This document shows, in pieces, positions 1 through 64,000 of a stretch of DNA of 64,000 bases. The DNA is from a bacterium. Its GTDB lineage: Bacteria; Zhuqueibacterota; QNDG01; JAGLOF01. The stretch spans positions 50,255 to 114,254 of the forward strand of contig JAGLOF010000001.1 of NCBI GenBank assembly GCA_023139105.1, given 5' to 3'. The notes under the pieces are model-generated. The model searched no databases. It was given only the letters and a program-made list of their open reading frames with translations, and had not been told where the DNA came from. The first letter of the stretch is position 1; each line of letters starts with the position of its first letter. The translations under genes and the position numbers were made by a program.

Positions 1-1884
1 CATAGCAGTGAATGCTTTAGCTGGAAAGGAATCCTTCTTGATAGAGAAGTATCTGGCATAATCCAATGTGTTCTTTTCACCCTGACAATGATAGGAAAAA
101 ATATGATGCCTTGAATTGATACGCATGGGCTGAGGCAGTTCATCAACAATAAATCCTTCAGGGAAAATCCACTGTACTACTTCATTTTCTGTTGAAACAT
201 ATGAAAACTCAATCGGCAGGTCGCGTTTAGTACGAGTGAATGGATTGGACTGCTGCCGGTGAAAGAGTGCCGGTGTGAAAAATGTCAATCCACCGGCATC
301 CTGCCAAAATTCGGGAACAGTGAAATTGATATGCAGGTGTAACGGTTCATCTACATTATCAAGATTCTCTACACGAATCGAATCTATGTTGAGCTCTTCA
401 AAACGAGATTCCAGCAAATTCTCTACAAACTTATCGACGCCATCATCTTTAATACGATACCGCATACTGATTGCACGGTAATTCTCATACCGTAATGTTG
501 ATTTACAAGCAAGATTCCCTTCTTCATCAACTGTAGCAATCGAATTGGCATAATACATGTTTACAAACTTCGGATTTGGAATGTTGATCATACGATACTC
601 ATCATCTGTGACCAAAAAACCGACATTACAAATATCTTGAGATGGTAAAATATTAAAAGGAACATGTGTATAACTGGCGTCAAGCAAGCGTATTCGAGGG
701 GATTTTCCATAAGCTACAACAACACGATTAAACTGAGAGAGTTTAGGCCATTGTTGATCAATCCGCCCATTAGATCGAGTGCTGATCAACAATGGTTCCA
801 CCTTGAGACCAGCCAACTTCATCATATGAAGCATAGTCCAGTTTTTTTCAACTCGACTACCCTTATTATCGGCTAATACTTTCTTAATCGGGACAAAATC
901 ATCATTGATTATTCCACGATACTCATCATTCACAATATTCACACGAATATAATTATATATTGCCCTGGCTTTGCCATCATCAGTTGTACATGTATCTGTT
1001 AGTTGATGTACCAGTTCATTAATTTCCCGTTTCTTTTTAAGATAACCTTTACTAAAATCTCGTACCTGCCCGGCAAGATCATCCCACTTTTCGATAAAAG
1101 TATAATTGACGGTTCTATCTCTATAACCTACAATCTGAAAACTGATCTCTTTACGATAATCATCGAGGTTGTTGATAAAAACCTCATCTTTCAAAGCCGG
1201 GACTTTATACATGATCCACGTATAAATTTTGGAAGGTCTTTTATTGTCGAAAGATATTTTTTCCTGTGTATAATCAGATATTTCATCCAACTTGATATTT
1301 TTTTTGAAAGCCTTGTAGATAAATCCGGGAGGCACCAGCACACTAACCTGGCTGCGTTTTGTATAAAGATCATTTTGAAATTCCCAGGGTGTCAAATAAC
1401 CTATGCTCTCACTTTTTTTCCGATATCTGTATTCTATTATAGCCCCCTTCTGCAAACCGGGCATTGTAAAGACTTTAACCTTGTAACGATCTACCTCTTC
1501 ATCATAAATATTGCCGCCCTTTAGCTTTATCTTCTTCCCGTTTGGCAGAATTGTATGCGCCTTTACGTCTTTTATCTTGTCTTTATGCCAATATGGAATT
1601 CTGATATCACCATACTCCTTACCATTATCTGTAAGTATTTTTATTCTGACTCGATGTTTAAATTCTAGATAAAGATCATTCCTCATTACTATCTCGATGT
1701 CAACCTTATCCATCAAGATAATGGCATCAGCTTCCGGGGCATCAGCACAACGCGTCATCAATAATTCATCTTTTGAAATTTTACCCCATTTTGGAAGCGA
1801 TGGACATTTGTCATCATCAGCACCCCGGGAGACACTTGTTGCAACCATTACAGCAACGACAAGAATAAGGTGGCGAAAAATCAT
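1..1884 (-). CDS. DUF3857 / transglutaminase-like domain secreted protein, 3'-truncated by window edge (not in ORF track)
   Basis: Manual reverse translation from ATG at 1884 gives an open frame to base 1: MIFRHLILVVAVMVATSVSRGADDDKCPSLPKWGKISKDELLMTRCADAPEADAIILMDK...KAHTILPNGKKIKLKGGNIYDEE...; signal peptide then DUF3857-like pattern. Confidence 0.8.
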   Translation of the reverse strand, partial: MIFRHLILVVAVMVATSVSRGADDDKCPSLPKWGKISKDELLMTRCADAPEADAIILMDKVDIEIVMRNDLYLEFKHRVRIKILTDNGKEYGDIRIPYWHKDKIKDVKAHTILPNGKKIKLKGGNIYDEEVDRYKVKVFTMPGLQKGAIIEYRYRKKSESIGYLTPWEFQNDLYTKRSQVSVLVPPGFIYKAFKKNIKLDEISDYTQEKISFDNKRPSKIYTWIMYKVPALKDEVFINNLDDYRKEISFQIVGYRDRTVNYTFIEKWDDLAGQVRDFSKGYLKKKREINELVHQLTDTCTTDDGKARAIYNYIRVNIVNDEYRGIINDDFVPIKKVLADNKGSRVEKNWTMLHMMKLAGLKVEPLLISTRSNGRIDQQWPKLSQFNRVVVAYGKSPRIRLLDASYTHVPFNILPSQDICNVGFLVTDDEYRMINIPNPKFVNMYYANSIATVDEEGNLACKSTLRYENYRAISMRYRIKDDGVDKFVENLLESRFEELNIDSIRVENLDNVDEPLHLHINFTVPEFWQDAGGLTFFTPALFHRQQSNPFTRTKRDLPIEFSYVSTENEVVQWIFPEGFIVDELPQPMRINSRHHIFSYHCQGEKNTLDYARYFSIKKDSFPAKAFTAM

Positions 1885-1917
1885 ACGTACCCCTCTCTAT
1901 TTTGGATTATAAAATTG

Positions 1918-2176
1918 TTACAAACTCGGTTCTTTGAGAATATTGTCAACTTTCTTGTTCAGGGCATCCGCACAAAATATCAGGGATGATCAGAACTCTT
2001 CATTCACATTTTTACTAATGGATAATGCCCATCGTTAAAGCAAAGCCTATATCCTTATATTCAATTGAATGGAAAGGTAGAATAGCAATATTCCGATTAT
2101 CCTGTTGAGAAAAAACAGGATTGACCGATAAAGTCAAAAATATAAGTATACCGTAAATACTCATTCCAGCATTCAT
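1918..2176 (-). pseudogene. Remnant of a small secreted protein (N-terminal 53 aa fragment at 2015..2176; possible C-terminal scrap downstream)
   Basis: ATG at 2176 with upstream AAGGAG: MNAGMSIYGILIFLTLSVNPVFSQQDNRNIAILPFHSIEYKDIGFALTMGIIH*; then a different frame gives ...SSLIFCADALNKKVDNILKEPSL*. Confidence 0.35.
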
Positions 2177-2271
2177 AGTATAACTCCTTTTTTAATATTC
2201 AAGGTTACGCTCTGTATAGATTCATCACGATTATTCATATTCAAATGAAGATGTTTCATCTTGGTAAAATG

Positions 2272-3681
2272 TCAAATAATATTACATACAATAAAAAAAC
2301 GAACCTTATTAGGTGAGAATGTAGTTCTTAAAGCTATTCCTTTAACCATTTTTGCACATATACCTACTTCAGGAATAAATTTAAATTGCGATTCCATTGC
2401 CCCCTCAATATGATAATCTGATAAATATTCAGAGTTTGGGTTTTCCGTATCATATTCCATTCTACTTGAACAACTGTGAGCTGAAGAATACTTATAATAT
2501 TGCATATACAACCCCGCCTCAATCCATGTGAAATTTGTAATATATAATACAGGTACAGAACAATGAAGCTCAAAAGTTTGAAAATAAAAATCGTAATCGG
2601 GAAAATATCTTTTTGTATAATAAACACTCTTGTCACTTAGAAACTCTTTATATCTACGAAAAAGGGGTTCGCCATATATATCAGTTTTAACTTTGCTATT
2701 CATGAGGTCAATATATAATAGGCTTAAATCAAAGTAAGACAATATTCCTCTTTGCTTTCTTAAAGGAATTTGAATTCCGATGCCATAAGATCGATAACTT
2801 TCAATACTAAACTGAGTCTTTGCACTAAATTCAATACCCAATTCAGGATGTGGAACAGGGAATGGTATGTCAAAAAATTGTGAGGTAATATTTTGATGAT
2901 AATTTTCCCTGCCAAAGCCGAATGTACAATAAACACTAAAATCCTGATTATCCTTCCCAGTAACAAATTTCTTTAAAAATGGGTTGACACCCATATCTGT
3001 TGACACAGCAAAGCTATTGGAATAACTATTTTTGAATAAAAATAAATATCTTTCAATATACCATTGAGCCGCTTTATAACTATTCTTTCTATTTCCTTTT
3101 GATCCGAGATACATCTTGTTTATAACTTGAACTACTCTCCTGACTTCTTTATCAAGCAGCAGCTTATAATCGAGTCCTCTCTCAAAGATCAAACCCGGGG
3201 CATCAGCAAAATACTTGTACATAATATAATTAGAATAATCTTCATGCCTCGCCAGCGTCGTGTCAATCTTATTTTTTATACTTCGTTCCGTGTAAAATCT
3301 TTTGTAAAATTCATGACGATATGGAAAATATTTTATAAAGCTGAATAGATCTCTGCTATAAACACTGATACTTCTTCTTTGCTTGGCCCAGGTACTTCTT
3401 TTTATTGCAGCCTCTGTTTTTTTGCTAATATAATTTTCCATATTGTTTGAATCTGCATTGGCAATGCCAACATTATAGGCTAATCTCAAATATACAAAAT
3501 AATCGTAAATTAGAGCCGGATCAACCTTTAGACTTTCCAATTCATATCCAACCTGTCTCTTTAAATTTTTATCTTGAAAAATCTTCTCAGGTATATCATT
3601 TTTATAGATCTCAATTAAATCTTGAGAGTGCAACTCAAAGCATAATAATAAAAAAATGAATACACATAGGTATCGGAACAT
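2272..3681 (-). CDS. Hypothetical secreted/outer-membrane-like protein
   Basis: ORF 2272..3756; likely start is internal Met at 3681 (GGAGAAGTGATTATG) giving signal peptide MFRYLCVFIFLLLCFELHSQ. Confidence 0.65.
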   Translation of the reverse strand: MFRYLCVFIFLLLCFELHSQDLIEIYKNDIPEKIFQDKNLKRQVGYELESLKVDPALIYDYFVYLRLAYNVGIANADSNNMENYISKKTEAAIKRSTWAKQRRSISVYSRDLFSFIKYFPYRHEFYKRFYTERSIKNKIDTTLARHEDYSNYIMYKYFADAPGLIFERGLDYKLLLDKEVRRVVQVINKMYLGSKGNRKNSYKAAQWYIERYLFLFKNSYSNSFAVSTDMGVNPFLKKFVTGKDNQDFSVYCTFGFGRENYHQNITSQFFDIPFPVPHPELGIEFSAKTQFSIESYRSYGIGIQIPLRKQRGILSYFDLSLLYIDLMNSKVKTDIYGEPLFRRYKEFLSDKSVYYTKRYFPDYDFYFQTFELHCSVPVLYITNFTWIEAGLYMQYYKYSSAHSCSSRMEYDTENPNSEYLSDYHIEGAMESQFKFIPEVGICAKMVKGIALRTTFSPNKVRFFIVCNII

Positions 3682-3935
3682 AATCACTTCTCCGGAATTC
3701 TGTTCAATATATTTCTGATAGTCCAAATATACATCATGGGCGATCTGACGGACCACCTATATGACCATGTTCAAATTTAACGAATTTAAAGTGAGGCAAA
3801 AATCAATATAACAATACTACATCATAATAGCAACAGCAAAAGTCAACTTAAACTAATTAACTATCTGCTAAATGAGTTTTCACCTTGACTTTCATGCATA
3901 ATTTTATTAAAATCATCTAATTAATCTACTTAAAT

Positions 3936-6230
3936 ATGAACATAAATATTGGATACAGCATGCCGCGCGCATTAAAAATCATATTGATAATATTCACCAT
4001 CGGACTAATCGGACTTCTAAGTCTGTGCGGTATTGGCTTCCACCTGCTGCACCGCACAATACCACAGACAGAAGGTTCACTCACACTTGAGGGTCTTAAA
4101 GACTCTGTCCAGGTCTACAGAGACCACTACTCTATCCCTCACATCATAGCTGCAAATGAAGCGGATGCATATTTTGCCCAGGGTTTTGTGACAGCACAAG
4201 ACCGTATGTGGCAGATGGATCTATGGAGAAGAGCGGCAAACGGACGTGTATCACAAATATTCGGCAGAAACGGAATGAGGCAGGACAGCCTGGCTCTGAC
4301 AATCGGCTTCAGGCGCATTGCCATTCAATTGGAAAAGCAAATTTCTCCTGCACAGAGAGCGCGGTATCAAGCTTATTCCAATGGAATAAACGCATACCGT
4401 AATGCCTATAAAGGCCGCTGGTCTCTTGAATTTATCATGTTCGGTTATTATCCTGCCCCATGGACAGTATTAGACTGCCTGACGATGTCAAAATGGACTG
4501 CCTGGAACCTGGCCAGCGGCTGGAATCATGAAGTAATTACAGGAGAGCTACTAAGACAATTGGGCCACGTACAATTCAAGGCCTTATTCCCCGGCACTGA
4601 TTGGAGCAAAACCGATATTCATGCAATTAAAATTGCAGACTTGCCTACAATACAACCCGAATTACTGATTCCATCTATTCCCCCCGGCAACTCATCCGCA
4701 TGGGTAGTATCCGGAGCAAAAACACAAACAGGCCTGCCTTTACTTGCAGGCGATATGCAGACAGAGCACATGCTGCCATCAAACTGGTATGAGATCCATT
4801 TAATATCCGATGCTATGGACGTCAGTGGCCTTACTATTCCGGGCATACCCGGAGTATTGATGGGACACACGCCAGCATTGGGCTGGACAATTAGCCATAT
4901 CCCTTCACGAGACATCAATCTTGTACTCGTCAATAAAAACGAACACATTGACATTATCCGTGAATCTATAATATTACCGAGAGATTCATCCATTAGCCTC
5001 ACGATTGAAACGACACAATACGGCCCCATAGTCTCTGATTTGCTGGGCAGCAAAGGTCCCGACTATGCACTTAGCTGGACAGGTATGAAATCCGGTGAAA
5101 GCGGTGAAGCTATTTACAGTATAAATACATCAAAAAATTTGAATGACTTGCAGAAAGCATTAGACAATTGGAATTTGTCAGCATTTGCATTTATCTTTGC
5201 CGATACTCTGGGCAATACCGGGCTCCGCACAGCAGGACGTTTAAATCCCAACAAACTCTTACCGAGACGTTCTCAGGCACAATACAGCATAAAACCGCAA
5301 CATATTTCCATTATGAATCCCCCTTCCGGCCTTGTATATAATGCCAAAAATTCATATTTTAAAAATTACTCATGCATCACCCCATTGGACAGCCGCAGCC
5401 AACGCATAAATGCAATGCTTACTAATAATGATTCATTGAGCATCAGAGACATGCAGGCTTTGCAGAATGACATGTTGTCACCCTGGGCCGCTACATTGGC
5501 ACATCAAATATTCACAATGATTGATATAAATCGTATTGCCGATGATGATCTGTCAAAATTACTTGAAAACTGGGAAACATGGCCGGGATCAATGCAGGCC
5601 GGCAGCAAGGAAGCCGCTATATTTCAAGTCTTTCTCTACCAATATGCCCGTAAAACTCTTCTCCCTCTTATAGGAGAGACACTATTAAAACACTTCTGGT
5701 CAATGCCTGAGGCAGTACGCCAGGCCATAGAGGAAATGATAACACAGCAATATTCACCCCTTATTGCCGGACAGGGCAGAGACAAAGAAGTATTAATCCA
5801 CTCTGCCATGGATAGTACTGCAGCATGGCTGCATAAAAATCTTGGTGCTGCCTCCAACTGGTCGTTGGGTAATCTTCAAACATTGACACTCACCCATCCC
5901 CTGGGTGATCATCCTTTACTTGCGCCAACATTCAATCTCGGTCCCATTGCAATGGGCGGTTCTCCAACAACAGTCAGTGCAGTTCAGGCCGATCTAAAAC
6001 ACATAAGAAGTGGTGTTTCCACACGTTTAATTGTGGATCTCTCCAACAGGAATCAACATCTGGCAATAATTCCCAATGGGCAGTCGGGACATATAATCGA
6101 TGCTCATTACAAAGACCAAATGCCTTTATTCCTGAATAAACAATACCATCCCTGCATCAGTAGTATCCGCCAAATAAAGAGATCGGGATGGAAAAAACTC
6201 AGCATTTACCCGGAGAGTACAAATGACTAA
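3936..6230 (+). CDS. Penicillin acylase family protein (peptidase S45, Ntn hydrolase)
   Basis: 764 aa; N-terminal TM; GNSSAWVVSGAKTQTGLPLLAGDMQTEHMLPSNWYEIHL nucleophile-region motif; ends with overlap to next ORF. Confidence 0.9.
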   Translation: MNINIGYSMPRALKIILIIFTIGLIGLLSLCGIGFHLLHRTIPQTEGSLTLEGLKDSVQVYRDHYSIPHIIAANEADAYFAQGFVTAQDRMWQMDLWRRAANGRVSQIFGRNGMRQDSLALTIGFRRIAIQLEKQISPAQRARYQAYSNGINAYRNAYKGRWSLEFIMFGYYPAPWTVLDCLTMSKWTAWNLASGWNHEVITGELLRQLGHVQFKALFPGTDWSKTDIHAIKIADLPTIQPELLIPSIPPGNSSAWVVSGAKTQTGLPLLAGDMQTEHMLPSNWYEIHLISDAMDVSGLTIPGIPGVLMGHTPALGWTISHIPSRDINLVLVNKNEHIDIIRESIILPRDSSISLTIETTQYGPIVSDLLGSKGPDYALSWTGMKSGESGEAIYSINTSKNLNDLQKALDNWNLSAFAFIFADTLGNTGLRTAGRLNPNKLLPRRSQAQYSIKPQHISIMNPPSGLVYNAKNSYFKNYSCITPLDSRSQRINAMLTNNDSLSIRDMQALQNDMLSPWAATLAHQIFTMIDINRIADDDLSKLLENWETWPGSMQAGSKEAAIFQVFLYQYARKTLLPLIGETLLKHFWSMPEAVRQAIEEMITQQYSPLIAGQGRDKEVLIHSAMDSTAAWLHKNLGAASNWSLGNLQTLTLTHPLGDHPLLAPTFNLGPIAMGGSPTTVSAVQADLKHIRSGVSTRLIVDLSNRNQHLAIIPNGQSGHIIDAHYKDQMPLFLNKQYHPCISSIRQIKRSGWKKLSIYPESTND

Positions 6231-7311
6231 TGCAAATCTACAAAAACATTTATCCGATATGACAACGGGTGAAACGCTCTCAGGATATTTTATCTTACGT
6301 AGTATTGAACTCAAAACAAAGCGTGACGGCAAGCCATTTCTATCATTGAGTATTGGCGATGCATCTGCAAGGCTGCCAGCTAATCTCTGGGACAATGCCG
6401 AGCATTTTTACCAACAGTTTCAAGTCGGTAGTGTCGTCAAAATCGATGGCAAAATCGGCACTTACAAAGACTCTCCGCAAGTAGTAATTGATAGAATCCG
6501 TAAAGCCACAAAGACAGATAATGTACATGCATCCGATTTCATGCCCAAGGCCCCTATTGATATTGACCTGGCCTTTAAAAAATTAAATAAAATGCTGGAC
6601 ACAGTCAAAAATCCGGATCTTCGCCGGCTGATGACACTGATCTTCAGTAATGACGACAGAATTCAAGCATTTAAATCAGCACCGGGCGGCAAACTATGGC
6701 ATCATGCATACGTGGGAGGCCTGCTTGAGCACACACTCAATGTCTCCACTGTCTGCATGACAATGGCAGACATGTATCCCGACATAGACAGAGAACTACT
6801 GCTCTGCGGTGCCATTCTTCATGATATTGGTAAACTGGAAGAATATAATTTTGATGGTGGTTTCATAGATTTTACTGATGCGGGCAGATTGATGGGGCAT
6901 ATCACCCTTGGTGCTCAAATGGTTCAGAATCTGATTTCAGAGTTGGACGATGAATCTCCATTTGACCATGAAATCAAACAGCTGCTTATACACCTAATAC
7001 TCGCTCATCAGGGAAAACGTGAACACGGCTCACCTGTTGAACCGGCTATTCCTGAAGCCATGATTCTCTATTATGCGGATGAGATGGATTCTAAGGTCAA
7101 TGCGCTTGGCCGCATCAAAGAACGAGATGCATCTCCCGGACGCAAATGGAGCCAATACATTCAACTACTAGGCAGGTATATTTATCTCCGTGAGGACAGA
7201 GCTGAAGACACTGCACAGACTGCGGGCCCCATTGACCCTATGCCTCCAACCTCAATTCCTATTCCATCCGAACCACCCGGAGATGAGGAGCAAGCTACTT
7301 TATTTGATTAA
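6223..7311 (+). CDS. OB-fold + HD domain 3'-5' exoribonuclease, YhaM-like
   Basis: 362 aa; OB-like N-terminus, HD motifs LWHHAYVGGLLEHTLNV...GAILHDIGKLEEY. Confidence 0.85.
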   Translation: MTNANLQKHLSDMTTGETLSGYFILRSIELKTKRDGKPFLSLSIGDASARLPANLWDNAEHFYQQFQVGSVVKIDGKIGTYKDSPQVVIDRIRKATKTDNVHASDFMPKAPIDIDLAFKKLNKMLDTVKNPDLRRLMTLIFSNDDRIQAFKSAPGGKLWHHAYVGGLLEHTLNVSTVCMTMADMYPDIDRELLLCGAILHDIGKLEEYNFDGGFIDFTDAGRLMGHITLGAQMVQNLISELDDESPFDHEIKQLLIHLILAHQGKREHGSPVEPAIPEAMILYYADEMDSKVNALGRIKERDASPGRKWSQYIQLLGRYIYLREDRAEDTAQTAGPIDPMPPTSIPIPSEPPGDEEQATLFD

Positions 7312-8091
7312 TTCGTTGCCACCGTCAAATACAAATCGCCATTGATTGTCATGCTCTTTACGCCAAACAGAGAGATAATAGCCAGCTCCTAATGTCACCT
7401 CTCCATCATCAATTATCCTGGCAAATGTATACTTGCCTATGGTGTAGGCCAGGTCCTTTGAACCGGCCATGCGCCCCCATACCGGATACCAGCGAAGCTT
7501 ATGCGACAGATCTGTCCCTGCGCGTGCAACAAAATCATCATATCTATTTATGCGCCCTCCACTTCCCGCGGCTACACCTCCAGCTGCAATAAATGAGGTA
7601 AAAGCCGCTGCAGAACCAGCTGTATCGGCCATCGCTGCAAATCTCAAATCCACATCCATGACATCTCGGATGCCGGAAACATCACTGATTATTGGCGGCT
7701 GCCACTTTGGAGTCATACTTGAATCTATCAAACCTAATTGTACCTCAAGTTTCCATTGCCCTTCAATCTTACACCAGACAGTGGCATATAATCTCTTTCT
7801 ATCTAAGAGCCTTCCCCACGACACAGCCATATCCTCAGCAGATGATGCCACCGACCCTTGCTGATTCCATGGCTGAGACGGAAAACGCCCAAGCAGGTTT
7901 GAAGCAAAACTTGCATGTCCTCTATTTGCAATAAATATTGTCACGGGTGTTTCTACACTGTCAAAGCCCTTTTGATAGTTCGCGGATAATACCCGATCGA
8001 TTTCAAATAATACATCCACAGCCGGCTTCCGGCATTGGTAAATGGCAATAACGATTATTGCACAAAATAATACAATAAAACGTTTCATCAC
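7300..8091 (-). CDS. SnoaL/DUF4440-like putative lipoprotein
   Basis: 263 aa; N-terminal hydrophobic segment then IYQC; pattern MADTAGSAAAFTSFIAAGG...WYPVWGRMAGSKDLAYTIGKYTF. Confidence 0.55.
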   Translation of the reverse strand: MMKRFIVLFCAIIVIAIYQCRKPAVDVLFEIDRVLSANYQKGFDSVETPVTIFIANRGHASFASNLLGRFPSQPWNQQGSVASSAEDMAVSWGRLLDRKRLYATVWCKIEGQWKLEVQLGLIDSSMTPKWQPPIISDVSGIRDVMDVDLRFAAMADTAGSAAAFTSFIAAGGVAAGSGGRINRYDDFVARAGTDLSHKLRWYPVWGRMAGSKDLAYTIGKYTFARIIDDGEVTLGAGYYLSVWRKEHDNQWRFVFDGGNELIK

Positions 8092-8134
8092 ATCTCCTTC
8101 TGAACCACATTGTCAGATCAGGATGATCTGAGAG

Positions 8135-8857
8135 CTAATCAGCATTACTTATATTGAAAACATACCCGGCACTTCGCACAGACTTCAAATATACGGGACT
8201 GGCATGATTGGGTTCGAAATACTTCCTCAGCCGCATTATGAAATTATCTACTGTCCGCGTATCCAGCTGGCCGGAGAGATTCCATACATTCTCCAATATT
8301 TCACTGCGGGATACAATAACACCCTGCCTGTCAGCCAGATATTTCAGCAGCATGGCTTCTCTTGCCGTTAGCTGAAATTCATTGGTGCCATTAGAAGCCA
8401 TAAGAGTATTAAAATTTACTCTATTACTGCCAAATACAAGTTCAGGTTCTGCATCTGATGCATCGATATACCATTGGCTGCGCCTGAACATTCCTTTCAC
8501 ACGTAAAAGAAGTTCTTTCAAATGAAACGGCTTGGTCATATAATCATCAGCACCGACTTCAAGACCCTTTATCTTATCCAGAATACCGGTACGAGCTGTC
8601 AACATGAGAATAGGCATTTGAGGTTTACTCTCTCTGACTACAGCTGCTACTTCAAAACCATCTTTGAATGGTATCATAATATCAAGAATTATAAAGTCGA
8701 TATTTTCAGATGAAAACATGCTCAAAGCCTCATTACCATCCCTGGCATGTAATACCTCATATCCCTCTTCTTCCAGATTGAAGGTAAGACCCACGGCCAG
8801 AGCTTCTTCATCCTCTACCAGAAGTATACAGTATTTATCATCATTTTTCTTTTTCAT
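8135..8857 (-). CDS. OmpR-family response regulator
   Basis: Receiver domain (VEDEEALAVGL, FIILDIMIPFKDGFEV, LTAR, KPF) plus winged-helix C-terminus. Confidence 0.93.
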   Translation of the reverse strand: MKKKNDDKYCILLVEDEEALAVGLTFNLEEEGYEVLHARDGNEALSMFSSENIDFIILDIMIPFKDGFEVAAVVRESKPQMPILMLTARTGILDKIKGLEVGADDYMTKPFHLKELLLRVKGMFRRSQWYIDASDAEPELVFGSNRVNFNTLMASNGTNEFQLTAREAMLLKYLADRQGVIVSRSEILENVWNLSGQLDTRTVDNFIMRLRKYFEPNHASPVYLKSVRSAGYVFNISNAD

Positions 8858-9864
8858 GATCTGGCTTCCTGTTCTCTCCTAATACGTGAGGCAAGCTTCA
8901 ATAGTTTATCAATTGTCCGCTTCTGCGAAACTTGATAGATTGGCAGTTCAATAGTAAATGTAGTCCCTTTTCCATGCCCCCTGCTCCGTACCCTGACTTT
9001 ACCACCATGATAACGAATTATCTCGCGAACCCAGAAGAGTCCCAGACCAGTACCTTTAACATTTGGGACATCGGCGTGATAGATACGCTCAAACTTCTGA
9101 AATACAACTTTCTGATCTTTTATATCAATACCTATGCCCTGATCAGCAAATTCTACTACTATCCATTTCTCAGTATGTTTAAGATTTATATTGATCCGGA
9201 CATCTCCGGTTGAATACTTAATTGCATTATCTATCAAATTATCAAAAACAATTTTCAAGGCATCACGGTCAACTACACATTGCCTGGCCGCACCACCCAC
9301 TATTTGAATTTTTGAATTATTTAACTTAAATTGTTCAGAAGATTCTTTGATAATTGACTTGATCACCGCACCCGCATCATAGACCTCACACTTGTATACA
9401 ATACGCTTTTGCTCAAGACCTGATACCTCTAAAATTGAATTGATTAAATACTGAAGACGATTTGCATCTTTTATCATAAGTGCCAGGAACTCTTGCTGTC
9501 TGCTTCGCTGTAGCTCGCGCAACTGCATTGTCTCCAGATACAATTGAATAGAGGCCAGAGGTGATTTCAATTCATGTGTGATATTGGCAATAAAATTATC
9601 ATACATGCTTGTCAAATTCATCTGAACATTCAACCGACGAAACATCAATGCCATACCAACGGAAACAGTGACAAAAAGCACAATACCGCTTATAAGTGTT
9701 ATAAGATTGAAACGACCTGAAACCATAAGCCTGTCTGAGACCTGATCCATGACCAAATTAGTTGCAACAAAACGATAGATCCATAGTCCCAGTAGGGACA
9801 ACCATGCTACTTGAGCAAAAATAAAAACGAGGATATGAAAAAGTGAAGACCTGCGATTAATCAT
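8854..9864 (-). CDS. Sensor histidine kinase
   Basis: Two TM segments, H-box ITHELKSPLASIQLYLE, N-box DNLIDNAIKYS, G-boxes; 4 nt overlap with the regulator. Confidence 0.93.
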   Translation of the reverse strand: MINRRSSLFHILVFIFAQVAWLSLLGLWIYRFVATNLVMDQVSDRLMVSGRFNLITLISGIVLFVTVSVGMALMFRRLNVQMNLTSMYDNFIANITHELKSPLASIQLYLETMQLRELQRSRQQEFLALMIKDANRLQYLINSILEVSGLEQKRIVYKCEVYDAGAVIKSIIKESSEQFKLNNSKIQIVGGAARQCVVDRDALKIVFDNLIDNAIKYSTGDVRININLKHTEKWIVVEFADQGIGIDIKDQKVVFQKFERIYHADVPNVKGTGLGLFWVREIIRYHGGKVRVRSRGHGKGTTFTIELPIYQVSQKRTIDKLLKLASRIRREQEARS

Positions 9865-10032
9865 CAGAATTCCTTTACATTTGATAATGCGGCTGACTCG
9901 CTACAAAGTAATAACGGCATCAACAACAAGCAACTCCAATTTTAATCTTTTACAGGACTTTGACATTTCTACTGTAAAAAAATGTGTATACTAAGACGTT
10001 ATTAAAAATACAAACACTTGATCGATTAACAA

Positions 10033-11142
10033 ATGGAGTATCTTACTATGTCTATCAACCAACTCCCAAAACTTTCCATTGGCCCCTTCACAGCACCGTT
10101 ACCAATTATTCAAGGCGGCATGGGCGTAGGGATATCACTCTCCGGTCTGGCATCAGCAGTAGCAAAAGCCGGCGGTATTGGTGTAATTTCATCAGTTGGC
10201 GTTGGAATGAACGAACCTGATTATAAGAAAAATTTTACTGAGGCCAACTGCCGTGCCTTGACCAGAGAGTTTCAAAAAGTAAGAGAGCAAACAGATGGCA
10301 TTCTCGGGTGTAACATTATGGTAGCTTTATCTGACTATGAAGAACAGGTAGATGCTGCCATGGATGCTGAGGTAGACATTCTTTTTTTGGGCGCAGGCCT
10401 GCCGCTTAAATTTTCCAAAAATGTAACACCGGATAGATTAACACACGGACACACACGTATCGCGCCAATTGTATCTTCAGGCCGGGCTTTGGAGGTAATC
10501 TTCAAGACATGGGACAGAAAATATAAAACTATACCCGATGCAGTTGTGGTTGAAGGCCCAATGGCCGGTGGACATCTGGGTTTTAAAAACGAGCAGCTTG
10601 ATGATCCTGCTTTTGCATTGCAGCAACTGGTACCTGAAGTTGTAAATGCTGCCATTCCATTTGAACAAAAATATGGTCGTTCAATTCCTGTCATTGCAGC
10701 CGGCGGCATTTATACAGGCCGGAATATTCGCCAGATGCTGGACCTGGGTGCCAGCGGTGTTCAATTGGGAACACGTTTTGTAGCAACACATGAATGTGAT
10801 GCTGATCCACGATTCAAAGAGGCATATATAAAAGCAACTAAAAAAGATGTATGTATTATACAAAGTCCTGTTGGTCTTCCGGGTCGTGCACTTAAGAATA
10901 CATTCCTGGATAGTGTTGCCGCTGGCGGGAAACATCCATTCAGCTGCCCATGGAAGTGCCTCAGGACATGTGATTACAAAGTTGCACCATACTGTATTGC
11001 AAATGCACTGGTTCAGGCTAAACGTGGTAATATTGACCATGGTTTTGTTTTTGCAGGAGCTAATGCCTGGCGTGTAGATAAAATAGTATCCGTACAAGAA
11101 TTGCTGGATGAACTTATCCATGATTTTACAGCACGGGGATAA
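10033..11142 (+). CDS. Nitronate monooxygenase-like / NAD(P)H-dependent flavin oxidoreductase
   Basis: PIIQGGMGVGISLSGLASAVAKAGGIGVISSVG; AGGIYTGRNIRQMLDLGASGVQLGTRFVATHECDAD. Confidence 0.88.
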   Translation: MEYLTMSINQLPKLSIGPFTAPLPIIQGGMGVGISLSGLASAVAKAGGIGVISSVGVGMNEPDYKKNFTEANCRALTREFQKVREQTDGILGCNIMVALSDYEEQVDAAMDAEVDILFLGAGLPLKFSKNVTPDRLTHGHTRIAPIVSSGRALEVIFKTWDRKYKTIPDAVVVEGPMAGGHLGFKNEQLDDPAFALQQLVPEVVNAAIPFEQKYGRSIPVIAAGGIYTGRNIRQMLDLGASGVQLGTRFVATHECDADPRFKEAYIKATKKDVCIIQSPVGLPGRALKNTFLDSVAAGGKHPFSCPWKCLRTCDYKVAPYCIANALVQAKRGNIDHGFVFAGANAWRVDKIVSVQELLDELIHDFTARG

Positions 11143-11170
11143 TTTTAATAAAGTTTACCAAATATAGATT

Positions 11171-11206
11171 AAAAAAGGACGAGATTCATGATCTCGTCCT
11201 TTTTTT
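11171..11206 (+). terminator. Intrinsic terminator (symmetrical, possibly bidirectional)
   Basis: AAAAAAGGACGAGATTCATGATCTCGTCCTTTTTT. Confidence 0.9.
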
Positions 11207-11280
11207 ATACTCTTTACAGCAATAAATCTTTTACTCTCAGAATTATTGCGTATCTTTCAAAAAAATTGTATATTAAAGAA

Positions 11281-12297
11281 ATGACACCTATAAAAACATT
11301 ACTACTGCTGATGTATTCGATTGGCTTTCTGAACAGTCTCTTCTTTGCTGTTTATTATTTTAGCAATAATTCCGGATACAAAGCTTTGAACCGCCGATTC
11401 AGCTTAATACTCTTACTCCTGGCTTTAAGATTATTTAAAGCCATATTCATATATTTCATACCCGGTCTCCATACATTTTACCATATCATCTGGTTTGCTG
11501 TGATAGCACTTATTGGCCCTCAACTCCTCTGTTATGTAAAATCTTTTGAGCCTATAATCCGCCCCAGGAGGCAATGCTTATATCACATGATCCCCGGAAT
11601 AATTTTTATTACCGGTCTAATAACCTTTCCTCAAATAATGACTTTAAAATCAGTCTATATCATTTTAACATTGATCATGCTTTTTTACTTCGTCTACTCT
11701 TTTTATTGTCTTATAATACTCAATAAAAAACATCGATTTTCACATTGGACCAAACATTGGCACAAAGCTATTATCGTATTTTTCATGATAGAGGCAATAA
11801 TCTTTACTACTTCCAATTTAATAAATTTCAACATTTTTACAGTAGAGGCTGTAATAATCTCTATCGCCTTATACGCCCTGGCCTTCGCAGAATTGAAATG
11901 GAAAATTATTCCAAAAGCACATAATAAATTTAGCCCCCTTGGTTCTACAGAAGAGAGTCTCCATAATCGACTTATGCACCTAATTAATGTGGATAAAATC
12001 TATTTATCCCCAGACCTGACCCTGGCTGAACTGGCTCAAAGAGCAAGAACATCACCACATAATCTCTCGCGTTTCCTCAATACCCGGCACCACTTGAATT
12101 TCAATGATTTTATTAATAAACCACGTATCGAAGAAGCAAAAAACCGTCTACTTGATCCGGAGCACAAGCATAAAAAAATATCTTACCTGGCTCTTGAATG
12201 TGGATTTAATTCACTATCAGTATTCAATCCTGCATTCAAGAAATTTACCGGCACAACACCTTCCCAATATCAACGCCATCAATCAGATAGAAAATAG
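11281..12297 (+). CDS. AraC-family transcriptional regulator with multi-TM N-terminus
   Basis: Multiple hydrophobic helices then HTH YLSPDLTLAELAQRARTSPHNLSRFLN...ISYLALECGFNSLSVFNPAFKKFTGTTPSQYQ; start moved to 11281 because the tracked ATG at 11188 lies inside the terminator. Confidence 0.88.
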   Translation: MTPIKTLLLLMYSIGFLNSLFFAVYYFSNNSGYKALNRRFSLILLLLALRLFKAIFIYFIPGLHTFYHIIWFAVIALIGPQLLCYVKSFEPIIRPRRQCLYHMIPGIIFITGLITFPQIMTLKSVYIILTLIMLFYFVYSFYCLIILNKKHRFSHWTKHWHKAIIVFFMIEAIIFTTSNLINFNIFTVEAVIISIALYALAFAELKWKIIPKAHNKFSPLGSTEESLHNRLMHLINVDKIYLSPDLTLAELAQRARTSPHNLSRFLNTRHHLNFNDFINKPRIEEAKNRLLDPEHKHKKISYLALECGFNSLSVFNPAFKKFTGTTPSQYQRHQSDRK

Positions 12298-12407
12298 ACC
12301 TTACGAAATTATCATTCCGAAAGACGCTATTATAATCCCGTTAGATATTTATATTGGATCCTACGTATTATAGGCAGATCACAAAAATAATAACTATGGA
12401 GACTGCC

Positions 12408-13397
12408 ATGAAAAATCTAACAAGGGGCTTTATTGGAGCTCTAATTCTATCAACCAGTATCTTCTCGCAGGAAATACAATTCCCGCAGATGATCAAAGCA
12501 CTGGATTCCAACTTGCCGGATAATGAAGCTAAAATCTTTGCCCCCGGCAAGGTTAGTACATCTACAGATGACTGGAAAATAGCCTTCTGTCCAACTGGAA
12601 AAGAAATTTTCTTTACAGTAACTGGTCGTGCTCATGCTGCAATTGTCAACATGAAATATGTTGGAGGTATATGGACTAAACCTGAGGTCATGTCATTTTC
12701 TGGTCATTATTTTGATTTCGCCCCAACACTTAGTGCTGATGGCAAGCGGATGATCTTTGTATCCAGACGTCCTACTGGTCGCCCCGATGATACTTCCGGT
12801 ACAAAATTTTGGATGGTTCAACGCATTGGCAACACCTGGGGAGATCCAAAATTATTATCAGACAATATAAATAAGGCAGGCACCAATTTGATGTGGCCAT
12901 GCCTGGCTGCAAATGACGACCTCTATTTTGTTTGTAAACAGGAGCATGGCTACGGAGGTACTGATATTTACAAATCAACTTATATGAATGGTGAATATCA
13001 ACAACCACAAAACATTGGCTCTCCAGTGAACTCTGAACTAGGTGAATACTGTCCATTTATTGCACCCGATGGTTCATATATTATTTTTGAAATAGTGGAC
13101 AAAAAAGGCGGCCTTGGTAAAGGCGACATGTATATCAGTATACGCAAGGATGATGGAGATTGGGGTGAGCCACAAAATATGGGCAAGGCCTTTAATTCCC
13201 GTGCTCATGACTGTTACCCAACACTATCACCCGACGGTAAATACCTGTTTTTTCAATCAGAGCGTCGTGTAAGGCTTCCAAGAGAACAGGAACACTTCTC
13301 ATACTCACAACTTCTTAAGCAGAGTCAACAAAGTGGAGGCTGGGATATATATTGGATTCATACAGACGCACTTAAACCTTTCTTAAACGCCAAATAA
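12408..13397 (+). CDS. PD40/WD40-like beta-propeller secreted protein
   Basis: Signal peptide; repeated motifs FAPTLSADGKRMIFVSRR, CPFIAPDGSYIIFE, CYPTLSPDGKYLFFQSER. Confidence 0.85.
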   Translation: MKNLTRGFIGALILSTSIFSQEIQFPQMIKALDSNLPDNEAKIFAPGKVSTSTDDWKIAFCPTGKEIFFTVTGRAHAAIVNMKYVGGIWTKPEVMSFSGHYFDFAPTLSADGKRMIFVSRRPTGRPDDTSGTKFWMVQRIGNTWGDPKLLSDNINKAGTNLMWPCLAANDDLYFVCKQEHGYGGTDIYKSTYMNGEYQQPQNIGSPVNSELGEYCPFIAPDGSYIIFEIVDKKGGLGKGDMYISIRKDDGDWGEPQNMGKAFNSRAHDCYPTLSPDGKYLFFQSERRVRLPREQEHFSYSQLLKQSQQSGGWDIYWIHTDALKPFLNAK

Positions 13398-13425
13398 ACA
13401 ATACTAATTTTTTTCACACAACAAA

Positions 13426-13447
13426 GGGCGGCTTTAAAAAGCCGCCC
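13426..13447. terminator. Bidirectional intrinsic terminator between convergent genes
   Basis: GGGCGGCTTTAAAAAGCCGCCC inverted repeat. Confidence 0.8.
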
Positions 13448-13478
13448 TCTATTTTACTGCCTCCAACGAGTCGATCAA

Positions 13479-14801
13479 CTACAAAAGAAACGATGATAAC
13501 AGAATAGCTAAAATAAAAACAGGTGCAATATATTTAATTGCAAAACTCCAGACTTTAGCACCTTTAAAATTATCAGCACCCTGATACATTTCTTTTAAGG
13601 CATTGGGTGTCTTCCATGAAAATCCAATAAATATGGCTACAAACAAAGCACCGATACTCAGAGACAGTCCGCCCCAGATTGTTGACCACACTCCTAAGAA
13701 ACTTTCTGACAAGGCGCATGGAACACCTATAGCCAAGGCAATAGCCCCAACAATGATTGAAGCTTTTTTCCTGTCCCACTTTTTCTCATCAATACAAAAA
13801 GCTACCGGAACTTCCAAAATAGAAATTGTGGATGTCAATGCCGCAATTGATAATAAAAGGAAGAAGAGTGGGCCGAATACCATTCCACCCGGCATTTTAT
13901 CAAATAGTACAGGCAGCACATTAAACATGGTACCCGGACCGGATACATCCTGCATGCCTAATGAAAATATTGCCGGAAAAATAATAAAACCAGCCATTAT
14001 TGCAATACCCGTATCAAATACAGCAATCCATTTTGTTGCCGAAGGAATATTTTCTTTCTTTGATACATATGAACCGTAGGTAATCATGGTTCCCATGCCT
14101 AGACTCAAGCTGAAGAAAGCTTGCCCCATTGCATTAATAATGACACTTGGTTTCAAAGCACTCCAATCGGGTTTAATATAAAAAGCAACACCTTTTGATG
14201 CACCTTCCAGTGTGAGCGAACGAAAAAGCAATAAAAATAAAATACCAATCAATGCAGGCATAAGAATCTTTGAATACTTCTCAATCCCGCCTGATACTCC
14301 TTTTGACACAACATAGACCGTAAGAATAATAAATATCGCAAGAAGAAATATCTGAAGCACTCCATTACCGGCAAATGACTGGTATGCTTCTGTAGCAGCA
14401 TTACTGGCAATGGCAGATTCACTGGCCATCCCCTTGAACTGTCCGGTCAAAGCCTTAAAGAAATACCCAACAGCTCCACCGGCGATGACGGCATAAAATG
14501 AAAGAATCATTAATCCACTGGCAACTCCCAGGTATCCTACAAATTTCCACGGGCTTCCGGGTTTGATTGCATTAAAAGCTCCAACTGGATTTTTTCCGGT
14601 AAAGCGGCCCAGAGTAACTTCAGCCATAAGAACCGGCAGTGCGATGACAACAACAGATATAAGATAGATTAAGACAAACACTCCACCGCCATTCTCACCA
14701 ACTGCGTAGGGGAATCTCCATAGATTTCCCAGCCCGACAGCTGAGCCGGCTGCAGCCATAATAAATCCGATTTTACTAAAATTACCACGATTATTCTGCA
14801 T
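13479..14801 (-). CDS. Sodium-dependent transporter, NSS/SNF family
   Basis: SKIGFIMAAAGSAVGLGNLWRFPYAVGENGGGVFVLIYL hallmark. Confidence 0.95.
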   Translation of the reverse strand: MQNNRGNFSKIGFIMAAAGSAVGLGNLWRFPYAVGENGGGVFVLIYLISVVVIALPVLMAEVTLGRFTGKNPVGAFNAIKPGSPWKFVGYLGVASGLMILSFYAVIAGGAVGYFFKALTGQFKGMASESAIASNAATEAYQSFAGNGVLQIFLLAIFIILTVYVVSKGVSGGIEKYSKILMPALIGILFLLLFRSLTLEGASKGVAFYIKPDWSALKPSVIINAMGQAFFSLSLGMGTMITYGSYVSKKENIPSATKWIAVFDTGIAIMAGFIIFPAIFSLGMQDVSGPGTMFNVLPVLFDKMPGGMVFGPLFFLLLSIAALTSTISILEVPVAFCIDEKKWDRKKASIIVGAIALAIGVPCALSESFLGVWSTIWGGLSLSIGALFVAIFIGFSWKTPNALKEMYQGADNFKGAKVWSFAIKYIAPVFILAILLSSFLL

Positions 14802-14819
14802 ATACCAATACCCTCAGTA

Positions 14820-16517
14820 TTATTTAATTTTCATTTTGGCAGCATCTTCGGGATGCTCTATTTTGAACTTCACCCAGTAATCATCAACAGACTGGCGCAT
14901 GTCCTTATGCAGCATGATAATGCCAAAAAGATTTGGTATGGCCATGAGTACAATTGCAATGTTAGCGATAGTCCAAATTATTGTTGTATCGGCAAGTGCA
15001 GCAGCAAAAAACGCAATAATATACACAACACGATATGGCACAACGTATTTCAAACCGACCAGGTAGGTAATGGCCCTATCCCCGTAATATGACCAGGAGA
15101 TAACAGTCGAGAAAGCAAAAAGAAGCAATCCGATAGAGACAATGTATTTACCGGATTCACCCAGCCACCCCTTCTGAAAAGCCTCTGTGGTAAGACGGGC
15201 AGAATGCACGAGTGAGCGGCCATCCAGTTCAATGTCAGTATCATCGGGCAAACCATCATCAATGAGGATTGTACCGGTTATAGGCTCACCACTTTTTATG
15301 AAATGGACATCTTCGGCAACTGATCTGGCGTGAATTACTGTCACATCCTGACCTTCCACAATATGACCGTCAAGCAACTGAAGACTACCGTCAAAAGCTG
15401 CAATAGCATCATCTGATGAATTATTAATATGATTAGTCAAAGGGCCAAGATGATCCTGATTATCCTGATCCCACACACCCTGGACAATTTCCAGATCCGC
15501 ACGCTGAAAAGAATTATGTACTTTCTCGTTCCAGGAACCGGAAGCCATAATTGCAAGACCGGTCAATGTGCAGATAAGCAATGTATCTATGAACGGTTCT
15601 AAAATTGATACCATTCCTTCTGATACAGGTTCATCAGCCTTTGCAGCTGAATGAGCAATGGCAGCAGATCCCTGACCTGCTTCATTGGAGTATATTCCAC
15701 GAGATACTCCGTTTGTAAGAGCAAATACAAAAGATGCTCCGATAAAACCGCCCATAGCAGCTGAACCTGTAAAAACTTGCTTTACAATCATAGAAAATGA
15801 ACTGATGATATTTGAAGGATTTGCCAAAATAACAGTCAGTGCGCCGATAATATAAATTATAGCCATGAAGGGTACAACTTTTTCAGTCACAGCCGCTATA
15901 CGCTTGATACCGCCAACAATAATTAAGGCCAGCAGAACAGACAGAATGCCACCTGTAATCCATGGAGAGAGGCCGAATGTAGCTTTTATGGAGACAGCAA
16001 TATTATTAATCTGAGGAAGGTTGCCAGTTCCAAAGGAACAGATAACAGTAGCAATAGCAAATACAACGGCAAGCCATTTCATGTTTAACTTGTTCTGCAT
16101 ATAGAACATCGGGCCACCGGCAATAGATCCATCTGACTCAACTTCACGGTATTTATGTGAAAGTGTACACTCGACAAACTTAAGGCACATTCCAAAAAAG
16201 GCCGTTGCCCACATCCAGAAAAGTGCCGCAGGACCTCCCATAAACAGGGCCAGTCCGACTCCTGCAATATTACCGGTGCCAACTGTCCCTGAAAGTGCTG
16301 TGGTCAATGATTGAAAGTGAGTGGTATCCCCTTCAAATTCATCTTTCTCATACTTTCCCGATACAATGCTAATAGCATGACGGAAAAAACGAATCTGAGG
16401 AAATTTCAAATAAATCGTAAAGAAAATACCTGTACCCAACAGAACAAAAGGGAACCAACCGGCATTACTACCAATATAGTTATTCACCTGGTTTAAAAAA
16501 TCATTAACTGCGTCCAT
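14820..16517 (-). CDS. Sodium:alanine/glycine symporter (AGCS family) with ~110 aa hydrophilic insertion
   Basis: [27 protein letters not shown]...[27 protein letters not shown]; preferred start [14 protein letters not shown] at 16517. Confidence 0.92.
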
Positions 16518-16789
16518 AATACTCCTCTCATAAATATCAAAACTTATTTTTTTTAGGTTAATTGCATATTTCACCGTCAGAGATATCTGTCATTGTGGAT
16601 AAAAAATCCGGAAAGAGACAAAATGAATTACTTTTATTGTAGTGAGGATGTAATATGGCCAGAGACCAGGCAGGTATGGAATCAGGGTCAAGGGATTTCA
16701 ACGGCGAAACGGATAGAAACATTAAATCTAATCCTGTTTGCAATTATATTGATATACTATTAAAATAGATTTGGATGTAAAGGTATAAA

Positions 16790-17142
16790 TGGTGGAGACG
16801 GCGGGAATCGAACCCGCGTCCGAATATACGATTCAAGAGATCACTACGTGCGTAGTCTGACATTCAGTCTCACTGATCATCGTCCGACAGACAAGGCGAT
16901 AGATCAGCCAACCTGTAAATTTTCGCTAAAAGATTCCAGGTAAATCCTAAAGCTAACCTTTCATTGCGGCGTCCTTCCGGGCCCCGGAAAGGTGCGACTC
17001 CCGGAGGACGGGCTACCTAAGCAGCCAGTGCGTAATTATAATCGTCGCCGATTAATATTATTGTTGAGGGAGTTTAACCAGGCTCCTCACCTGGACACGC
17101 GCTCTCAAGCTTCATTATACCCGTCGAATCCAGTTCGTCCCC
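16790..17142 (-). ncRNA. ssrA: tmRNA (tag peptide GDDYNYALAA)
   Basis: Reverse strand: GGGGACGAACTGGATTCGACGGG 5' end; CGGACGCGGGTTCGATTCCCGCCGTCTCCACCA 3' end; acceptor stem pairs; tag GGC GAC GAT TAT AAT TAC GCA CTG GCT GCT TAG at 17017..17049. Confidence 0.96.
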
Positions 17143-17218
17143 GAATTCATAGGTCTTGAATATTAAAAATACGAAAATTTACGTAAAATGTCAATTTATA
17201 ATTGTGATTATTCCGCAA

Positions 17219-17707
17219 CTATTGCGCAAGATTAAAAAATTTATTTTCAATTTCTCCGGAAGCTCTTCTATATATAACATTCATTTCATTGATAAAATCA
17301 GTTTCCGAACGCCAGAACGATAGCACCCCCAACCTTTTGGGCAGAGCTGCATTAATTTTTACGGGCCCGGCAGGGGCGGGCAAACTGGCCCATGTCTTTT
17401 CTCCCCAAAATTCAGACAATTCCAGTGGCAAGGACTCAGGTTCAATTTCCTGCGGCTGCCGACAAATTTCATCTTTGACTCCGGTTTCCCTCAGCTGTTC
17501 AAGAAACTTATCCCGGTCGAGGCCGCGCAGTTTAAAAAGTAAAAAAGGATCATCATCAAAATCTTCCAGAGTCTGTACCCAGCGTTTGCCCCACCATTTT
17601 TTAGCGAAAGCTCCCCACCTGCTGCGGGCTTTAATGCCGCCGTCTACTTCTTTGGCAACCGTAGGCTTATACCAGAAATTGTCAAAATCATATGATCGGC
17701 CCATCAT
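17219..17707 (-). CDS. SWIM zinc-finger family protein lacking the SWIM region (internal deletion)
   Basis: WWGKRWVQTLE joined directly to DFDDDPFLLFKLRG; no CxCx...CxH motif present. Confidence 0.75.
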   Translation of the reverse strand: MMGRSYDFDNFWYKPTVAKEVDGGIKARSRWGAFAKKWWGKRWVQTLEDFDDDPFLLFKLRGLDRDKFLEQLRETGVKDEICRQPQEIEPESLPLELSEFWGEKTWASLPAPAGPVKINAALPKRLGVLSFWRSETDFINEMNVIYRRASGEIENKFFNLAQ

Positions 17708-17708
17708 T

Positions 17709-19592
17709 TCACTCTCCTACTGCTTCAGCGCCTAGCTTAACCAGTTCACGCAAATCGGCATTTGACATCTCACTCAACCATTTTTCGCCTGTGCCCAAAA
17801 CCTGATCAGCAACGTCTTTCTTCATCTCTATCATGGCATCAATACGCTCTTCCAGGGTGCCGGCCACGATGAATTTATGTACCTGTACATTTTTAGTCTG
17901 CCCGATGCGAAAGGCCCGATCCGTTGCCTGGTTCTCTACTGCCGGATTCCACCAACGGTCATAATGGACAACATGATTTGCCCTTGTCAAGTTCAATCCC
18001 GTACCGCCTGCTTTTAAAGACAGTATGAAAATTCGCGAAGCATGATCTTCATTTTGAAAACGCTCAACCATTATATCACGTTTCTTCCGCGGAAGGCTGC
18101 CGTGAAGAAAAAACACTTCCTCACCGAACTGTTCCTGAAAATATTCCTGCATCAAACTGCCCATTCCGGCATATTGAGTAAAAATCAGAATGCTCTCTTT
18201 CATCTCCCTTATTTCAGTTATCATCTCCAGCAGCAGCTTCAGTTTACCGGAACGGTTGTGGATTGAAGAATTATCCCCGGCAAACTGGGCCGGGTGGTTG
18301 CAGACCTGTTTCAGTTTTGTCAGCATTGCCAGCACCAGGCCTTTACGATCAATACCCTCTGCCTGCTCAGCAGTATCCTGCATATCTTCCAGAACAGCCT
18401 GATAGAGGGAAGCCTGCTCTTTGGTAAGGGTGCAATAACTCTTCATTTCCATTTTTTCAGGCAGATCGGAAATAATTGATTTATCAGTTTTTAACCGCCG
18501 CAGAATGAAGGGTGAGGAGACTTTTTTCAACCTGGCGGCAGTTTCTTCATCACGTAAAAACTGAATGGGTTGATAGAAATTTTTCTTGAAAGCCGCCTGT
18601 AGCGATCCCGCGTATTCCCGCAGGAAACGAAAGGCTCCTTCCGCATCGAGTTTGAATCCACCCGGATTCTTGCGCTTTAAACTTTCGGCTATTTCCGGAC
18701 AAAGTGCTGAAGCCTGTCCCAGGGCGGTCAGCATATATTCAAAAGGGTTACCGCCCATTTTTTTCATTTGCTCTTTGGTTTTACTGTCCTGCTGCCAAAA
18801 ATCTGCAACCGGCAGGTTAAGGCCCTGGTCTGTCTTGGGCTTGAGCAGGTAATCAACCAGCCAATCCCCTGCGGATTCCTGCGGCTCGTTCAAACGGAAA
18901 CAAAATTTATAATGAGATGTCACGTTCAAATCAGCAGGCCGCCGCCATTGATTCAACTGGCCGGCAAACTCCTGCAAGTCCCACCAATTCTTCCAGTCAA
19001 CCCGGGGATCTGCACCGGTCAAAGCCTCCAGCCAAGCATCATGCAGGCTGGAATGGAATTTAGGTTTGACAATATCCGCCTCAAAATTACGGACACAGGC
19101 ATCCAGGCAAAATGCCAGAATCTGATTTACAACAATGCGGGCAGGCACATCAGGGGGAGTCTCATCCGACAGGCTGAGACTGCGGCAGACAGCAGGCATT
19201 GCAGCAATGAGCTTGGCGATTGCAGCTTCCTGGCATTCATCCGGGTGTGGTTGCCAGCGGGCCTCATAGCCGTCATCCCCGGCAATCAGAGAAGGCAGGA
19301 AGGATTCAGCGGCGGTCAGGTTGAAAACAATCTCCAACAGATGGGTGCCCCAGATGAGTGAATTTCCGAAAACTACTCCGCTGCCCGGCACATTCCCCTC
19401 GGAGGCTAGAGCGGTTATCTCAAGAAGTTCATCTAACTGTAGCTGGCGCATTGTTTTAGCGAATTGCTTTAGACGAATTTTCTTCCGCTTGTCTGTTTCA
19501 CTCCAAATTAACGGAGTTGAACGCAATGCCTGCCCTCCTCTTGCCGGTAGCCAGACAAATCTCTCACAAGTGTTGGATTTTAGTATCTTCAC
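17709..19592 (-). CDS. SNF2-family helicase lacking the N-terminal ATP-binding lobe (internal deletion)
   Basis: C-terminal lobe intact (ILIFTQYAGMGSLMQEYF..., LSLKAGGTGLNLTRANHVVHYDRWWNPAVENQATDRAFRIGQ); no Walker A/DEAx motif before KKNFYQPIQFLRDEETAARLKKVSSPFILRRLKTDK. Confidence 0.82.
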   Translation of the reverse strand: MKILKSNTCERFVWLPARGGQALRSTPLIWSETDKRKKIRLKQFAKTMRQLQLDELLEITALASEGNVPGSGVVFGNSLIWGTHLLEIVFNLTAAESFLPSLIAGDDGYEARWQPHPDECQEAAIAKLIAAMPAVCRSLSLSDETPPDVPARIVVNQILAFCLDACVRNFEADIVKPKFHSSLHDAWLEALTGADPRVDWKNWWDLQEFAGQLNQWRRPADLNVTSHYKFCFRLNEPQESAGDWLVDYLLKPKTDQGLNLPVADFWQQDSKTKEQMKKMGGNPFEYMLTALGQASALCPEIAESLKRKNPGGFKLDAEGAFRFLREYAGSLQAAFKKNFYQPIQFLRDEETAARLKKVSSPFILRRLKTDKSIISDLPEKMEMKSYCTLTKEQASLYQAVLEDMQDTAEQAEGIDRKGLVLAMLTKLKQVCNHPAQFAGDNSSIHNRSGKLKLLLEMITEIREMKESILIFTQYAGMGSLMQEYFQEQFGEEVFFLHGSLPRKKRDIMVERFQNEDHASRIFILSLKAGGTGLNLTRANHVVHYDRWWNPAVENQATDRAFRIGQTKNVQVHKFIVAGTLEERIDAMIEMKKDVADQVLGTGEKWLSEMSNADLRELVKLGAEAVGE

Positions 19593-19906
19593 ACTCAGGC
19601 CGGTTTTTTTAACGGCTGAACGTTATTCTTTGATGCTGTCCGGGTCATTGCTTTCATACCATAAAAACGGAAGTCCGTTCAAGAGAGAAATATGTAGAGC
19701 TATCATAAAATCAGTACACTTTTCTATTAAATTAAATCAATTTATTAGAATTATGAATTCAGGGTATCTAATACGTTGTATAAAATAAAGGGTAAGCAGA
19801 ACAAAAACAAATTATTTTTACTTATAAACGACTAAAGCGCCCCGGAGGGACGCTTTGTCGGAAGGAGGAATCTATAATTAAAAGTTTATAAAAATATAAC
19901 GCGACT

Positions 19907-20422
19907 TTAAAGAGCCGCAAATTGGACTTTGGCCGCGGAACGAATAGGAATGCGTGCACAGCCCAATACAGATTGAGAATGATGTGAGGCATTGAGTATA
20001 TATGCAACCATATTAATTGCCTGGCGTTGTTGATCTGCTCTGGTTAATAAATTCCCAAAAGCATCCCGGTATTCAAAATGAAAACGATCTACATCTTTCA
20101 ATACTAATCTGTCATCTACCCACAGGGCACCATGTATAAATTCAAATTGACGTATACAATTATCAGCGGCTAAAATTTTTACTACTTGCAGCCTTGCCTC
20201 AAGAATAGAGCGGGCATTTTTTATTTCCAGATTTATCCATTCAAGCTTGTCTATATTTGATTGTGGTAGTCGGCCATTCACCACGTCCAACATGCCGATT
20301 TGGCCAATATCTCTGCCTTGTGAGTCCAGCCCGAAAAAAACCACAGCAACTGCCAAAACCGCAATAGCTATATAGAAATTTTTATGGTGCATGAGCCGAT
20401 TCATTAAATTAAATCCATCCAT
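19907..20422 (-). CDS. Hypothetical protein resembling type II/IV pseudopilin minor subunit
   Basis: N-terminal hydrophobic helix; DVDRFHFEYRDAFGNLLTRADQQRQAINMVAYILNA pattern. Confidence 0.4.
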   Translation of the reverse strand: MDGFNLMNRLMHHKNFYIAIAVLAVAVVFFGLDSQGRDIGQIGMLDVVNGRLPQSNIDKLEWINLEIKNARSILEARLQVVKILAADNCIRQFEFIHGALWVDDRLVLKDVDRFHFEYRDAFGNLLTRADQQRQAINMVAYILNASHHSQSVLGCARIPIRSAAKVQFAAL

Positions 20423-20649
20423 TATTGAAATACATTTGATATGTTACAAAATTCACACCAAACCTAATCTTTAAATATGGTATTCTTGTAACAACTCTGT
20501 AAATACAATAAAAACAAATAATGGAGGATGATTCTGTAAAACTAAGATATGATAAATAAGAGATGATTCTATTTCAAAACGAAAACAATTCTAAAAAATA
20601 GGACAAGTTGTCTGTCTGTTTTTTGATCTTAGCCGGCAAAATAGTACAA

Positions 20650-21453
20650 TTACGGCAAACTGGCCTGTAGAAATACTTGAAATCCATTCTTATGCCTTCC
20701 AATATACAAATATCCTGTTTGTACAAGCATATCTACAGCTTTATCAAAGTCCATTCCAACCTGATCGGGAGAATGTGCATCAGAACCTACTGTTACAGGA
20801 ATTTTCCTCAGGCCAGCTTCCCGTAGAATTGCCAATTCAGGATAAGGCGATCCGGGCAGCTTTCGCAGACCTGAAGTATTTAACTCCATTGCCAGACCTT
20901 TTTTGGCAATTAAATCGAGAATGGACGTCATACGACTATTTATTTCATCTATTTCCTGTGGATAAAGCCATTTAATTCCATCTATATGACCAACTATTTC
21001 AAAGAAACCCGAGCATATACCCATTTCCAGCAAGTCAAAATATTCATCGAAATATCTATGCCGATTATTTAAAACGGTCTCAGGAGGATTGGGGTCAAAT
21101 AGAAACTGGCCAAGAACGTAATGAATTGAACCAATTACATAATCAAACTTATAGTTCTTACGTAATATACCAAGGTGTTTTTCAAATCCCGTGTAGACAT
21201 CGGCTTCAACTCCAAAATGGATCAAAAGTTCTGGATATTGCTCTCTTACCGCCATAACATGATTATGGTAGATGCCAAGCTCTACTGTTGACATTGAATG
21301 GACTGCTCCAAGTTGGTCGCAAGCAGGCAAATGGTCTGTAAAGCCCAATTCCTTAAAACCCTTTTCTTCTGCAAACATCGCATAATCAACAGGCATGTCA
21401 ACAGCATGACCACATAGAGCACTGTGCAAGTGTAAATCGGATTTTATTTGCAA
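20650..21453 (-). CDS. PHP-domain histidinol-phosphatase-like (HisJ family)
   Basis: SDLHLHSALCGHA...ELGFTDHLP...IGSIHYVLG...VTVGSDAHSPDQVG. Confidence 0.85.
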   Translation of the reverse strand: MQIKSDLHLHSALCGHAVDMPVDYAMFAEEKGFKELGFTDHLPACDQLGAVHSMSTVELGIYHNHVMAVREQYPELLIHFGVEADVYTGFEKHLGILRKNYKFDYVIGSIHYVLGQFLFDPNPPETVLNNRHRYFDEYFDLLEMGICSGFFEIVGHIDGIKWLYPQEIDEINSRMTSILDLIAKKGLAMELNTSGLRKLPGSPYPELAILREAGLRKIPVTVGSDAHSPDQVGMDFDKAVDMLVQTGYLYIGRHKNGFQVFLQASLP

Positions 21454-22313
21454 AATTTTTCATCCATATTGAGTATTTCTTTTATTTTATCAGCTTTTTC
21501 TTTAGAAAGACCGAGTCCTTGAGACATTATACCAAGATGCCTTGATAACAAACGATATACCTGTGCAGCTTCAGGATGATCTGCATCCAAAACCCTTAAA
21601 TGCATTGCCACGGTGTTTATGTCACCTCGGAGCACAGGACCTGTAAGAGCATTTTTTGTCCCCCTGGCCTCCACTTCATTAAGTGTTGCCTTAATCAATG
21701 GCATTAACCAATTAATTCCCTTTTCGGAATCAATATCACCAGCCAGCCCGCTAATTAGATCCAGCAGCGCAATCCATGTATTAGAAGCCATTACGCAACT
21801 TGCATGATACAGAGCCTTCTGGTCCGCTCTAATTTGCATTGATACTCCGCCAAGTGCATTTGCCACGGCACAAAGCCTTGGCATGGCAGCACTGTCTCCT
21901 TCAATTGCTATTGGGATACCGCATAGTTCCTGCCTTGAATTTTCTGTAAACAACATTGCCGGATGAAAAGATGCTTTTAAAGCAATCTGCTTAATCCCCA
22001 ACTGCTCTGCGGGCCACAGGCCGGATGTATGTGCCCAGATACAATCATGACGATCAACCTTTGTATTATATAATACATCTCCTACACATGAAATAGAATC
22101 ATCGGAAACTGCAATAAAAATGCAGGTAATGTCCGGAGAAAGCCCGGAAGCCCCTGTCAGCCACTTTGAACCTGGTAGCTGATTTGATAAATGTCGGGCC
22201 TGCACCTTTTCCAAATCGACACAGGTATCAACATCAAGACCGGCTTGGTCTAACGCAAGTGCCAACGCACTACCCAATCGTCCACAACCAATAATAGCAA
22301 TCCGCTCTTTCAT
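21444..22313 (-). CDS. Rossmann-like + DUF2520 domain protein
   Basis: MKERIAIIGCGRLGSALALALDQAGL...HTSGLWPAEQLG...SFHPAMLF...YHASCVMASN. Confidence 0.85.
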   Translation of the reverse strand: MKERIAIIGCGRLGSALALALDQAGLDVDTCVDLEKVQARHLSNQLPGSKWLTGASGLSPDITCIFIAVSDDSISCVGDVLYNTKVDRHDCIWAHTSGLWPAEQLGIKQIALKASFHPAMLFTENSRQELCGIPIAIEGDSAAMPRLCAVANALGGVSMQIRADQKALYHASCVMASNTWIALLDLISGLAGDIDSEKGINWLMPLIKATLNEVEARGTKNALTGPVLRGDINTVAMHLRVLDADHPEAAQVYRLLSRHLGIMSQGLGLSKEKADKIKEILNMDEKFCK

Positions 22314-22544
22314 AACATACTCCTTTCAAGTGCTCATAAAAATAGATATTTCCTAAACTAAAGTCAAGGGGTCAATATTAATAAGTGTCTATGCCGAATT
22401 GTGTGGGAATACTTTTTCTCAAGCAACATTGTTGATTGTTATTTTGCTATTTGTATTTTAGTCTTTGTATTTTGGTATTTTCTACTTGTCTACCTGTAAA
22501 AAAACCCTTAAATTATAACAACCAACAAATAAATAAGAGTAAAT

Positions 22545-24215
22545 ATGCAATTAAGAAGCAGAGAAAACACCTTCATGGCCACCCTGCCAGATGGACGCGA
22601 ATCTTCCTTTCTAAAAGGCACATATCTTCAAGAGATACTCGACTTTTGCCGGCCAGATGATAAGGAAGCAATTGTACTGGGCCGCGTAAATAACAGTGCT
22701 GTAAGCCTGCTCGAGACTGTTAATGAAGATTGCCATATCGAGTGGATCCGCATTACAGATCCTGAGGGACAACGTTCATACAGAGCAACGCTCAGCCTTT
22801 TACTTTTTAGAGCAGTAAAAGACTGTTTCCCTGATAAACATCTGTTGATCGACCATTCACTTGGAAATGGTTTTTACTGTGAGTGGAAATCTGACACCAC
22901 CGCCAGTAAAGGACAGATGAAAAAACTCAAGGCCAGAATGCTGGAACTAATATCTCATGATCTTCCCATTGTCCCAACCCCGGTACTAAGACCACAGGCA
23001 TATGAGATATTAGAATCTGTTGGTGAAAGTCCAGATGTGTATTCGGGTGATGCCGGGCGAGCACGTTATACTTTTTTTGCTCTGGGAGATCACCAACTTC
23101 CATTGGGTTTCCCTCTCTTTTCAACTACTCGTAAAATTCAAAATTTTGATTTGCTTCCCTGGAAACCTGGCTTTATTCTAATTTTCCCTAAAGAAGATAA
23201 TCCAACACAACTTGCGTCTCTACCCAATCAAAAAAAACTGTTCAATGTTTTTCAAGAGTATGGGAAGTGGGAAAAAATTCTTAAAGTTGAAAAAATTGCC
23301 GACATCAACAAAGCTATTGACTCAGGAGAGATAGAGGATCTTGTAAAAATTGCCGAAGGATTGCATGAAAAAAAGATAGCATACATTGCAGATATTATCA
23401 CCCGTAAACGACAAGATCTGCGTGTTGTTCTTATAGCAGGTCCATCTTCATCCGGTAAAACAACATTTACAAAGAGGCTGGCAATTCAACTACAGGTAAA
23501 CGGTCTTCGTCCAATGATGCTTTCACTGGATAACTACTTTCTAAACCGTGCCAGAACACCTTTAAATGAAGATGGTAAACCGGATTATGAATCTTTACGC
23601 GCTATTGATGTCGCCAGACTGAATACAGATCTCAGAGGTTTACTTGAAGGTGAACAAGTCTTGCTGAGAAAATATGATTTTATGACGGGTGAAGGACTTG
23701 ACGGTGACGAAGCCAGGCTGGAAGCAGGTCAACCCATATTGATAGAAGGTATACACGGCTTAAACAATGAATTGACTTCTGATGTTCCATCAAAAAATAA
23801 GCTGAAAATTTATGTCTCTGCACTAACTCAGATAAATATAATGGATCACATGCGTGTACCTACAAGTGATGTGCGCATGCTTAGAAGAATGATCCGCGAC
23901 GTTCAATTTAGAAATCATACACCTGAACATACAATTGAAACCTGGCCCGATGTCAGACGCGGTGAGGAGCAGAATATCTTTCCATACCAGGAAGCGGCTG
24001 ACATTATCTTCAATAGTTCACTGATGTATGAACTGGCAGTGCTCAGATCAGAAGTACTACCTCATCTTGAATTAGTACCACGCGAACTTAAAGCCTATTC
24101 AGAAGCTCAAAGACTCAAAGAACTACTATGCTATTTCAAAGCTTTGCCTTCTGAGATTGTACCTATGAATTCCATTTTAAGTGAATTTATTGGCAAAAGC
24201 AGTTTTAAGTACTAA
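22545..24215 (+). CDS. Nucleoside (uridine) kinase-like protein with threonyl-tRNA-synthetase-like N-terminus
   Basis: Walker A VVLIAGPSSSGKTTFTKRLAIQL; LSLDNYFLNRARTPLNEDGKPDYESLRAID; IEGIHGLN. Confidence 0.88.
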   Translation: MQLRSRENTFMATLPDGRESSFLKGTYLQEILDFCRPDDKEAIVLGRVNNSAVSLLETVNEDCHIEWIRITDPEGQRSYRATLSLLLFRAVKDCFPDKHLLIDHSLGNGFYCEWKSDTTASKGQMKKLKARMLELISHDLPIVPTPVLRPQAYEILESVGESPDVYSGDAGRARYTFFALGDHQLPLGFPLFSTTRKIQNFDLLPWKPGFILIFPKEDNPTQLASLPNQKKLFNVFQEYGKWEKILKVEKIADINKAIDSGEIEDLVKIAEGLHEKKIAYIADIITRKRQDLRVVLIAGPSSSGKTTFTKRLAIQLQVNGLRPMMLSLDNYFLNRARTPLNEDGKPDYESLRAIDVARLNTDLRGLLEGEQVLLRKYDFMTGEGLDGDEARLEAGQPILIEGIHGLNNELTSDVPSKNKLKIYVSALTQINIMDHMRVPTSDVRMLRRMIRDVQFRNHTPEHTIETWPDVRRGEEQNIFPYQEAADIIFNSSLMYELAVLRSEVLPHLELVPRELKAYSEAQRLKELLCYFKALPSEIVPMNSILSEFIGKSSFKY

Positions 24216-24224
24216 TTAAAAAAT

Positions 24225-24252
24225 CCCGTCTCAAATTTAATCCTGAGACGGG
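24225..24252. terminator. Terminator hairpin
   Basis: CCCGTCTCAaatttaatccTGAGACGGG. Confidence 0.7.
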
Positions 24253-24274
24253 GCATAAAAACGATATATATAAT

Positions 24275-25441
24275 TTACTTTGCTCTTGCTTCGGCTGCAG
24301 CTTTCTTAATTACAGCTTTACCTATTACACTACGCTGAATTTCAGCTGTTCCTTCATATATCTGTGTAATTTTGGCATCACGCATATATTTTTCAACGGG
24401 ATACTCTTTGCTGTACCCGTAACCGCCAAAGACCTGAACAGCATCTGTAGTTACTTCCATAGCCACATCACCTGCATAGAGCTTACACATGGCTGATTCC
24501 ATGGAGATATCCTTAACACCTGCATCAATCATACGAGCACAATTGTAGATAAGTCCGCGGGCGGCTTCAATTTTTGTGGCCATATCTGCCAATTTAAAGC
24601 TAATACCCTGAAATGAACTGATAGGTTGATCAAACTGAACACGTTGACGGCTGTAGGCCACTGCATGATCAAAAGCTCCCTGTGCAATACCCAGAGCCTG
24701 TGCTGCAACACCAGGCCTCGAACGATCAAGCGTACGCATTGCAATGGGAAAACCCATACCCTCACGGCCGATAAGATTTTCTGCGGGAATACGGCAATCC
24801 TCAAAAACCAGCTCACTGGTAGCAGAAGCGCGGATACCCATTTTATCTTCTTTCTTGCCATATGAGAAACCAGGCGCACCCTCTTCAACTATGAATGCTG
24901 ATGCACCACGAGCGCCTTTAGAGGGATTTGTCTGGGCAATAATAGTATAAAACTTTGCCACACTTCCGTTTGTTATAAAATGTTTAACACCGTTAAGCAC
25001 ATATTCATTTCCCTCTTTACGGGCAGATGTTTTCATGCGCCCGGCATCAGAGCCTGCATCCGGTTCAGTCAATCCAAAACCGGCAAGCATCTTGCCTGAA
25101 GCCAAATCCGGCAGATATTTTTCTTTTTGAGCCTGGTTGCCATGATACAAAAGCGGCATAGTTCCCAGAGCAGTAGCAGCAAAACCCAATGCAATACCGC
25201 CGCAAGCTTTGGACAGTTCCTCTGTTGCCAGAACAAGACCCATTGCACCAAGGCCAAGACCACCAAATTCTTCATCGATATATACACGGAAAAAATCCAT
25301 CTCAGCTAAAGTCTTCATGATATCCCAGGGAAATTCCCCGGTCACATCATGATGAGCTGAAACAGGACGAATTCTTTCATCGGCAACCTGACGTGCCAGA
25401 TCCCGAATCATCAATAGTTCTTCGGAAAGGTTATAATCCAT
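24275..25441 (-). CDS. Acyl-CoA dehydrogenase
   Basis: GFGLTEPDAGSDAGRMKTSARKEG; QVFGGYGYSKEYPVEKYMRDAKITQIYEGTAEIQR. Confidence 0.97.
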   Translation of the reverse strand: MDYNLSEELLMIRDLARQVADERIRPVSAHHDVTGEFPWDIMKTLAEMDFFRVYIDEEFGGLGLGAMGLVLATEELSKACGGIALGFAATALGTMPLLYHGNQAQKEKYLPDLASGKMLAGFGLTEPDAGSDAGRMKTSARKEGNEYVLNGVKHFITNGSVAKFYTIIAQTNPSKGARGASAFIVEEGAPGFSYGKKEDKMGIRASATSELVFEDCRIPAENLIGREGMGFPIAMRTLDRSRPGVAAQALGIAQGAFDHAVAYSRQRVQFDQPISSFQGISFKLADMATKIEAARGLIYNCARMIDAGVKDISMESAMCKLYAGDVAMEVTTDAVQVFGGYGYSKEYPVEKYMRDAKITQIYEGTAEIQRSVIGKAVIKKAAAEARAK

Positions 25442-25563
25442 ATTCCTTCTCCTATTTCCATCAAATAAGTAAATAATTGCAAAAAATTCATTTATAGATA
25501 AAATCTGTAAATCATTGTCATTTCAATAGTTATCGACACATAATATTAATCAGTCAGATTTAA

Positions 25564-26328
25564 CTATTTTTTTAAGCCCATTGCATTAATAGCATTTTTA
25601 GCGGCATCCTGTTCTGCTATTTTTTTTGATCTGCCCTGTCCTACACCCTTGGAAAGGCCGTCAAGACATACTTCAACACGAAAAAATTTGCGGTGGTCAG
25701 GGCCGCTTTCATCAACAACATTATACTCAGGCCCTCTCAGACCATGAGCCTGGGCGTGTTCAAGAAGCCATGATTTAAAATTACGATGGAATTTATCACT
25801 GGCAGCCCTATCCATCTCCTCAAGCATATGATCAGAAATCAATTTTTCGGCTGATGAAACGCCACCATCTATATAGACGGCACCGATAATTGCTTCCATT
25901 GCATTTGATAAAATCGAATGACGATTACGTCCACCTGATCTTTCCTCTCCGGCTCCCAGAAACAGATATTGCCCGATATCCAAACGCCGGGCATGCCGTG
26001 CAAGCGCCTCTCTGGAAACCAGAACAGATTTTGCACGTGTCAATCTACCTTCACTTCGATGAGGATAACGTTTATACAAAGCATCGGTAACTATCATGCC
26101 GAGGACTGCATCACCCAGAAACTCAAGGCGTTCATTGGACTGAAAATGGGCCATCCTGTCGCCGAGTGCGGATCGATGTGTCATTGCCAGCCTGAAAAGC
26201 TCGGGGTCTTTAAATCTGTAACCAATTTCATGGTAAAGGGAATCCGTATTTCCGGATTCCCTTCGAATATCACGACGTTTCGAAAAAAAACGCTGAATAT
26301 TTTTTACAAAACTATTTTCGAAACGCAT
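25564..26328 (-). CDS. rnc: Ribonuclease III
   Basis: SNERLEFLGDAVLGMIV; NAMEAIIGAVYIDGG; dsRBD C-terminus. Confidence 0.97.
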   Translation of the reverse strand: MRFENSFVKNIQRFFSKRRDIRRESGNTDSLYHEIGYRFKDPELFRLAMTHRSALGDRMAHFQSNERLEFLGDAVLGMIVTDALYKRYPHRSEGRLTRAKSVLVSREALARHARRLDIGQYLFLGAGEERSGGRNRHSILSNAMEAIIGAVYIDGGVSSAEKLISDHMLEEMDRAASDKFHRNFKSWLLEHAQAHGLRGPEYNVVDESGPDHRKFFRVEVCLDGLSKGVGQGRSKKIAEQDAAKNAINAMGLKK

Positions 26329-26343
26329 ATTTTATTCCATCAA

Positions 26344-27588
26344 TTAATCATCAAAACGTTTGACACATAGTACTGCATTATGTCCGCCAAATCCAAATGA
26401 ATTAGTTAAAGCGGCCTTCACATCACATTCACGAGCCTTGTTGGGAACATAATCAAGATCACAATCCTCACCCGTTTCAAACAGGTTAATCGTAGGTGGA
26501 ATAATACCATTTTTCAGTGTCAGTACTGTTGAAACAAATTCTACGCCTGCTGCTGCACCAAGGAGATGACCAAACATAGATTTATTTGAGCTGATAGCTA
26601 CATTACGGGCATGATCACCCAGTGCCAGCTTGATAGATCCTGTTTCAAGCCTGTCATTATGCGGCGTAGATGTACCATGCGCATTAATATATCCAATATC
26701 CTCGGGATTTAAACCGGCAACTTCCATGGCCCGTTTCATTGCCAGGCACTGTCCGGCTCCATCTGAACGTGGTGCTGTAATATGAAAAGCATCACCTGAA
26801 AAACCGTAACCACCAAATTCCGCATAAATTTTTGCATCTCTTGCCTTGGCATGCTCAAGTGTCTCTAAAACAACAATACCTGCACCCTCACCCATGATAA
26901 AACCATCTCTATCTTTATCAAATGGCCTGCTGGCATGTTCGGGATCATCATTACGAGTAGATAATGCTTTCAGACTGCAAAAACCAGCCATTGCCATTTC
27001 AGTGATAACAGCTTCAGTACCACCTACAAGCATGACATCGGCATCACCGTTAAGCAAGTGCATATATGCAACACCCAGAGCATGGGCCGATGAAGCACAG
27101 GCAGATACAGTACAGTAGTTAGGACCCATAAATCCATATTTTATTGACAGATGGCCTGCAGTAATATCCGGAATCATTGCTGGAATAAAAAATGGGCTTA
27201 CACGCCGTGGACCACGTTCAAGCAATTTTTTGTGTTCATTATGATACACTTCCATACCACCGATACCAGAACTAATCATGACACCGATTCGTGAGCTATC
27301 TTCTTTTTCAACATCCAGACCGGAATCTTCAACTGCCATACTTCCGGCAGCAATACCGAGAATGGTGAAAGGATCCATGCGACGCGCTTCCTTGGGAGCT
27401 ACATACGCAGATGAATCAAAATCTTTAAGCTCTGCCGCTATCTTTGATGTGAAATTTTCCGTATCATATTTCGTTATATGTGAAATGCCGTTTTTACCTT
27501 GAACCAGACCCTCCCAAGTGGCAGCCACATCATTTCCAATTGCTGTCACAGCACCCAGGCCGGTCACAACGACACGACGCTTATTCAT
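26344..27588 (-). CDS. fabF: 3-oxoacyl-ACP synthase II
   Basis: KRRVVVTGLGAVTAIGND; TVSACASSAHALG; NAHGTSTPHND; NSFGFGGHNA. Confidence 0.97.
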   Translation of the reverse strand: MNKRRVVVTGLGAVTAIGNDVAATWEGLVQGKNGISHITKYDTENFTSKIAAELKDFDSSAYVAPKEARRMDPFTILGIAAGSMAVEDSGLDVEKEDSSRIGVMISSGIGGMEVYHNEHKKLLERGPRRVSPFFIPAMIPDITAGHLSIKYGFMGPNYCTVSACASSAHALGVAYMHLLNGDADVMLVGGTEAVITEMAMAGFCSLKALSTRNDDPEHASRPFDKDRDGFIMGEGAGIVVLETLEHAKARDAKIYAEFGGYGFSGDAFHITAPRSDGAGQCLAMKRAMEVAGLNPEDIGYINAHGTSTPHNDRLETGSIKLALGDHARNVAISSNKSMFGHLLGAAAGVEFVSTVLTLKNGIIPPTINLFETGEDCDLDYVPNKARECDVKAALTNSFGFGGHNAVLCVKRFDD

Positions 27589-27606
27589 AATGCCTCCTTC
27601 AACAAA

Positions 27607-27631
27607 GGGCCCCGCTCATAGAACGGGACCC
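27607..27631 (-). terminator. Hairpin between acpP and fabF (partial terminator/attenuator)
   Basis: Minus strand GGGTCCCGttctatgagCGGGGCCC followed by TTTGTT. Confidence 0.6.
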
Positions 27632-27645
27632 CTATGAATGCGTTG

Positions 27646-27891
27646 TTACTCAGCTTTCATTTTCTCGAGATAATCACGAGCCTTACCAACACTGGTGAGC
27701 TGCTCGGCATCATCATCAGGAATTTCCAGATCAAACTCCTCTTCGAAAGCCATAATCAGTTCAACCGTATCCAGAGAATCGGCGCCCAAATCATCGATAA
27801 ATGAAGCTTCGTCGGTGATCTCATTGGGGTCTACACCAAGCCGGTCCACAATAATCTCTTTGAATTTTTCTTGATCAATCATACTATTCAC
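27646..27891 (-). CDS. acpP: Acyl carrier protein
   Basis: 81 aa, [20 protein letters not shown]. Confidence 0.98.
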
Positions 27892-27926
27892 CTCCTTATT
27901 AATGTCTCATCCCAAACAATTTATGT

Positions 27927-28673
27927 TTATGCAATTAACAATCCTCCGTCGATATTAATGACTTGTCCAGTCACATAATCGGAAGCTGTAGAAGCTAAAA
28001 ATGCTGTTACATTGGCTACGTCATCAGGAGTTCCTGCTCGTTTGGCCGGAATTGACTCAAGATAGGCGTCTATAACTTCTTTGCCTAAATCCTGAGTCAT
28101 TTCAGTCTGAATAAAACCAGGTGCAATGGCATTTACCTGAATATTACGCGCAGCAACCTCTTTGGCTGTAGACTGGGTAAGCCCTATCATACCGGCCTTT
28201 GAAGCAGCATAATTGGCCTGACCAGCATTACCCATGCGACCGATAACAGACGCAACATTAATAATCTTGCCGCTACGCTGCTTCATCATCGGACGAATCA
28301 CCGCTTTGGTACAGAGGAAGGCTCCTTTGAGATTAATCTGAATAACCAGATCCCAATCAGCTTCACTCATGCGCATAATTAAACTATCTCTTGTAATGCC
28401 GGCATTATTGATTAAAATATCTACACGACCAAATACATCTATAGTCTCTTTAACCATGGCCTTCACTTGATCGGCATCGGCTACATTGGCAGCCACACCG
28501 ATAGCGGAGATACCCAAAGCTTCCAACTCTTTAGCCGTTGTCTTTGCACCGTCACCATCAATATCAGAGACCACTACATTACAGCCCTGCCTCGCCAGTT
28601 TCTCACAAATAGCCTTGCCTATTCCCCGGGCACCCCCGGTAACAACAGCTACTTTATCTTTCATCGTGTCCAT
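27927..28673 (-). CDS. fabG: 3-oxoacyl-ACP reductase
   Basis: VAVVTGGARGIGKAI; NNAGITRDSLIMRM; YAASKAGMIGLT. Confidence 0.96.
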   Translation of the reverse strand: MDTMKDKVAVVTGGARGIGKAICEKLARQGCNVVVSDIDGDGAKTTAKELEALGISAIGVAANVADADQVKAMVKETIDVFGRVDILINNAGITRDSLIMRMSEADWDLVIQINLKGAFLCTKAVIRPMMKQRSGKIINVASVIGRMGNAGQANYAASKAGMIGLTQSTAKEVAARNIQVNAIAPGFIQTEMTQDLGKEVIDAYLESIPAKRAGTPDDVANVTAFLASTASDYVTGQVINIDGGLLIA

Positions 28674-28712
28674 ATTCTTACCCCGTTAATTTGGGTCTAA
28701 CTATTGGATGGA

Positions 28713-29630
28713 CTAAAATTTGTCCAAATCAGCCAGCGAACCGCAATTGGCCAGTTCCAGTCCTCGATCAATTCTCTTGGCCAAGCCGGAAAGCACTCTG
28801 CCCGAACCTACTTCCACACATCGAGTAACACCATCTTTAACCATATTCTGAATGGTCTCAACCCAGCGCACAGAATGTGTCAATTGATGATGAAGTAAAT
28901 TTTTTATCTCCTCGGCATTGGATACAGGTACAGCAGTAACATTAGCATATACAGGGATATCAACCATAGAGATGACCATTTTATCCATTTTCTTGCCAAA
29001 ATCATCGGCGGCATATGCCATAAGCGGTGAGTGAAATGCCCCACTTACCGGCAGCTCCAAGGCACGCTTAGCTCCTGCCTGGAGTGCTACTTTAATTGCC
29101 GCCTTAATTCCTTCATATGACCCGGAAATTACAACCTGTCCGGGTGAATTATAATTGGCCGGCTGTACAATACCATCATCACCGGCTTCAATACATATTG
29201 TCATTACATCGGCTGCTTCCAAACCAATAATAGCTGCCATGGTACCGGGATTACGCTCTCCGGCTTCCTGCATGAGACGCGCACGCTCTTTAACGATAGA
29301 GAGACCGTCTTCAAAACTAAAAGCACCTGCCACAGTTAAAGCAGTATATTCACCAAGGCTGTGTCCTGCAGCAACATCCGGAGTAATGCCTTTTTCCCTC
29401 AGTAGTGCTGCAACAACATAAGAATGAATATATAAAGCAGGTTGCGTATTAATTGTCTGTTTCAATTTCTCTTCAGGGCCGTTGAAAGAAATATCAATAA
29501 TATCATAGCCTAAAATATCATTGGCTTTGTTATAAATATCTTTAGCCTGTGCAAAATTATCATATAAATCTTTCCCCATACCGACAGCTTGTGCGCCTTG
29601 CCCTGGAAAAAGAAATGCCGTTTTACTCAT
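28713..29630 (-). CDS. fabD: Malonyl-CoA:ACP transacylase
   Basis: FLFPGQGAQAVGMGKDLY; AGHSLGEYTAL; SGAFHSPLM. Confidence 0.96.
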   Translation of the reverse strand: MSKTAFLFPGQGAQAVGMGKDLYDNFAQAKDIYNKANDILGYDIIDISFNGPEEKLKQTINTQPALYIHSYVVAALLREKGITPDVAAGHSLGEYTALTVAGAFSFEDGLSIVKERARLMQEAGERNPGTMAAIIGLEAADVMTICIEAGDDGIVQPANYNSPGQVVISGSYEGIKAAIKVALQAGAKRALELPVSGAFHSPLMAYAADDFGKKMDKMVISMVDIPVYANVTAVPVSNAEEIKNLLHHQLTHSVRWVETIQNMVKDGVTRCVEVGSGRVLSGLAKRIDRGLELANCGSLADLDKF

Positions 29631-29649
29631 GGGTATCCTCACTTATTAA

Positions 29650-30639
29650 TTAAAATTGAATAAGGCTGGCGCCCCAGGTAAAACCACCGCCAAAAGCGAC
29701 TAAAAGACACTTATTACCCTCTTTTAGTCTTCCTTCTCTACGCGCCTGATTCATGGCAATAGGAATTGAGGCGGCTGACGTGTTGCCATAATCTTTAATA
29801 TTGACAAATACTTGTTCATCAGACAACTTCAGTCTTGACTGAATAGCTTCAATAATACGCATATTAGCCTGATGAGGAATTAATAAATCAAGTTCAGATG
29901 CATCAACACCTGCCAGATCAAGACCATGCAGCGCAGCATCCCGCATTGTACGTACCGCATGTTTAAATATTCTATTACCTTCCATCTTGATATAGTGCAG
30001 ACGCTGATCTACAGTCTCATGAGTAGCCGGGTTCAAGGAACCGCCACCGGGCAGATGAAGTAAATCGCCTAAACGTCCATCAGCCTTTATATAAGCGGAT
30101 AAAATACCTTTATCACCTTCTGATGGTCCAAGCACTGCTGCACCTGCACCATCACCGAATAAAATACAGGTGCCTCGGTCTTCCCAATCGGTTATGCGTG
30201 AAAGCACTTCAGAACCGATAACCAATACATGTTTAGCCGCACCGGTTGCGATTAAACTGTTAGCCAGTGTAAGGCCGTATATAAAGCCTGAACAGGCGGC
30301 AGCAACATCCATTGCAGCAGCATTTTTAGCACCAATTTTTGCCTGTACGCGACATGCTGTTGATGGAAATGACGTATCTGGTGTGATAGTAGCTATAATT
30401 ATCATATCCAGATCTTCTGCTACAAGACCAGCCTCTTTTAACGCTTCTTCAGCTGCGGGAGCAGCCAGGTCAGAATTAGCCTTACCCTCTTCCAGTATGT
30501 ATCGGCGTTCAATACCTGTTCTTTCCCGAATCCATTCATCATTGGTATCAACCATTTTTTCCAAATCGAAATTGGATAATACCTTGCCGGAAAGGGCGGA
30601 ACCTGTCCCAAGAATCTTGGCAACCGGTTTTTTAATCAC
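29650..30639 (-). CDS. fabH: 3-oxoacyl-ACP synthase III
   Basis: AAACSGFIYGL; PHQANMRIIEA; NYGNTSAASIP-like DYGNTSAASIP. Confidence 0.97.
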   Translation of the reverse strand: MIKKPVAKILGTGSALSGKVLSNFDLEKMVDTNDEWIRERTGIERRYILEEGKANSDLAAPAAEEALKEAGLVAEDLDMIIIATITPDTSFPSTACRVQAKIGAKNAAAMDVAAACSGFIYGLTLANSLIATGAAKHVLVIGSEVLSRITDWEDRGTCILFGDGAGAAVLGPSEGDKGILSAYIKADGRLGDLLHLPGGGSLNPATHETVDQRLHYIKMEGNRIFKHAVRTMRDAALHGLDLAGVDASELDLLIPHQANMRIIEAIQSRLKLSDEQVFVNIKDYGNTSAASIPIAMNQARREGRLKEGNKCLLVAFGGGFTWGASLIQF

Positions 30640-31651
30640 TGGTGACCCCCTTCATTTCTTTAATTTGCTCTTCAATATGTTCAGAAACTTTGCTGGTCAC
30701 CATCTTCCAGGCCTCCTCAACAGCATTGCGAATCGCCTTTGCGCTGGAAGACCCATGTGAGATGATGCATGTACCACGTACACCTAATAACGGGGCGCCG
30801 CCGTACTCTTGATAATCAAATAACTTGAATAATTTCCTTAAACTGGGCCTGATAAGATACATACCAATGGCACCGGGCAAATTACCCCGGATAGTCCGCT
30901 TCATAGTTGTTGAAACCATACGTGCAAGACTTTCACCAAATTTCAATAGCACATTACCATTGAAGCCATCGCAAACAATGACATCAGCACCACCGGCTAA
31001 AATATCACGGCCCTCAATATTACCTTTAAAATTCAAAGAACTGTTCTTCAATAACTGATAGGCTTTTTGAACAGCTTCATTGCCTTTTTTCTCTTCTTCT
31101 CCGATATTTAACAAACCCACTTCCGGAGACTCAATACCTATTAAGTGATTCATAAAAATCGAGCCCATAATACCAAATTGATAGAGATGTTGAGCCTTAC
31201 AATCCACATTGGACCCGACATCAAGTATCAAACAGACACCATTTTCATGAGGCATGAAAGTACCGATAGCCGGCCTCAAGACTCCTTCAATCGGCCTCAA
31301 TGAGAAGAGAGCAGAGGCCATTACAGCACCTGTATTCCCGGCACTGACCACTGCATCAACTTTACCCTCTTTATGCAGACGTATCGCAACGGCAATTGAT
31401 GAATCGGGTTTTCTCCGTAAAGCATGTGAAGGAGATTCACCCATTCCAACAGCCTGGGATGCATGCACAATAGACAGATCCAAATCTTTAATGAAGTGAT
31501 GGTGATTCAGTTCTTCTTCAATAATTTTCTTATCACCAACTAATACAACTTCATACCGCCCGTTGGAATGCCGGGCAGCTTCAACACCACCGGAGACAAT
31601 GGCACCCGGTGCCTTATCTCCGCCCATGGCATCCAGCGCAATCTTGAGCAT
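30632..31651 (-). CDS. plsX: Phosphate acyltransferase PlsX
   Basis: KIALDAMGGDKAPGAIVSGGVEAA; GNTGAVMA; GDVIVCDGFNGNVLLK-like. Confidence 0.96.
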   Translation of the reverse strand: MLKIALDAMGGDKAPGAIVSGGVEAARHSNGRYEVVLVGDKKIIEEELNHHHFIKDLDLSIVHASQAVGMGESPSHALRRKPDSSIAVAIRLHKEGKVDAVVSAGNTGAVMASALFSLRPIEGVLRPAIGTFMPHENGVCLILDVGSNVDCKAQHLYQFGIMGSIFMNHLIGIESPEVGLLNIGEEEKKGNEAVQKAYQLLKNSSLNFKGNIEGRDILAGGADVIVCDGFNGNVLLKFGESLARMVSTTMKRTIRGNLPGAIGMYLIRPSLRKLFKLFDYQEYGGAPLLGVRGTCIISHGSSSAKAIRNAVEEAWKMVTSKVSEHIEEQIKEMKGVTSD

Positions 31652-31666
31652 GGAGTAAACTCCTCT

Positions 31667-31849
31667 CTAACGCTCCTCAGGTACGGCCACTAAGCGACCG
31701 GCGTAGTACCCACAATTGGGACAGGCCCGATGGGATAGTTTCGGCTGATGGCAATGCGAACATTCGCCCACATTGACAGCCGTGAGATTATCATGAGTCC
31801 TGCGCTTGTCACGACGGGACTTAGATATCTTATTCTTTGGTAAAGCCAC
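31667..31849 (-). CDS. rpmF: 50S ribosomal protein L32
   Basis: 60 aa, ALPKNKISKSRRDKRRTHDNL, CSHCHQPKLSHRACPNCGYYAG. Confidence 0.97.
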   Translation of the reverse strand: MALPKNKISKSRRDKRRTHDNLTAVNVGECSHCHQPKLSHRACPNCGYYAGRLVAVPEER

Positions 31850-31922
31850 GGATTTCTCCTTTCAATATACACATCCCCGTAATTAGACGGGACAATTAAC
31901 AAAACCGTAGAAACGGTCAATA

Positions 31923-32453
31923 CTATTCTTCATCAAGACGAAGCCCCTTAAGAGCTTCCCACCGGGGATCAATCTCATCCCTACTACAGTGACATTCAGT
32001 CAAATTCAAATTTGCACCGCAAATATCACATAGCCCTTTGCATTCTTCAATGCACAGCCCCTTAACAGGAAGGCCCATAAACAGGGCGTCCAGTGCATCC
32101 TGCGACAGATCAATCTTCCTTGTAGACGTAGAAATTACATGAACTTCTATATCATCACCGCTCTCTGTCCCGGCAGTATAAGTATAAAAACTGCGTACTT
32201 CACCTGTCACCGGACAGAGAAAATCGGTACCGCACCGATCACAGATCAATGCAACCCGACCAGTAGCTTTTACATTTACAAGATAACCGCCATCCACCTT
32301 ATCTGTCTTTATCTCCACATGGACATCTTCAGGGAAAGTGATTCCACTCTCACCGGAAAGTAATCCGGGTGACCAGGTGATGGCCAGTATATCCCTGTTA
32401 TCATCAAGTACCGCGACCGGGATCACCAGGTCACGGTATTTTTGAATCGTCAA
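31923..32453 (-). CDS. DUF177 (YceD-like) protein
   Basis: CDRCG / CNLTECHCSRDEIDPRWEAL and position immediately upstream of rpmF. Confidence 0.88.
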   Translation of the reverse strand: MTIQKYRDLVIPVAVLDDNRDILAITWSPGLLSGESGITFPEDVHVEIKTDKVDGGYLVNVKATGRVALICDRCGTDFLCPVTGEVRSFYTYTAGTESGDDIEVHVISTSTRKIDLSQDALDALFMGLPVKGLCIEECKGLCDICGANLNLTECHCSRDEIDPRWEALKGLRLDEE

Positions 32454-32491
32454 TTTACTGATTTCTCCTCAAAGAATCAAGCCAAAAATAG

Positions 32492-34582
32492 TTATTCCGC
32501 TTCAGGAGGCATGGGAGCCTCATTTATTTGCAACCGGAGCTGACATTTCAGACAGCGTTCAGCCTCACAAGTCAGTGTTACGTCATCAAAAACCAAATCT
32601 ACCTGTGGCCATGCGGGTTTGAACCGCTCTTCCACGGGTATAGTTCCACGATGAGCCCTCTCTTTACCTGTAAAGGCCTCTGAATAGCCGATAGCCGGAT
32701 CATCTATATCTTTATTGGCAAATGATTGATAAATATTACCGTCACCACCAAGATAACGATCAATTGCCATGGCACCAAGACGCCCTGCCTCAATTGCCTT
32801 GATAACCGATTGAGGACCTGTGGCCACATCACCACCCGCAAAAACTGCGTCACGGCTAGTCATGCGAGTTTCATTATCAATGGGCAGACTGCCCCAGCGA
32901 TCCAGGTCCACACCAAACTTATCAGGGATAATATAATCTTGTCCGATGGCAACAACAAGCATATTTACATTAAAATCAAATTCACTGCCTTCAACCGGCA
33001 CCGGACGGCGGCGTCCCGAGTCATCAGGCTCACCAAGTTCCATGCGGATACAGGTAACAACAATGTGATCATCAGCAGGTGTTATCTTTACAGGATTAAC
33101 AAGATAGTTAAATTTAATGCCTTCATTATAACTCTCTTCAATCTCTTCAGGATCAGCCGGCATCTCATTACGAGTACGCCTGTAGATAATATCTACTTCA
33201 TTGGCACCTTGTCTTAAGGCTGTACGGGCAACATCCATTGCGACATTACCACCACCGACAACGGCAATCTTGCCACCCAGCTTCATATCATGCCCATGAG
33301 ATACACCTTTAAGTATGTAGATCCCGTCGGTTACACGAGCATCTTCATCTCCGGGAATCTTCATTGTGGAACCGATAGGAGCACCCAATCCAAGAAAAAC
33401 AGCATTGTAACCTTCGGCAAACAAAGGATCCAGATCTTCTACTTTACTGTTCATCTCTATTTCAACGCCAATATTCTCAATCTCTTTGATTTCGCCATTT
33501 AGCACATCCAGGGGCAGGCGGTAACGAGGAATACCAGAGAACATCATGCCGCCGCAATTAGGTTGTGCCTCAAAGACTTTAACCTGATGGCCCTTGAGTC
33601 GCAGAAACCATGCGGCTGACATTCCGGCAGGTCCTCCACCGATCACAGCAACCTTCTTAGCTGTATCAGCGGTGATGTCTAGTTTGGTTTTCCAGCTGCC
33701 ATTATCTCTTTCAGCAACAAATCTTTTAATATCACGGATAGCCACAGAACTACCAAGTTCTTCACGCCGGCATACTTCTTCACAGGGGTGATCACAAATA
33801 AGACCCAGTGCATGCGGGAATGGTACAGTTTCTCTGATAACTTCCAGAGAATCCTGATAGCGACCGGCAGCAGCCAGTTGTACATAGCGTGGTATATCAA
33901 TGCCCGCAGGACAGGTGGCGCGGCAAGGCACAAGCACTTCGCCTTTATCATCAGGATTGATGAGTTTTTTCTCTTTCATAGCACCTGTAGGACATACTTC
34001 AACACATGCACCACAAAACTTACACTGTGTATCTGTATAAGTATCTCCAAATGCCGTGGAAACAAGTGACATATATCCACGATCAGAATAATTTAACACA
34101 CCAACTTCACGTACATTCTGACACATTGCCACGCAACGGCCACAGAGAATGCAGAGATTCATATCGCGCTCAAACAGCGGCTCATCCTGTAGAATGGGTA
34201 GTTCACGACCTTTGTAGGCAAAATTCTTAAGGATTTCATCTACGCCCACATATTCCACTACTTTTTTAAGCTGAGTCTTCTCAGGCATATCCTTGGGTAA
34301 TTCAGAGAGGATTAACCACATCAGCCGTTGACGCAGGGTCAACAGCTCCTCATCCCTTGTATCTACCACCATATCATCGCGTACTTCAGTTGCACAGGAA
34401 ACAGGCAGCCCGCGCATACCTTCAATCTTGACTACACACAAACGGCATGTAGCAAGAGGCGGCAAATCCGGGTGAAAACAGAGATTTGGAATATAGATTC
34501 CGGCTTGCAGGGCCGCCTCCAGTACGGTCTGCCCCGGCTTCGCCTGAATCTTTTGTCCATCTATAGTCAGTTTGATACTCAT
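32492..34582 (-). CDS. NuoG-N-terminal/GltD-like fusion flavoprotein (StnC-like transhydrogenase subunit)
   Basis: 2Fe-2S, CxxC and two 4Fe-4S motifs at N-terminus; GltD-like VAVIGGGPAGMSAAWFLRLKGHQVKVFEA and AVVGGGNVAMDVARTALRQGA; start MSIKLTIDGQ preceded by GAGGTCAAA. Confidence 0.88.
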   Translation of the reverse strand: MSIKLTIDGQKIQAKPGQTVLEAALQAGIYIPNLCFHPDLPPLATCRLCVVKIEGMRGLPVSCATEVRDDMVVDTRDEELLTLRQRLMWLILSELPKDMPEKTQLKKVVEYVGVDEILKNFAYKGRELPILQDEPLFERDMNLCILCGRCVAMCQNVREVGVLNYSDRGYMSLVSTAFGDTYTDTQCKFCGACVEVCPTGAMKEKKLINPDDKGEVLVPCRATCPAGIDIPRYVQLAAAGRYQDSLEVIRETVPFPHALGLICDHPCEEVCRREELGSSVAIRDIKRFVAERDNGSWKTKLDITADTAKKVAVIGGGPAGMSAAWFLRLKGHQVKVFEAQPNCGGMMFSGIPRYRLPLDVLNGEIKEIENIGVEIEMNSKVEDLDPLFAEGYNAVFLGLGAPIGSTMKIPGDEDARVTDGIYILKGVSHGHDMKLGGKIAVVGGGNVAMDVARTALRQGANEVDIIYRRTRNEMPADPEEIEESYNEGIKFNYLVNPVKITPADDHIVVTCIRMELGEPDDSGRRRPVPVEGSEFDFNVNMLVVAIGQDYIIPDKFGVDLDRWGSLPIDNETRMTSRDAVFAGGDVATGPQSVIKAIEAGRLGAMAIDRYLGGDGNIYQSFANKDIDDPAIGYSEAFTGKERAHRGTIPVEERFKPAWPQVDLVFDDVTLTCEAERCLKCQLRLQINEAPMPPEAE

Positions 34583-34598
34583 TTTGACCTCATTCGGT

Positions 34599-36401
34599 TT
34601 AGGCGATAGAGACTGCATCGAAACGGCAGGCTTCTTTACAGGCACCGCACTTGGTACAGGCATCCTGATCAATTATATGAACCGATTTACGCTCACCGGA
34701 AATACAGTTCACAGGACAGGCACGGGCACAGAGTGTACAGCCAATACATTTGGTATCGCTAATACTAAAAGTGATAAGCGGTTTACAGACACCGGCCGGA
34801 CATCGTTTTTCCTTTATATGTGCCTCATACTCATCACGGAAATATCGCAATGTTGTAAGCACCGGATTAGGCGCCGTATTGCCCAGACCGCAAAGTGCTG
34901 TCTTTTTAATTGTATCGCTCAAAGCTTCCAGCGCGACGATATCACATTCTTCACCATTACCACTGGTAATTTTCTCAAGCAGCTCTTTCATGCGGATCAA
35001 TCCAACACGACAGGGCACACATTTGCCGCAGGATTCATCTACAAGAAAGGTGATAAAATATAGTGCAACATCTACCATACAGGTCTCTTCATCCATGACG
35101 ATGAGACCACCGGAACCCATAATTGCACCGGCTTCCAATAATTTTTCGTAGTCAACAGGCAGATCAAGCAGGCTCTCGGGAATACATCCACCGGAAGGGC
35201 CGCCGGATTGTACAGCCTTGAACTTTTTACCACCGGGAATACCGCCGCCAATACCGTAGATGATCTCTCTAAGCGGAATACCCATTGGTACTTCAACAAG
35301 CCCTGAGTTATTTATCTTACCTACAAGTGAGAAAACCTTGGTGCCTTTGGATTTTTCAGTACCAAGCTGGGTGAACCAGTCTGCACCCTTGTGGATGATA
35401 ATTGGCACATTGGCCCAGGTCTCTACATTATTATTATTTGTGGGTTTGCCCCATAATCCCTTGACAGCCGGATATGGCGGACGAACGCGGGGACGGCCTA
35501 CAGAACCTTCAATAGATGCAATTAAAGCTGTCTCTTCACCACAGACAAATGCACCGCCGCCACGTATTACATGCACATCAAAATTAAAACCGGTTCCCAG
35601 GATATCATCACCTAGAAGGCCATATTCCTTGGCCTGTTCAATAGCACATTTAATGCGCTCCACAGCAAGCGGGTATTCATCACGTACGTATATATAAGCA
35701 ATCTGCGCACCTATGGCATAGGCACCTATGGCCATGCCTTCCAATACTGCATGAGGATCGGATTCAAGGATGGAGCGGTCCATATATGCACCGGGATCAC
35801 CTTCATCGGCATTACAGATCAGGTACTTAATATCACTATCAACATTCTTGGCAAATTTCCATTTAAGTCCTGTTGGGAAGCCACCACCACCACGGCCTCT
35901 AAGACCTGAGTGCTCCATTTCAGCAATAATGGAATCCGGTGTCATTTCATTTAGTGCTTTGGCCAAGCCCAGATAACCGTCAAATGCAATATACTCATCA
36001 ATATTCTCAGGATCCATACGCCCACGATTTCTCAAAACTACAAGCATCTGATGTCTAAAGAAATCGATATCCATCAACTTGGGTATAGGTACTTTCTCTT
36101 CTTTGGGAACATACATACATTTTTCATAGGGGCGGCCCTTGAGGAAATGCTCTTCAACCAGCTTTGGTATGTCATCAACTGTCAATTGTTGATAAAAAAT
36201 GTCATCCGGCTGTACAATTGCAATGGGTCCACGCTCGCAGAATCCCTGACAGCCTGTAACAACTACCTGGACTTCATCTTCCAGATTACATTTTTTCACT
36301 TCATTCTCAAAAGCTTCTTTAACGTCCAACGCGGTATTAGACACGCAACCCGTACCAGCGCAGACCATTACATGGGTTCTAAATTTTTTCGTGCTCACCA
36401 C
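34599..36401 (-). CDS. NuoF-like NADH dehydrogenase subunit with 2Fe-2S and 4Fe-4S domains
   Basis: GRGGGGFPTGLKWKF; ICNADEGDPGAYMDR; CGKCVPCRVG; CIGCTLCARACPVNCI. Confidence 0.95.
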   Translation of the reverse strand: MVSTKKFRTHVMVCAGTGCVSNTALDVKEAFENEVKKCNLEDEVQVVVTGCQGFCERGPIAIVQPDDIFYQQLTVDDIPKLVEEHFLKGRPYEKCMYVPKEEKVPIPKLMDIDFFRHQMLVVLRNRGRMDPENIDEYIAFDGYLGLAKALNEMTPDSIIAEMEHSGLRGRGGGGFPTGLKWKFAKNVDSDIKYLICNADEGDPGAYMDRSILESDPHAVLEGMAIGAYAIGAQIAYIYVRDEYPLAVERIKCAIEQAKEYGLLGDDILGTGFNFDVHVIRGGGAFVCGEETALIASIEGSVGRPRVRPPYPAVKGLWGKPTNNNNVETWANVPIIIHKGADWFTQLGTEKSKGTKVFSLVGKINNSGLVEVPMGIPLREIIYGIGGGIPGGKKFKAVQSGGPSGGCIPESLLDLPVDYEKLLEAGAIMGSGGLIVMDEETCMVDVALYFITFLVDESCGKCVPCRVGLIRMKELLEKITSGNGEECDIVALEALSDTIKKTALCGLGNTAPNPVLTTLRYFRDEYEAHIKEKRCPAGVCKPLITFSISDTKCIGCTLCARACPVNCISGERKSVHIIDQDACTKCGACKEACRFDAVSIA

Positions 36402-36406
36402 GTCTC

Positions 36407-36853
36407 CTATTCGTATTTGTCCAGGATTTTACCTAGATCCTTTTGGCTCAATTTACCATGAAAGTTTTCACCGACAACAATTACGGGTGCAAGGCCACAA
36501 CATCCGACACATCTTACACCTTCAAGAGTATATTTACCATCTTCCGTAGTCTCACCCTCTACTACGCCAAGATCACGTTCCAGTTTATCCATTAATTTGT
36601 CGGCACCACGCACATGACATGCCGTACCGGTACATACATGAATAATATGACGACCGCGAGGTGTCAAGCTAAATGCCTTGTAAAATGTAGCCAATGCATA
36701 GAGGCGGGAAAGCGGCACAGCAACTTCTTTGGCCACTATCTCCAATGCCTCTCTGGGAAGATATCCTTCGGATTTCTGGACATCCTGCATCATGGCAATC
36801 AGTGACGATTTACGTCGATTATGTTTTTCGACGATTTGATGGACAACCTCCAA
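36407..36853 (-). CDS. NuoE-like [2Fe-2S] subunit
   Basis: CTGTACHVRGADKLMD; VRCVGCCGLAPV. Confidence 0.95.
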   Translation of the reverse strand: MEVVHQIVEKHNRRKSSLIAMMQDVQKSEGYLPREALEIVAKEVAVPLSRLYALATFYKAFSLTPRGRHIIHVCTGTACHVRGADKLMDKLERDLGVVEGETTEDGKYTLEGVRCVGCCGLAPVIVVGENFHGKLSQKDLGKILDKYE

Positions 36854-36969
36854 ATAAACCTCCTAATTATTATGTTGTATCATTTAAAACAATCATATTC
36901 TCTGCTATTACTTGATACTCTTTTACCGGCTAGACTTCATAATCAAATTGGAAAGCATAGAGTAAACGA

Positions 36970-37524
36970 TCAAACGCCCATCACAGGCAGCAAGGCCTTA
37001 AGCGGCTTTAATTGTTCCCTCACCCACTTTAAAACACCCATATCGGTACGCCGTACATTCTCTCCGAATCTCTCTGCAATTTCGGGAGATTGCCAGATAA
37101 AAGCCTCACCGTCTTTTTCAACCTGCAAAACAAATTCGGAATTCGGATGGCTGACAAGCATCACTGCCATGGTTTCAATCAGATCTCCAACAGGCTGACG
37201 ATCAACATGTGCAAGGCCAAATATTATCGAGACCTGTGTACCCTCCGAAGGTGTAGAAGTCACATGCAACGCACCGCCTGTACGCTCTGCAGCTTCTCTT
37301 AATAATGGCAGACCAAGACCGGTACGCTTACCCGTTTTAGTTGTACCGAATGGATCCAGAGCCATTGAGACTAAATCGCCATCCATACCACTACCATTAT
37401 CAAGGATATCAATTGATAATGTATCATTTCCCGTGTCAATGACAAATGATATTGCCACAACATCGGCACCTGCCCGTGTAGAATTTTCAACAATATCCAT
37501 AACATGAAGAACAAGTTCCATCAT
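36970..37524 (-). CDS. HATPase-domain (histidine-kinase-like ATPase) protein
   Basis: VMDIVENSTRAGAD; DNGSGM; GLGLPLLREAAERTGG; ATGA overlap with PHP gene. Confidence 0.82.
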   Translation of the reverse strand: MMELVLHVMDIVENSTRAGADVVAISFVIDTGNDTLSIDILDNGSGMDGDLVSMALDPFGTTKTGKRTGLGLPLLREAAERTGGALHVTSTPSEGTQVSIIFGLAHVDRQPVGDLIETMAVMLVSHPNSEFVLQVEKDGEAFIWQSPEIAERFGENVRRTDMGVLKWVREQLKPLKALLPVMGV

Positions 37525-38276
37525 GAGGCCACGCTCCATCCCGAAATTTCCCGGCCATCTGTGGCTTGTAATGCTTTTCTCAGCTCTACTACTGTCGGTT
37601 CAGCCAGACGAAATTTAGTAATAGCGCGGCCAAGGGCATCCAGCTGGTGTGCATCCGATGAACGTATGATCGGCAATCGGGAGACACCGGGATACACCTG
37701 CATGGCATCTACATCTCCACTGTATGAAACCTCAACTGCATCTAAAGGCAGATCATCTGAAATCATACCCAGTTGCCCTATGAGACTATTGCTCTGCCGA
37801 TCAATATGTGATGCAATGGCAAGACCACCCAAAGCATGTATCTCACGAACAACAGTATCAACATCCATCATAGTTGAACCAATAAGCAGCCGTTGTTCTA
37901 TCTTCTCAACCTCATCCAACTCATTAGCGACAATCTGCATACCAAAAAGATCGTCATCATTCTCACCCGGAAGCAAATTATCATAGACAATTTTCTGCAA
38001 TGCTAAAGCTGCCTGTATGTCATCAAAAAGTGCCAGTATATGGGCCTCTTCTGCAGTGGCAACCTCCATACCTGCAATTACCACCAGGCCAGTGCCCAAA
38101 GCCGCTTTCCTTATACCTGGTACATTTGCTGCACTATTATGATCACAAACTGCTATTATATCAAGCCCAATCTCCAAAGCGAATGCCACAATGCCCACAG
38201 GTGTCATCTCAAATTCGCCGCAGGGCGATAGACAACTATGTACATGAAGATCTGCCCTGAATGTCTTCAGGTTCAT
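37521..38276 (-). CDS. PHP-domain phosphoesterase
   Basis: FRADLHVHSCLSPCG; VCDHNSAAN; IASHIDR; RSSDAHQLD. Confidence 0.88.
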   Translation of the reverse strand: MNLKTFRADLHVHSCLSPCGEFEMTPVGIVAFALEIGLDIIAVCDHNSAANVPGIRKAALGTGLVVIAGMEVATAEEAHILALFDDIQAALALQKIVYDNLLPGENDDDLFGMQIVANELDEVEKIEQRLLIGSTMMDVDTVVREIHALGGLAIASHIDRQSNSLIGQLGMISDDLPLDAVEVSYSGDVDAMQVYPGVSRLPIIRSSDAHQLDALGRAITKFRLAEPTVVELRKALQATDGREISGWSVAS

Positions 38277-38617
38277 GATTGACCGCGCAGCCCCATCTCA
38301 TATAATTTACCAACGACTTCAAATGCCGGAAGATCGGTTGTAAAAATTGCAATGCCCTCGCTTGCCGCTTTACTCACAGCGGCCTCGGCCGGTGCATTTT
38401 CACCAATAACAATAATAGCAGTCAGTTCTTTTAATGTAGCTACTGCTATGGTATTAGGGTGTACCTGTAGAGTTATCCAGATATCACCGGCATGAGTATG
38501 TGCAATTACATCACTGAGCAAATCACTTACATAACCACCTGTAACATCTCTCTCAAGATCAAGTGTCTCCATAGGTGATTCCAGAGAAAGTACATCAACA
38601 ATAGCCTTTAATTTCAT
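38273..38617 (-). CDS. DRTGG-domain protein
   Basis: 114 aa, VTGGYVSDLLSDVIAHTHAGDIWITLQVHPNTIAVATLKELTAIIVIGENAP. Confidence 0.8.
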   Translation of the reverse strand: MKLKAIVDVLSLESPMETLDLERDVTGGYVSDLLSDVIAHTHAGDIWITLQVHPNTIAVATLKELTAIIVIGENAPAEAAVSKAASEGIAIFTTDLPAFEVVGKLYEMGLRGQS

Positions 38618-39879
38618 GGATTATCCTTCTCCTCTTCAATAAAAACACAATCAGTTAGTCTAGCTTCTCCAACTACAATATCCCGTGCCAATGTTCGGCA
38701 ATCAGGAGAGCCGCAGGCACCACACTCTTTACCGCATAATTGCGAAAGCAGTTCTTCAATCTTTTGACTTTTTTGAATGGCCTTGATGGGATCAGGGTCT
38801 AATGGAGGAAGCGGTGTTTGTTCAATACCCTCTTCCATCTTGTAGAAACCCTCATTGAACAGCCGGCGGATCATCTTCCTGGAGACTCTTGATTTCTCGC
38901 CGAACATTTTCACAAGAGTCTCACAACGCTGTTTTGCAATATGTCTGTTCTGAACAACCATGGGGCCACCAATACAGCCATCGGGGCAGATAAGCAGCTC
39001 CAGGTAATCGATATTTCTCAATCTTCCGGCTTCAGCATCATCTAAAATGCGAATTACATCCGAGACGCCGGAAACAGCCAGTGCATTCTCCAGATTCATC
39101 CCGCGGATCTCGCCGCCGGACTGAGCCCAGCCCAATCCTACACCTGACGACTTTTGAAGAATAACATCTTCCTCAACATCCTCTATTAAATCCAGCAAGT
39201 CGCCATAAATATCTTTAATAGAGACTACACCATCCAAATGTGATTTAGCCAGCCCAACCGGATGATTAACTGAAACCATCTTGGCAGCACAGGAAGTAAT
39301 ATGAATGATACCTATCTCCTCAGGCTTGAGATTGCGTTCAATTGCCAGCTTGAAACGCAGCCGTTTGGCAGCCAGTTCACGAGGTGACTCGATGGGGATA
39401 AAATGGTTGAGCAAGTCAGGATATAGATGAGTTATAAGACGTACAACTGCCGGACAGACAGTAGAGATCTTTGGCTTGAGTGTCGGATGCAGTTGCATAT
39501 AGACTTCATATGCTGCAGTAACATTTTCACACATCCATGCTACGTCATATACATAATCAAAGCCAAATCTTTTAAGGCCTTGCAATACCTGATTAGGCAT
39601 GACCTCCCAGCCAAATTGCATATAGAGAACAGGAGAAGGTAGGGCTACGGTATATTTAAATTTTTTAAGATAAGAAAAAGATGTGGTCTCGGGAATGACA
39701 GCATCATGGGGACATACGCGGTAACATTCACCGCAGTCTACACAGCGCAGAGGATCAATGACGGCCTTATCATTCCGAATACGGATAGCCTTCATGGGAC
39801 AGGCACGCATACACAGTACACAGCCAATACATTTTTCATTGTCAATCTGTATGGAGTGAAGTTTAGTTTCCGGTGTCAT
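38614..39879 (-). CDS. [FeFe]-hydrogenase large-subunit-like iron-sulfur protein (sensory-type candidate)
   Basis: Two 4Fe-4S motifs; H-cluster-like STVCPAVV, HITSCAAK, CPDGCIGGP; C-terminal CGKECGACGSPDC. Confidence 0.82.
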   Translation of the reverse strand: MTPETKLHSIQIDNEKCIGCVLCMRACPMKAIRIRNDKAVIDPLRCVDCGECYRVCPHDAVIPETTSFSYLKKFKYTVALPSPVLYMQFGWEVMPNQVLQGLKRFGFDYVYDVAWMCENVTAAYEVYMQLHPTLKPKISTVCPAVVRLITHLYPDLLNHFIPIESPRELAAKRLRFKLAIERNLKPEEIGIIHITSCAAKMVSVNHPVGLAKSHLDGVVSIKDIYGDLLDLIEDVEEDVILQKSSGVGLGWAQSGGEIRGMNLENALAVSGVSDVIRILDDAEAGRLRNIDYLELLICPDGCIGGPMVVQNRHIAKQRCETLVKMFGEKSRVSRKMIRRLFNEGFYKMEEGIEQTPLPPLDPDPIKAIQKSQKIEELLSQLCGKECGACGSPDCRTLARDIVVGEARLTDCVFIEEEKDNP

Positions 39880-40311
39880 CTATCCTCCGCAACGAAACAC
39901 AAGATCAAGCCGTGTCCCCTTACCCATCTCACTATCAATAGTAAATTCATTACTGTTCTTGCGAATATTGGGCAAACCCATTCCAGCACCAAAACCCATC
40001 TCGCGCATCTCTTCCGTTGCCGTTGAATAACCTTCAACAAGAGCCTGCTTAATATCGGGAATTCCGGGCCCCTGATCAACAATAATTATATTTACATGAT
40101 CAGCATTCACAGCCATAACTATCTCACCACCGCCACCGTACATTACCACATTCATCTCAGCCTCATAAGTAGCCACGGCAACCCGCCTGATGACTCCTGA
40201 ATCATAGCCAATATCTTTTAATATATTTTTCACCTTCACCGAAGCCTCGCCAGCCGATGCAAAATCACCCTTCACGGGAAAGGCTTTTTTAAAAAGTGGT
40301 TGATCTGTCAT
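39880..40311 (-). CDS. Anti-sigma-factor-like serine kinase/ATPase (RsbW-like)
   Basis: YEAEMNVVMYGGGG; IIVDQGPGIPDIKQAL; GFGAGMGLPNIRKNSNEF. Confidence 0.82.
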   Translation of the reverse strand: MTDQPLFKKAFPVKGDFASAGEASVKVKNILKDIGYDSGVIRRVAVATYEAEMNVVMYGGGGEIVMAVNADHVNIIIVDQGPGIPDIKQALVEGYSTATEEMREMGFGAGMGLPNIRKNSNEFTIDSEMGKGTRLDLVFRCGG

Positions 40312-40319
40312 AAATATTA

Positions 40320-41180
40320 CTATCTCTCGTTTTTATATTTATAAAGCCGGCCACAAGCATCAAACATAGTCAATTTTGAGACTAACAATGGTAGATTACT
40401 CCTCTGTGCCATGGCCACTGTCTCTTTAGCAGGCCGTTTGCCCCGCACAAAAACAATCGCTCCAAGATCTACTACATGAGCTGTTCTGACGGCCTGGGCA
40501 TTAACTAAACCTGTTATAAGCAGAGCATCCACATGTCCCTGCGTCAAAACATCGCTCATTAAATCTGAGGCTTGAATGACATTAAAAGATCTTTCAAGAT
40601 CATCGCCTTCAGTTAATATTTCAGCATCTAATAATTCCTGAATTTTCCCCAACTTCACATCACACTCCAATTCAAAAGTAACTATACCAACGTTATTTCG
40701 CGCTTCAGCCCAGACAGCATCGGCAATAGGCTCTATACACTCTTCTACAAGAGGTGTTGTCTTCTCACTAAAAGTAGAGACGTCTGCAGTTTGAATTCCA
40801 TAAATTACAATTGATTCAGGCAAGGCCATTCCTGTCTTGCGGCCCAGAGCCAGTGCCTCGGAAAATGCTACCTGATGACGTGCCATAGCTGAACCACCAC
40901 CAAGATCATCAGGAATGAGACGTATAAATTCACCCGGTTTTTTATCTTTCAATGGTACAGCGTCTACTAAGATAGCGCGTTCATAACCGGAAAGCAAGTC
41001 CAGCAATTCCAAACCACCTGCAGCAGCCTCTTCTATATCAATCATAGGATGGCTCCAGAGTTCCGATATCTTTCTGACAACATAAATACCAACCCCATCA
41101 TCGGTCAGGATAGTGTTGCCAAGACCCAGGATTAAGGTCTTGCCTGCCCGGCAATGGGGCTTTGTTAAATGCTTATACAA
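40320..41180 (-). CDS. HycI-like [NiFe]-hydrogenase maturation protease fused to DRTGG-like domain
   Basis: TLILGLGNTILTDDGVGIYVVRKI...LVDAVPLKDKKPGEF; C-terminus FNVIQASDLMSDVLTQGHVDALLITGLVNAQAVRTAHVVDLGAIVFVRGKRP. Confidence 0.8.
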   Translation of the reverse strand: MYKHLTKPHCRAGKTLILGLGNTILTDDGVGIYVVRKISELWSHPMIDIEEAAAGGLELLDLLSGYERAILVDAVPLKDKKPGEFIRLIPDDLGGGSAMARHQVAFSEALALGRKTGMALPESIVIYGIQTADVSTFSEKTTPLVEECIEPIADAVWAEARNNVGIVTFELECDVKLGKIQELLDAEILTEGDDLERSFNVIQASDLMSDVLTQGHVDALLITGLVNAQAVRTAHVVDLGAIVFVRGKRPAKETVAMAQRSNLPLLVSKLTMFDACGRLYKYKNER

Positions 41181-41185
41181 ATAGT

Positions 41186-41743
41186 CTACTCTTTCTGATA
41201 TTGAGCCATACCCTCTTTATACAAATCACCGCCACGCCAGTCATTAACAACAACAGCCGGGAAATCTTCTACCTCCAAACGACGAATGGCTTCAGGCCCC
41301 AAGTCTTCATAGGCTACAACTTCAGCCTTTTTAACCGTTTTTGCACCAAGTGCAGCAGCTCCGCCAATAGCTCCAAAATAGACCGCACATGTTGCTTTCA
41401 TTGCGTCCACAACAGGCTTGGAACGATTACCCTTGCCTATCATACCCTTCAGTCCATATTCCAATAACTGAGGTGCATATGGATCCATACGGTAACTTGT
41501 GGTTGGCCCTATAGAACCGATGGGCTTGCCAGGTTTGGCCGGTGCCGGGCCGGCATAGTAAATTATCTGGCCTCTGAGATCTACCGGTAGATCCTCACCG
41601 GCATCAAGGGTTTCAATTAATCTCTTATGGGCCGAATCACGACCGGTAAAAATAACTCCGCTTATTAATACTGAATCGCCAATTTTCAAATCTTTGACCA
41701 TCTCATCTGTCAGCGGCGTGGTGATGTGTTTAGGTTCAGACAT
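41186..41743 (-). CDS. Class I fumarate hydratase, beta subunit
   Basis: LKIGDSVLISGVIFTGRDSAHKRL; YAGPAPAKPGKPIGSIGPTTSYRMD. Confidence 0.93.
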   Translation of the reverse strand: MSEPKHITTPLTDEMVKDLKIGDSVLISGVIFTGRDSAHKRLIETLDAGEDLPVDLRGQIIYYAGPAPAKPGKPIGSIGPTTSYRMDPYAPQLLEYGLKGMIGKGNRSKPVVDAMKATCAVYFGAIGGAAALGAKTVKKAEVVAYEDLGPEAIRRLEVEDFPAVVVNDWRGGDLYKEGMAQYQKE

Positions 41744-41777
41744 AGCTGCCTCCTTCTGGGTACGTTAAAGGTCAAAG

Positions 41778-42620
41778 TTAAAGAATTACTTCCTTATGCC
41801 TGGCAACATGACACTGCATGTTTACAGACACCGGAAAACTGGCAATATGACAGGGATGAACTTCGATATGTACAGCCAGAGCCGTACAGCGTCCACCAAA
41901 ACCCTGAGGGCCAATACCCAACTTATTAACCTTCTCCAGAAGTTCTGCCTCTAGTTCTGCATAAAATGGATTAACATGCACCGAACCAATCTCTCTTAAA
42001 AGTGCTCGTTTGGCAAGTTGGGCACACTTATCAAATGTACCACCAATACCCACTCCCACAACAACAGGCGGGCAGGGATTGGCGCCCGAACGTTTCACAC
42101 GGTCTACTACAAATTCTATAACACCTTCAACGCCGGCTGCCGGTGCCATCATACGTACTTCACTCATATTCTCACTACCGCCACCTTTAGGTGCAATAGT
42201 AATTTTCAGCTTATCTCCGGGAACAATATCCACATTAATAATTGCCGGAGTATTATCCTTGGTATTTTTACGTTCAATGGGATCACTGACTACTGATTTC
42301 CGCAGATAACCATCCTCATAGCCCTGACGTACACCCTCATTAATAGATTCATTAAAATCACCGCCTATTATCCGGAGTTCCTGTCCCAGTTCAACAAAAA
42401 AGACAGCATAGCCTGTATCCTGACAGAGTGGTGCACGTTCATCTTTACCAATGTCAATATTTTCTATAATTTTCCTTAACACATCCTTGCCGGTAGGTGA
42501 CTCTTCTTGCTCCAGACATTCTTTCAGACGTCCCTCAACATCTTTGCCCAGATAAAAATTTGCATCCATACAGAGTGTCTTAACCGCCTCTGTAATTTTT
42601 GACACATGCAGTTCCCTCAT
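41778..42620 (-). CDS. Class I fumarate hydratase, alpha subunit
   Basis: LCQDTGYAVFFVELG; KGGGSENMSEVRMMAPAAG; GVGIGGTFDKCAQLAKRALLR. Confidence 0.93.
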   Translation of the reverse strand: MRELHVSKITEAVKTLCMDANFYLGKDVEGRLKECLEQEESPTGKDVLRKIIENIDIGKDERAPLCQDTGYAVFFVELGQELRIIGGDFNESINEGVRQGYEDGYLRKSVVSDPIERKNTKDNTPAIINVDIVPGDKLKITIAPKGGGSENMSEVRMMAPAAGVEGVIEFVVDRVKRSGANPCPPVVVGVGIGGTFDKCAQLAKRALLREIGSVHVNPFYAELEAELLEKVNKLGIGPQGFGGRCTALAVHIEVHPCHIASFPVSVNMQCHVARHKEVIL

Positions 42621-42682
42621 AGAATTCTCCTTAGAAATAGATGTGGAACACAAGATGAATAGTAATTCGAAATCAGCTACAT

Positions 42683-43345
42683 TCAGAGCCAGCTCAAAAC
42701 CTGGTTGACCAGTTTCTCAATTCCTCCGGCAATATCTGCAATGCCCGTACCGACCATATAGGCCGGAGTAGAAACAATTTTTAAATCCTCATCCATGACA
42801 ATGGCATTAACACCGGCTGATACATGCTTGGACCCGAAGGCAGCAATATCAGCCATAATAGTTTCATCATTACCTATTGTAAGATAAGGCTTATAACTGC
42901 TGCCCTTTAATGCCAGAGCTACAACTACCGGAGCAATACACATTGCGCCAACGGGTTTACCGGCTTTGACCATGGACATGATCAAATTACCTACGTCTTC
43001 CCGTATACATGCATCTCGACCCTTGACTGCATAATCGCAAAGATTTTTCGCTGCACCGAAACCGCCGGGCAGTATCAATGCGTCCAGATCTTTAATATTG
43101 ACATCCGAAAGAGGAGTAATATTTCCACGGGAAATTCTGGCGGATTCCGAAAGCATATTACGCGATCCGCTTGCAGGCGTCCCCAGTTGATGATCAATAA
43201 CATGCGCTTGATCGCCATCCGGGGCCAGACACGTTATTTCAGCCTTGGCTTTGTCAAGAAAATAGAGTGTCAATGTGGCTTCGTGAATCTCGCTGCCGTC
43301 CATCACTCCGGCACCGCTAAGTAAAACACCAATTCTTGATGTCAT
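42683..43345 (-). CDS. elbB: Isoprenoid biosynthesis glyoxalase ElbB-like (DJ-1/PfpI)
   Basis: IGVLLSGAGVMDGSEIHEATLTLYFLDKA; LILPGGFGAAKNLCDYA. Confidence 0.9.
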   Translation of the reverse strand: MTSRIGVLLSGAGVMDGSEIHEATLTLYFLDKAKAEITCLAPDGDQAHVIDHQLGTPASGSRNMLSESARISRGNITPLSDVNIKDLDALILPGGFGAAKNLCDYAVKGRDACIREDVGNLIMSMVKAGKPVGAMCIAPVVVALALKGSSYKPYLTIGNDETIMADIAAFGSKHVSAGVNAIVMDEDLKIVSTPAYMVGTGIADIAGGIEKLVNQVLSWL

Positions 43346-43405
43346 CTGACTCTCCTCTCTATGAGATAGGCTAAAAAATAAGAATATTCCACTTTCATTG
43401 CAAGC

Positions 43406-43873
43406 CTAAATTGATGAAAAACCATGATCAAGATTATTCAACATTTCAGCAGTTTTTTGAACTGATAGAGGATGAATACGGGCAACTGCTGAGACCAGTA
43501 CTTTCTCTGCCATATTCACAAGTTTTGCTTCGGCAGTCCAGAGCCGTTTTCCAGTCTCTGTCATGCAGCCTGTTACCAGCACATTTTCCCCAACATTCAC
43601 AGGTCGTTTAAAACGGATATTAAGTTCAGCCGTAACACCAAAACGTCCTGCCAAATGGTAAGCAGCCCAGATCACGGCTTCATCGAGTACAGTTGACAAA
43701 ATTCCACCATGAATGGTCTGAGCATATCCGATATGGGGGAGCTGCGGAGACCACCTGGCTTCAACCCTGTCAGTAAATCCATAAAAAGGCAGGTTAAGTC
43801 CATGATCATTATCCGGGCCGCAGACAAAACAACCCGGGAAACGTGGCAGTACAACTTTCTCAATCTCATTCAT
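43406..43873 (-). CDS. PaaI-family thioesterase
   Basis: CFVCGPDNDHGLNLPF; GYAQTIHGGILSTVLDEAV. Confidence 0.85.
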   Translation of the reverse strand: MNEIEKVVLPRFPGCFVCGPDNDHGLNLPFYGFTDRVEARWSPQLPHIGYAQTIHGGILSTVLDEAVIWAAYHLAGRFGVTAELNIRFKRPVNVGENVLVTGCMTETGKRLWTAEAKLVNMAEKVLVSAVARIHPLSVQKTAEMLNNLDHGFSSI

Positions 43874-43959
43874 TTTATTCTCACTCTGTATTAGTGTATG
43901 TGTGCAGTAAACATAAATAACAACCCGCAAATATACATATAAAGAGTGTCTTTATCAAA

Positions 43960-44826
43960 CTACAATATGTCTGCCATGGCCTTGCCGATCTCCGCAGGTG
44001 ACTCTACCACGGTCACACCACAACTACGAAGTGTGAGAATCTTCTCAGCTGCAGTACCCTTACCACCGGCAATAATGGCACCGGCATGGCCCATGCGCTT
44101 ACCAGGAGGTGCTGTCTGTCCGGCGATAAACGAGACTACGGGTTTATTAAAATGATCACGGATATACTCTGCTGCAGCCTCTTCATCAGAACCTCCGATC
44201 TCTCCTATCATGACCACGCCGTCTGTCTCAGCATCATCTTTGAAAAGCTTGAGCGCATCAATAAAACGAGTGCCAATTATTGGATCGCCGCCAAGGCCGA
44301 TACATGTAGATTGACCGAGTCCCTGCTTGCTAAGTTGATCAACGGCTTCATAGGTAAGAGTACCGCTACGGCTAATCACACCTATCCTGCCCGGAGAGTG
44401 AATGAAGCCGGGCATGATACCTATCTTGCACTTACCGGGCGAGATAACACCAGGGCAATTCGGCCCGACAAGACGGGTATCACTACCCTCCATAAATGTC
44501 ACTGCCTTAAGCATGTCCAATGTCGGGACACCCTCTGTAATGCAAATTACAAGCCCAACACCGGCATCAGTAGCTTCCATTACGGCGTCCGCAGCAAACA
44601 TAGGCGGCACAAATACTACAGAAGCATTCGCACCTGTTGCATCTTTTGCCTCGTGAACCGAGTTAAAAACCGGTATTCCTTCATGTACAGAACCGCCTTT
44701 ACCCGGCGTGACACCGGCAACAATATTGGTTCCATACTCCTTCATTTGGCCTGCATGAAAAGAACCTTCTCCACCGGTAAGTCCCTGAACAATCAGACGT
44801 GTATTTTTATCAACGAGTATACTCAT
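43960..44826 (-). CDS. sucD: Succinate-CoA ligase alpha subunit
   Basis: [49 protein letters not shown]. Confidence 0.96.
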
Positions 44827-44875
44827 AATCCCCTCGCGGTCTTAGTTTTTTAATTATGGCCGAGAAAAGAGAATT

Positions 44876-45047
44876 GCACACGGATGACACGGATTGAACG
44901 GATTATCACAGATAAAAACAATTGTAATTAAAGCTTAGGCTCTATCCTTAAATTCAATCCTCTTTTCTTTATATTTTTTGCTCTTATTATAATATGCTTG
45001 CTCTTAATCCTTATTTTCCTTTTTTTCCGTGTTATCCGTGTTCCATT
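44876..45047. repeat. MITE-like non-coding repeat with imperfect terminal inverted repeats
   Basis: Left ATTGCACACGGATGACACGGA; right (reverse complement) ATGGAACACGGATAACACGGA. Confidence 0.6.
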
Positions 45048-45057
45048 GCTCTTAAGA

Positions 45058-46224
45058 CTAAGCAGCCGACTGTGCAGCTGCCACAGCCTTTTCAGCCGCA
45101 TCGGCCAGGTCAGTTGCCACAGTAAATGTCAATCCCGATTCTTCCAGAATCTTGCCCGCTAATTCGGAATTGGTGCCTGCCAGACGCACTACAATCGGCA
45201 CTGTCAGATTAAGCCGCTTGGCAGCCTGTACAACACCATTGGCCACCCTGTCACAACGTACAATACCCCCGAATATATTGATCAGTACAGCCTTGACTTT
45301 AGGATCAGAGAGAAGAATCTTAAAAGCTTGCTCAACACGATCCGCCGAAGCCCCGCCACCCACATCAAGAAAATTAGCTGGAAATCCACCATAGTGTTTG
45401 ATGATGTCCATGGTGCCCATGGCCAAACCGGCACCATTGACCATGCAGCCCACGGTACCGTCCAGTTTTACATAGCTCAGATTATGTCTGGATGCTTCAA
45501 CTTCCGTAGGTTCCTCTTCAGCCAGATCACGCAGCTCAGCGATATCCGGATGGCGGCAACTGGCATTATCATCGAAGTTAATCTTGGCGTCAGCGGCCAG
45601 AAGGCGATTGTCTTCAGTGATTACGACAGGATTAATCTCTACCAGAGATGCATCTTTATCCATAAAGAGGCGATAAAGTTTCATAGCAAATTTAACACCT
45701 TCACGGTCCAGCGGCTTCTCTAACCCCAGGGCATAGGCGATTTTACGCGCCTGGAAAGGCTGAATGCCCACACGGGAGTCAATAGCGACTTTAATAATCT
45801 TCTCAGGTGTTTTAGCGGCCACCACTTCAATTTCCATCCCACCTTCCTGGCTGGCAATAAATGTAACTTTCTCTGTTGCCCTGTCCAGTACCATGCCCAG
45901 GTAGAGTTCTTTTTTAACCGACAAAGCCTCTTCTACCAGCACACTGCCCACCACCTTGCCTTCAGGTCCGGTCTGATGAGTGACTAATGTCATCCCCAAA
46001 ATCTCCTGGGCACAGCTAGAGGCGTCTTTGGAATTCTCTGCCAATTTAATGCCGCCGCCCTTGCCTCGTCCACCCGCATGTATCTGGGCTTTAATAACCA
46101 CATTGCATTTCATGTCGGCAGCAATACCACCGGCCTCATCAGCTGTGACCGCCATCGCCCCTTCCGGCACTAAAATGCCGTAGGATTTCAGCAGTGCTTT
46201 TGCTTGATACTCATGAATTTTCAT
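45058..46224 (-). CDS. sucC: Succinate-CoA ligase beta subunit
   Basis: MKIHEYQAKALLKSYGILVPEG; QIHAGGRGKGGGIKLA; NIFGGIVRCDRVA. Confidence 0.97.
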   Translation of the reverse strand: MKIHEYQAKALLKSYGILVPEGAMAVTADEAGGIAADMKCNVVIKAQIHAGGRGKGGGIKLAENSKDASSCAQEILGMTLVTHQTGPEGKVVGSVLVEEALSVKKELYLGMVLDRATEKVTFIASQEGGMEIEVVAAKTPEKIIKVAIDSRVGIQPFQARKIAYALGLEKPLDREGVKFAMKLYRLFMDKDASLVEINPVVITEDNRLLAADAKINFDDNASCRHPDIAELRDLAEEEPTEVEASRHNLSYVKLDGTVGCMVNGAGLAMGTMDIIKHYGGFPANFLDVGGGASADRVEQAFKILLSDPKVKAVLINIFGGIVRCDRVANGVVQAAKRLNLTVPIVVRLAGTNSELAGKILEESGLTFTVATDLADAAEKAVAAAQSAA

Positions 46225-46370
46225 GTATCCTCTCCTAAAAAAAAACTATTTGCTGCTGAACACACTGAATAAACTGATTTGTTTAAATTAAGCATGCTGG
46301 ATTTTTTTCTGTATTTTCAGTGTATTCCCCGAATTACCTCTTTAACCATATACTTTTATTCCGACAAACA

Positions 46371-46418
46371 AAAACCCGACCCGCCTCGGGCCTTACGCCG
46401 CGAGAATGGTCGGGTTTT
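46371..46418. terminator. Intrinsic terminator between kor and suc genes
   Basis: AAAACCCGACC ... GGTCGGGTTTT inverted repeat, T-run on minus strand. Confidence 0.8.
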
Positions 46419-46517
46419 AAGCATCCGATAATCACATCTTTTTTCATCGATAATGCATAAGGTAATAAAGATTGTTGCATTTTTCCTAATTGAATCCAGT
46501 TAATGTGATAAAATAAT

Positions 46518-47072
46518 CTATGCTGCTTCCACCTTCTGCTTCTCACCCCAATCAAAACCTCTATCAAAGGCTTTAAGGTTCAATGCTTCTGTACCTGCCG
46601 GTACTGATGACTCAACTGCCTTACGTACGGCATCGGCTTCAACCACACCACTCATTGAAGCAAAAAAACCAACCATAACCATGTTGAGAACAACTCGTCG
46701 CCCAAGCTCCTCGGCAATTCTCGTGGCAGGAACCTTAAAAAGACGTACAGACTCAGGTAGACCGTCAGGATTTACAAGATCTTCTTCAATAAGCATCAAT
46801 CCGTCAGGATTAATTTGAGGAGAAAACTTTGAAAAAGCCTCTTGACTCATAATAACCATCACATCGGGTTTCTTCACATATGGATAACGTATTTCCTCTT
46901 CAGCCACAATAACCTGGGCTGAACATGCACTTCCGCGCGCCTCAGGCCCAAAAGCCTGAGTCATAGTGGCATTCTTGGTGTCAAAGATTGAAGCAGCCTT
47001 GCCGATAATATAGCCGGTCAGGATGACTCCCTGTCCACCAAAACCTCCGATTTTTATCTCAGTCTTTGCCAT
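46518..47072 (-). CDS. korC: 2-oxoacid:ferredoxin oxidoreductase gamma subunit
   Basis: KIGGFGGQGVILTGYIIGKAA; FGPEARGSACSAQVIVA. Confidence 0.93.
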   Translation of the reverse strand: MAKTEIKIGGFGGQGVILTGYIIGKAASIFDTKNATMTQAFGPEARGSACSAQVIVAEEEIRYPYVKKPDVMVIMSQEAFSKFSPQINPDGLMLIEEDLVNPDGLPESVRLFKVPATRIAEELGRRVVLNMVMVGFFASMSGVVEADAVRKAVESSVPAGTEALNLKAFDRGFDWGEKQKVEAA

Positions 47073-47074
47073 GA

Positions 47075-47974
47075 CTAACCCTCATAAGGGGTGAAACGGT
47101 CACCCAGTTTTCGTTTTAGATGAGAATTCATGGAATCCAGCCAGGTAGGCCGATCTTTATCAACAAACTTACCTACAATTATTTTAGTGCGAAGCCCAAC
47201 ATCCACATTGGCCGTGGGTTCACCGTGCTTGATCTCCGAATGTTCATAGTAATAATTCAGCCGATCCAGACCATCACCGAACTTATTCCTTCGTTCAAAA
47301 ATTGTAGGACATGGTGCCAGAATTTCAACAAAAGTAAAGCCGGGCTTGGTAAGTGCATCAATCATGGCCTCGGTCTGACGGTGAATATGCAACGCTGTCC
47401 ACCTGGCAACATAGGTGGCACCCACTGATTCCGCCAGGAAGGGCAGATTGAACGGTGTTTCAAAATTTCCATATGGCGATGTAGTCAAAATGGAATCTGT
47501 AGGCGACGTGGCTGCCATCTGACCGCCTGTCATTGCATAGTTGAAGTTATTGACACAAATGACTGTGATATCCACATTCCGCCGTGCAGCATGCACAAAA
47601 TGATTTCCACCGATGGAGACAAGATCACCATCACCGGAGATCACAACAACTTTAAGTTTTGGATTACCGAGTTTCAACCCTGTGGCAAAGGGTATGGCAC
47701 GTCCGTGAGTAGTATGAAAAGAATCAATCTTTACATAGCCTGCAACACGGCCAGTACAACCAATACCGGAAACTACAGCCACATCATCCAGCGGGATACC
47801 AATTTTCTCCAATGCACGAGCAAAACAATTTACAACCACACCAATGCCGCATGTAGGGCACCAGATATGCGGAATGCGGTCCATACGGAGAAAATCTTCC
47901 ATGGGATGACCGGCATCACCGGATTTATTCGTCTGAGCCTGAACAGCCGCTTTCAATTCATCTGTTACCGACAC
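47075..47974 (-). CDS. korB: 2-oxoacid:ferredoxin oxidoreductase beta subunit
   Basis: WCPTCGIGVVVNCFARAL; GIGCTGRVAGYVKIDSFHTTHGRAIPFATGLKL; GDGDLVSIGGNHFVHAARRN. Confidence 0.95.
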   Translation of the reverse strand: MSVTDELKAAVQAQTNKSGDAGHPMEDFLRMDRIPHIWCPTCGIGVVVNCFARALEKIGIPLDDVAVVSGIGCTGRVAGYVKIDSFHTTHGRAIPFATGLKLGNPKLKVVVISGDGDLVSIGGNHFVHAARRNVDITVICVNNFNYAMTGGQMAATSPTDSILTTSPYGNFETPFNLPFLAESVGATYVARWTALHIHRQTEAMIDALTKPGFTFVEILAPCPTIFERRNKFGDGLDRLNYYYEHSEIKHGEPTANVDVGLRTKIIVGKFVDKDRPTWLDSMNSHLKRKLGDRFTPYEG

Positions 47975-49128
47975 TGGTAGGCCTCCTCAATTTTACTGAC
48001 AATATAATCGGTTTCATGAACTGTACCGCCGCCGTGTCCGGCAAGTATCACCGGCACCTTGCCTTTTGCACAACGGTCCACTTCAAAGAACACCTGCCCA
48101 TAATTAAGTTCAGCCATGACCAGGGCCTTGCCCTGCTCAGCCAGCTCAGCGATTCGTTTTTCAGGAAAGGGCCAGACAATGATAAGCCGCATCATACCCA
48201 CCTTGATGCCCTTATCCCGGGCAGCACGTACAGCTTGCACAGCCACTCTGTGTGTAATTCCATAGGAGATAACAACTACATCGGCATCTTCTACATCAAA
48301 TTCTTCATATCTGACAATGTCATCTGCCTGATCACGTATCTTTCTGACAATGCGTCCAACCTGTTCTTCCTGAGCCTCAGGATTCATGGCAGGATAGCCA
48401 CGATAATCATGGGTCAATCCGGTTACATGGATACGATGACCATCACCGACTTTACACATTTCAGGTACCATATTCTCTGCCGGTTTGAATGGTAGATACT
48501 CACCGGGAGGTAATTTAGTATAATTACGTTCGGTAATCTCAATTTGATCTGCTTCAGGAATAGATACACGTTCAATCATATGGCCTACACATTCATCCAT
48601 CATGAACATTACCGGAACACGGTATTTTTCTGAAATATTGAATGCATCAATCATAAAATCAAAACATTCCTGGGGACTGGAAGGTGACAGGGCAATAATC
48701 TCATAATCACCATGACTCCCCCATCGCGCCTGCATCATATCTGCCTGGGCAGGCTGTGTCGGAAGGCCTGTTGAGGGGCCACCGCGCTGTACATTAACAA
48801 ATACACAGGGACATTCCGTCATGGCTGCAAGACCTATATGTTCCATCATGAGGGAAAAACCGGGCCCTGAAGTCACTGTCATAGCCTTCTTACCGGCCCA
48901 GACTGCTCCCTGTAGGGCAATGGATGAGGCCAGCTCATCCTCCATCTGAATGAACACACCGCCGACAATGGGAATGCGGGAGGCAAACCGTTCCACAACT
49001 TCCGTGGAGGGAGTTATGGGATAACCGGATATAAACCTGCATCCGGCAGCCAGCGCACCTTCACAACAGGCATGATCGCCATCCAGATAATGTGCCCCGG
49101 TCATAACACCTTTGGGATCCGCTTTCAA
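47965..49128 (-). CDS. korA: 2-oxoacid:ferredoxin oxidoreductase alpha subunit
   Basis: GCRFISGYPITPSTEVVE; QMEDELASSIALQGAVWAGKKAMTVTSGPGFSLMMEHIG. Confidence 0.95.
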   Translation of the reverse strand: MKADPKGVMTGAHYLDGDHACCEGALAAGCRFISGYPITPSTEVVERFASRIPIVGGVFIQMEDELASSIALQGAVWAGKKAMTVTSGPGFSLMMEHIGLAAMTECPCVFVNVQRGGPSTGLPTQPAQADMMQARWGSHGDYEIIALSPSSPQECFDFMIDAFNISEKYRVPVMFMMDECVGHMIERVSIPEADQIEITERNYTKLPPGEYLPFKPAENMVPEMCKVGDGHRIHVTGLTHDYRGYPAMNPEAQEEQVGRIVRKIRDQADDIVRYEEFDVEDADVVVISYGITHRVAVQAVRAARDKGIKVGMMRLIIVWPFPEKRIAELAEQGKALVMAELNYGQVFFEVDRCAKGKVPVILAGHGGGTVHETDYIVSKIEEAYQCR

Positions 49129-49142
49129 TGGACTTCCTTTCC

Positions 49143-49418
49143 TTAACCGATGACTGGTTCGTCTTCAACCGTATAGATAGCAAACTCAGGGCAGATCATT
49201 CTGCAAAATCCGCAATTCACGCATGCATGATCATTTACAGCTTCCGGAGGATGATACCCCTTTTTATTGAAGCGCTCGGATAGCTCCAATACATCCTGGG
49301 GACAATATTCCACACAGAATCCGCAACCTTTACAACGTTCATCAATAATTATTATTTTACCATGAGGCCGTGACGGTTTCTCGAACCCGAATGGTTTTTT
49401 ATGCTCTCGAATACGCAT
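49143..49418 (-). CDS. korD: 2-oxoacid:ferredoxin oxidoreductase delta (4Fe-4S) subunit
   Basis: CKGCGFCVEYCPQDVL; CVNCGFCRMICPEFAI. Confidence 0.93.
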   Translation of the reverse strand: MRIREHKKPFGFEKPSRPHGKIIIIDERCKGCGFCVEYCPQDVLELSERFNKKGYHPPEAVNDHACVNCGFCRMICPEFAIYTVEDEPVIG

Positions 49419-49505
49419 GATTGATCTCCTAAAACCATCCCGAAAACAGAGATGGCGTTCGATCGTAGATGATCGTCAAAAAACAGTCGATCATCTGCTC
49501 ACCTA

Positions 49506-51179
49506 TTATCTGATTGTACCCACATATTGGGTAGTATACTGTTTACGCCGAATCTCGGGATTGGAGTAGTCGGGCAAGAGCATGGGTGAAACACGATCTT
49601 CCGTGGCTACATTGTCCTTATCCAGACCTGCGTTAAACTCTTTTACATGATTCAGCGTGAGTTTACCGCCTTTGTAACCGTTCTTGACATATTCCGAAGC
49701 AGAGACACCACATATCCGGCCATAAACCAATACATCAAGAAGAGAATTCCCCATAAGACGATTTTGTCCGTGAATACCACCTGAAACTTCACCGGCTGCA
49801 AAGAGACCGGGAACAGATGTTTCGCCACGTTTGTTAATCTCCAACCCACCATTTTGATAATGCAGTGTCGGGAATACAAGCATAGGCTCTTTGGCAATAT
49901 CAATGCCATAGCGATGAAATAGTATCCACTTACCGGGGAATTCTTTACGAACTGTGCCTTCACCGTTAAGCATGTCAATCATTGGTGAATCAAGCCAGAC
50001 ACAGGGTTTACCGCCAGGTGTAGGAACACCCTTGCCACGTACCATACACTCCCTTATAAAAGCTGATGCTTCGATATCACGGGGTTCACGTTCATATACA
50101 AACTGCTCACCATCTATATTCAGCACATTAGCACCGGCACCCCGGAATTTTTCAGTGATCAACAGACCTTCAGATTGCTCGGGAAATACTGCACCTGTAG
50201 GATGATACTGTACCGTATGTAAAAAACAGAGAGGCACACCGGCTCTGTAGCCCATAATCAAGCCATCTGCCGTGGCACCGTAATGATTTGTACACATAAA
50301 ATTCTGAATATGCAGACGCCCTGAACCACCTGTAGCCATTATTACAGACTTAGCCTTGACTATCAGATATTCTTCTGTCTCCATATTGTAGAGCACGGCA
50401 CCGGCAGCATGTCCTTTATCATTGAGAATAATCTCAACCGCGGGACTGAATTCAATTACTTTGATATCAGTGGGGAAATTCCTGGCTTCATCACGAAGAG
50501 TACGCATAATCTCCGCGCCGGTTATATCACCTGCAGAGTGCATACGTTTGCGGCAAGTTCCTCCACCGTGCATTGTAGAGAGCAGGCCGGTATCATCCTT
50601 GGACAACATGGCTCCCAGAGATTCAAGCCAGCCAATAACACTGGGGGCATCTGAGACAAGTGTCTCAACCAATTCCGGTACATTTTTGAAGTGTCCGCCA
50701 CCCATACAGTCAAGATAATGGTAATAGGGTGAATCTTTGGTCGATTTAGAGGCTGCCTGTATACCACCCTCCGCCATCATGGTGTTGGCATCGCCCAGAC
50801 GAAGTTTGGTGGCCATTAGCACTTTCATGCCTTGTTTCCGGGCCAGTAAAGCCGCTGCCGTACCGGCACCGCCGCCACCCAGGATAAGAACATCTGTCTC
50901 ATAATCAATTTTGCTGAGATCAATCTTATCAGGATCAACACGAGATTTGGCATGCAGCAAGTCTACCATCTCATGTGCAATACGATATCCTTTATTGGGG
51001 CCGACCAGGATCTCACGTCGGCCTTCTTCCTTGAAATCAGGATGATACTGGAGAATCTCCTCCCGTTCTTTCAAGGTCATAGGCTGAAATTCCTCACCCC
51101 GTTTCTTGCGCTCCACGCGCTGGGGGCGGGTTTTCTCAACCTTTTTAATCAATTCTTTTAGTTCTGGCGTGTATGGCAT
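49506..51179 (-). CDS. FAD-binding fumarate reductase/succinate dehydrogenase-like subunit (TfrA-like)
   Basis: LGGGGAGTAAALLARKQGMKVL; HGGGTCRKRMHSAGD; QYHPTGAVFPE; GGIHGQNRLMGNSLLDVLVYGR. Confidence 0.9.
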   Translation of the reverse strand: MPYTPELKELIKKVEKTRPQRVERKKRGEEFQPMTLKEREEILQYHPDFKEEGRREILVGPNKGYRIAHEMVDLLHAKSRVDPDKIDLSKIDYETDVLILGGGGAGTAAALLARKQGMKVLMATKLRLGDANTMMAEGGIQAASKSTKDSPYYHYLDCMGGGHFKNVPELVETLVSDAPSVIGWLESLGAMLSKDDTGLLSTMHGGGTCRKRMHSAGDITGAEIMRTLRDEARNFPTDIKVIEFSPAVEIILNDKGHAAGAVLYNMETEEYLIVKAKSVIMATGGSGRLHIQNFMCTNHYGATADGLIMGYRAGVPLCFLHTVQYHPTGAVFPEQSEGLLITEKFRGAGANVLNIDGEQFVYEREPRDIEASAFIRECMVRGKGVPTPGGKPCVWLDSPMIDMLNGEGTVRKEFPGKWILFHRYGIDIAKEPMLVFPTLHYQNGGLEINKRGETSVPGLFAAGEVSGGIHGQNRLMGNSLLDVLVYGRICGVSASEYVKNGYKGGKLTLNHVKEFNAGLDKDNVATEDRVSPMLLPDYSNPEIRRKQYTTQYVGTIR

Positions 51180-51212
51180 GACGGAGTCTCCAATGGAAAA
51201 GAGTTAAAGTCC

Positions 51213-51974
51213 TTAATCAACATTGACATAGTTGGTGTCGCCGGGAATCCAGTCTTCCGGACCCATATGCGGCTCCATCTCGCGCTCTGAGTATACTTTT
51301 TTCAATGTATCCAAATTCATAGCCTTAAGTTTGGCTATACCTTCTGTCCACTGGCCCTCTTCGGCAGAATTGATCGCTCGCTTTAAATGAGCAGATCGGG
51401 GCTGCATATGCAGTGCATATAGACGACGCGCCAGTATGGCAATATAGAACTGCACCTCTTCAGCCGGGCAACGACCGGAACAAAGCCCGCACATTACACA
51501 GTCAAATGAGCCCTTGGCAACACCTTCAATATCTCCCCGTATCGCCTTGGACATATAACCCAGCACATCGATATCCATGGGACATGAACGCGTGCATGTA
51601 CCGCAACCGATACATTTGTACAGCTCAGGATAAAGAGCGGTAAACACAGAGCCATTGGGTTCAAGATCGGCAATATTGTATGTCGCCTTGTTACCCGGGA
51701 AAAAGGGCAGTTGCGCGATATACATATTGGGTTGAACCACGGTCTGACAAGCCAGGCCTACTTCAATCTTGTATGAATCGGGATACCGAAACACAGTACC
51801 ACAGGCCCCACAGATACCTCCACGGCAACCGCAACCACGTACCAGTTGATAGCCCGCATATTCCAGTGCTTTCTGAATCGTCAGCGATGAAGGTACTTCA
51901 TAACATTTTCCCATGAAAAAAATCGGCACCAGCTCATCTTTGCTTTTTACTTTTTCCTCACTCATGACAGACAC
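51213..51974 (-). CDS. FeS subunit (2Fe-2S plus two 4Fe-4S), fumarate reductase/TfrB N-terminal-like
   Basis: CGCRGGICGACGTVFR; CIGCGTCTRSCPMDI; CVMCGLCSGRCPAE; no C-terminal CCG domains. Confidence 0.85.
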   Translation of the reverse strand: MSVMSEEKVKSKDELVPIFFMGKCYEVPSSLTIQKALEYAGYQLVRGCGCRGGICGACGTVFRYPDSYKIEVGLACQTVVQPNMYIAQLPFFPGNKATYNIADLEPNGSVFTALYPELYKCIGCGTCTRSCPMDIDVLGYMSKAIRGDIEGVAKGSFDCVMCGLCSGRCPAEEVQFYIAILARRLYALHMQPRSAHLKRAINSAEEGQWTEGIAKLKAMNLDTLKKVYSEREMEPHMGPEDWIPGDTNYVNVD

Positions 51975-52395
51975 CCTCTTCAGTTAGCGTCTTCTCTTCC
52001 AAATTCAATGGCCCCAAATTGCGAATGGTCTCAGTGAATTCATTCATAGTCTCAACATACTTCTTTCCCTCTGCCGCCGAAATCCATTCCAGGCGCAGGC
52101 GTTTCGGATCAAGCCCTAATTGCTCCATCATTGTCTTGAACAACGTCACGCGGCGTAAGGTTTTATAATTACCCTCAACATAATGGCAGTCACCGGGATG
52201 ACATCCGCCAATAAACACACCGTCAGCACCTTCCTTGAAGGCATGTAAAATATGTTGTGGATCGATACGACTGGAACACATCACCCGTAAATTTATACCG
52301 TTAGGTGAAAATTCCAAACGAGATGTGCCGGCCAGATCAGCTCCGGCATATGTGCACCATTTACATAAAAAACACATTATCTTCGGTTCAAACAT
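51958..52395 (-). CDS. mvhD: MvhD-like [2Fe-2S] electron-transfer subunit
   Basis: FLCKWCTYAGADLAGTSRLEF; GADGVFIGGCHPGDCHYVEGN. Confidence 0.93.
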   Translation of the reverse strand: MFEPKIMCFLCKWCTYAGADLAGTSRLEFSPNGINLRVMCSSRIDPQHILHAFKEGADGVFIGGCHPGDCHYVEGNYKTLRRVTLFKTMMEQLGLDPKRLRLEWISAAEGKKYVETMNEFTETIRNLGPLNLEEKTLTEEGVCHE

Positions 52396-52397
52396 AA

Positions 52398-54368
52398 TTA
52401 ACCTCTAAGAATGGCTTTGACCATAGAAAAAATCTGACTATCAGACTGATTTAGCTGCTGTGCAGCACCTGCAGGACAGGCGGCTGCACATGCACCACAG
52501 CCTTCACAGAGTACTTCATTAACCTCAATCACTTTCCTTACAGCATTTAAAGTTCTGGCACCATACGGACACATGGAAACACATATTCCGCAACCTGAGC
52601 AAAGTTCCTCAATTACAGGAACAATAGTTGGCGCATGCATAAGTTCATCCTTGGCGAATAATGCGCCTACTTTTGCTGCTGCTGCAGATGCCTGTGCCAC
52701 AGCCTCAGGGATATCCTTGGGACCAAGAGCTGCACCGGCCAGATAGAAACCCTGATTTAATGATTCCACCGGACGTAACTTGGGATGAGCCTCGGCCAAC
52801 CAGCCATTACCGTCGATAGAAATTTTTAATTTCTTCATCAACTCCGGTACACCATCAGCCTTTGTCATTGCCATTGCCAAAACAACCATGTCTGCTTCTA
52901 CTTCTACTTTTTGGCCCGTTAAAGTATCAACACCCCAGACAATCATTTTGTTGCCTTCTTTGAAGATTTTGGAAACCTTACCTCGCAGATAGAGTATGGA
53001 TTCATCATCCGTGGCACGTTGATAAAATTCATCAAAATTCTTACCACCTGTACGCACATCAATATAGAAGACAATTGCATTACCATCGTGCACACGATGT
53101 TTGTAGAGCATGGCGTGTTTTGCAGTATACATACAGCATATTTTGGAGCAATAGGAATTATGATTCTCGGGATCACGTGAACCGGCACACTGAATAAAGA
53201 CAACATTCTTGGGTACCTTACCATCAGAGGGACGTTGAACCTTGCCACCTGTAGGACCGGAAGCGGAGAGAATACGTTCAAACTCCAGGCCGTTGAGCAC
53301 ATCTTCATAATTCTCACCGCCGTACTCACCCAGAGCCTTCATATCATAGAGATCATAACCCGTGGCCACAACAACTGCACCCACTTCTTCCTCAATAATC
53401 TCTTCCTTCATATCATAATCTATGGCCTGAGCGTCACAGACATCTTTACACTTGCCACAACGAATGGGCAGTGTTCCCAGGCAGCTCTCCATATCCAGCG
53501 TATAAGTACCTGGCACAGCCTGGGGGAAAGGCATATAGATAGCTTTGCGGAAGGAGAGTCCCATATTGTATTCATCGGGCACAATCTGTGGACAGACATC
53601 AGCACATTCATTACAGAGCTTACATTTATCCTCATCAACAAATCGTGGTTTCTTTTTAATGCGAACCTTAAAATTGCCGACAAATCCGGAGATTGATTCT
53701 ACTTCAGAGTAAGTCATCAGTTTGATTTTGGGATGCCGCGTGACCTCCACCATCTTGGGAGTCAGAATGCATTGAGAACAATCCAGCGTGGGAAATGTCT
53801 CTGAAAGCTGTATCATCTTGCCGCCCACCGAAGGCTCTTTCTCTACAACAATTACCTCATAACCCTGATCGGCTATATCCATAGCCGCCTGTAAACCGGT
53901 GACACCTCCACCAATTACCAGAGCTTTTTTGAACACACCGACCTTTATTGGTTCCAAATCTTCGTTCTGAATAGCCTTTTCTACCATGGATTTGACTATT
54001 TTAACAGCCTTTACAGTGGCCTTATCCCGGTCTGGATGAACCCATGAATCCTGTTCACGAATATTAGCTATCTCAACCTGATGAGGATTCAAACCCGCCA
54101 ATTCCGCTGCACTCTGAAATGTCTTCTCGTGCAATGTGGGTGAACAAGCGGCTATAATTACAGAATCCAGCTTATCTTCTTTAATTTTATCCAGCACCAG
54201 CTGCTGACCCGGTTCAGAACACATATATACATAATCTGTAGAGAACTCAACACCAGGATAATCTTTAAGTAATTCAGCTACTTTCTCAACATCCACTACT
54301 CCGGCAATATTAACACCGCAGTGGCATACAAAGACGCCTATGCGCTTCTTTTTACCATCGTCTTTCAT
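52398..54368 (-). CDS. hdrA: HdrA-like bifurcating flavoprotein
   Basis: GVFVCHCGVNIAGVVDV; VIGGGVTGLQAAMDIADQGY; LDCSQCILTPKM; two C-terminal 4Fe-4S motifs. Confidence 0.95.
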   Translation of the reverse strand: MKDDGKKKRIGVFVCHCGVNIAGVVDVEKVAELLKDYPGVEFSTDYVYMCSEPGQQLVLDKIKEDKLDSVIIAACSPTLHEKTFQSAAELAGLNPHQVEIANIREQDSWVHPDRDKATVKAVKIVKSMVEKAIQNEDLEPIKVGVFKKALVIGGGVTGLQAAMDIADQGYEVIVVEKEPSVGGKMIQLSETFPTLDCSQCILTPKMVEVTRHPKIKLMTYSEVESISGFVGNFKVRIKKKPRFVDEDKCKLCNECADVCPQIVPDEYNMGLSFRKAIYMPFPQAVPGTYTLDMESCLGTLPIRCGKCKDVCDAQAIDYDMKEEIIEEEVGAVVVATGYDLYDMKALGEYGGENYEDVLNGLEFERILSASGPTGGKVQRPSDGKVPKNVVFIQCAGSRDPENHNSYCSKICCMYTAKHAMLYKHRVHDGNAIVFYIDVRTGGKNFDEFYQRATDDESILYLRGKVSKIFKEGNKMIVWGVDTLTGQKVEVEADMVVLAMAMTKADGVPELMKKLKISIDGNGWLAEAHPKLRPVESLNQGFYLAGAALGPKDIPEAVAQASAAAAKVGALFAKDELMHAPTIVPVIEELCSGCGICVSMCPYGARTLNAVRKVIEVNEVLCEGCGACAAACPAGAAQQLNQSDSQIFSMVKAILRG

Positions 54369-55306
54369 AGATTCACCTCCACATCCTCAGCATTTTGCTT
54401 AATGTCAAATAGCGGACGGGGATCACACAGATGTTTATCCAGACCCAAAGTTTCTACATCAGCCCCTAATGCCCAGGCTAAAAGCTGTGTAAAATAAAGC
54501 ACTGGAAATCCATTGAATTCCAAATACTCTTCTTTAATACGGTCCTGACGGGTATCCATATTATAATAACAAAGAGGACATGACAGGGCCACCACATTGG
54601 CACCGTTCATCTTAGCCGAGTTCAAAACCCGGTAAGAAGGTTCATTGGAGGTCTCCGGCATGGATGCTGAAAGATAGGAGCCGCAGCATTCCTGCTTAAA
54701 GGGAAAGTCGACCACAGTACAACCAATGGCATTCAAGAAATCTTCGAAGATCGTGGGGGTCTCGGGATCATCAATGGCCACTTCCTTCTGGGGGCGGAGC
54801 AGGCGGCAGCCATAATAGGGTGCCACTTTAATATGGGAGAGGTCCCGTTTGACCAGGGATTTGAGATGACCCAAACCCACTTCATCCCGAAGATATTCCA
54901 GAAGGTGAAGCACTTGTACATCACCGTTGTAGGATTCAAAGTGGGTGCGCTTCTCCTTGGTCGTTGGGTCGATAAGAATATCGTCCGCCAAATACTCATT
55001 GACTCGCGTATGTAATGTCGGATTGTCCAGCATGGCCTTATTGGCCCGCTTTAATACGGCAAAACAAAATGCGCAAGTAGTCACCACTTTGCTGCCTTCC
55101 TCAATCTCCACCTGACGCAGGATACGGACAGGCGGAATCAGCCCATGTATCTTTTCGGTGATCAAGGGATATTCAGCCCCGCAACAGGTCCACCCTTCGG
55201 GTTCAACCAAGTCCGTATCTAAACGGGCCATGGCCTCGCGGGTAGAGTCCTCCAGATTGGTGGCTTTTTCCTTGAGGGTGCAGCCGGGGTAATAATGGAC
55301 TCTCAT
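54365..55306 (-). CDS. hdrB: HdrB-like subunit (two CCG domains)
   Basis: YYPGCTLKEKA; WTCCGAEYP; CAFCFAVLKRAN; YYGCRLLRP; ECCGSYLSAS; CPLCYYNMD. Confidence 0.94.
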   Translation of the reverse strand: MRVHYYPGCTLKEKATNLEDSTREAMARLDTDLVEPEGWTCCGAEYPLITEKIHGLIPPVRILRQVEIEEGSKVVTTCAFCFAVLKRANKAMLDNPTLHTRVNEYLADDILIDPTTKEKRTHFESYNGDVQVLHLLEYLRDEVGLGHLKSLVKRDLSHIKVAPYYGCRLLRPQKEVAIDDPETPTIFEDFLNAIGCTVVDFPFKQECCGSYLSASMPETSNEPSYRVLNSAKMNGANVVALSCPLCYYNMDTRQDRIKEEYLEFNGFPVLYFTQLLAWALGADVETLGLDKHLCDPRPLFDIKQNAEDVEVNL

Positions 55307-55429
55307 ACGGTTTTCCTTCGTTTATTAGACTAAAGATCAGCGGCATTGTACATCAGCATGGTTCCTTTCCTCAATCCCTCTTAACTCCCCAAACCAATGC
55401 TCAAAGCCAGCGCCTCTGTGTCTCTACAA

Positions 55430-55837
55430 TTATTTTGCGAATTTCTTATAGACCGCCACAAGCACCTGCTGTGGCAGTTCCTTGGCCAGCTCCGGCTGTA
55501 CATCATCTGGTCCCCAGAAATCTTTCCCTTTGGGTTCCAGCAAATGCCTTATGGCCTCACACACTGCGGCAATGTCAATGCCCTTGGGACAGCGTCCCTG
55601 ACATGCAAAGCAACTGGCACAAAGCGTGAGTGTTTTGGAACCAATAATATCTTCTTCCTGCCCCATCTGCACTTTCCGTATAATCTGATTTGGCAGAAGA
55701 TCCATTTCCTGTGCCATGGGACAACTGGCAGAACAACGCCCGCATTGATAACAGCGGTAGACATTATCACCGGTCAGCTCATTGACACGATTAATAAATT
55801 TCTTTTCATTTTCACCGATTTTCAATTTGACTCGCAT
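55430..55837 (-). CDS. hdrC: HdrC-like 4Fe-4S subunit
   Basis: CYQCGRCSASCPMAQEMDLLPNQIIRKVQMG; CASCFACQGRCPKGIDIA. Confidence 0.94.
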   Translation of the reverse strand: MRVKLKIGENEKKFINRVNELTGDNVYRCYQCGRCSASCPMAQEMDLLPNQIIRKVQMGQEEDIIGSKTLTLCASCFACQGRCPKGIDIAAVCEAIRHLLEPKGKDFWGPDDVQPELAKELPQQVLVAVYKKFAK

Positions 55838-55868
55838 GCGATTTCTCCGGTTTCGGGACCAGCTACCA

Positions 55869-57329
55869 CTAGTCGCGGCGCAATGTCTCCACCAATTCGC
55901 GATGATGGTCGTAAATTTTTAAAATCATGGGCATCTGCCCTGGCAGTGTATGTGTAGCACAACCAAAACATGGATCATATGCACGGAAACCCATCTCAAC
56001 CTGATTCAAAAGAGCATCATCCACTTTACCATTTTTAATGAGTCCCATGGCCGCTTTCTTAACAGACATATTAATTGCGGCATTGTTATTTGTTGTACCC
56101 ACAATTAAATTTGCTTCTGTTATCATACCACGTTCATCTGTTTTATAGTGATGATATAGTGTGCCGCGAGGTGCTTCAACCACACCAACACCTTCGGTAG
56201 GTATTTGAGTAGGTTGAATACGATACTCCGGCCCGGCAATCTCAGGATCTTCTGCCAGTTCCACCCAGCGTTCTGCCGCATAGAGCATTTCAATGACGCG
56301 AGCCCAGTGTGTGGCCAGGGTAGCGTGTACAGGCTTACCGCCCAGTGTATCATACATTTTTTCATATTCGGCATGGGCAAGGGGTGTAGCCAGTCCATCT
56401 GCAGCATTACAGCGGGAAAGCGGTGTTGCTTTGTAAATGCCCGATTCGGGACCATCTACAAAACCTTTCCAGCCAATATTTTTTAAATATGGAAACTTCA
56501 AATAAGACCATGGTTCCACACGCTCTTCTATGTGATCCAGATAATCGGCGGCCGCAAACTTTACAAACTCCTTGCCATCAGGACCAGTAACTCGGATTTT
56601 GCCTTCATAGAAGTTGCTTAGATTGTTCTCATCAACCAGGCCCATATTATATGTACGGTGAGAGAACATATCTGAGAGTATGAGATCCACATACTCTTGA
56701 TTTTTCAGGACAATGTCATTGAAAATTTGAATAGTAAACTGCCCGAATTCAACAGCTTGGCGGCCGGCCTCAAGAATTTCCAGACGATCAGCAGCCGTTA
56801 GTCCCTTAGACATGCCGCCGGGCAATGCGCCCACCGGATGGACAGCTTTACCAGCCATTTTTTTGATCAGTTCATGACAGAGTCCGCGCATATTGATAAC
56901 CTTGGAACCAATCTCAATGCCGACCTTGTGTATGACGCCTAAAATGTTACGTTGCGCCTTGGGTGCATCGGGCCCTACTATAAAATCAGGACCGCCCAGT
57001 GCATAAAAATGGGTGGCATGATCAGTAACAAAAAAGATCATATAGAGCAATTCTCTGAGCATTTTTGCAGTACGAGGCAGTTCCATTCCATATACTGCGT
57101 CTCCAGCCTTGGCAGATGCCAGCAGATGCGCCTCAGGGCAAACACCGCAGATACGTGAAGTTATGCGGGGCATCTCTTCAACAGGACGGCCCTGACAAAA
57201 TTTCTCAAATCCGCGCAATTCGGGAATCTGGAGATAGGCATCGGCAACATTACCGGCATCATCCAGAAAAATGTCTATTTTCCCATGTCCTTCCAAGCGG
57301 GTGATAGGGTCAATGGTTATTTTTTTCAT
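55869..57329 (-). CDS. mvhA: [NiFe]-hydrogenase large subunit (group 3, MvhA-like)
   Basis: L1 RICGVCPEAH and L2 DPCFGCATH both intact; C-terminal extension. Confidence 0.95.
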   Translation of the reverse strand: MKKITIDPITRLEGHGKIDIFLDDAGNVADAYLQIPELRGFEKFCQGRPVEEMPRITSRICGVCPEAHLLASAKAGDAVYGMELPRTAKMLRELLYMIFFVTDHATHFYALGGPDFIVGPDAPKAQRNILGVIHKVGIEIGSKVINMRGLCHELIKKMAGKAVHPVGALPGGMSKGLTAADRLEILEAGRQAVEFGQFTIQIFNDIVLKNQEYVDLILSDMFSHRTYNMGLVDENNLSNFYEGKIRVTGPDGKEFVKFAAADYLDHIEERVEPWSYLKFPYLKNIGWKGFVDGPESGIYKATPLSRCNAADGLATPLAHAEYEKMYDTLGGKPVHATLATHWARVIEMLYAAERWVELAEDPEIAGPEYRIQPTQIPTEGVGVVEAPRGTLYHHYKTDERGMITEANLIVGTTNNNAAINMSVKKAAMGLIKNGKVDDALLNQVEMGFRAYDPCFGCATHTLPGQMPMILKIYDHHRELVETLRRD

Positions 57330-58282
57330 ATCTTTCTCCCTAAGATTGAGCCGGGCAGACTGAACCTGTAGAAAGTGCCCACCGGGTCAACAATCTGATC
57401 GGATATTCTCTGTATCTCTTCGGGATCGTCCGCTTCAATTACCGAGGCGATTGCGCCCGCCAATTTACCACCCAAATCTTTAATGCCTTCAGCCGGACCG
57501 TAACAACCTCGGCAGCCCATATTTACCTGAGGACAAAGCGCACCACAACCGGCCTGAGTTCCGGGACCATTACACACAAGCCCCTGTTCCAGGAGACAGA
57601 TATCAGGATCAACCTCACCAATTTCATGGGGCCGCAAAAATTCTTTTATACGTTTTTCATCTTTACTTCGATCACACTCCTCACAGACAGTCTTTGGTGA
57701 CACACCAATCACAGAGCCTTTGGGAGGCAGATCACCTGAGAGTATCGTTTGAATGACAGCCCAAATCTGCGCGGCCACCGGTGGACAACCCGGCATTTTA
57801 TAATCAATATCGACTACTTGCTCAAGAGTACGTACATACTTGAACATGCCTGGCAGCGTCAGTTCACCTGCTTCAATAGATGTAGATTTTTGAGGATGTA
57901 CTTTTTCCGGATTGACTGTGGAAGGCGACTCTTCAAAAGAGTAGCGGCAGATTCCTTCGTCATCTGTCAGATTACCCAAACCGGGGATGCAGCCTTCAGA
58001 TGCACAAGAGCCATAAGCCACCAACACCTTTGATTTACGGCGTAATAATTGAGCGATATGAAGATTTTCCTCATTACGAATGGCACCGTTAAAGAGGCAG
58101 ACATCAATCTCTCCATCGGCCATTTTCTCAACATCTTCATACTTTGTGTCCATAAGACATGGACAGAATACCAGATCCACGGCCCGGTCCACATCCAGGA
58201 TCTTCTCCCGAATATCCAGAAATGCAATCTCACAGCCACCACAACTGGCAGCCCAATAGATTGCAAATTTGGGTTTACCCAT
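57326..58282 (-). CDS. mvhG: [NiFe]-hydrogenase small subunit (MvhG-like)
   Basis: YWAASCGGCEIAFLD; AYGSCASEGCIPG; PGCPPVAAQIW; CPQVNMGCRGCYGP. Confidence 0.94.
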   Translation of the reverse strand: MGKPKFAIYWAASCGGCEIAFLDIREKILDVDRAVDLVFCPCLMDTKYEDVEKMADGEIDVCLFNGAIRNEENLHIAQLLRRKSKVLVAYGSCASEGCIPGLGNLTDDEGICRYSFEESPSTVNPEKVHPQKSTSIEAGELTLPGMFKYVRTLEQVVDIDYKMPGCPPVAAQIWAVIQTILSGDLPPKGSVIGVSPKTVCEECDRSKDEKRIKEFLRPHEIGEVDPDICLLEQGLVCNGPGTQAGCGALCPQVNMGCRGCYGPAEGIKDLGGKLAGAIASVIEADDPEEIQRISDQIVDPVGTFYRFSLPGSILGRKI

Positions 58283-58324
58283 GAATCATCTCCTTAAAAA
58301 TAATTATCAATGGAAACAATAAAA

Positions 58325-58369
58325 ATGCGATGACCGGGTCACAAATTAACAGTGACTCTGCCATCGCAT
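58325..58369 (-). terminator. Terminator-like hairpin upstream of hydrogenase operon (attenuator candidate)
   Basis: Minus strand ATGCGATGgcagaGTCACtgttaatttGTGACccggtCATCGCAT followed by TTTTATTG. Confidence 0.6.
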
Positions 58370-58476
58370 CATAATTCTGGAAATAGCGTACAATGATCCG
58401 TTGTGTACGTACACACATAGGGATAAAAACGGTCTGATAACCGGCTAATCACAGGAGATAACACTCTGATCTCCAC
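58369..58476 (-). CDS. Possible 35 aa leader peptide (GTG start)
   Basis: VEIRVLSPVISRLSDRFYPYVCTYTTDHCTLFPEL*; preceded by TTGGAGGTTCAATC; stop codon abuts the terminator-like hairpin. Confidence 0.35.
   Translation of the reverse strand: MEIRVLSPVISRLSDRFYPYVCTYTTDHCTLFPEL
58402..58415. promoter_or_regulatory. 14 bp perfect palindrome TGTGTACGTACACA, possible operator
   Basis: Direct reading. Confidence 0.35.
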
Positions 58477-58547
58477 GATTGAACCTCCAAGTATTAGGGT
58501 GATATACCGAATTAAACGAATTAAACTAATCGATTCCGATTCAAGTA

Positions 58548-58580
58548 TTCAACCCGGGACATATTAATTCCCGAGTTGAA
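58548..58580. promoter_or_regulatory. 12 bp near-perfect inverted repeat in LysR-hydrogenase intergenic region
   Basis: TTCAACCCGGGA cattaattaa-type spacer TCCCGAGTTGAA (one mismatch). Confidence 0.45.
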
Positions 58581-58797
58581 TTTCACCAAACTTGTAGACT
58601 GTGTAAAAGTAAAAAATGAATTAAAAACCTCTGAAACAAAGCTGGTTGCCCTGTGAGCAACATTCCATCCATACGCATGATAAATATTTCCCCATTATTA
58701 ATCAAGTGAAAAAATCTTATGTTTATTATTAGTTGAACTTATCAATAAATCTTTGTATATTGGGTTAGCATCTTGAATAATATGAGAGTTAGCCCAT

Positions 58798-59694
58798 ATG
58801 GAAATGCAACAATTAAGAGGCTTTTATTATAGCGCAAGGCTAAAAAGTTTAACAAAAGCCGCTGAAAAACTGTCCGTAACCCAATCTGCGGTCACACAAC
58901 AGATCAAAAATCTCGAGCGAAATCTGGATGTTCAACTTTTCAATCGCTATGGCCCCAGAAAAGAACTCACACCGGAAGGCCAGCTACTCTTTGATTTGGT
59001 TGCACCCGTGGTGCAGGAATTTGAGGGAATTCAATCTACTTTTGATGACCTGAAAGGCCAGGAACACGGGGCAATGACAATTGCAGCCACTACTTTGATG
59101 ATTATGAACTTCCTGCCCTTTGTAGTAAAACGATTTGCAAGACAATACCCGCATGTACGCCTGATTATAAGAGAACGCCGCTGGGATGAGATAATTGAAC
59201 TGGCTCAATTAGGCGAGATAGATATGGGTATATCTCCTATTGTCAAGATGCCGCAAAACCTTCAATACTTCCCCCTGGAACCCATAGGTCGTATGCTTAT
59301 AACCGGCTTGGGACATCCTCTGGCTCAAAAGAGCCTGGTTACATTGGCCGATATTGCCCAATATCCGATGATTGCCTATGAAACCGGTACTGTGGCAAGA
59401 GGCGAGGTTGACCGTGTTTTTCAACGGGCACAACTTTCTCTGGAAGTTGTACTTGAGGCCACAAATGCTGAGACTATTAAACGTTATGTTGAGATGGGAA
59501 TAGGAATAGCCATTATCCCAAAAATAGCACTGACGCCCGAACAGACACCACGCCTTGTTGCCATTCCTGTGCACGACCAATTTGAGGAAACCCATTACGG
59601 AGTTATTTTGCGAAAAGGTAAGCACCTTACTGCCTGGGCCAAAAACTTTTTACTGCTGTTGAATCCGGCATTGCATGACAGGCTGCATCAATAG
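58798..59694 (+). CDS. LysR-family transcriptional regulator
   Basis: MEMQQLRGFYYSARLKSLTKAAEKLSVTQSAVTQQIKNLERNLDVQLFNRYG. Confidence 0.96.
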   Translation: MEMQQLRGFYYSARLKSLTKAAEKLSVTQSAVTQQIKNLERNLDVQLFNRYGPRKELTPEGQLLFDLVAPVVQEFEGIQSTFDDLKGQEHGAMTIAATTLMIMNFLPFVVKRFARQYPHVRLIIRERRWDEIIELAQLGEIDMGISPIVKMPQNLQYFPLEPIGRMLITGLGHPLAQKSLVTLADIAQYPMIAYETGTVARGEVDRVFQRAQLSLEVVLEATNAETIKRYVEMGIGIAIIPKIALTPEQTPRLVAIPVHDQFEETHYGVILRKGKHLTAWAKNFLLLLNPALHDRLHQ

Positions 59695-59702
59695 AATACG
59701 GG

Positions 59703-60146
59703 CTATAAAAACATATGCAGCAGATAAACATCCAGTTCTTCAATTCTGGATAAAGCCTTATCATTTGTTATAAGAGCGGCACTATCTGTTTGCATGGCCA
59801 TTGCAGCCTGCATCATATCCGGCAGGGGCAGTCCATACTTTGCTTTAAGGGCACCGGCTAATTCTCCGGCCTGGTAAGGGATATCCGTGGGGACAATATT
59901 CATGAATCTACGAAGAGCGGAACGGCAACGGTCGGCAAGCTCCAGCCTGTTCATTGCGATGGGTTTTATAATTATCTCAGCTACTGTGATGGGTGTCACA
60001 ACTGCTTGAAAAACATTTCTTTCCGCCTGGCTAATAATAAACTCCGCCACTTCTCCGTATTGAGGACTGTCTTCAAACAAATAAATGAAAACATTGGTAT
60101 CAATTACCACTCCTTTTTGTCCATTTAAACCAACCGGTATCTTCAT
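59703..60146 (-). CDS. PIN-domain toxin (VapC-like)
   Basis: VVIDTNVFIYLFED; TVAEIIIKP; LPDMMQAAMA; ITNDKAL. Confidence 0.9.
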   Translation of the reverse strand: MKIPVGLNGQKGVVIDTNVFIYLFEDSPQYGEVAEFIISQAERNVFQAVVTPITVAEIIIKPIAMNRLELADRCRSALRRFMNIVPTDIPYQAGELAGALKAKYGLPLPDMMQAAMAMQTDSAALITNDKALSRIEELDVYLLHMFL

Positions 60147-60376
60147 GCACGTTCATCCCATTCCCGTCTTATCCCCCCAATATAGTCAACAGCATCTATG
60201 TCGTTCCGCAGTTCACGCAAAATTCCACGTACAGGCTGTGCCCCGATGGGTTCAACAATGATAATGCCATCCTTAACCATGACATTAACTTTCTGATTGG
60301 GTTTAAGCCCAATTTTTTTTCGCTCTTTGGCGGGAATGACTATTTGGTAGCGCATTCCTACTGTTGCAACTGACAT
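60143..60376 (-). CDS. AbrB/MazE-type antitoxin
   Basis: MSVATVGMRYQIVIPAKERKKIGLKPNQKVNVMVKDGIIIVEP; overlaps toxin start; AGGAGGGA upstream. Confidence 0.9.
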   Translation of the reverse strand: MSVATVGMRYQIVIPAKERKKIGLKPNQKVNVMVKDGIIIVEPIGAQPVRGILRELRNDIDAVDYIGGIRREWDERA

Positions 60377-60568
60377 AATAGCTCCCTCCTCTAAATTTTT
60401 CATATATATTTTAACATTTCATATTAAAATATAAATTCCATACACACCTGTCAAGCATTTTTTAAAAATTTTGCCCCAATCCTTTGTGTAATAACCTTTT
60501 TCTACATAAGCATTGAAAGCGTGTTTGTCGGATTTGAGAAGAGTAATCCGCCCTACCACTTAACGCCT

Positions 60569-60692
60569 GTCTCTGCGAGGGAGCCTTCTTTTCCAGGCGA
60601 CCGCGGCAGTCTCCTAAAGGATCAGCGGGAACGGTTGATTAACGACGCTTGCGTAAGGGGGATTGCCACGGCAAAAAACGCCTCGCAATGAC
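60569..60692. repeat. ~124 bp interspersed repeat, copy 1
   Basis: GTCTCTGCGAGGGAGCCTTCTTTTCCAGGCGACCGCGGCAG...CCTCGCAATGAC. Confidence 0.9.
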
Positions 60693-60715
60693 AAAAAGCC
60701 CGGGAAGGCATAATG

Positions 60716-60982
60716 TCATTCATTATAATGCCCGCCAATGGCAAAAATGTAGATTGATTTATCGTCAAATTTATATATTATTCTGTCTTTGTGTGATAAG
60801 CGCCTGGACCAGAACCCGGATAAGTTGTTTCTTAAGGCCTCAGGCTTTCCTAATCCCCTTGCAGGATCATTACGCTGCATTTCCTGTATAATTCTACATA
60901 AATTTTTATGCAGCTTTTTATCAGTCGATCTTAATTTTTCATATTTTTGCCAGGTTTTTCCTTCAAATACTATTGATCGCAT
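60716..60982 (-). CDS. yoeB: YoeB/Txe-family toxin
   Basis: MRSIVFEGKTWQKYEKLRSTDKKLHKNLCRIIQEMQRND...GFWSRRLSHKDRIIYKFDD. Confidence 0.92.
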   Translation of the reverse strand: MRSIVFEGKTWQKYEKLRSTDKKLHKNLCRIIQEMQRNDPARGLGKPEALRNNLSGFWSRRLSHKDRIIYKFDDKSIYIFAIGGHYNE

Positions 60983-61235
60983 CCAATTCCTCATTTGAAG
61001 GTTTATATCCTTCACCTGTATGATGTGTTTTAAATGATTCCGAGATTTGCTTCATCAATGATGAATTCTGCAATATATATAAAGTTTCCTGATCCCTCTC
61101 CCAATCCTCAGCACTTAATACAACAAAGTCTCTTCCTTCTCTTCTTGTTATTTTTACAGGCTCATGCAGATCAATTGCCTGATCAACATAATTTTTTAAA
61201 TTTGCCCTGAATTTATTTACGGATAGCTCAATCAT
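60963..61235 (-). CDS. yefM: YefM/Phd-family antitoxin
   Basis: MIELSVNKFRANLKNYVDQAIDLHEPVKITRREGRDFVVLSAEDWERDQETLYIL; 20 nt overlap with yoeB. Confidence 0.9.
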   Translation of the reverse strand: MIELSVNKFRANLKNYVDQAIDLHEPVKITRREGRDFVVLSAEDWERDQETLYILQNSSLMKQISESFKTHHTGEGYKPSNEELDAINSI

Positions 61236-61340
61236 TTTTCTGTACCTCAACTGTTCAAATTTGTAACTGCCTCTAAATGTACCACCATGCCGTACATTTG
61301 TCAAGAGGAGTTTTATCTTCTGTTAACACAAATCCTTTCC

Positions 61341-61463
61341 GTCTCTGCGAGGGAGCCTTCTTTTCCAGGCGACCGCGGCAGTCTTCTAAAGGATCACTGG
61401 GAACTGTTGATTAATGACGCTTGCATAAGGGGATTGCCACGGCACAGAACGCCTCGCAATGAC
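61341..61463. repeat. ~123 bp interspersed repeat, copy 2
   Basis: Same sequence and orientation as copy 1. Confidence 0.9.
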
Positions 61464-61475
61464 ACGAAAACGCCT

Positions 61476-61597
61476 GTCTCTGCGAGGGAGCCTTCTTTTC
61501 CAGGCGACCGCGGCAGTCTCCTAATGGATCAGCGGGAACTGTAAATCAACGACGCTGCGTAGGGGGATTGCCACGGCACAGAACGCCTCGCAATGAC
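61476..61597. repeat. ~122 bp interspersed repeat, copy 3 (tandem with copy 2)
   Basis: Same sequence and orientation as copies 1 and 2. Confidence 0.9.
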
Positions 61598-63009
61598 ACG
61601 AAAAGGGAGTTCGTAGTATCATTAAACAGCATTAAAGCTGCATCTTCACCAGCGGTCGTGCTGCTTGAAGACTGTTTGCCAACATTATCCGCACGACCTG
61701 CAACATATTCACGCGGCTCATCACATCGCTCCGAACCACCTCTTATCAGCCCAAAAACCACACTTAACATATGCAACCATGTCCCTTGGTGTGCAGCTTT
61801 CATTTTCGCAAATGCTTCTTTTTGGTCATCGGCTGAAATCTCAGGGCCTAAATCAGAGGGCCTTGAGCCAAAAAAGGCAGGAGAAATTTTGTGGGTCAAA
61901 TGGCCAATTCGATTAACATATTTTTTAGCAATCATTGCTTGCCATACGTATGGTCTGAAATCATTCTTTTCAACCCACCCAATGCTGTGATGCACACGAC
62001 TGGAAAGATCGGCGCGAATTTCCAATTGTCGGTGGCCGCTACTTTCTTTTGAGTCATGATGTTTCTCTTCCTCAAGCAGTTGTAAACGCGCAAAATTCTC
62101 ACCCGTAAGGTTGTACTTGCTCAACATGGGATGGTTATTATTCTCCTTTAACCAGCGAAACAACGCAACTGAATCCCACTGCCCAAGACCCCAGGCATCA
62201 TTGGTACGACCGATCCGTACATGACCACCAATCATACCCTCAATTAATAATGTTTGAACTGTCTCGAGGTCAAACACCACTTCATTCATCAACCTCGCAA
62301 TTAAATTATCACGATAAGCATCAATCTCAGCCACTGCCATACCAATGCGCCCATAGGGTTTCCTCATGTGCGTATCAAATACATTTCTCAGCTTATCTGC
62401 ATCAAGTATCTTTTCAAGATACTCTATAACCTTATCCAATTGAAGCGCCTTACGTACTGCCGCACTAACCGGTACTTCTATATCAAATCGATTCGGGATC
62501 GTAAAACGAAGCTCTCCTTTTTCGTTTCGCTTATAACGGAGCACAGTCCCTTTATCAATGTGGAGTATATGCAATAAAATATTTGCACTGTTACGACGCC
62601 CTGCTGTTTCCTTCCGGTAATGCTTTTTTGCATTTTTAACAATAATCGCACGCAAGTCAGCAAGCAGGGTTGCGTCAATGTGGCGAGTGCCGTTTTGAAT
62701 TTCAGATACTCGTTTCATAAAGTGACTGAGCCCCATTTGAAAAACTTCCTTATGGTTTTTATTGACTTGTTTCATATCTGGGCGATCAATAAGTTGCTGA
62801 AAAACCTTAAAGGCTTTCATAACATCCTTATCATCTGTTTTGATGATCGTGTGAATTTGCTCGATCAAATACTCATCCACGGTCTGACCATCTTCATTGC
62901 GAACGACTGGCCAAGAGGTATCAGTCGATGCTTTTTTCTTGAGCTTCATCAGCGCACTCTGTCCCTGATGTGTTGCCAGTGTTGAAGAAGTTGGTTTTAT
63001 AGTTGACAT
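61546..63009 (-). CDS. Uncharacterised protein with repeat-derived C-terminus
   Basis: ORF 61546..63105; preferred start MSTIKPTSSTLATHQGQSAL at 63009 with GGAACACC upstream; tail SLRGVLCRGNPPTQRR lies in repeat copy 3. Confidence 0.65.
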   Translation of the reverse strand: MSTIKPTSSTLATHQGQSALMKLKKKASTDTSWPVVRNEDGQTVDEYLIEQIHTIIKTDDKDVMKAFKVFQQLIDRPDMKQVNKNHKEVFQMGLSHFMKRVSEIQNGTRHIDATLLADLRAIIVKNAKKHYRKETAGRRNSANILLHILHIDKGTVLRYKRNEKGELRFTIPNRFDIEVPVSAAVRKALQLDKVIEYLEKILDADKLRNVFDTHMRKPYGRIGMAVAEIDAYRDNLIARLMNEVVFDLETVQTLLIEGMIGGHVRIGRTNDAWGLGQWDSVALFRWLKENNNHPMLSKYNLTGENFARLQLLEEEKHHDSKESSGHRQLEIRADLSSRVHHSIGWVEKNDFRPYVWQAMIAKKYVNRIGHLTHKISPAFFGSRPSDLGPEISADDQKEAFAKMKAAHQGTWLHMLSVVFGLIRGGSERCDEPREYVAGRADNVGKQSSSSTTAGEDAALMLFNDTTNSLFVSLRGVLCRGNPPTQRR

Positions 63010-63157
63010 GGGTGTTCCTTTATTGTTAAAAGCGGCCGTGTTATGTAATTTGATAATATATGAATGATTGCAGTGAATGCAATAGCGGGAGTTCACAAAC
63101 AACACCCCTCATGCTTTCATCACGACCGAAGAGTGAAAGGCTCTACCTCTTGATGCT

Positions 63158-63253
63158 GTCATCTCGACCGAAGGGAGAGATCTTAAAACTATACGCTTGT
63201 GCCGCTAACTAACCTTTTTAAGATCTCTCTGTCGCAAGCTCCGTCGAGATGAC
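63158..63253. repeat. REP-like palindromic repeat
   Basis: GTCATCTCGACCGAAGGGAGAGATCTTAA ... TTAAGATCTCTCTGTCGCAAGCTCCGTCGAGATGAC. Confidence 0.7.
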
Positions 63254-63302
63254 AAGCCGAGGATAAGAGGCAGGCATCAATCAGTGCAGCACCATCCATT
63301 TT

Positions 63303-63674
63303 CTACTTCCTAAAATACTTCACTTTTGGCATATTCTTAAAATCACTATCCTGAGTCCAAACTGTTGCATCAAATTTCTTTGCCGTAGCCCAAATAATGC
63401 TGTCCGCCATTGGTATTTTATTGTACAAACTGATGACTGCCCCGGACATGGCTATCTCAGCACTAAGGTCTATGACTTGCCCCTGTTTCATTGCCGCTAT
63501 TCCTTTAAGGGCACTATTTTCATTCTTCTCTCTCAAGATCACTTTGAAAACTTCATAGATTGTTATTGATGGCACCAATAAATTCTCAACGTCAGAAAGA
63601 GGTTCTTCAAATTTATTTGCATTAGCACCGCCGGAGAAAAATTCAAGCCAGCCGGAGGAATCAACTATATTCAT
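63303..63674 (-). CDS. PIN-domain toxin (VapC-like)
   Basis: MNIVDSSGWLEFFSGG; ITIYEVFKVI; PMADSIIWATAK; WTQDSDF. Confidence 0.9.
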   Translation of the reverse strand: MNIVDSSGWLEFFSGGANANKFEEPLSDVENLLVPSITIYEVFKVILREKNENSALKGIAAMKQGQVIDLSAEIAMSGAVISLYNKIPMADSIIWATAKKFDATVWTQDSDFKNMPKVKYFRK

Positions 63675-63877
63675 ACCCTGTCCTCCTCACGTTCAAAATG
63701 AGTATCAATCCCTTTAAGAAAGCCCTTCATTTCAGTTATCTTTATTATAGGGATAAGCTCAATTCTATCTTCATATTGAATGACTTGCAATCTTTGCCCG
63801 GGAATGAGTTTCATGGATTCACGTACATTTTTTGGTATTACGACCTGAAATTTCGGTGAGATCTTTACCGCTTCCAT
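63671..63877 (-). CDS. AbrB-type antitoxin (VapB-like)
   Basis: MEAVKISPKFQVVIPKNVRESMKLIPGQRLQVIQYEDRIELIPI; overlaps toxin start. Confidence 0.9.
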   Translation of the reverse strand: MEAVKISPKFQVVIPKNVRESMKLIPGQRLQVIQYEDRIELIPIIKITEMKGFLKGIDTHFEREEDRV

Positions 63878-64000
63878 TGGATTCCTCCTTGTTACACTGT
63901 TGTCGTAATACGTTAATACTATCGATCATCAAAATCAACAACTTTTTTCTATCGATAATATTTCCCCTCTTACACCTCGTTCCCATGCTCTGAGGCTGTG

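Follow-up and report, generated by a model that had tools for sequence, protein, structure and literature searches.

The hydrogenase operon and its upstream region

The window (the entire 64,000-nucleotide stretch of DNA analyzed here) carries on its minus strand a hydrogenase operon that begins with mvhG, and an intergenic region of 515 nt separates this gene from a divergent gene coding for a LysR-family regulator. The best matches of the regulator are to CysB family models, and it also matches selenium-associated LysR models, in both cases below the cut-off. The region is organized as follows:

49506-57329, minus strand: remaining genes of the operon, mvhA, hdrC-, hdrB- and hdrA2-like genes, mvhD, and tfrB- and tfrA-like genes (profile matches)
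57326-58282, minus strand: mvhG, first gene of the operon (best match NCBIfam VhuG, below the cut-off; Pfam PF01058)
58324-58370, minus strand: intrinsic terminator hairpin with T-rich tail TTTTTATTGTTT (-23.2 kcal/mol; equivalents in five relatives)
58369-58476, minus strand: leader ORF of 35 codons, GTG start and TGA stop, encoding the peptide VEIRVLSPVISRLSDRFYPYVCTYTTDHCTLFPEL
58430-58443, minus strand: small hairpin within the leader ORF, with TTTTTATC after it (pattern scan)
58484-58490, minus strand: TTGGAGG, ribosome site of the leader ORF (duplex energy)
58548-58580, minus strand: stable hairpin of 12 pairs with no U run, in the leader ahead of the ORF (sequence and leader fold)
58677-58705, minus strand: promoter TTGATT-17-TATCAT (scan; hexamers at the aligned place in six loci)
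58706-58760, minus strand: conserved A/T-rich block, TTATAATAAnTATAAG-like, 5' of the promoter (alignable in all six loci)
58798-59694, plus strand: divergent LysR-family regulator

Beyond the regulator, two type II toxin-antitoxin pairs lie in tandem on the minus strand (59703-61304), PIN with a MazE-like antitoxin and YoeB with a Phd/YefM-like antitoxin, and a 519-aa ORF without a Pfam match occupies 61546-63105 on the same strand.

Of 12 genomes searched in the same class, four besides that of the window encode an MvhG homologue with 70-77% identity, and there were no further ones at this level in the phylum. A contig scan added another locus (L013), whose MvhG is 78% identical to that of the window, the closest among the matches listed, and no other contig among those matches had a matching operon head. 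The L013 contig is binned as Bacteroidales, which could reflect a binning error or a transfer. The compared set consists of the window and five related loci (L009, L010, L011, L012 and L013), six loci in total. A divergent LysR gene linked to mvhG is present in all of them; four full-length orthologues in the relatives are 56-60% identical to the regulator of the window, and in L013 the contig ends within the gene. All six share one layout, in which the divergent LysR gene and a promoter block are followed by a leader not alignable between loci and, just ahead of mvhG, by an intrinsic terminator. The TTGA-17-TA hexamers and the A/T-rich element preceding them align in 6/6 loci. In the window, this conserved promoter sits some 300 nt upstream of the hairpin and, judging by its position, transcription would start at ca. 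58670. Since the LysR gene is divergent, we take LysR to bind at the A/T-rich block, which is probably its operator. The leaders 3' of the promoter block are ca. 220-390 nt long (ca. 390 nt in the window), and no alignment across the six loci was possible between this block and mvhG. The only motifs shared by the six leaders were the T-rich tails and the mvhG ribosome site, with no conserved protein-binding RNA motif.

A terminator at a conserved position

The hairpin of the window is stable, contains GC pairs and is directly followed by a U run. When the last 200 nt were shuffled 150 times at the dinucleotide level, no shuffle reached its classical terminator score (D = 15.4). The initial annotation had described a two-part hairpin, 8 bp outer and 5 bp inner, ca. 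40 nt upstream of mvhG; the distance is correct (41 nt), as are the five inner pairs, but the outer stem is longer, with 11 pairs plus one isolated pair. In the window and in L009, inspection by eye revealed no T run on the opposite strand, so the hairpin would act towards mvhG only.

Across the six loci, the terminator D values range from 1.7 to 15.5, and the last hairpin base is located at -42, -50, -64, -61, -49 and -123 with respect to the mvhG ATG, leaving a gap of 41-63 nt in five loci and 122 nt in the sixth. The combined shuffle P is 4e-8, a value that treats related loci as independent. The terminator sequences are unrelated to each other, and the maintenance of their position despite this sequence turnover indicates function. 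Background rates were obtained by sampling ca. 0.7 Mb of contigs from these genomes. Of 80 upstream regions of divergent genes, 13 had in the same zone a hairpin-plus-T site with an energy of -8 kcal/mol or better, three of the 13 being mvhG loci, which gives at most ca. 13% for other divergent genes; at least two of the non-mvhG sites look, by eye, like the ends of small ribosomal protein genes left unannotated by the gene caller. In three Aminicenantes loci with an mvhG 69-70% identical and without the LysR gene, no terminator was seen on inspection, and the mvhG upstream regions in other phyla had no comparable LysR-leader-terminator layout. No promoter could be aligned between the terminator and mvhG in the six loci, which, together with the promoter block conserved in all of them, argues for an explanation based on a leader terminator. 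These comparisons make a conserved leader terminator ahead of the hydrogenase operon well supported and favor its being a control point, and premature termination very probably does occur in the leader.

Short ORFs ending at the terminator base

The 35-codon ORF (58476-58369 on the minus strand) is as first described, with its GTG start preceded at 7 nt by TTGGAGG, whose duplex with the anti-SD sequence has an energy of -10.7 kcal/mol. It also ends at the base of the hairpin, as had been claimed, its TGA sharing two bases with the 5' end of the hairpin (the first two of the latter), and the peptide was rightly said to be devoid of an obvious amino-acid run: no run of codons of the kind found in trp-type attenuators is present. 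An ORF of at least 30 codons with its stop at the hairpin is expected in ca. 11-12% of shuffled leaders, and in 0.8% when a strong ribosome site was also demanded. Searching the family with the leader peptide recovered only the peptide itself, the remaining matches being due to chance, and there was no match in Pfam. Within the ORF, the small hairpin and the TTTTT after it (58443-58425, minus strand) are a possible candidate for an RNA polymerase pause site. Cysteine sensing, suggested by the presence of Cys codons in five of the leader ORFs (window, L009, L010, L012 and L013), was rejected by eye because their number is close to that expected from base composition and their positions disagree.

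In five of the six loci, an ORF of 19-36 codons stops at 7 nt or less from the terminator base, as listed here with the stop given relative to this base:

Window: 35 codons, stop at +1
L013: 30 codons, stop at -2
L010: 36 or 9 codons, stop at -4
L009: 35 or 42 codons, stop at +6
L012: 19 codons, stop at +2
L011: 32-codon ORF running through the terminator, from 131 to 33 nt before mvhG, with coding-like codon usage (P 0.004)

In L013, L010 and L009, the ORF ending at the terminator base is the sole leader ORF of at least 19 codons. Compared with shuffled leaders in which the terminator was kept, the agreement of the ORF ends has a nominal P of ca. 1e-4, and of 4e-4 with a demand for a ribosome site, while P is 0.25 for ORFs reaching or crossing the terminator when a site of -6.5 or better is required; it should be noted that the ORF criteria were set post hoc and that these P values count related loci as independent. 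The conservation of hairpin and ORF among relatives, proposed initially as a check, had a mixed outcome, with the position of the terminator (6/6) and the ORF end (5/6) retained and the hairpin sequence and peptide not.

The distance between stop codon and terminator is what sets these leaders apart. Among 507 long ORFs sampled in four genomes of the clade, 24 had good gene-end terminators, which start 8-90 nt past the stop codon (median, 28), none closer than 8 nt. The stops of the leader ORFs are within ca. 7 nt of zero, although these ORFs were picked for ending near a hairpin, which makes the contrast illustrative and no independent test. In Escherichia coli, termination is ca. 90% when the stop codon lies 28 bp ahead of a terminator and <10% when it lies 5 bp ahead, a repression that is lost once translation is uncoupled, and in amino-acid attenuators the stop codon is >20 bp away from the terminator (PMC4824070). 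With a distance of ca. 0 nt, the leaders resemble neither ordinary gene ends nor trp-type attenuators in layout, and fit a terminator that a translating ribosome would suppress. A terminator lying no more than 100 bp into a coding region is nevertheless efficient, as ribosomes are still behind (PMC4824070), and the leader ORF has only 105 nt, so a pause of the polymerase would be needed.

Leader translation as a putative switch

We consider control of the terminator by translation of the leader to be the best single mechanism, with a probability of about one half. We infer from the arrangement of the leader where transcription starts, that it terminates in the cell, that the ORF is translated and shields the hairpin, and in which direction this acts. 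The whole mvh-hdr-tfr operon would be transcribed from the single LysR-associated promoter at ca. 58705-58677 through the leader of ca. 390 nt, and the terminator 41 nt before mvhG would halt most transcripts unless its folding were prevented. A ribosome on the leader ORF would reach the stop codon, which lies over the hairpin base, and cover the 5' arm of the terminator, allowing the RNA polymerase to proceed into mvhG. With the ORF untranslated or the ribosome lagging, the terminator would fold and the operon would be off. Of the translation-coupled attenuation originally suggested, the leader terminator (in six loci, with an upstream promoter) is strongly supported and the classical amino-acid type is not; it is the geometry that argues for coupling to leader translation, and such a switch is plausible but unproven. 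The leader peptides are unrelated among loci, codon usage in the window ORF is not coding-like (P 0.83), and the ORFs of several relatives start with TTG or have weak ribosome sites, all of which count against shielding. On the other side is the L011 ORF, which crosses the terminator with coding-like usage; that of L013 is perhaps coding-like (P 0.06), and a regulatory ORF need not have a coding bias. More tentatively, the leader might be evolving rapidly with nothing but its geometry conserved, the sole requirement being a short ORF whose end coincides with a terminator.

The strongest of the other explanations, although we deem it unlikely, is that the terminator is a real control point where a protein or the state of the polymerase sets read-through, the ORFs being due to chance. 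The protein could be a processive antiterminator or the LysR regulator. In agreement with this reading, the terminator is conserved in 6/6 loci and the ORF peptides are not, and each of the five genomes has a second type of NusG-family match with a lower score, possibly a paralogue. However, the NusG-like gene of the window's genome adjoins a polysaccharide-type epimerase gene on another contig and is not near the hydrogenase operon, and control by a NusG paralogue was rejected because the gene is unlinked. Besides, no conserved RNA motif to which a protein could bind was found in the leader, and the agreement of the ORF ends exceeds chance. At L137:1297-1827 (minus strand), the NusG-like protein is encoded next to a UDP-GlcNAc 2-epimerase-like gene and is probably an antiterminator of a polysaccharide operon.

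Less probable still is a fixed partial terminator, a hairpin that lowers expression or yields a short leader RNA without any switch. That no antiterminator was found, and that conserved sequence is limited to the promoter block and the mvhG ribosome site besides the position of the terminator, would be expected from it, but a weaker promoter would serve equally, and a position kept under complete sequence turnover, together with the ORF geometry, suggests control. We give little credit to an ordinary terminator belonging to a small gene (the leader ORF) or to an sRNA (the leader), followed by a separate mvhG promoter. The ORF does have a good ribosome site, and small genes with end terminators, such as those of ribosomal proteins, precede other genes here. 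Against this, its stop is at a distance of about zero, as opposed to the 8-90 nt (median, 28) of gene ends, the peptide is unconserved, without a Pfam match and without coding codon usage, and in five loci only ca. 41-63 nt are left for a second promoter. Finally, amino-acid attenuation or a riboswitch with alternative hairpins is highly improbable despite the leader ORF with its terminator and its two Cys and three Tyr codons, given that upstream pairing of the terminator 5' arm does not exceed that in shuffled leaders (0.30 versus 0.53 in the window, 3' arm left out; never above shuffles in the six loci), that no Rfam covariance model matched the window region (at E 5) or the five relatives (at E 1), that the leaders are unalignable, and that the distance from stop to terminator is ca. 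0 instead of >20 bp (PMC4824070).

If leader translation does control the terminator, the hydrogenase/heterodisulfide reductase operon would be coupled to translation as such (the supply of ribosomes or the energy state) and not to one metabolite, and an energy-metabolism operon of uncultured bacteria would be gated by the translation of a peptide whose sequence is irrelevant. The conserved feature would be a distance, to which Rfam-type searches would be blind but that could be found by the spacing from stop codon to terminator, and a general device overlooked by homology searches is possible. None of the open-access papers searched describes an Mvh/Hdr-type operon controlled by a leader terminator. 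The closest parallel may be pyrBI attenuation in E. coli, in which a ribosome on pyrL close behind the polymerase blocks the terminator. As there, a leader ORF would bring the ribosome onto the terminator with no need for an antiterminator hairpin, and a hairpin with a U run within the ORF could act as a pause site. However, pyrL runs through the terminator, whereas the ORFs described here stop at the hairpin base and cross it only in the L011 locus, and the hydrogenase operon has no known link to pyrimidines. The tR2 reporter similarly has a stop codon a few bases from an intrinsic terminator, at which a translated ORF represses termination, although that is a synthetic construct with a full-length gene (PMC4824070) and this is a natural leader ORF of 35 codons. 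The bmrCD operon and other ribosome-mediated attenuators (PMC4191407) also have a leader peptide and an intrinsic terminator before the operon, but they control antibiotic-resistance genes and sense ribosome-targeting drugs, and here the operon is that of a hydrogenase complex. Attenuators of the trp/his type share the short leader ORF followed by a terminator ahead of a metabolic operon. Trp-type attenuation is not supported by the sequence of the hydrogenase leader, since it has no codon run, antiterminator or conserved peptide and its stop is at ca. 0 nt, not >20 bp, from the terminator (PMC4824070); a ribosome that directly shields the terminator is a better fit.
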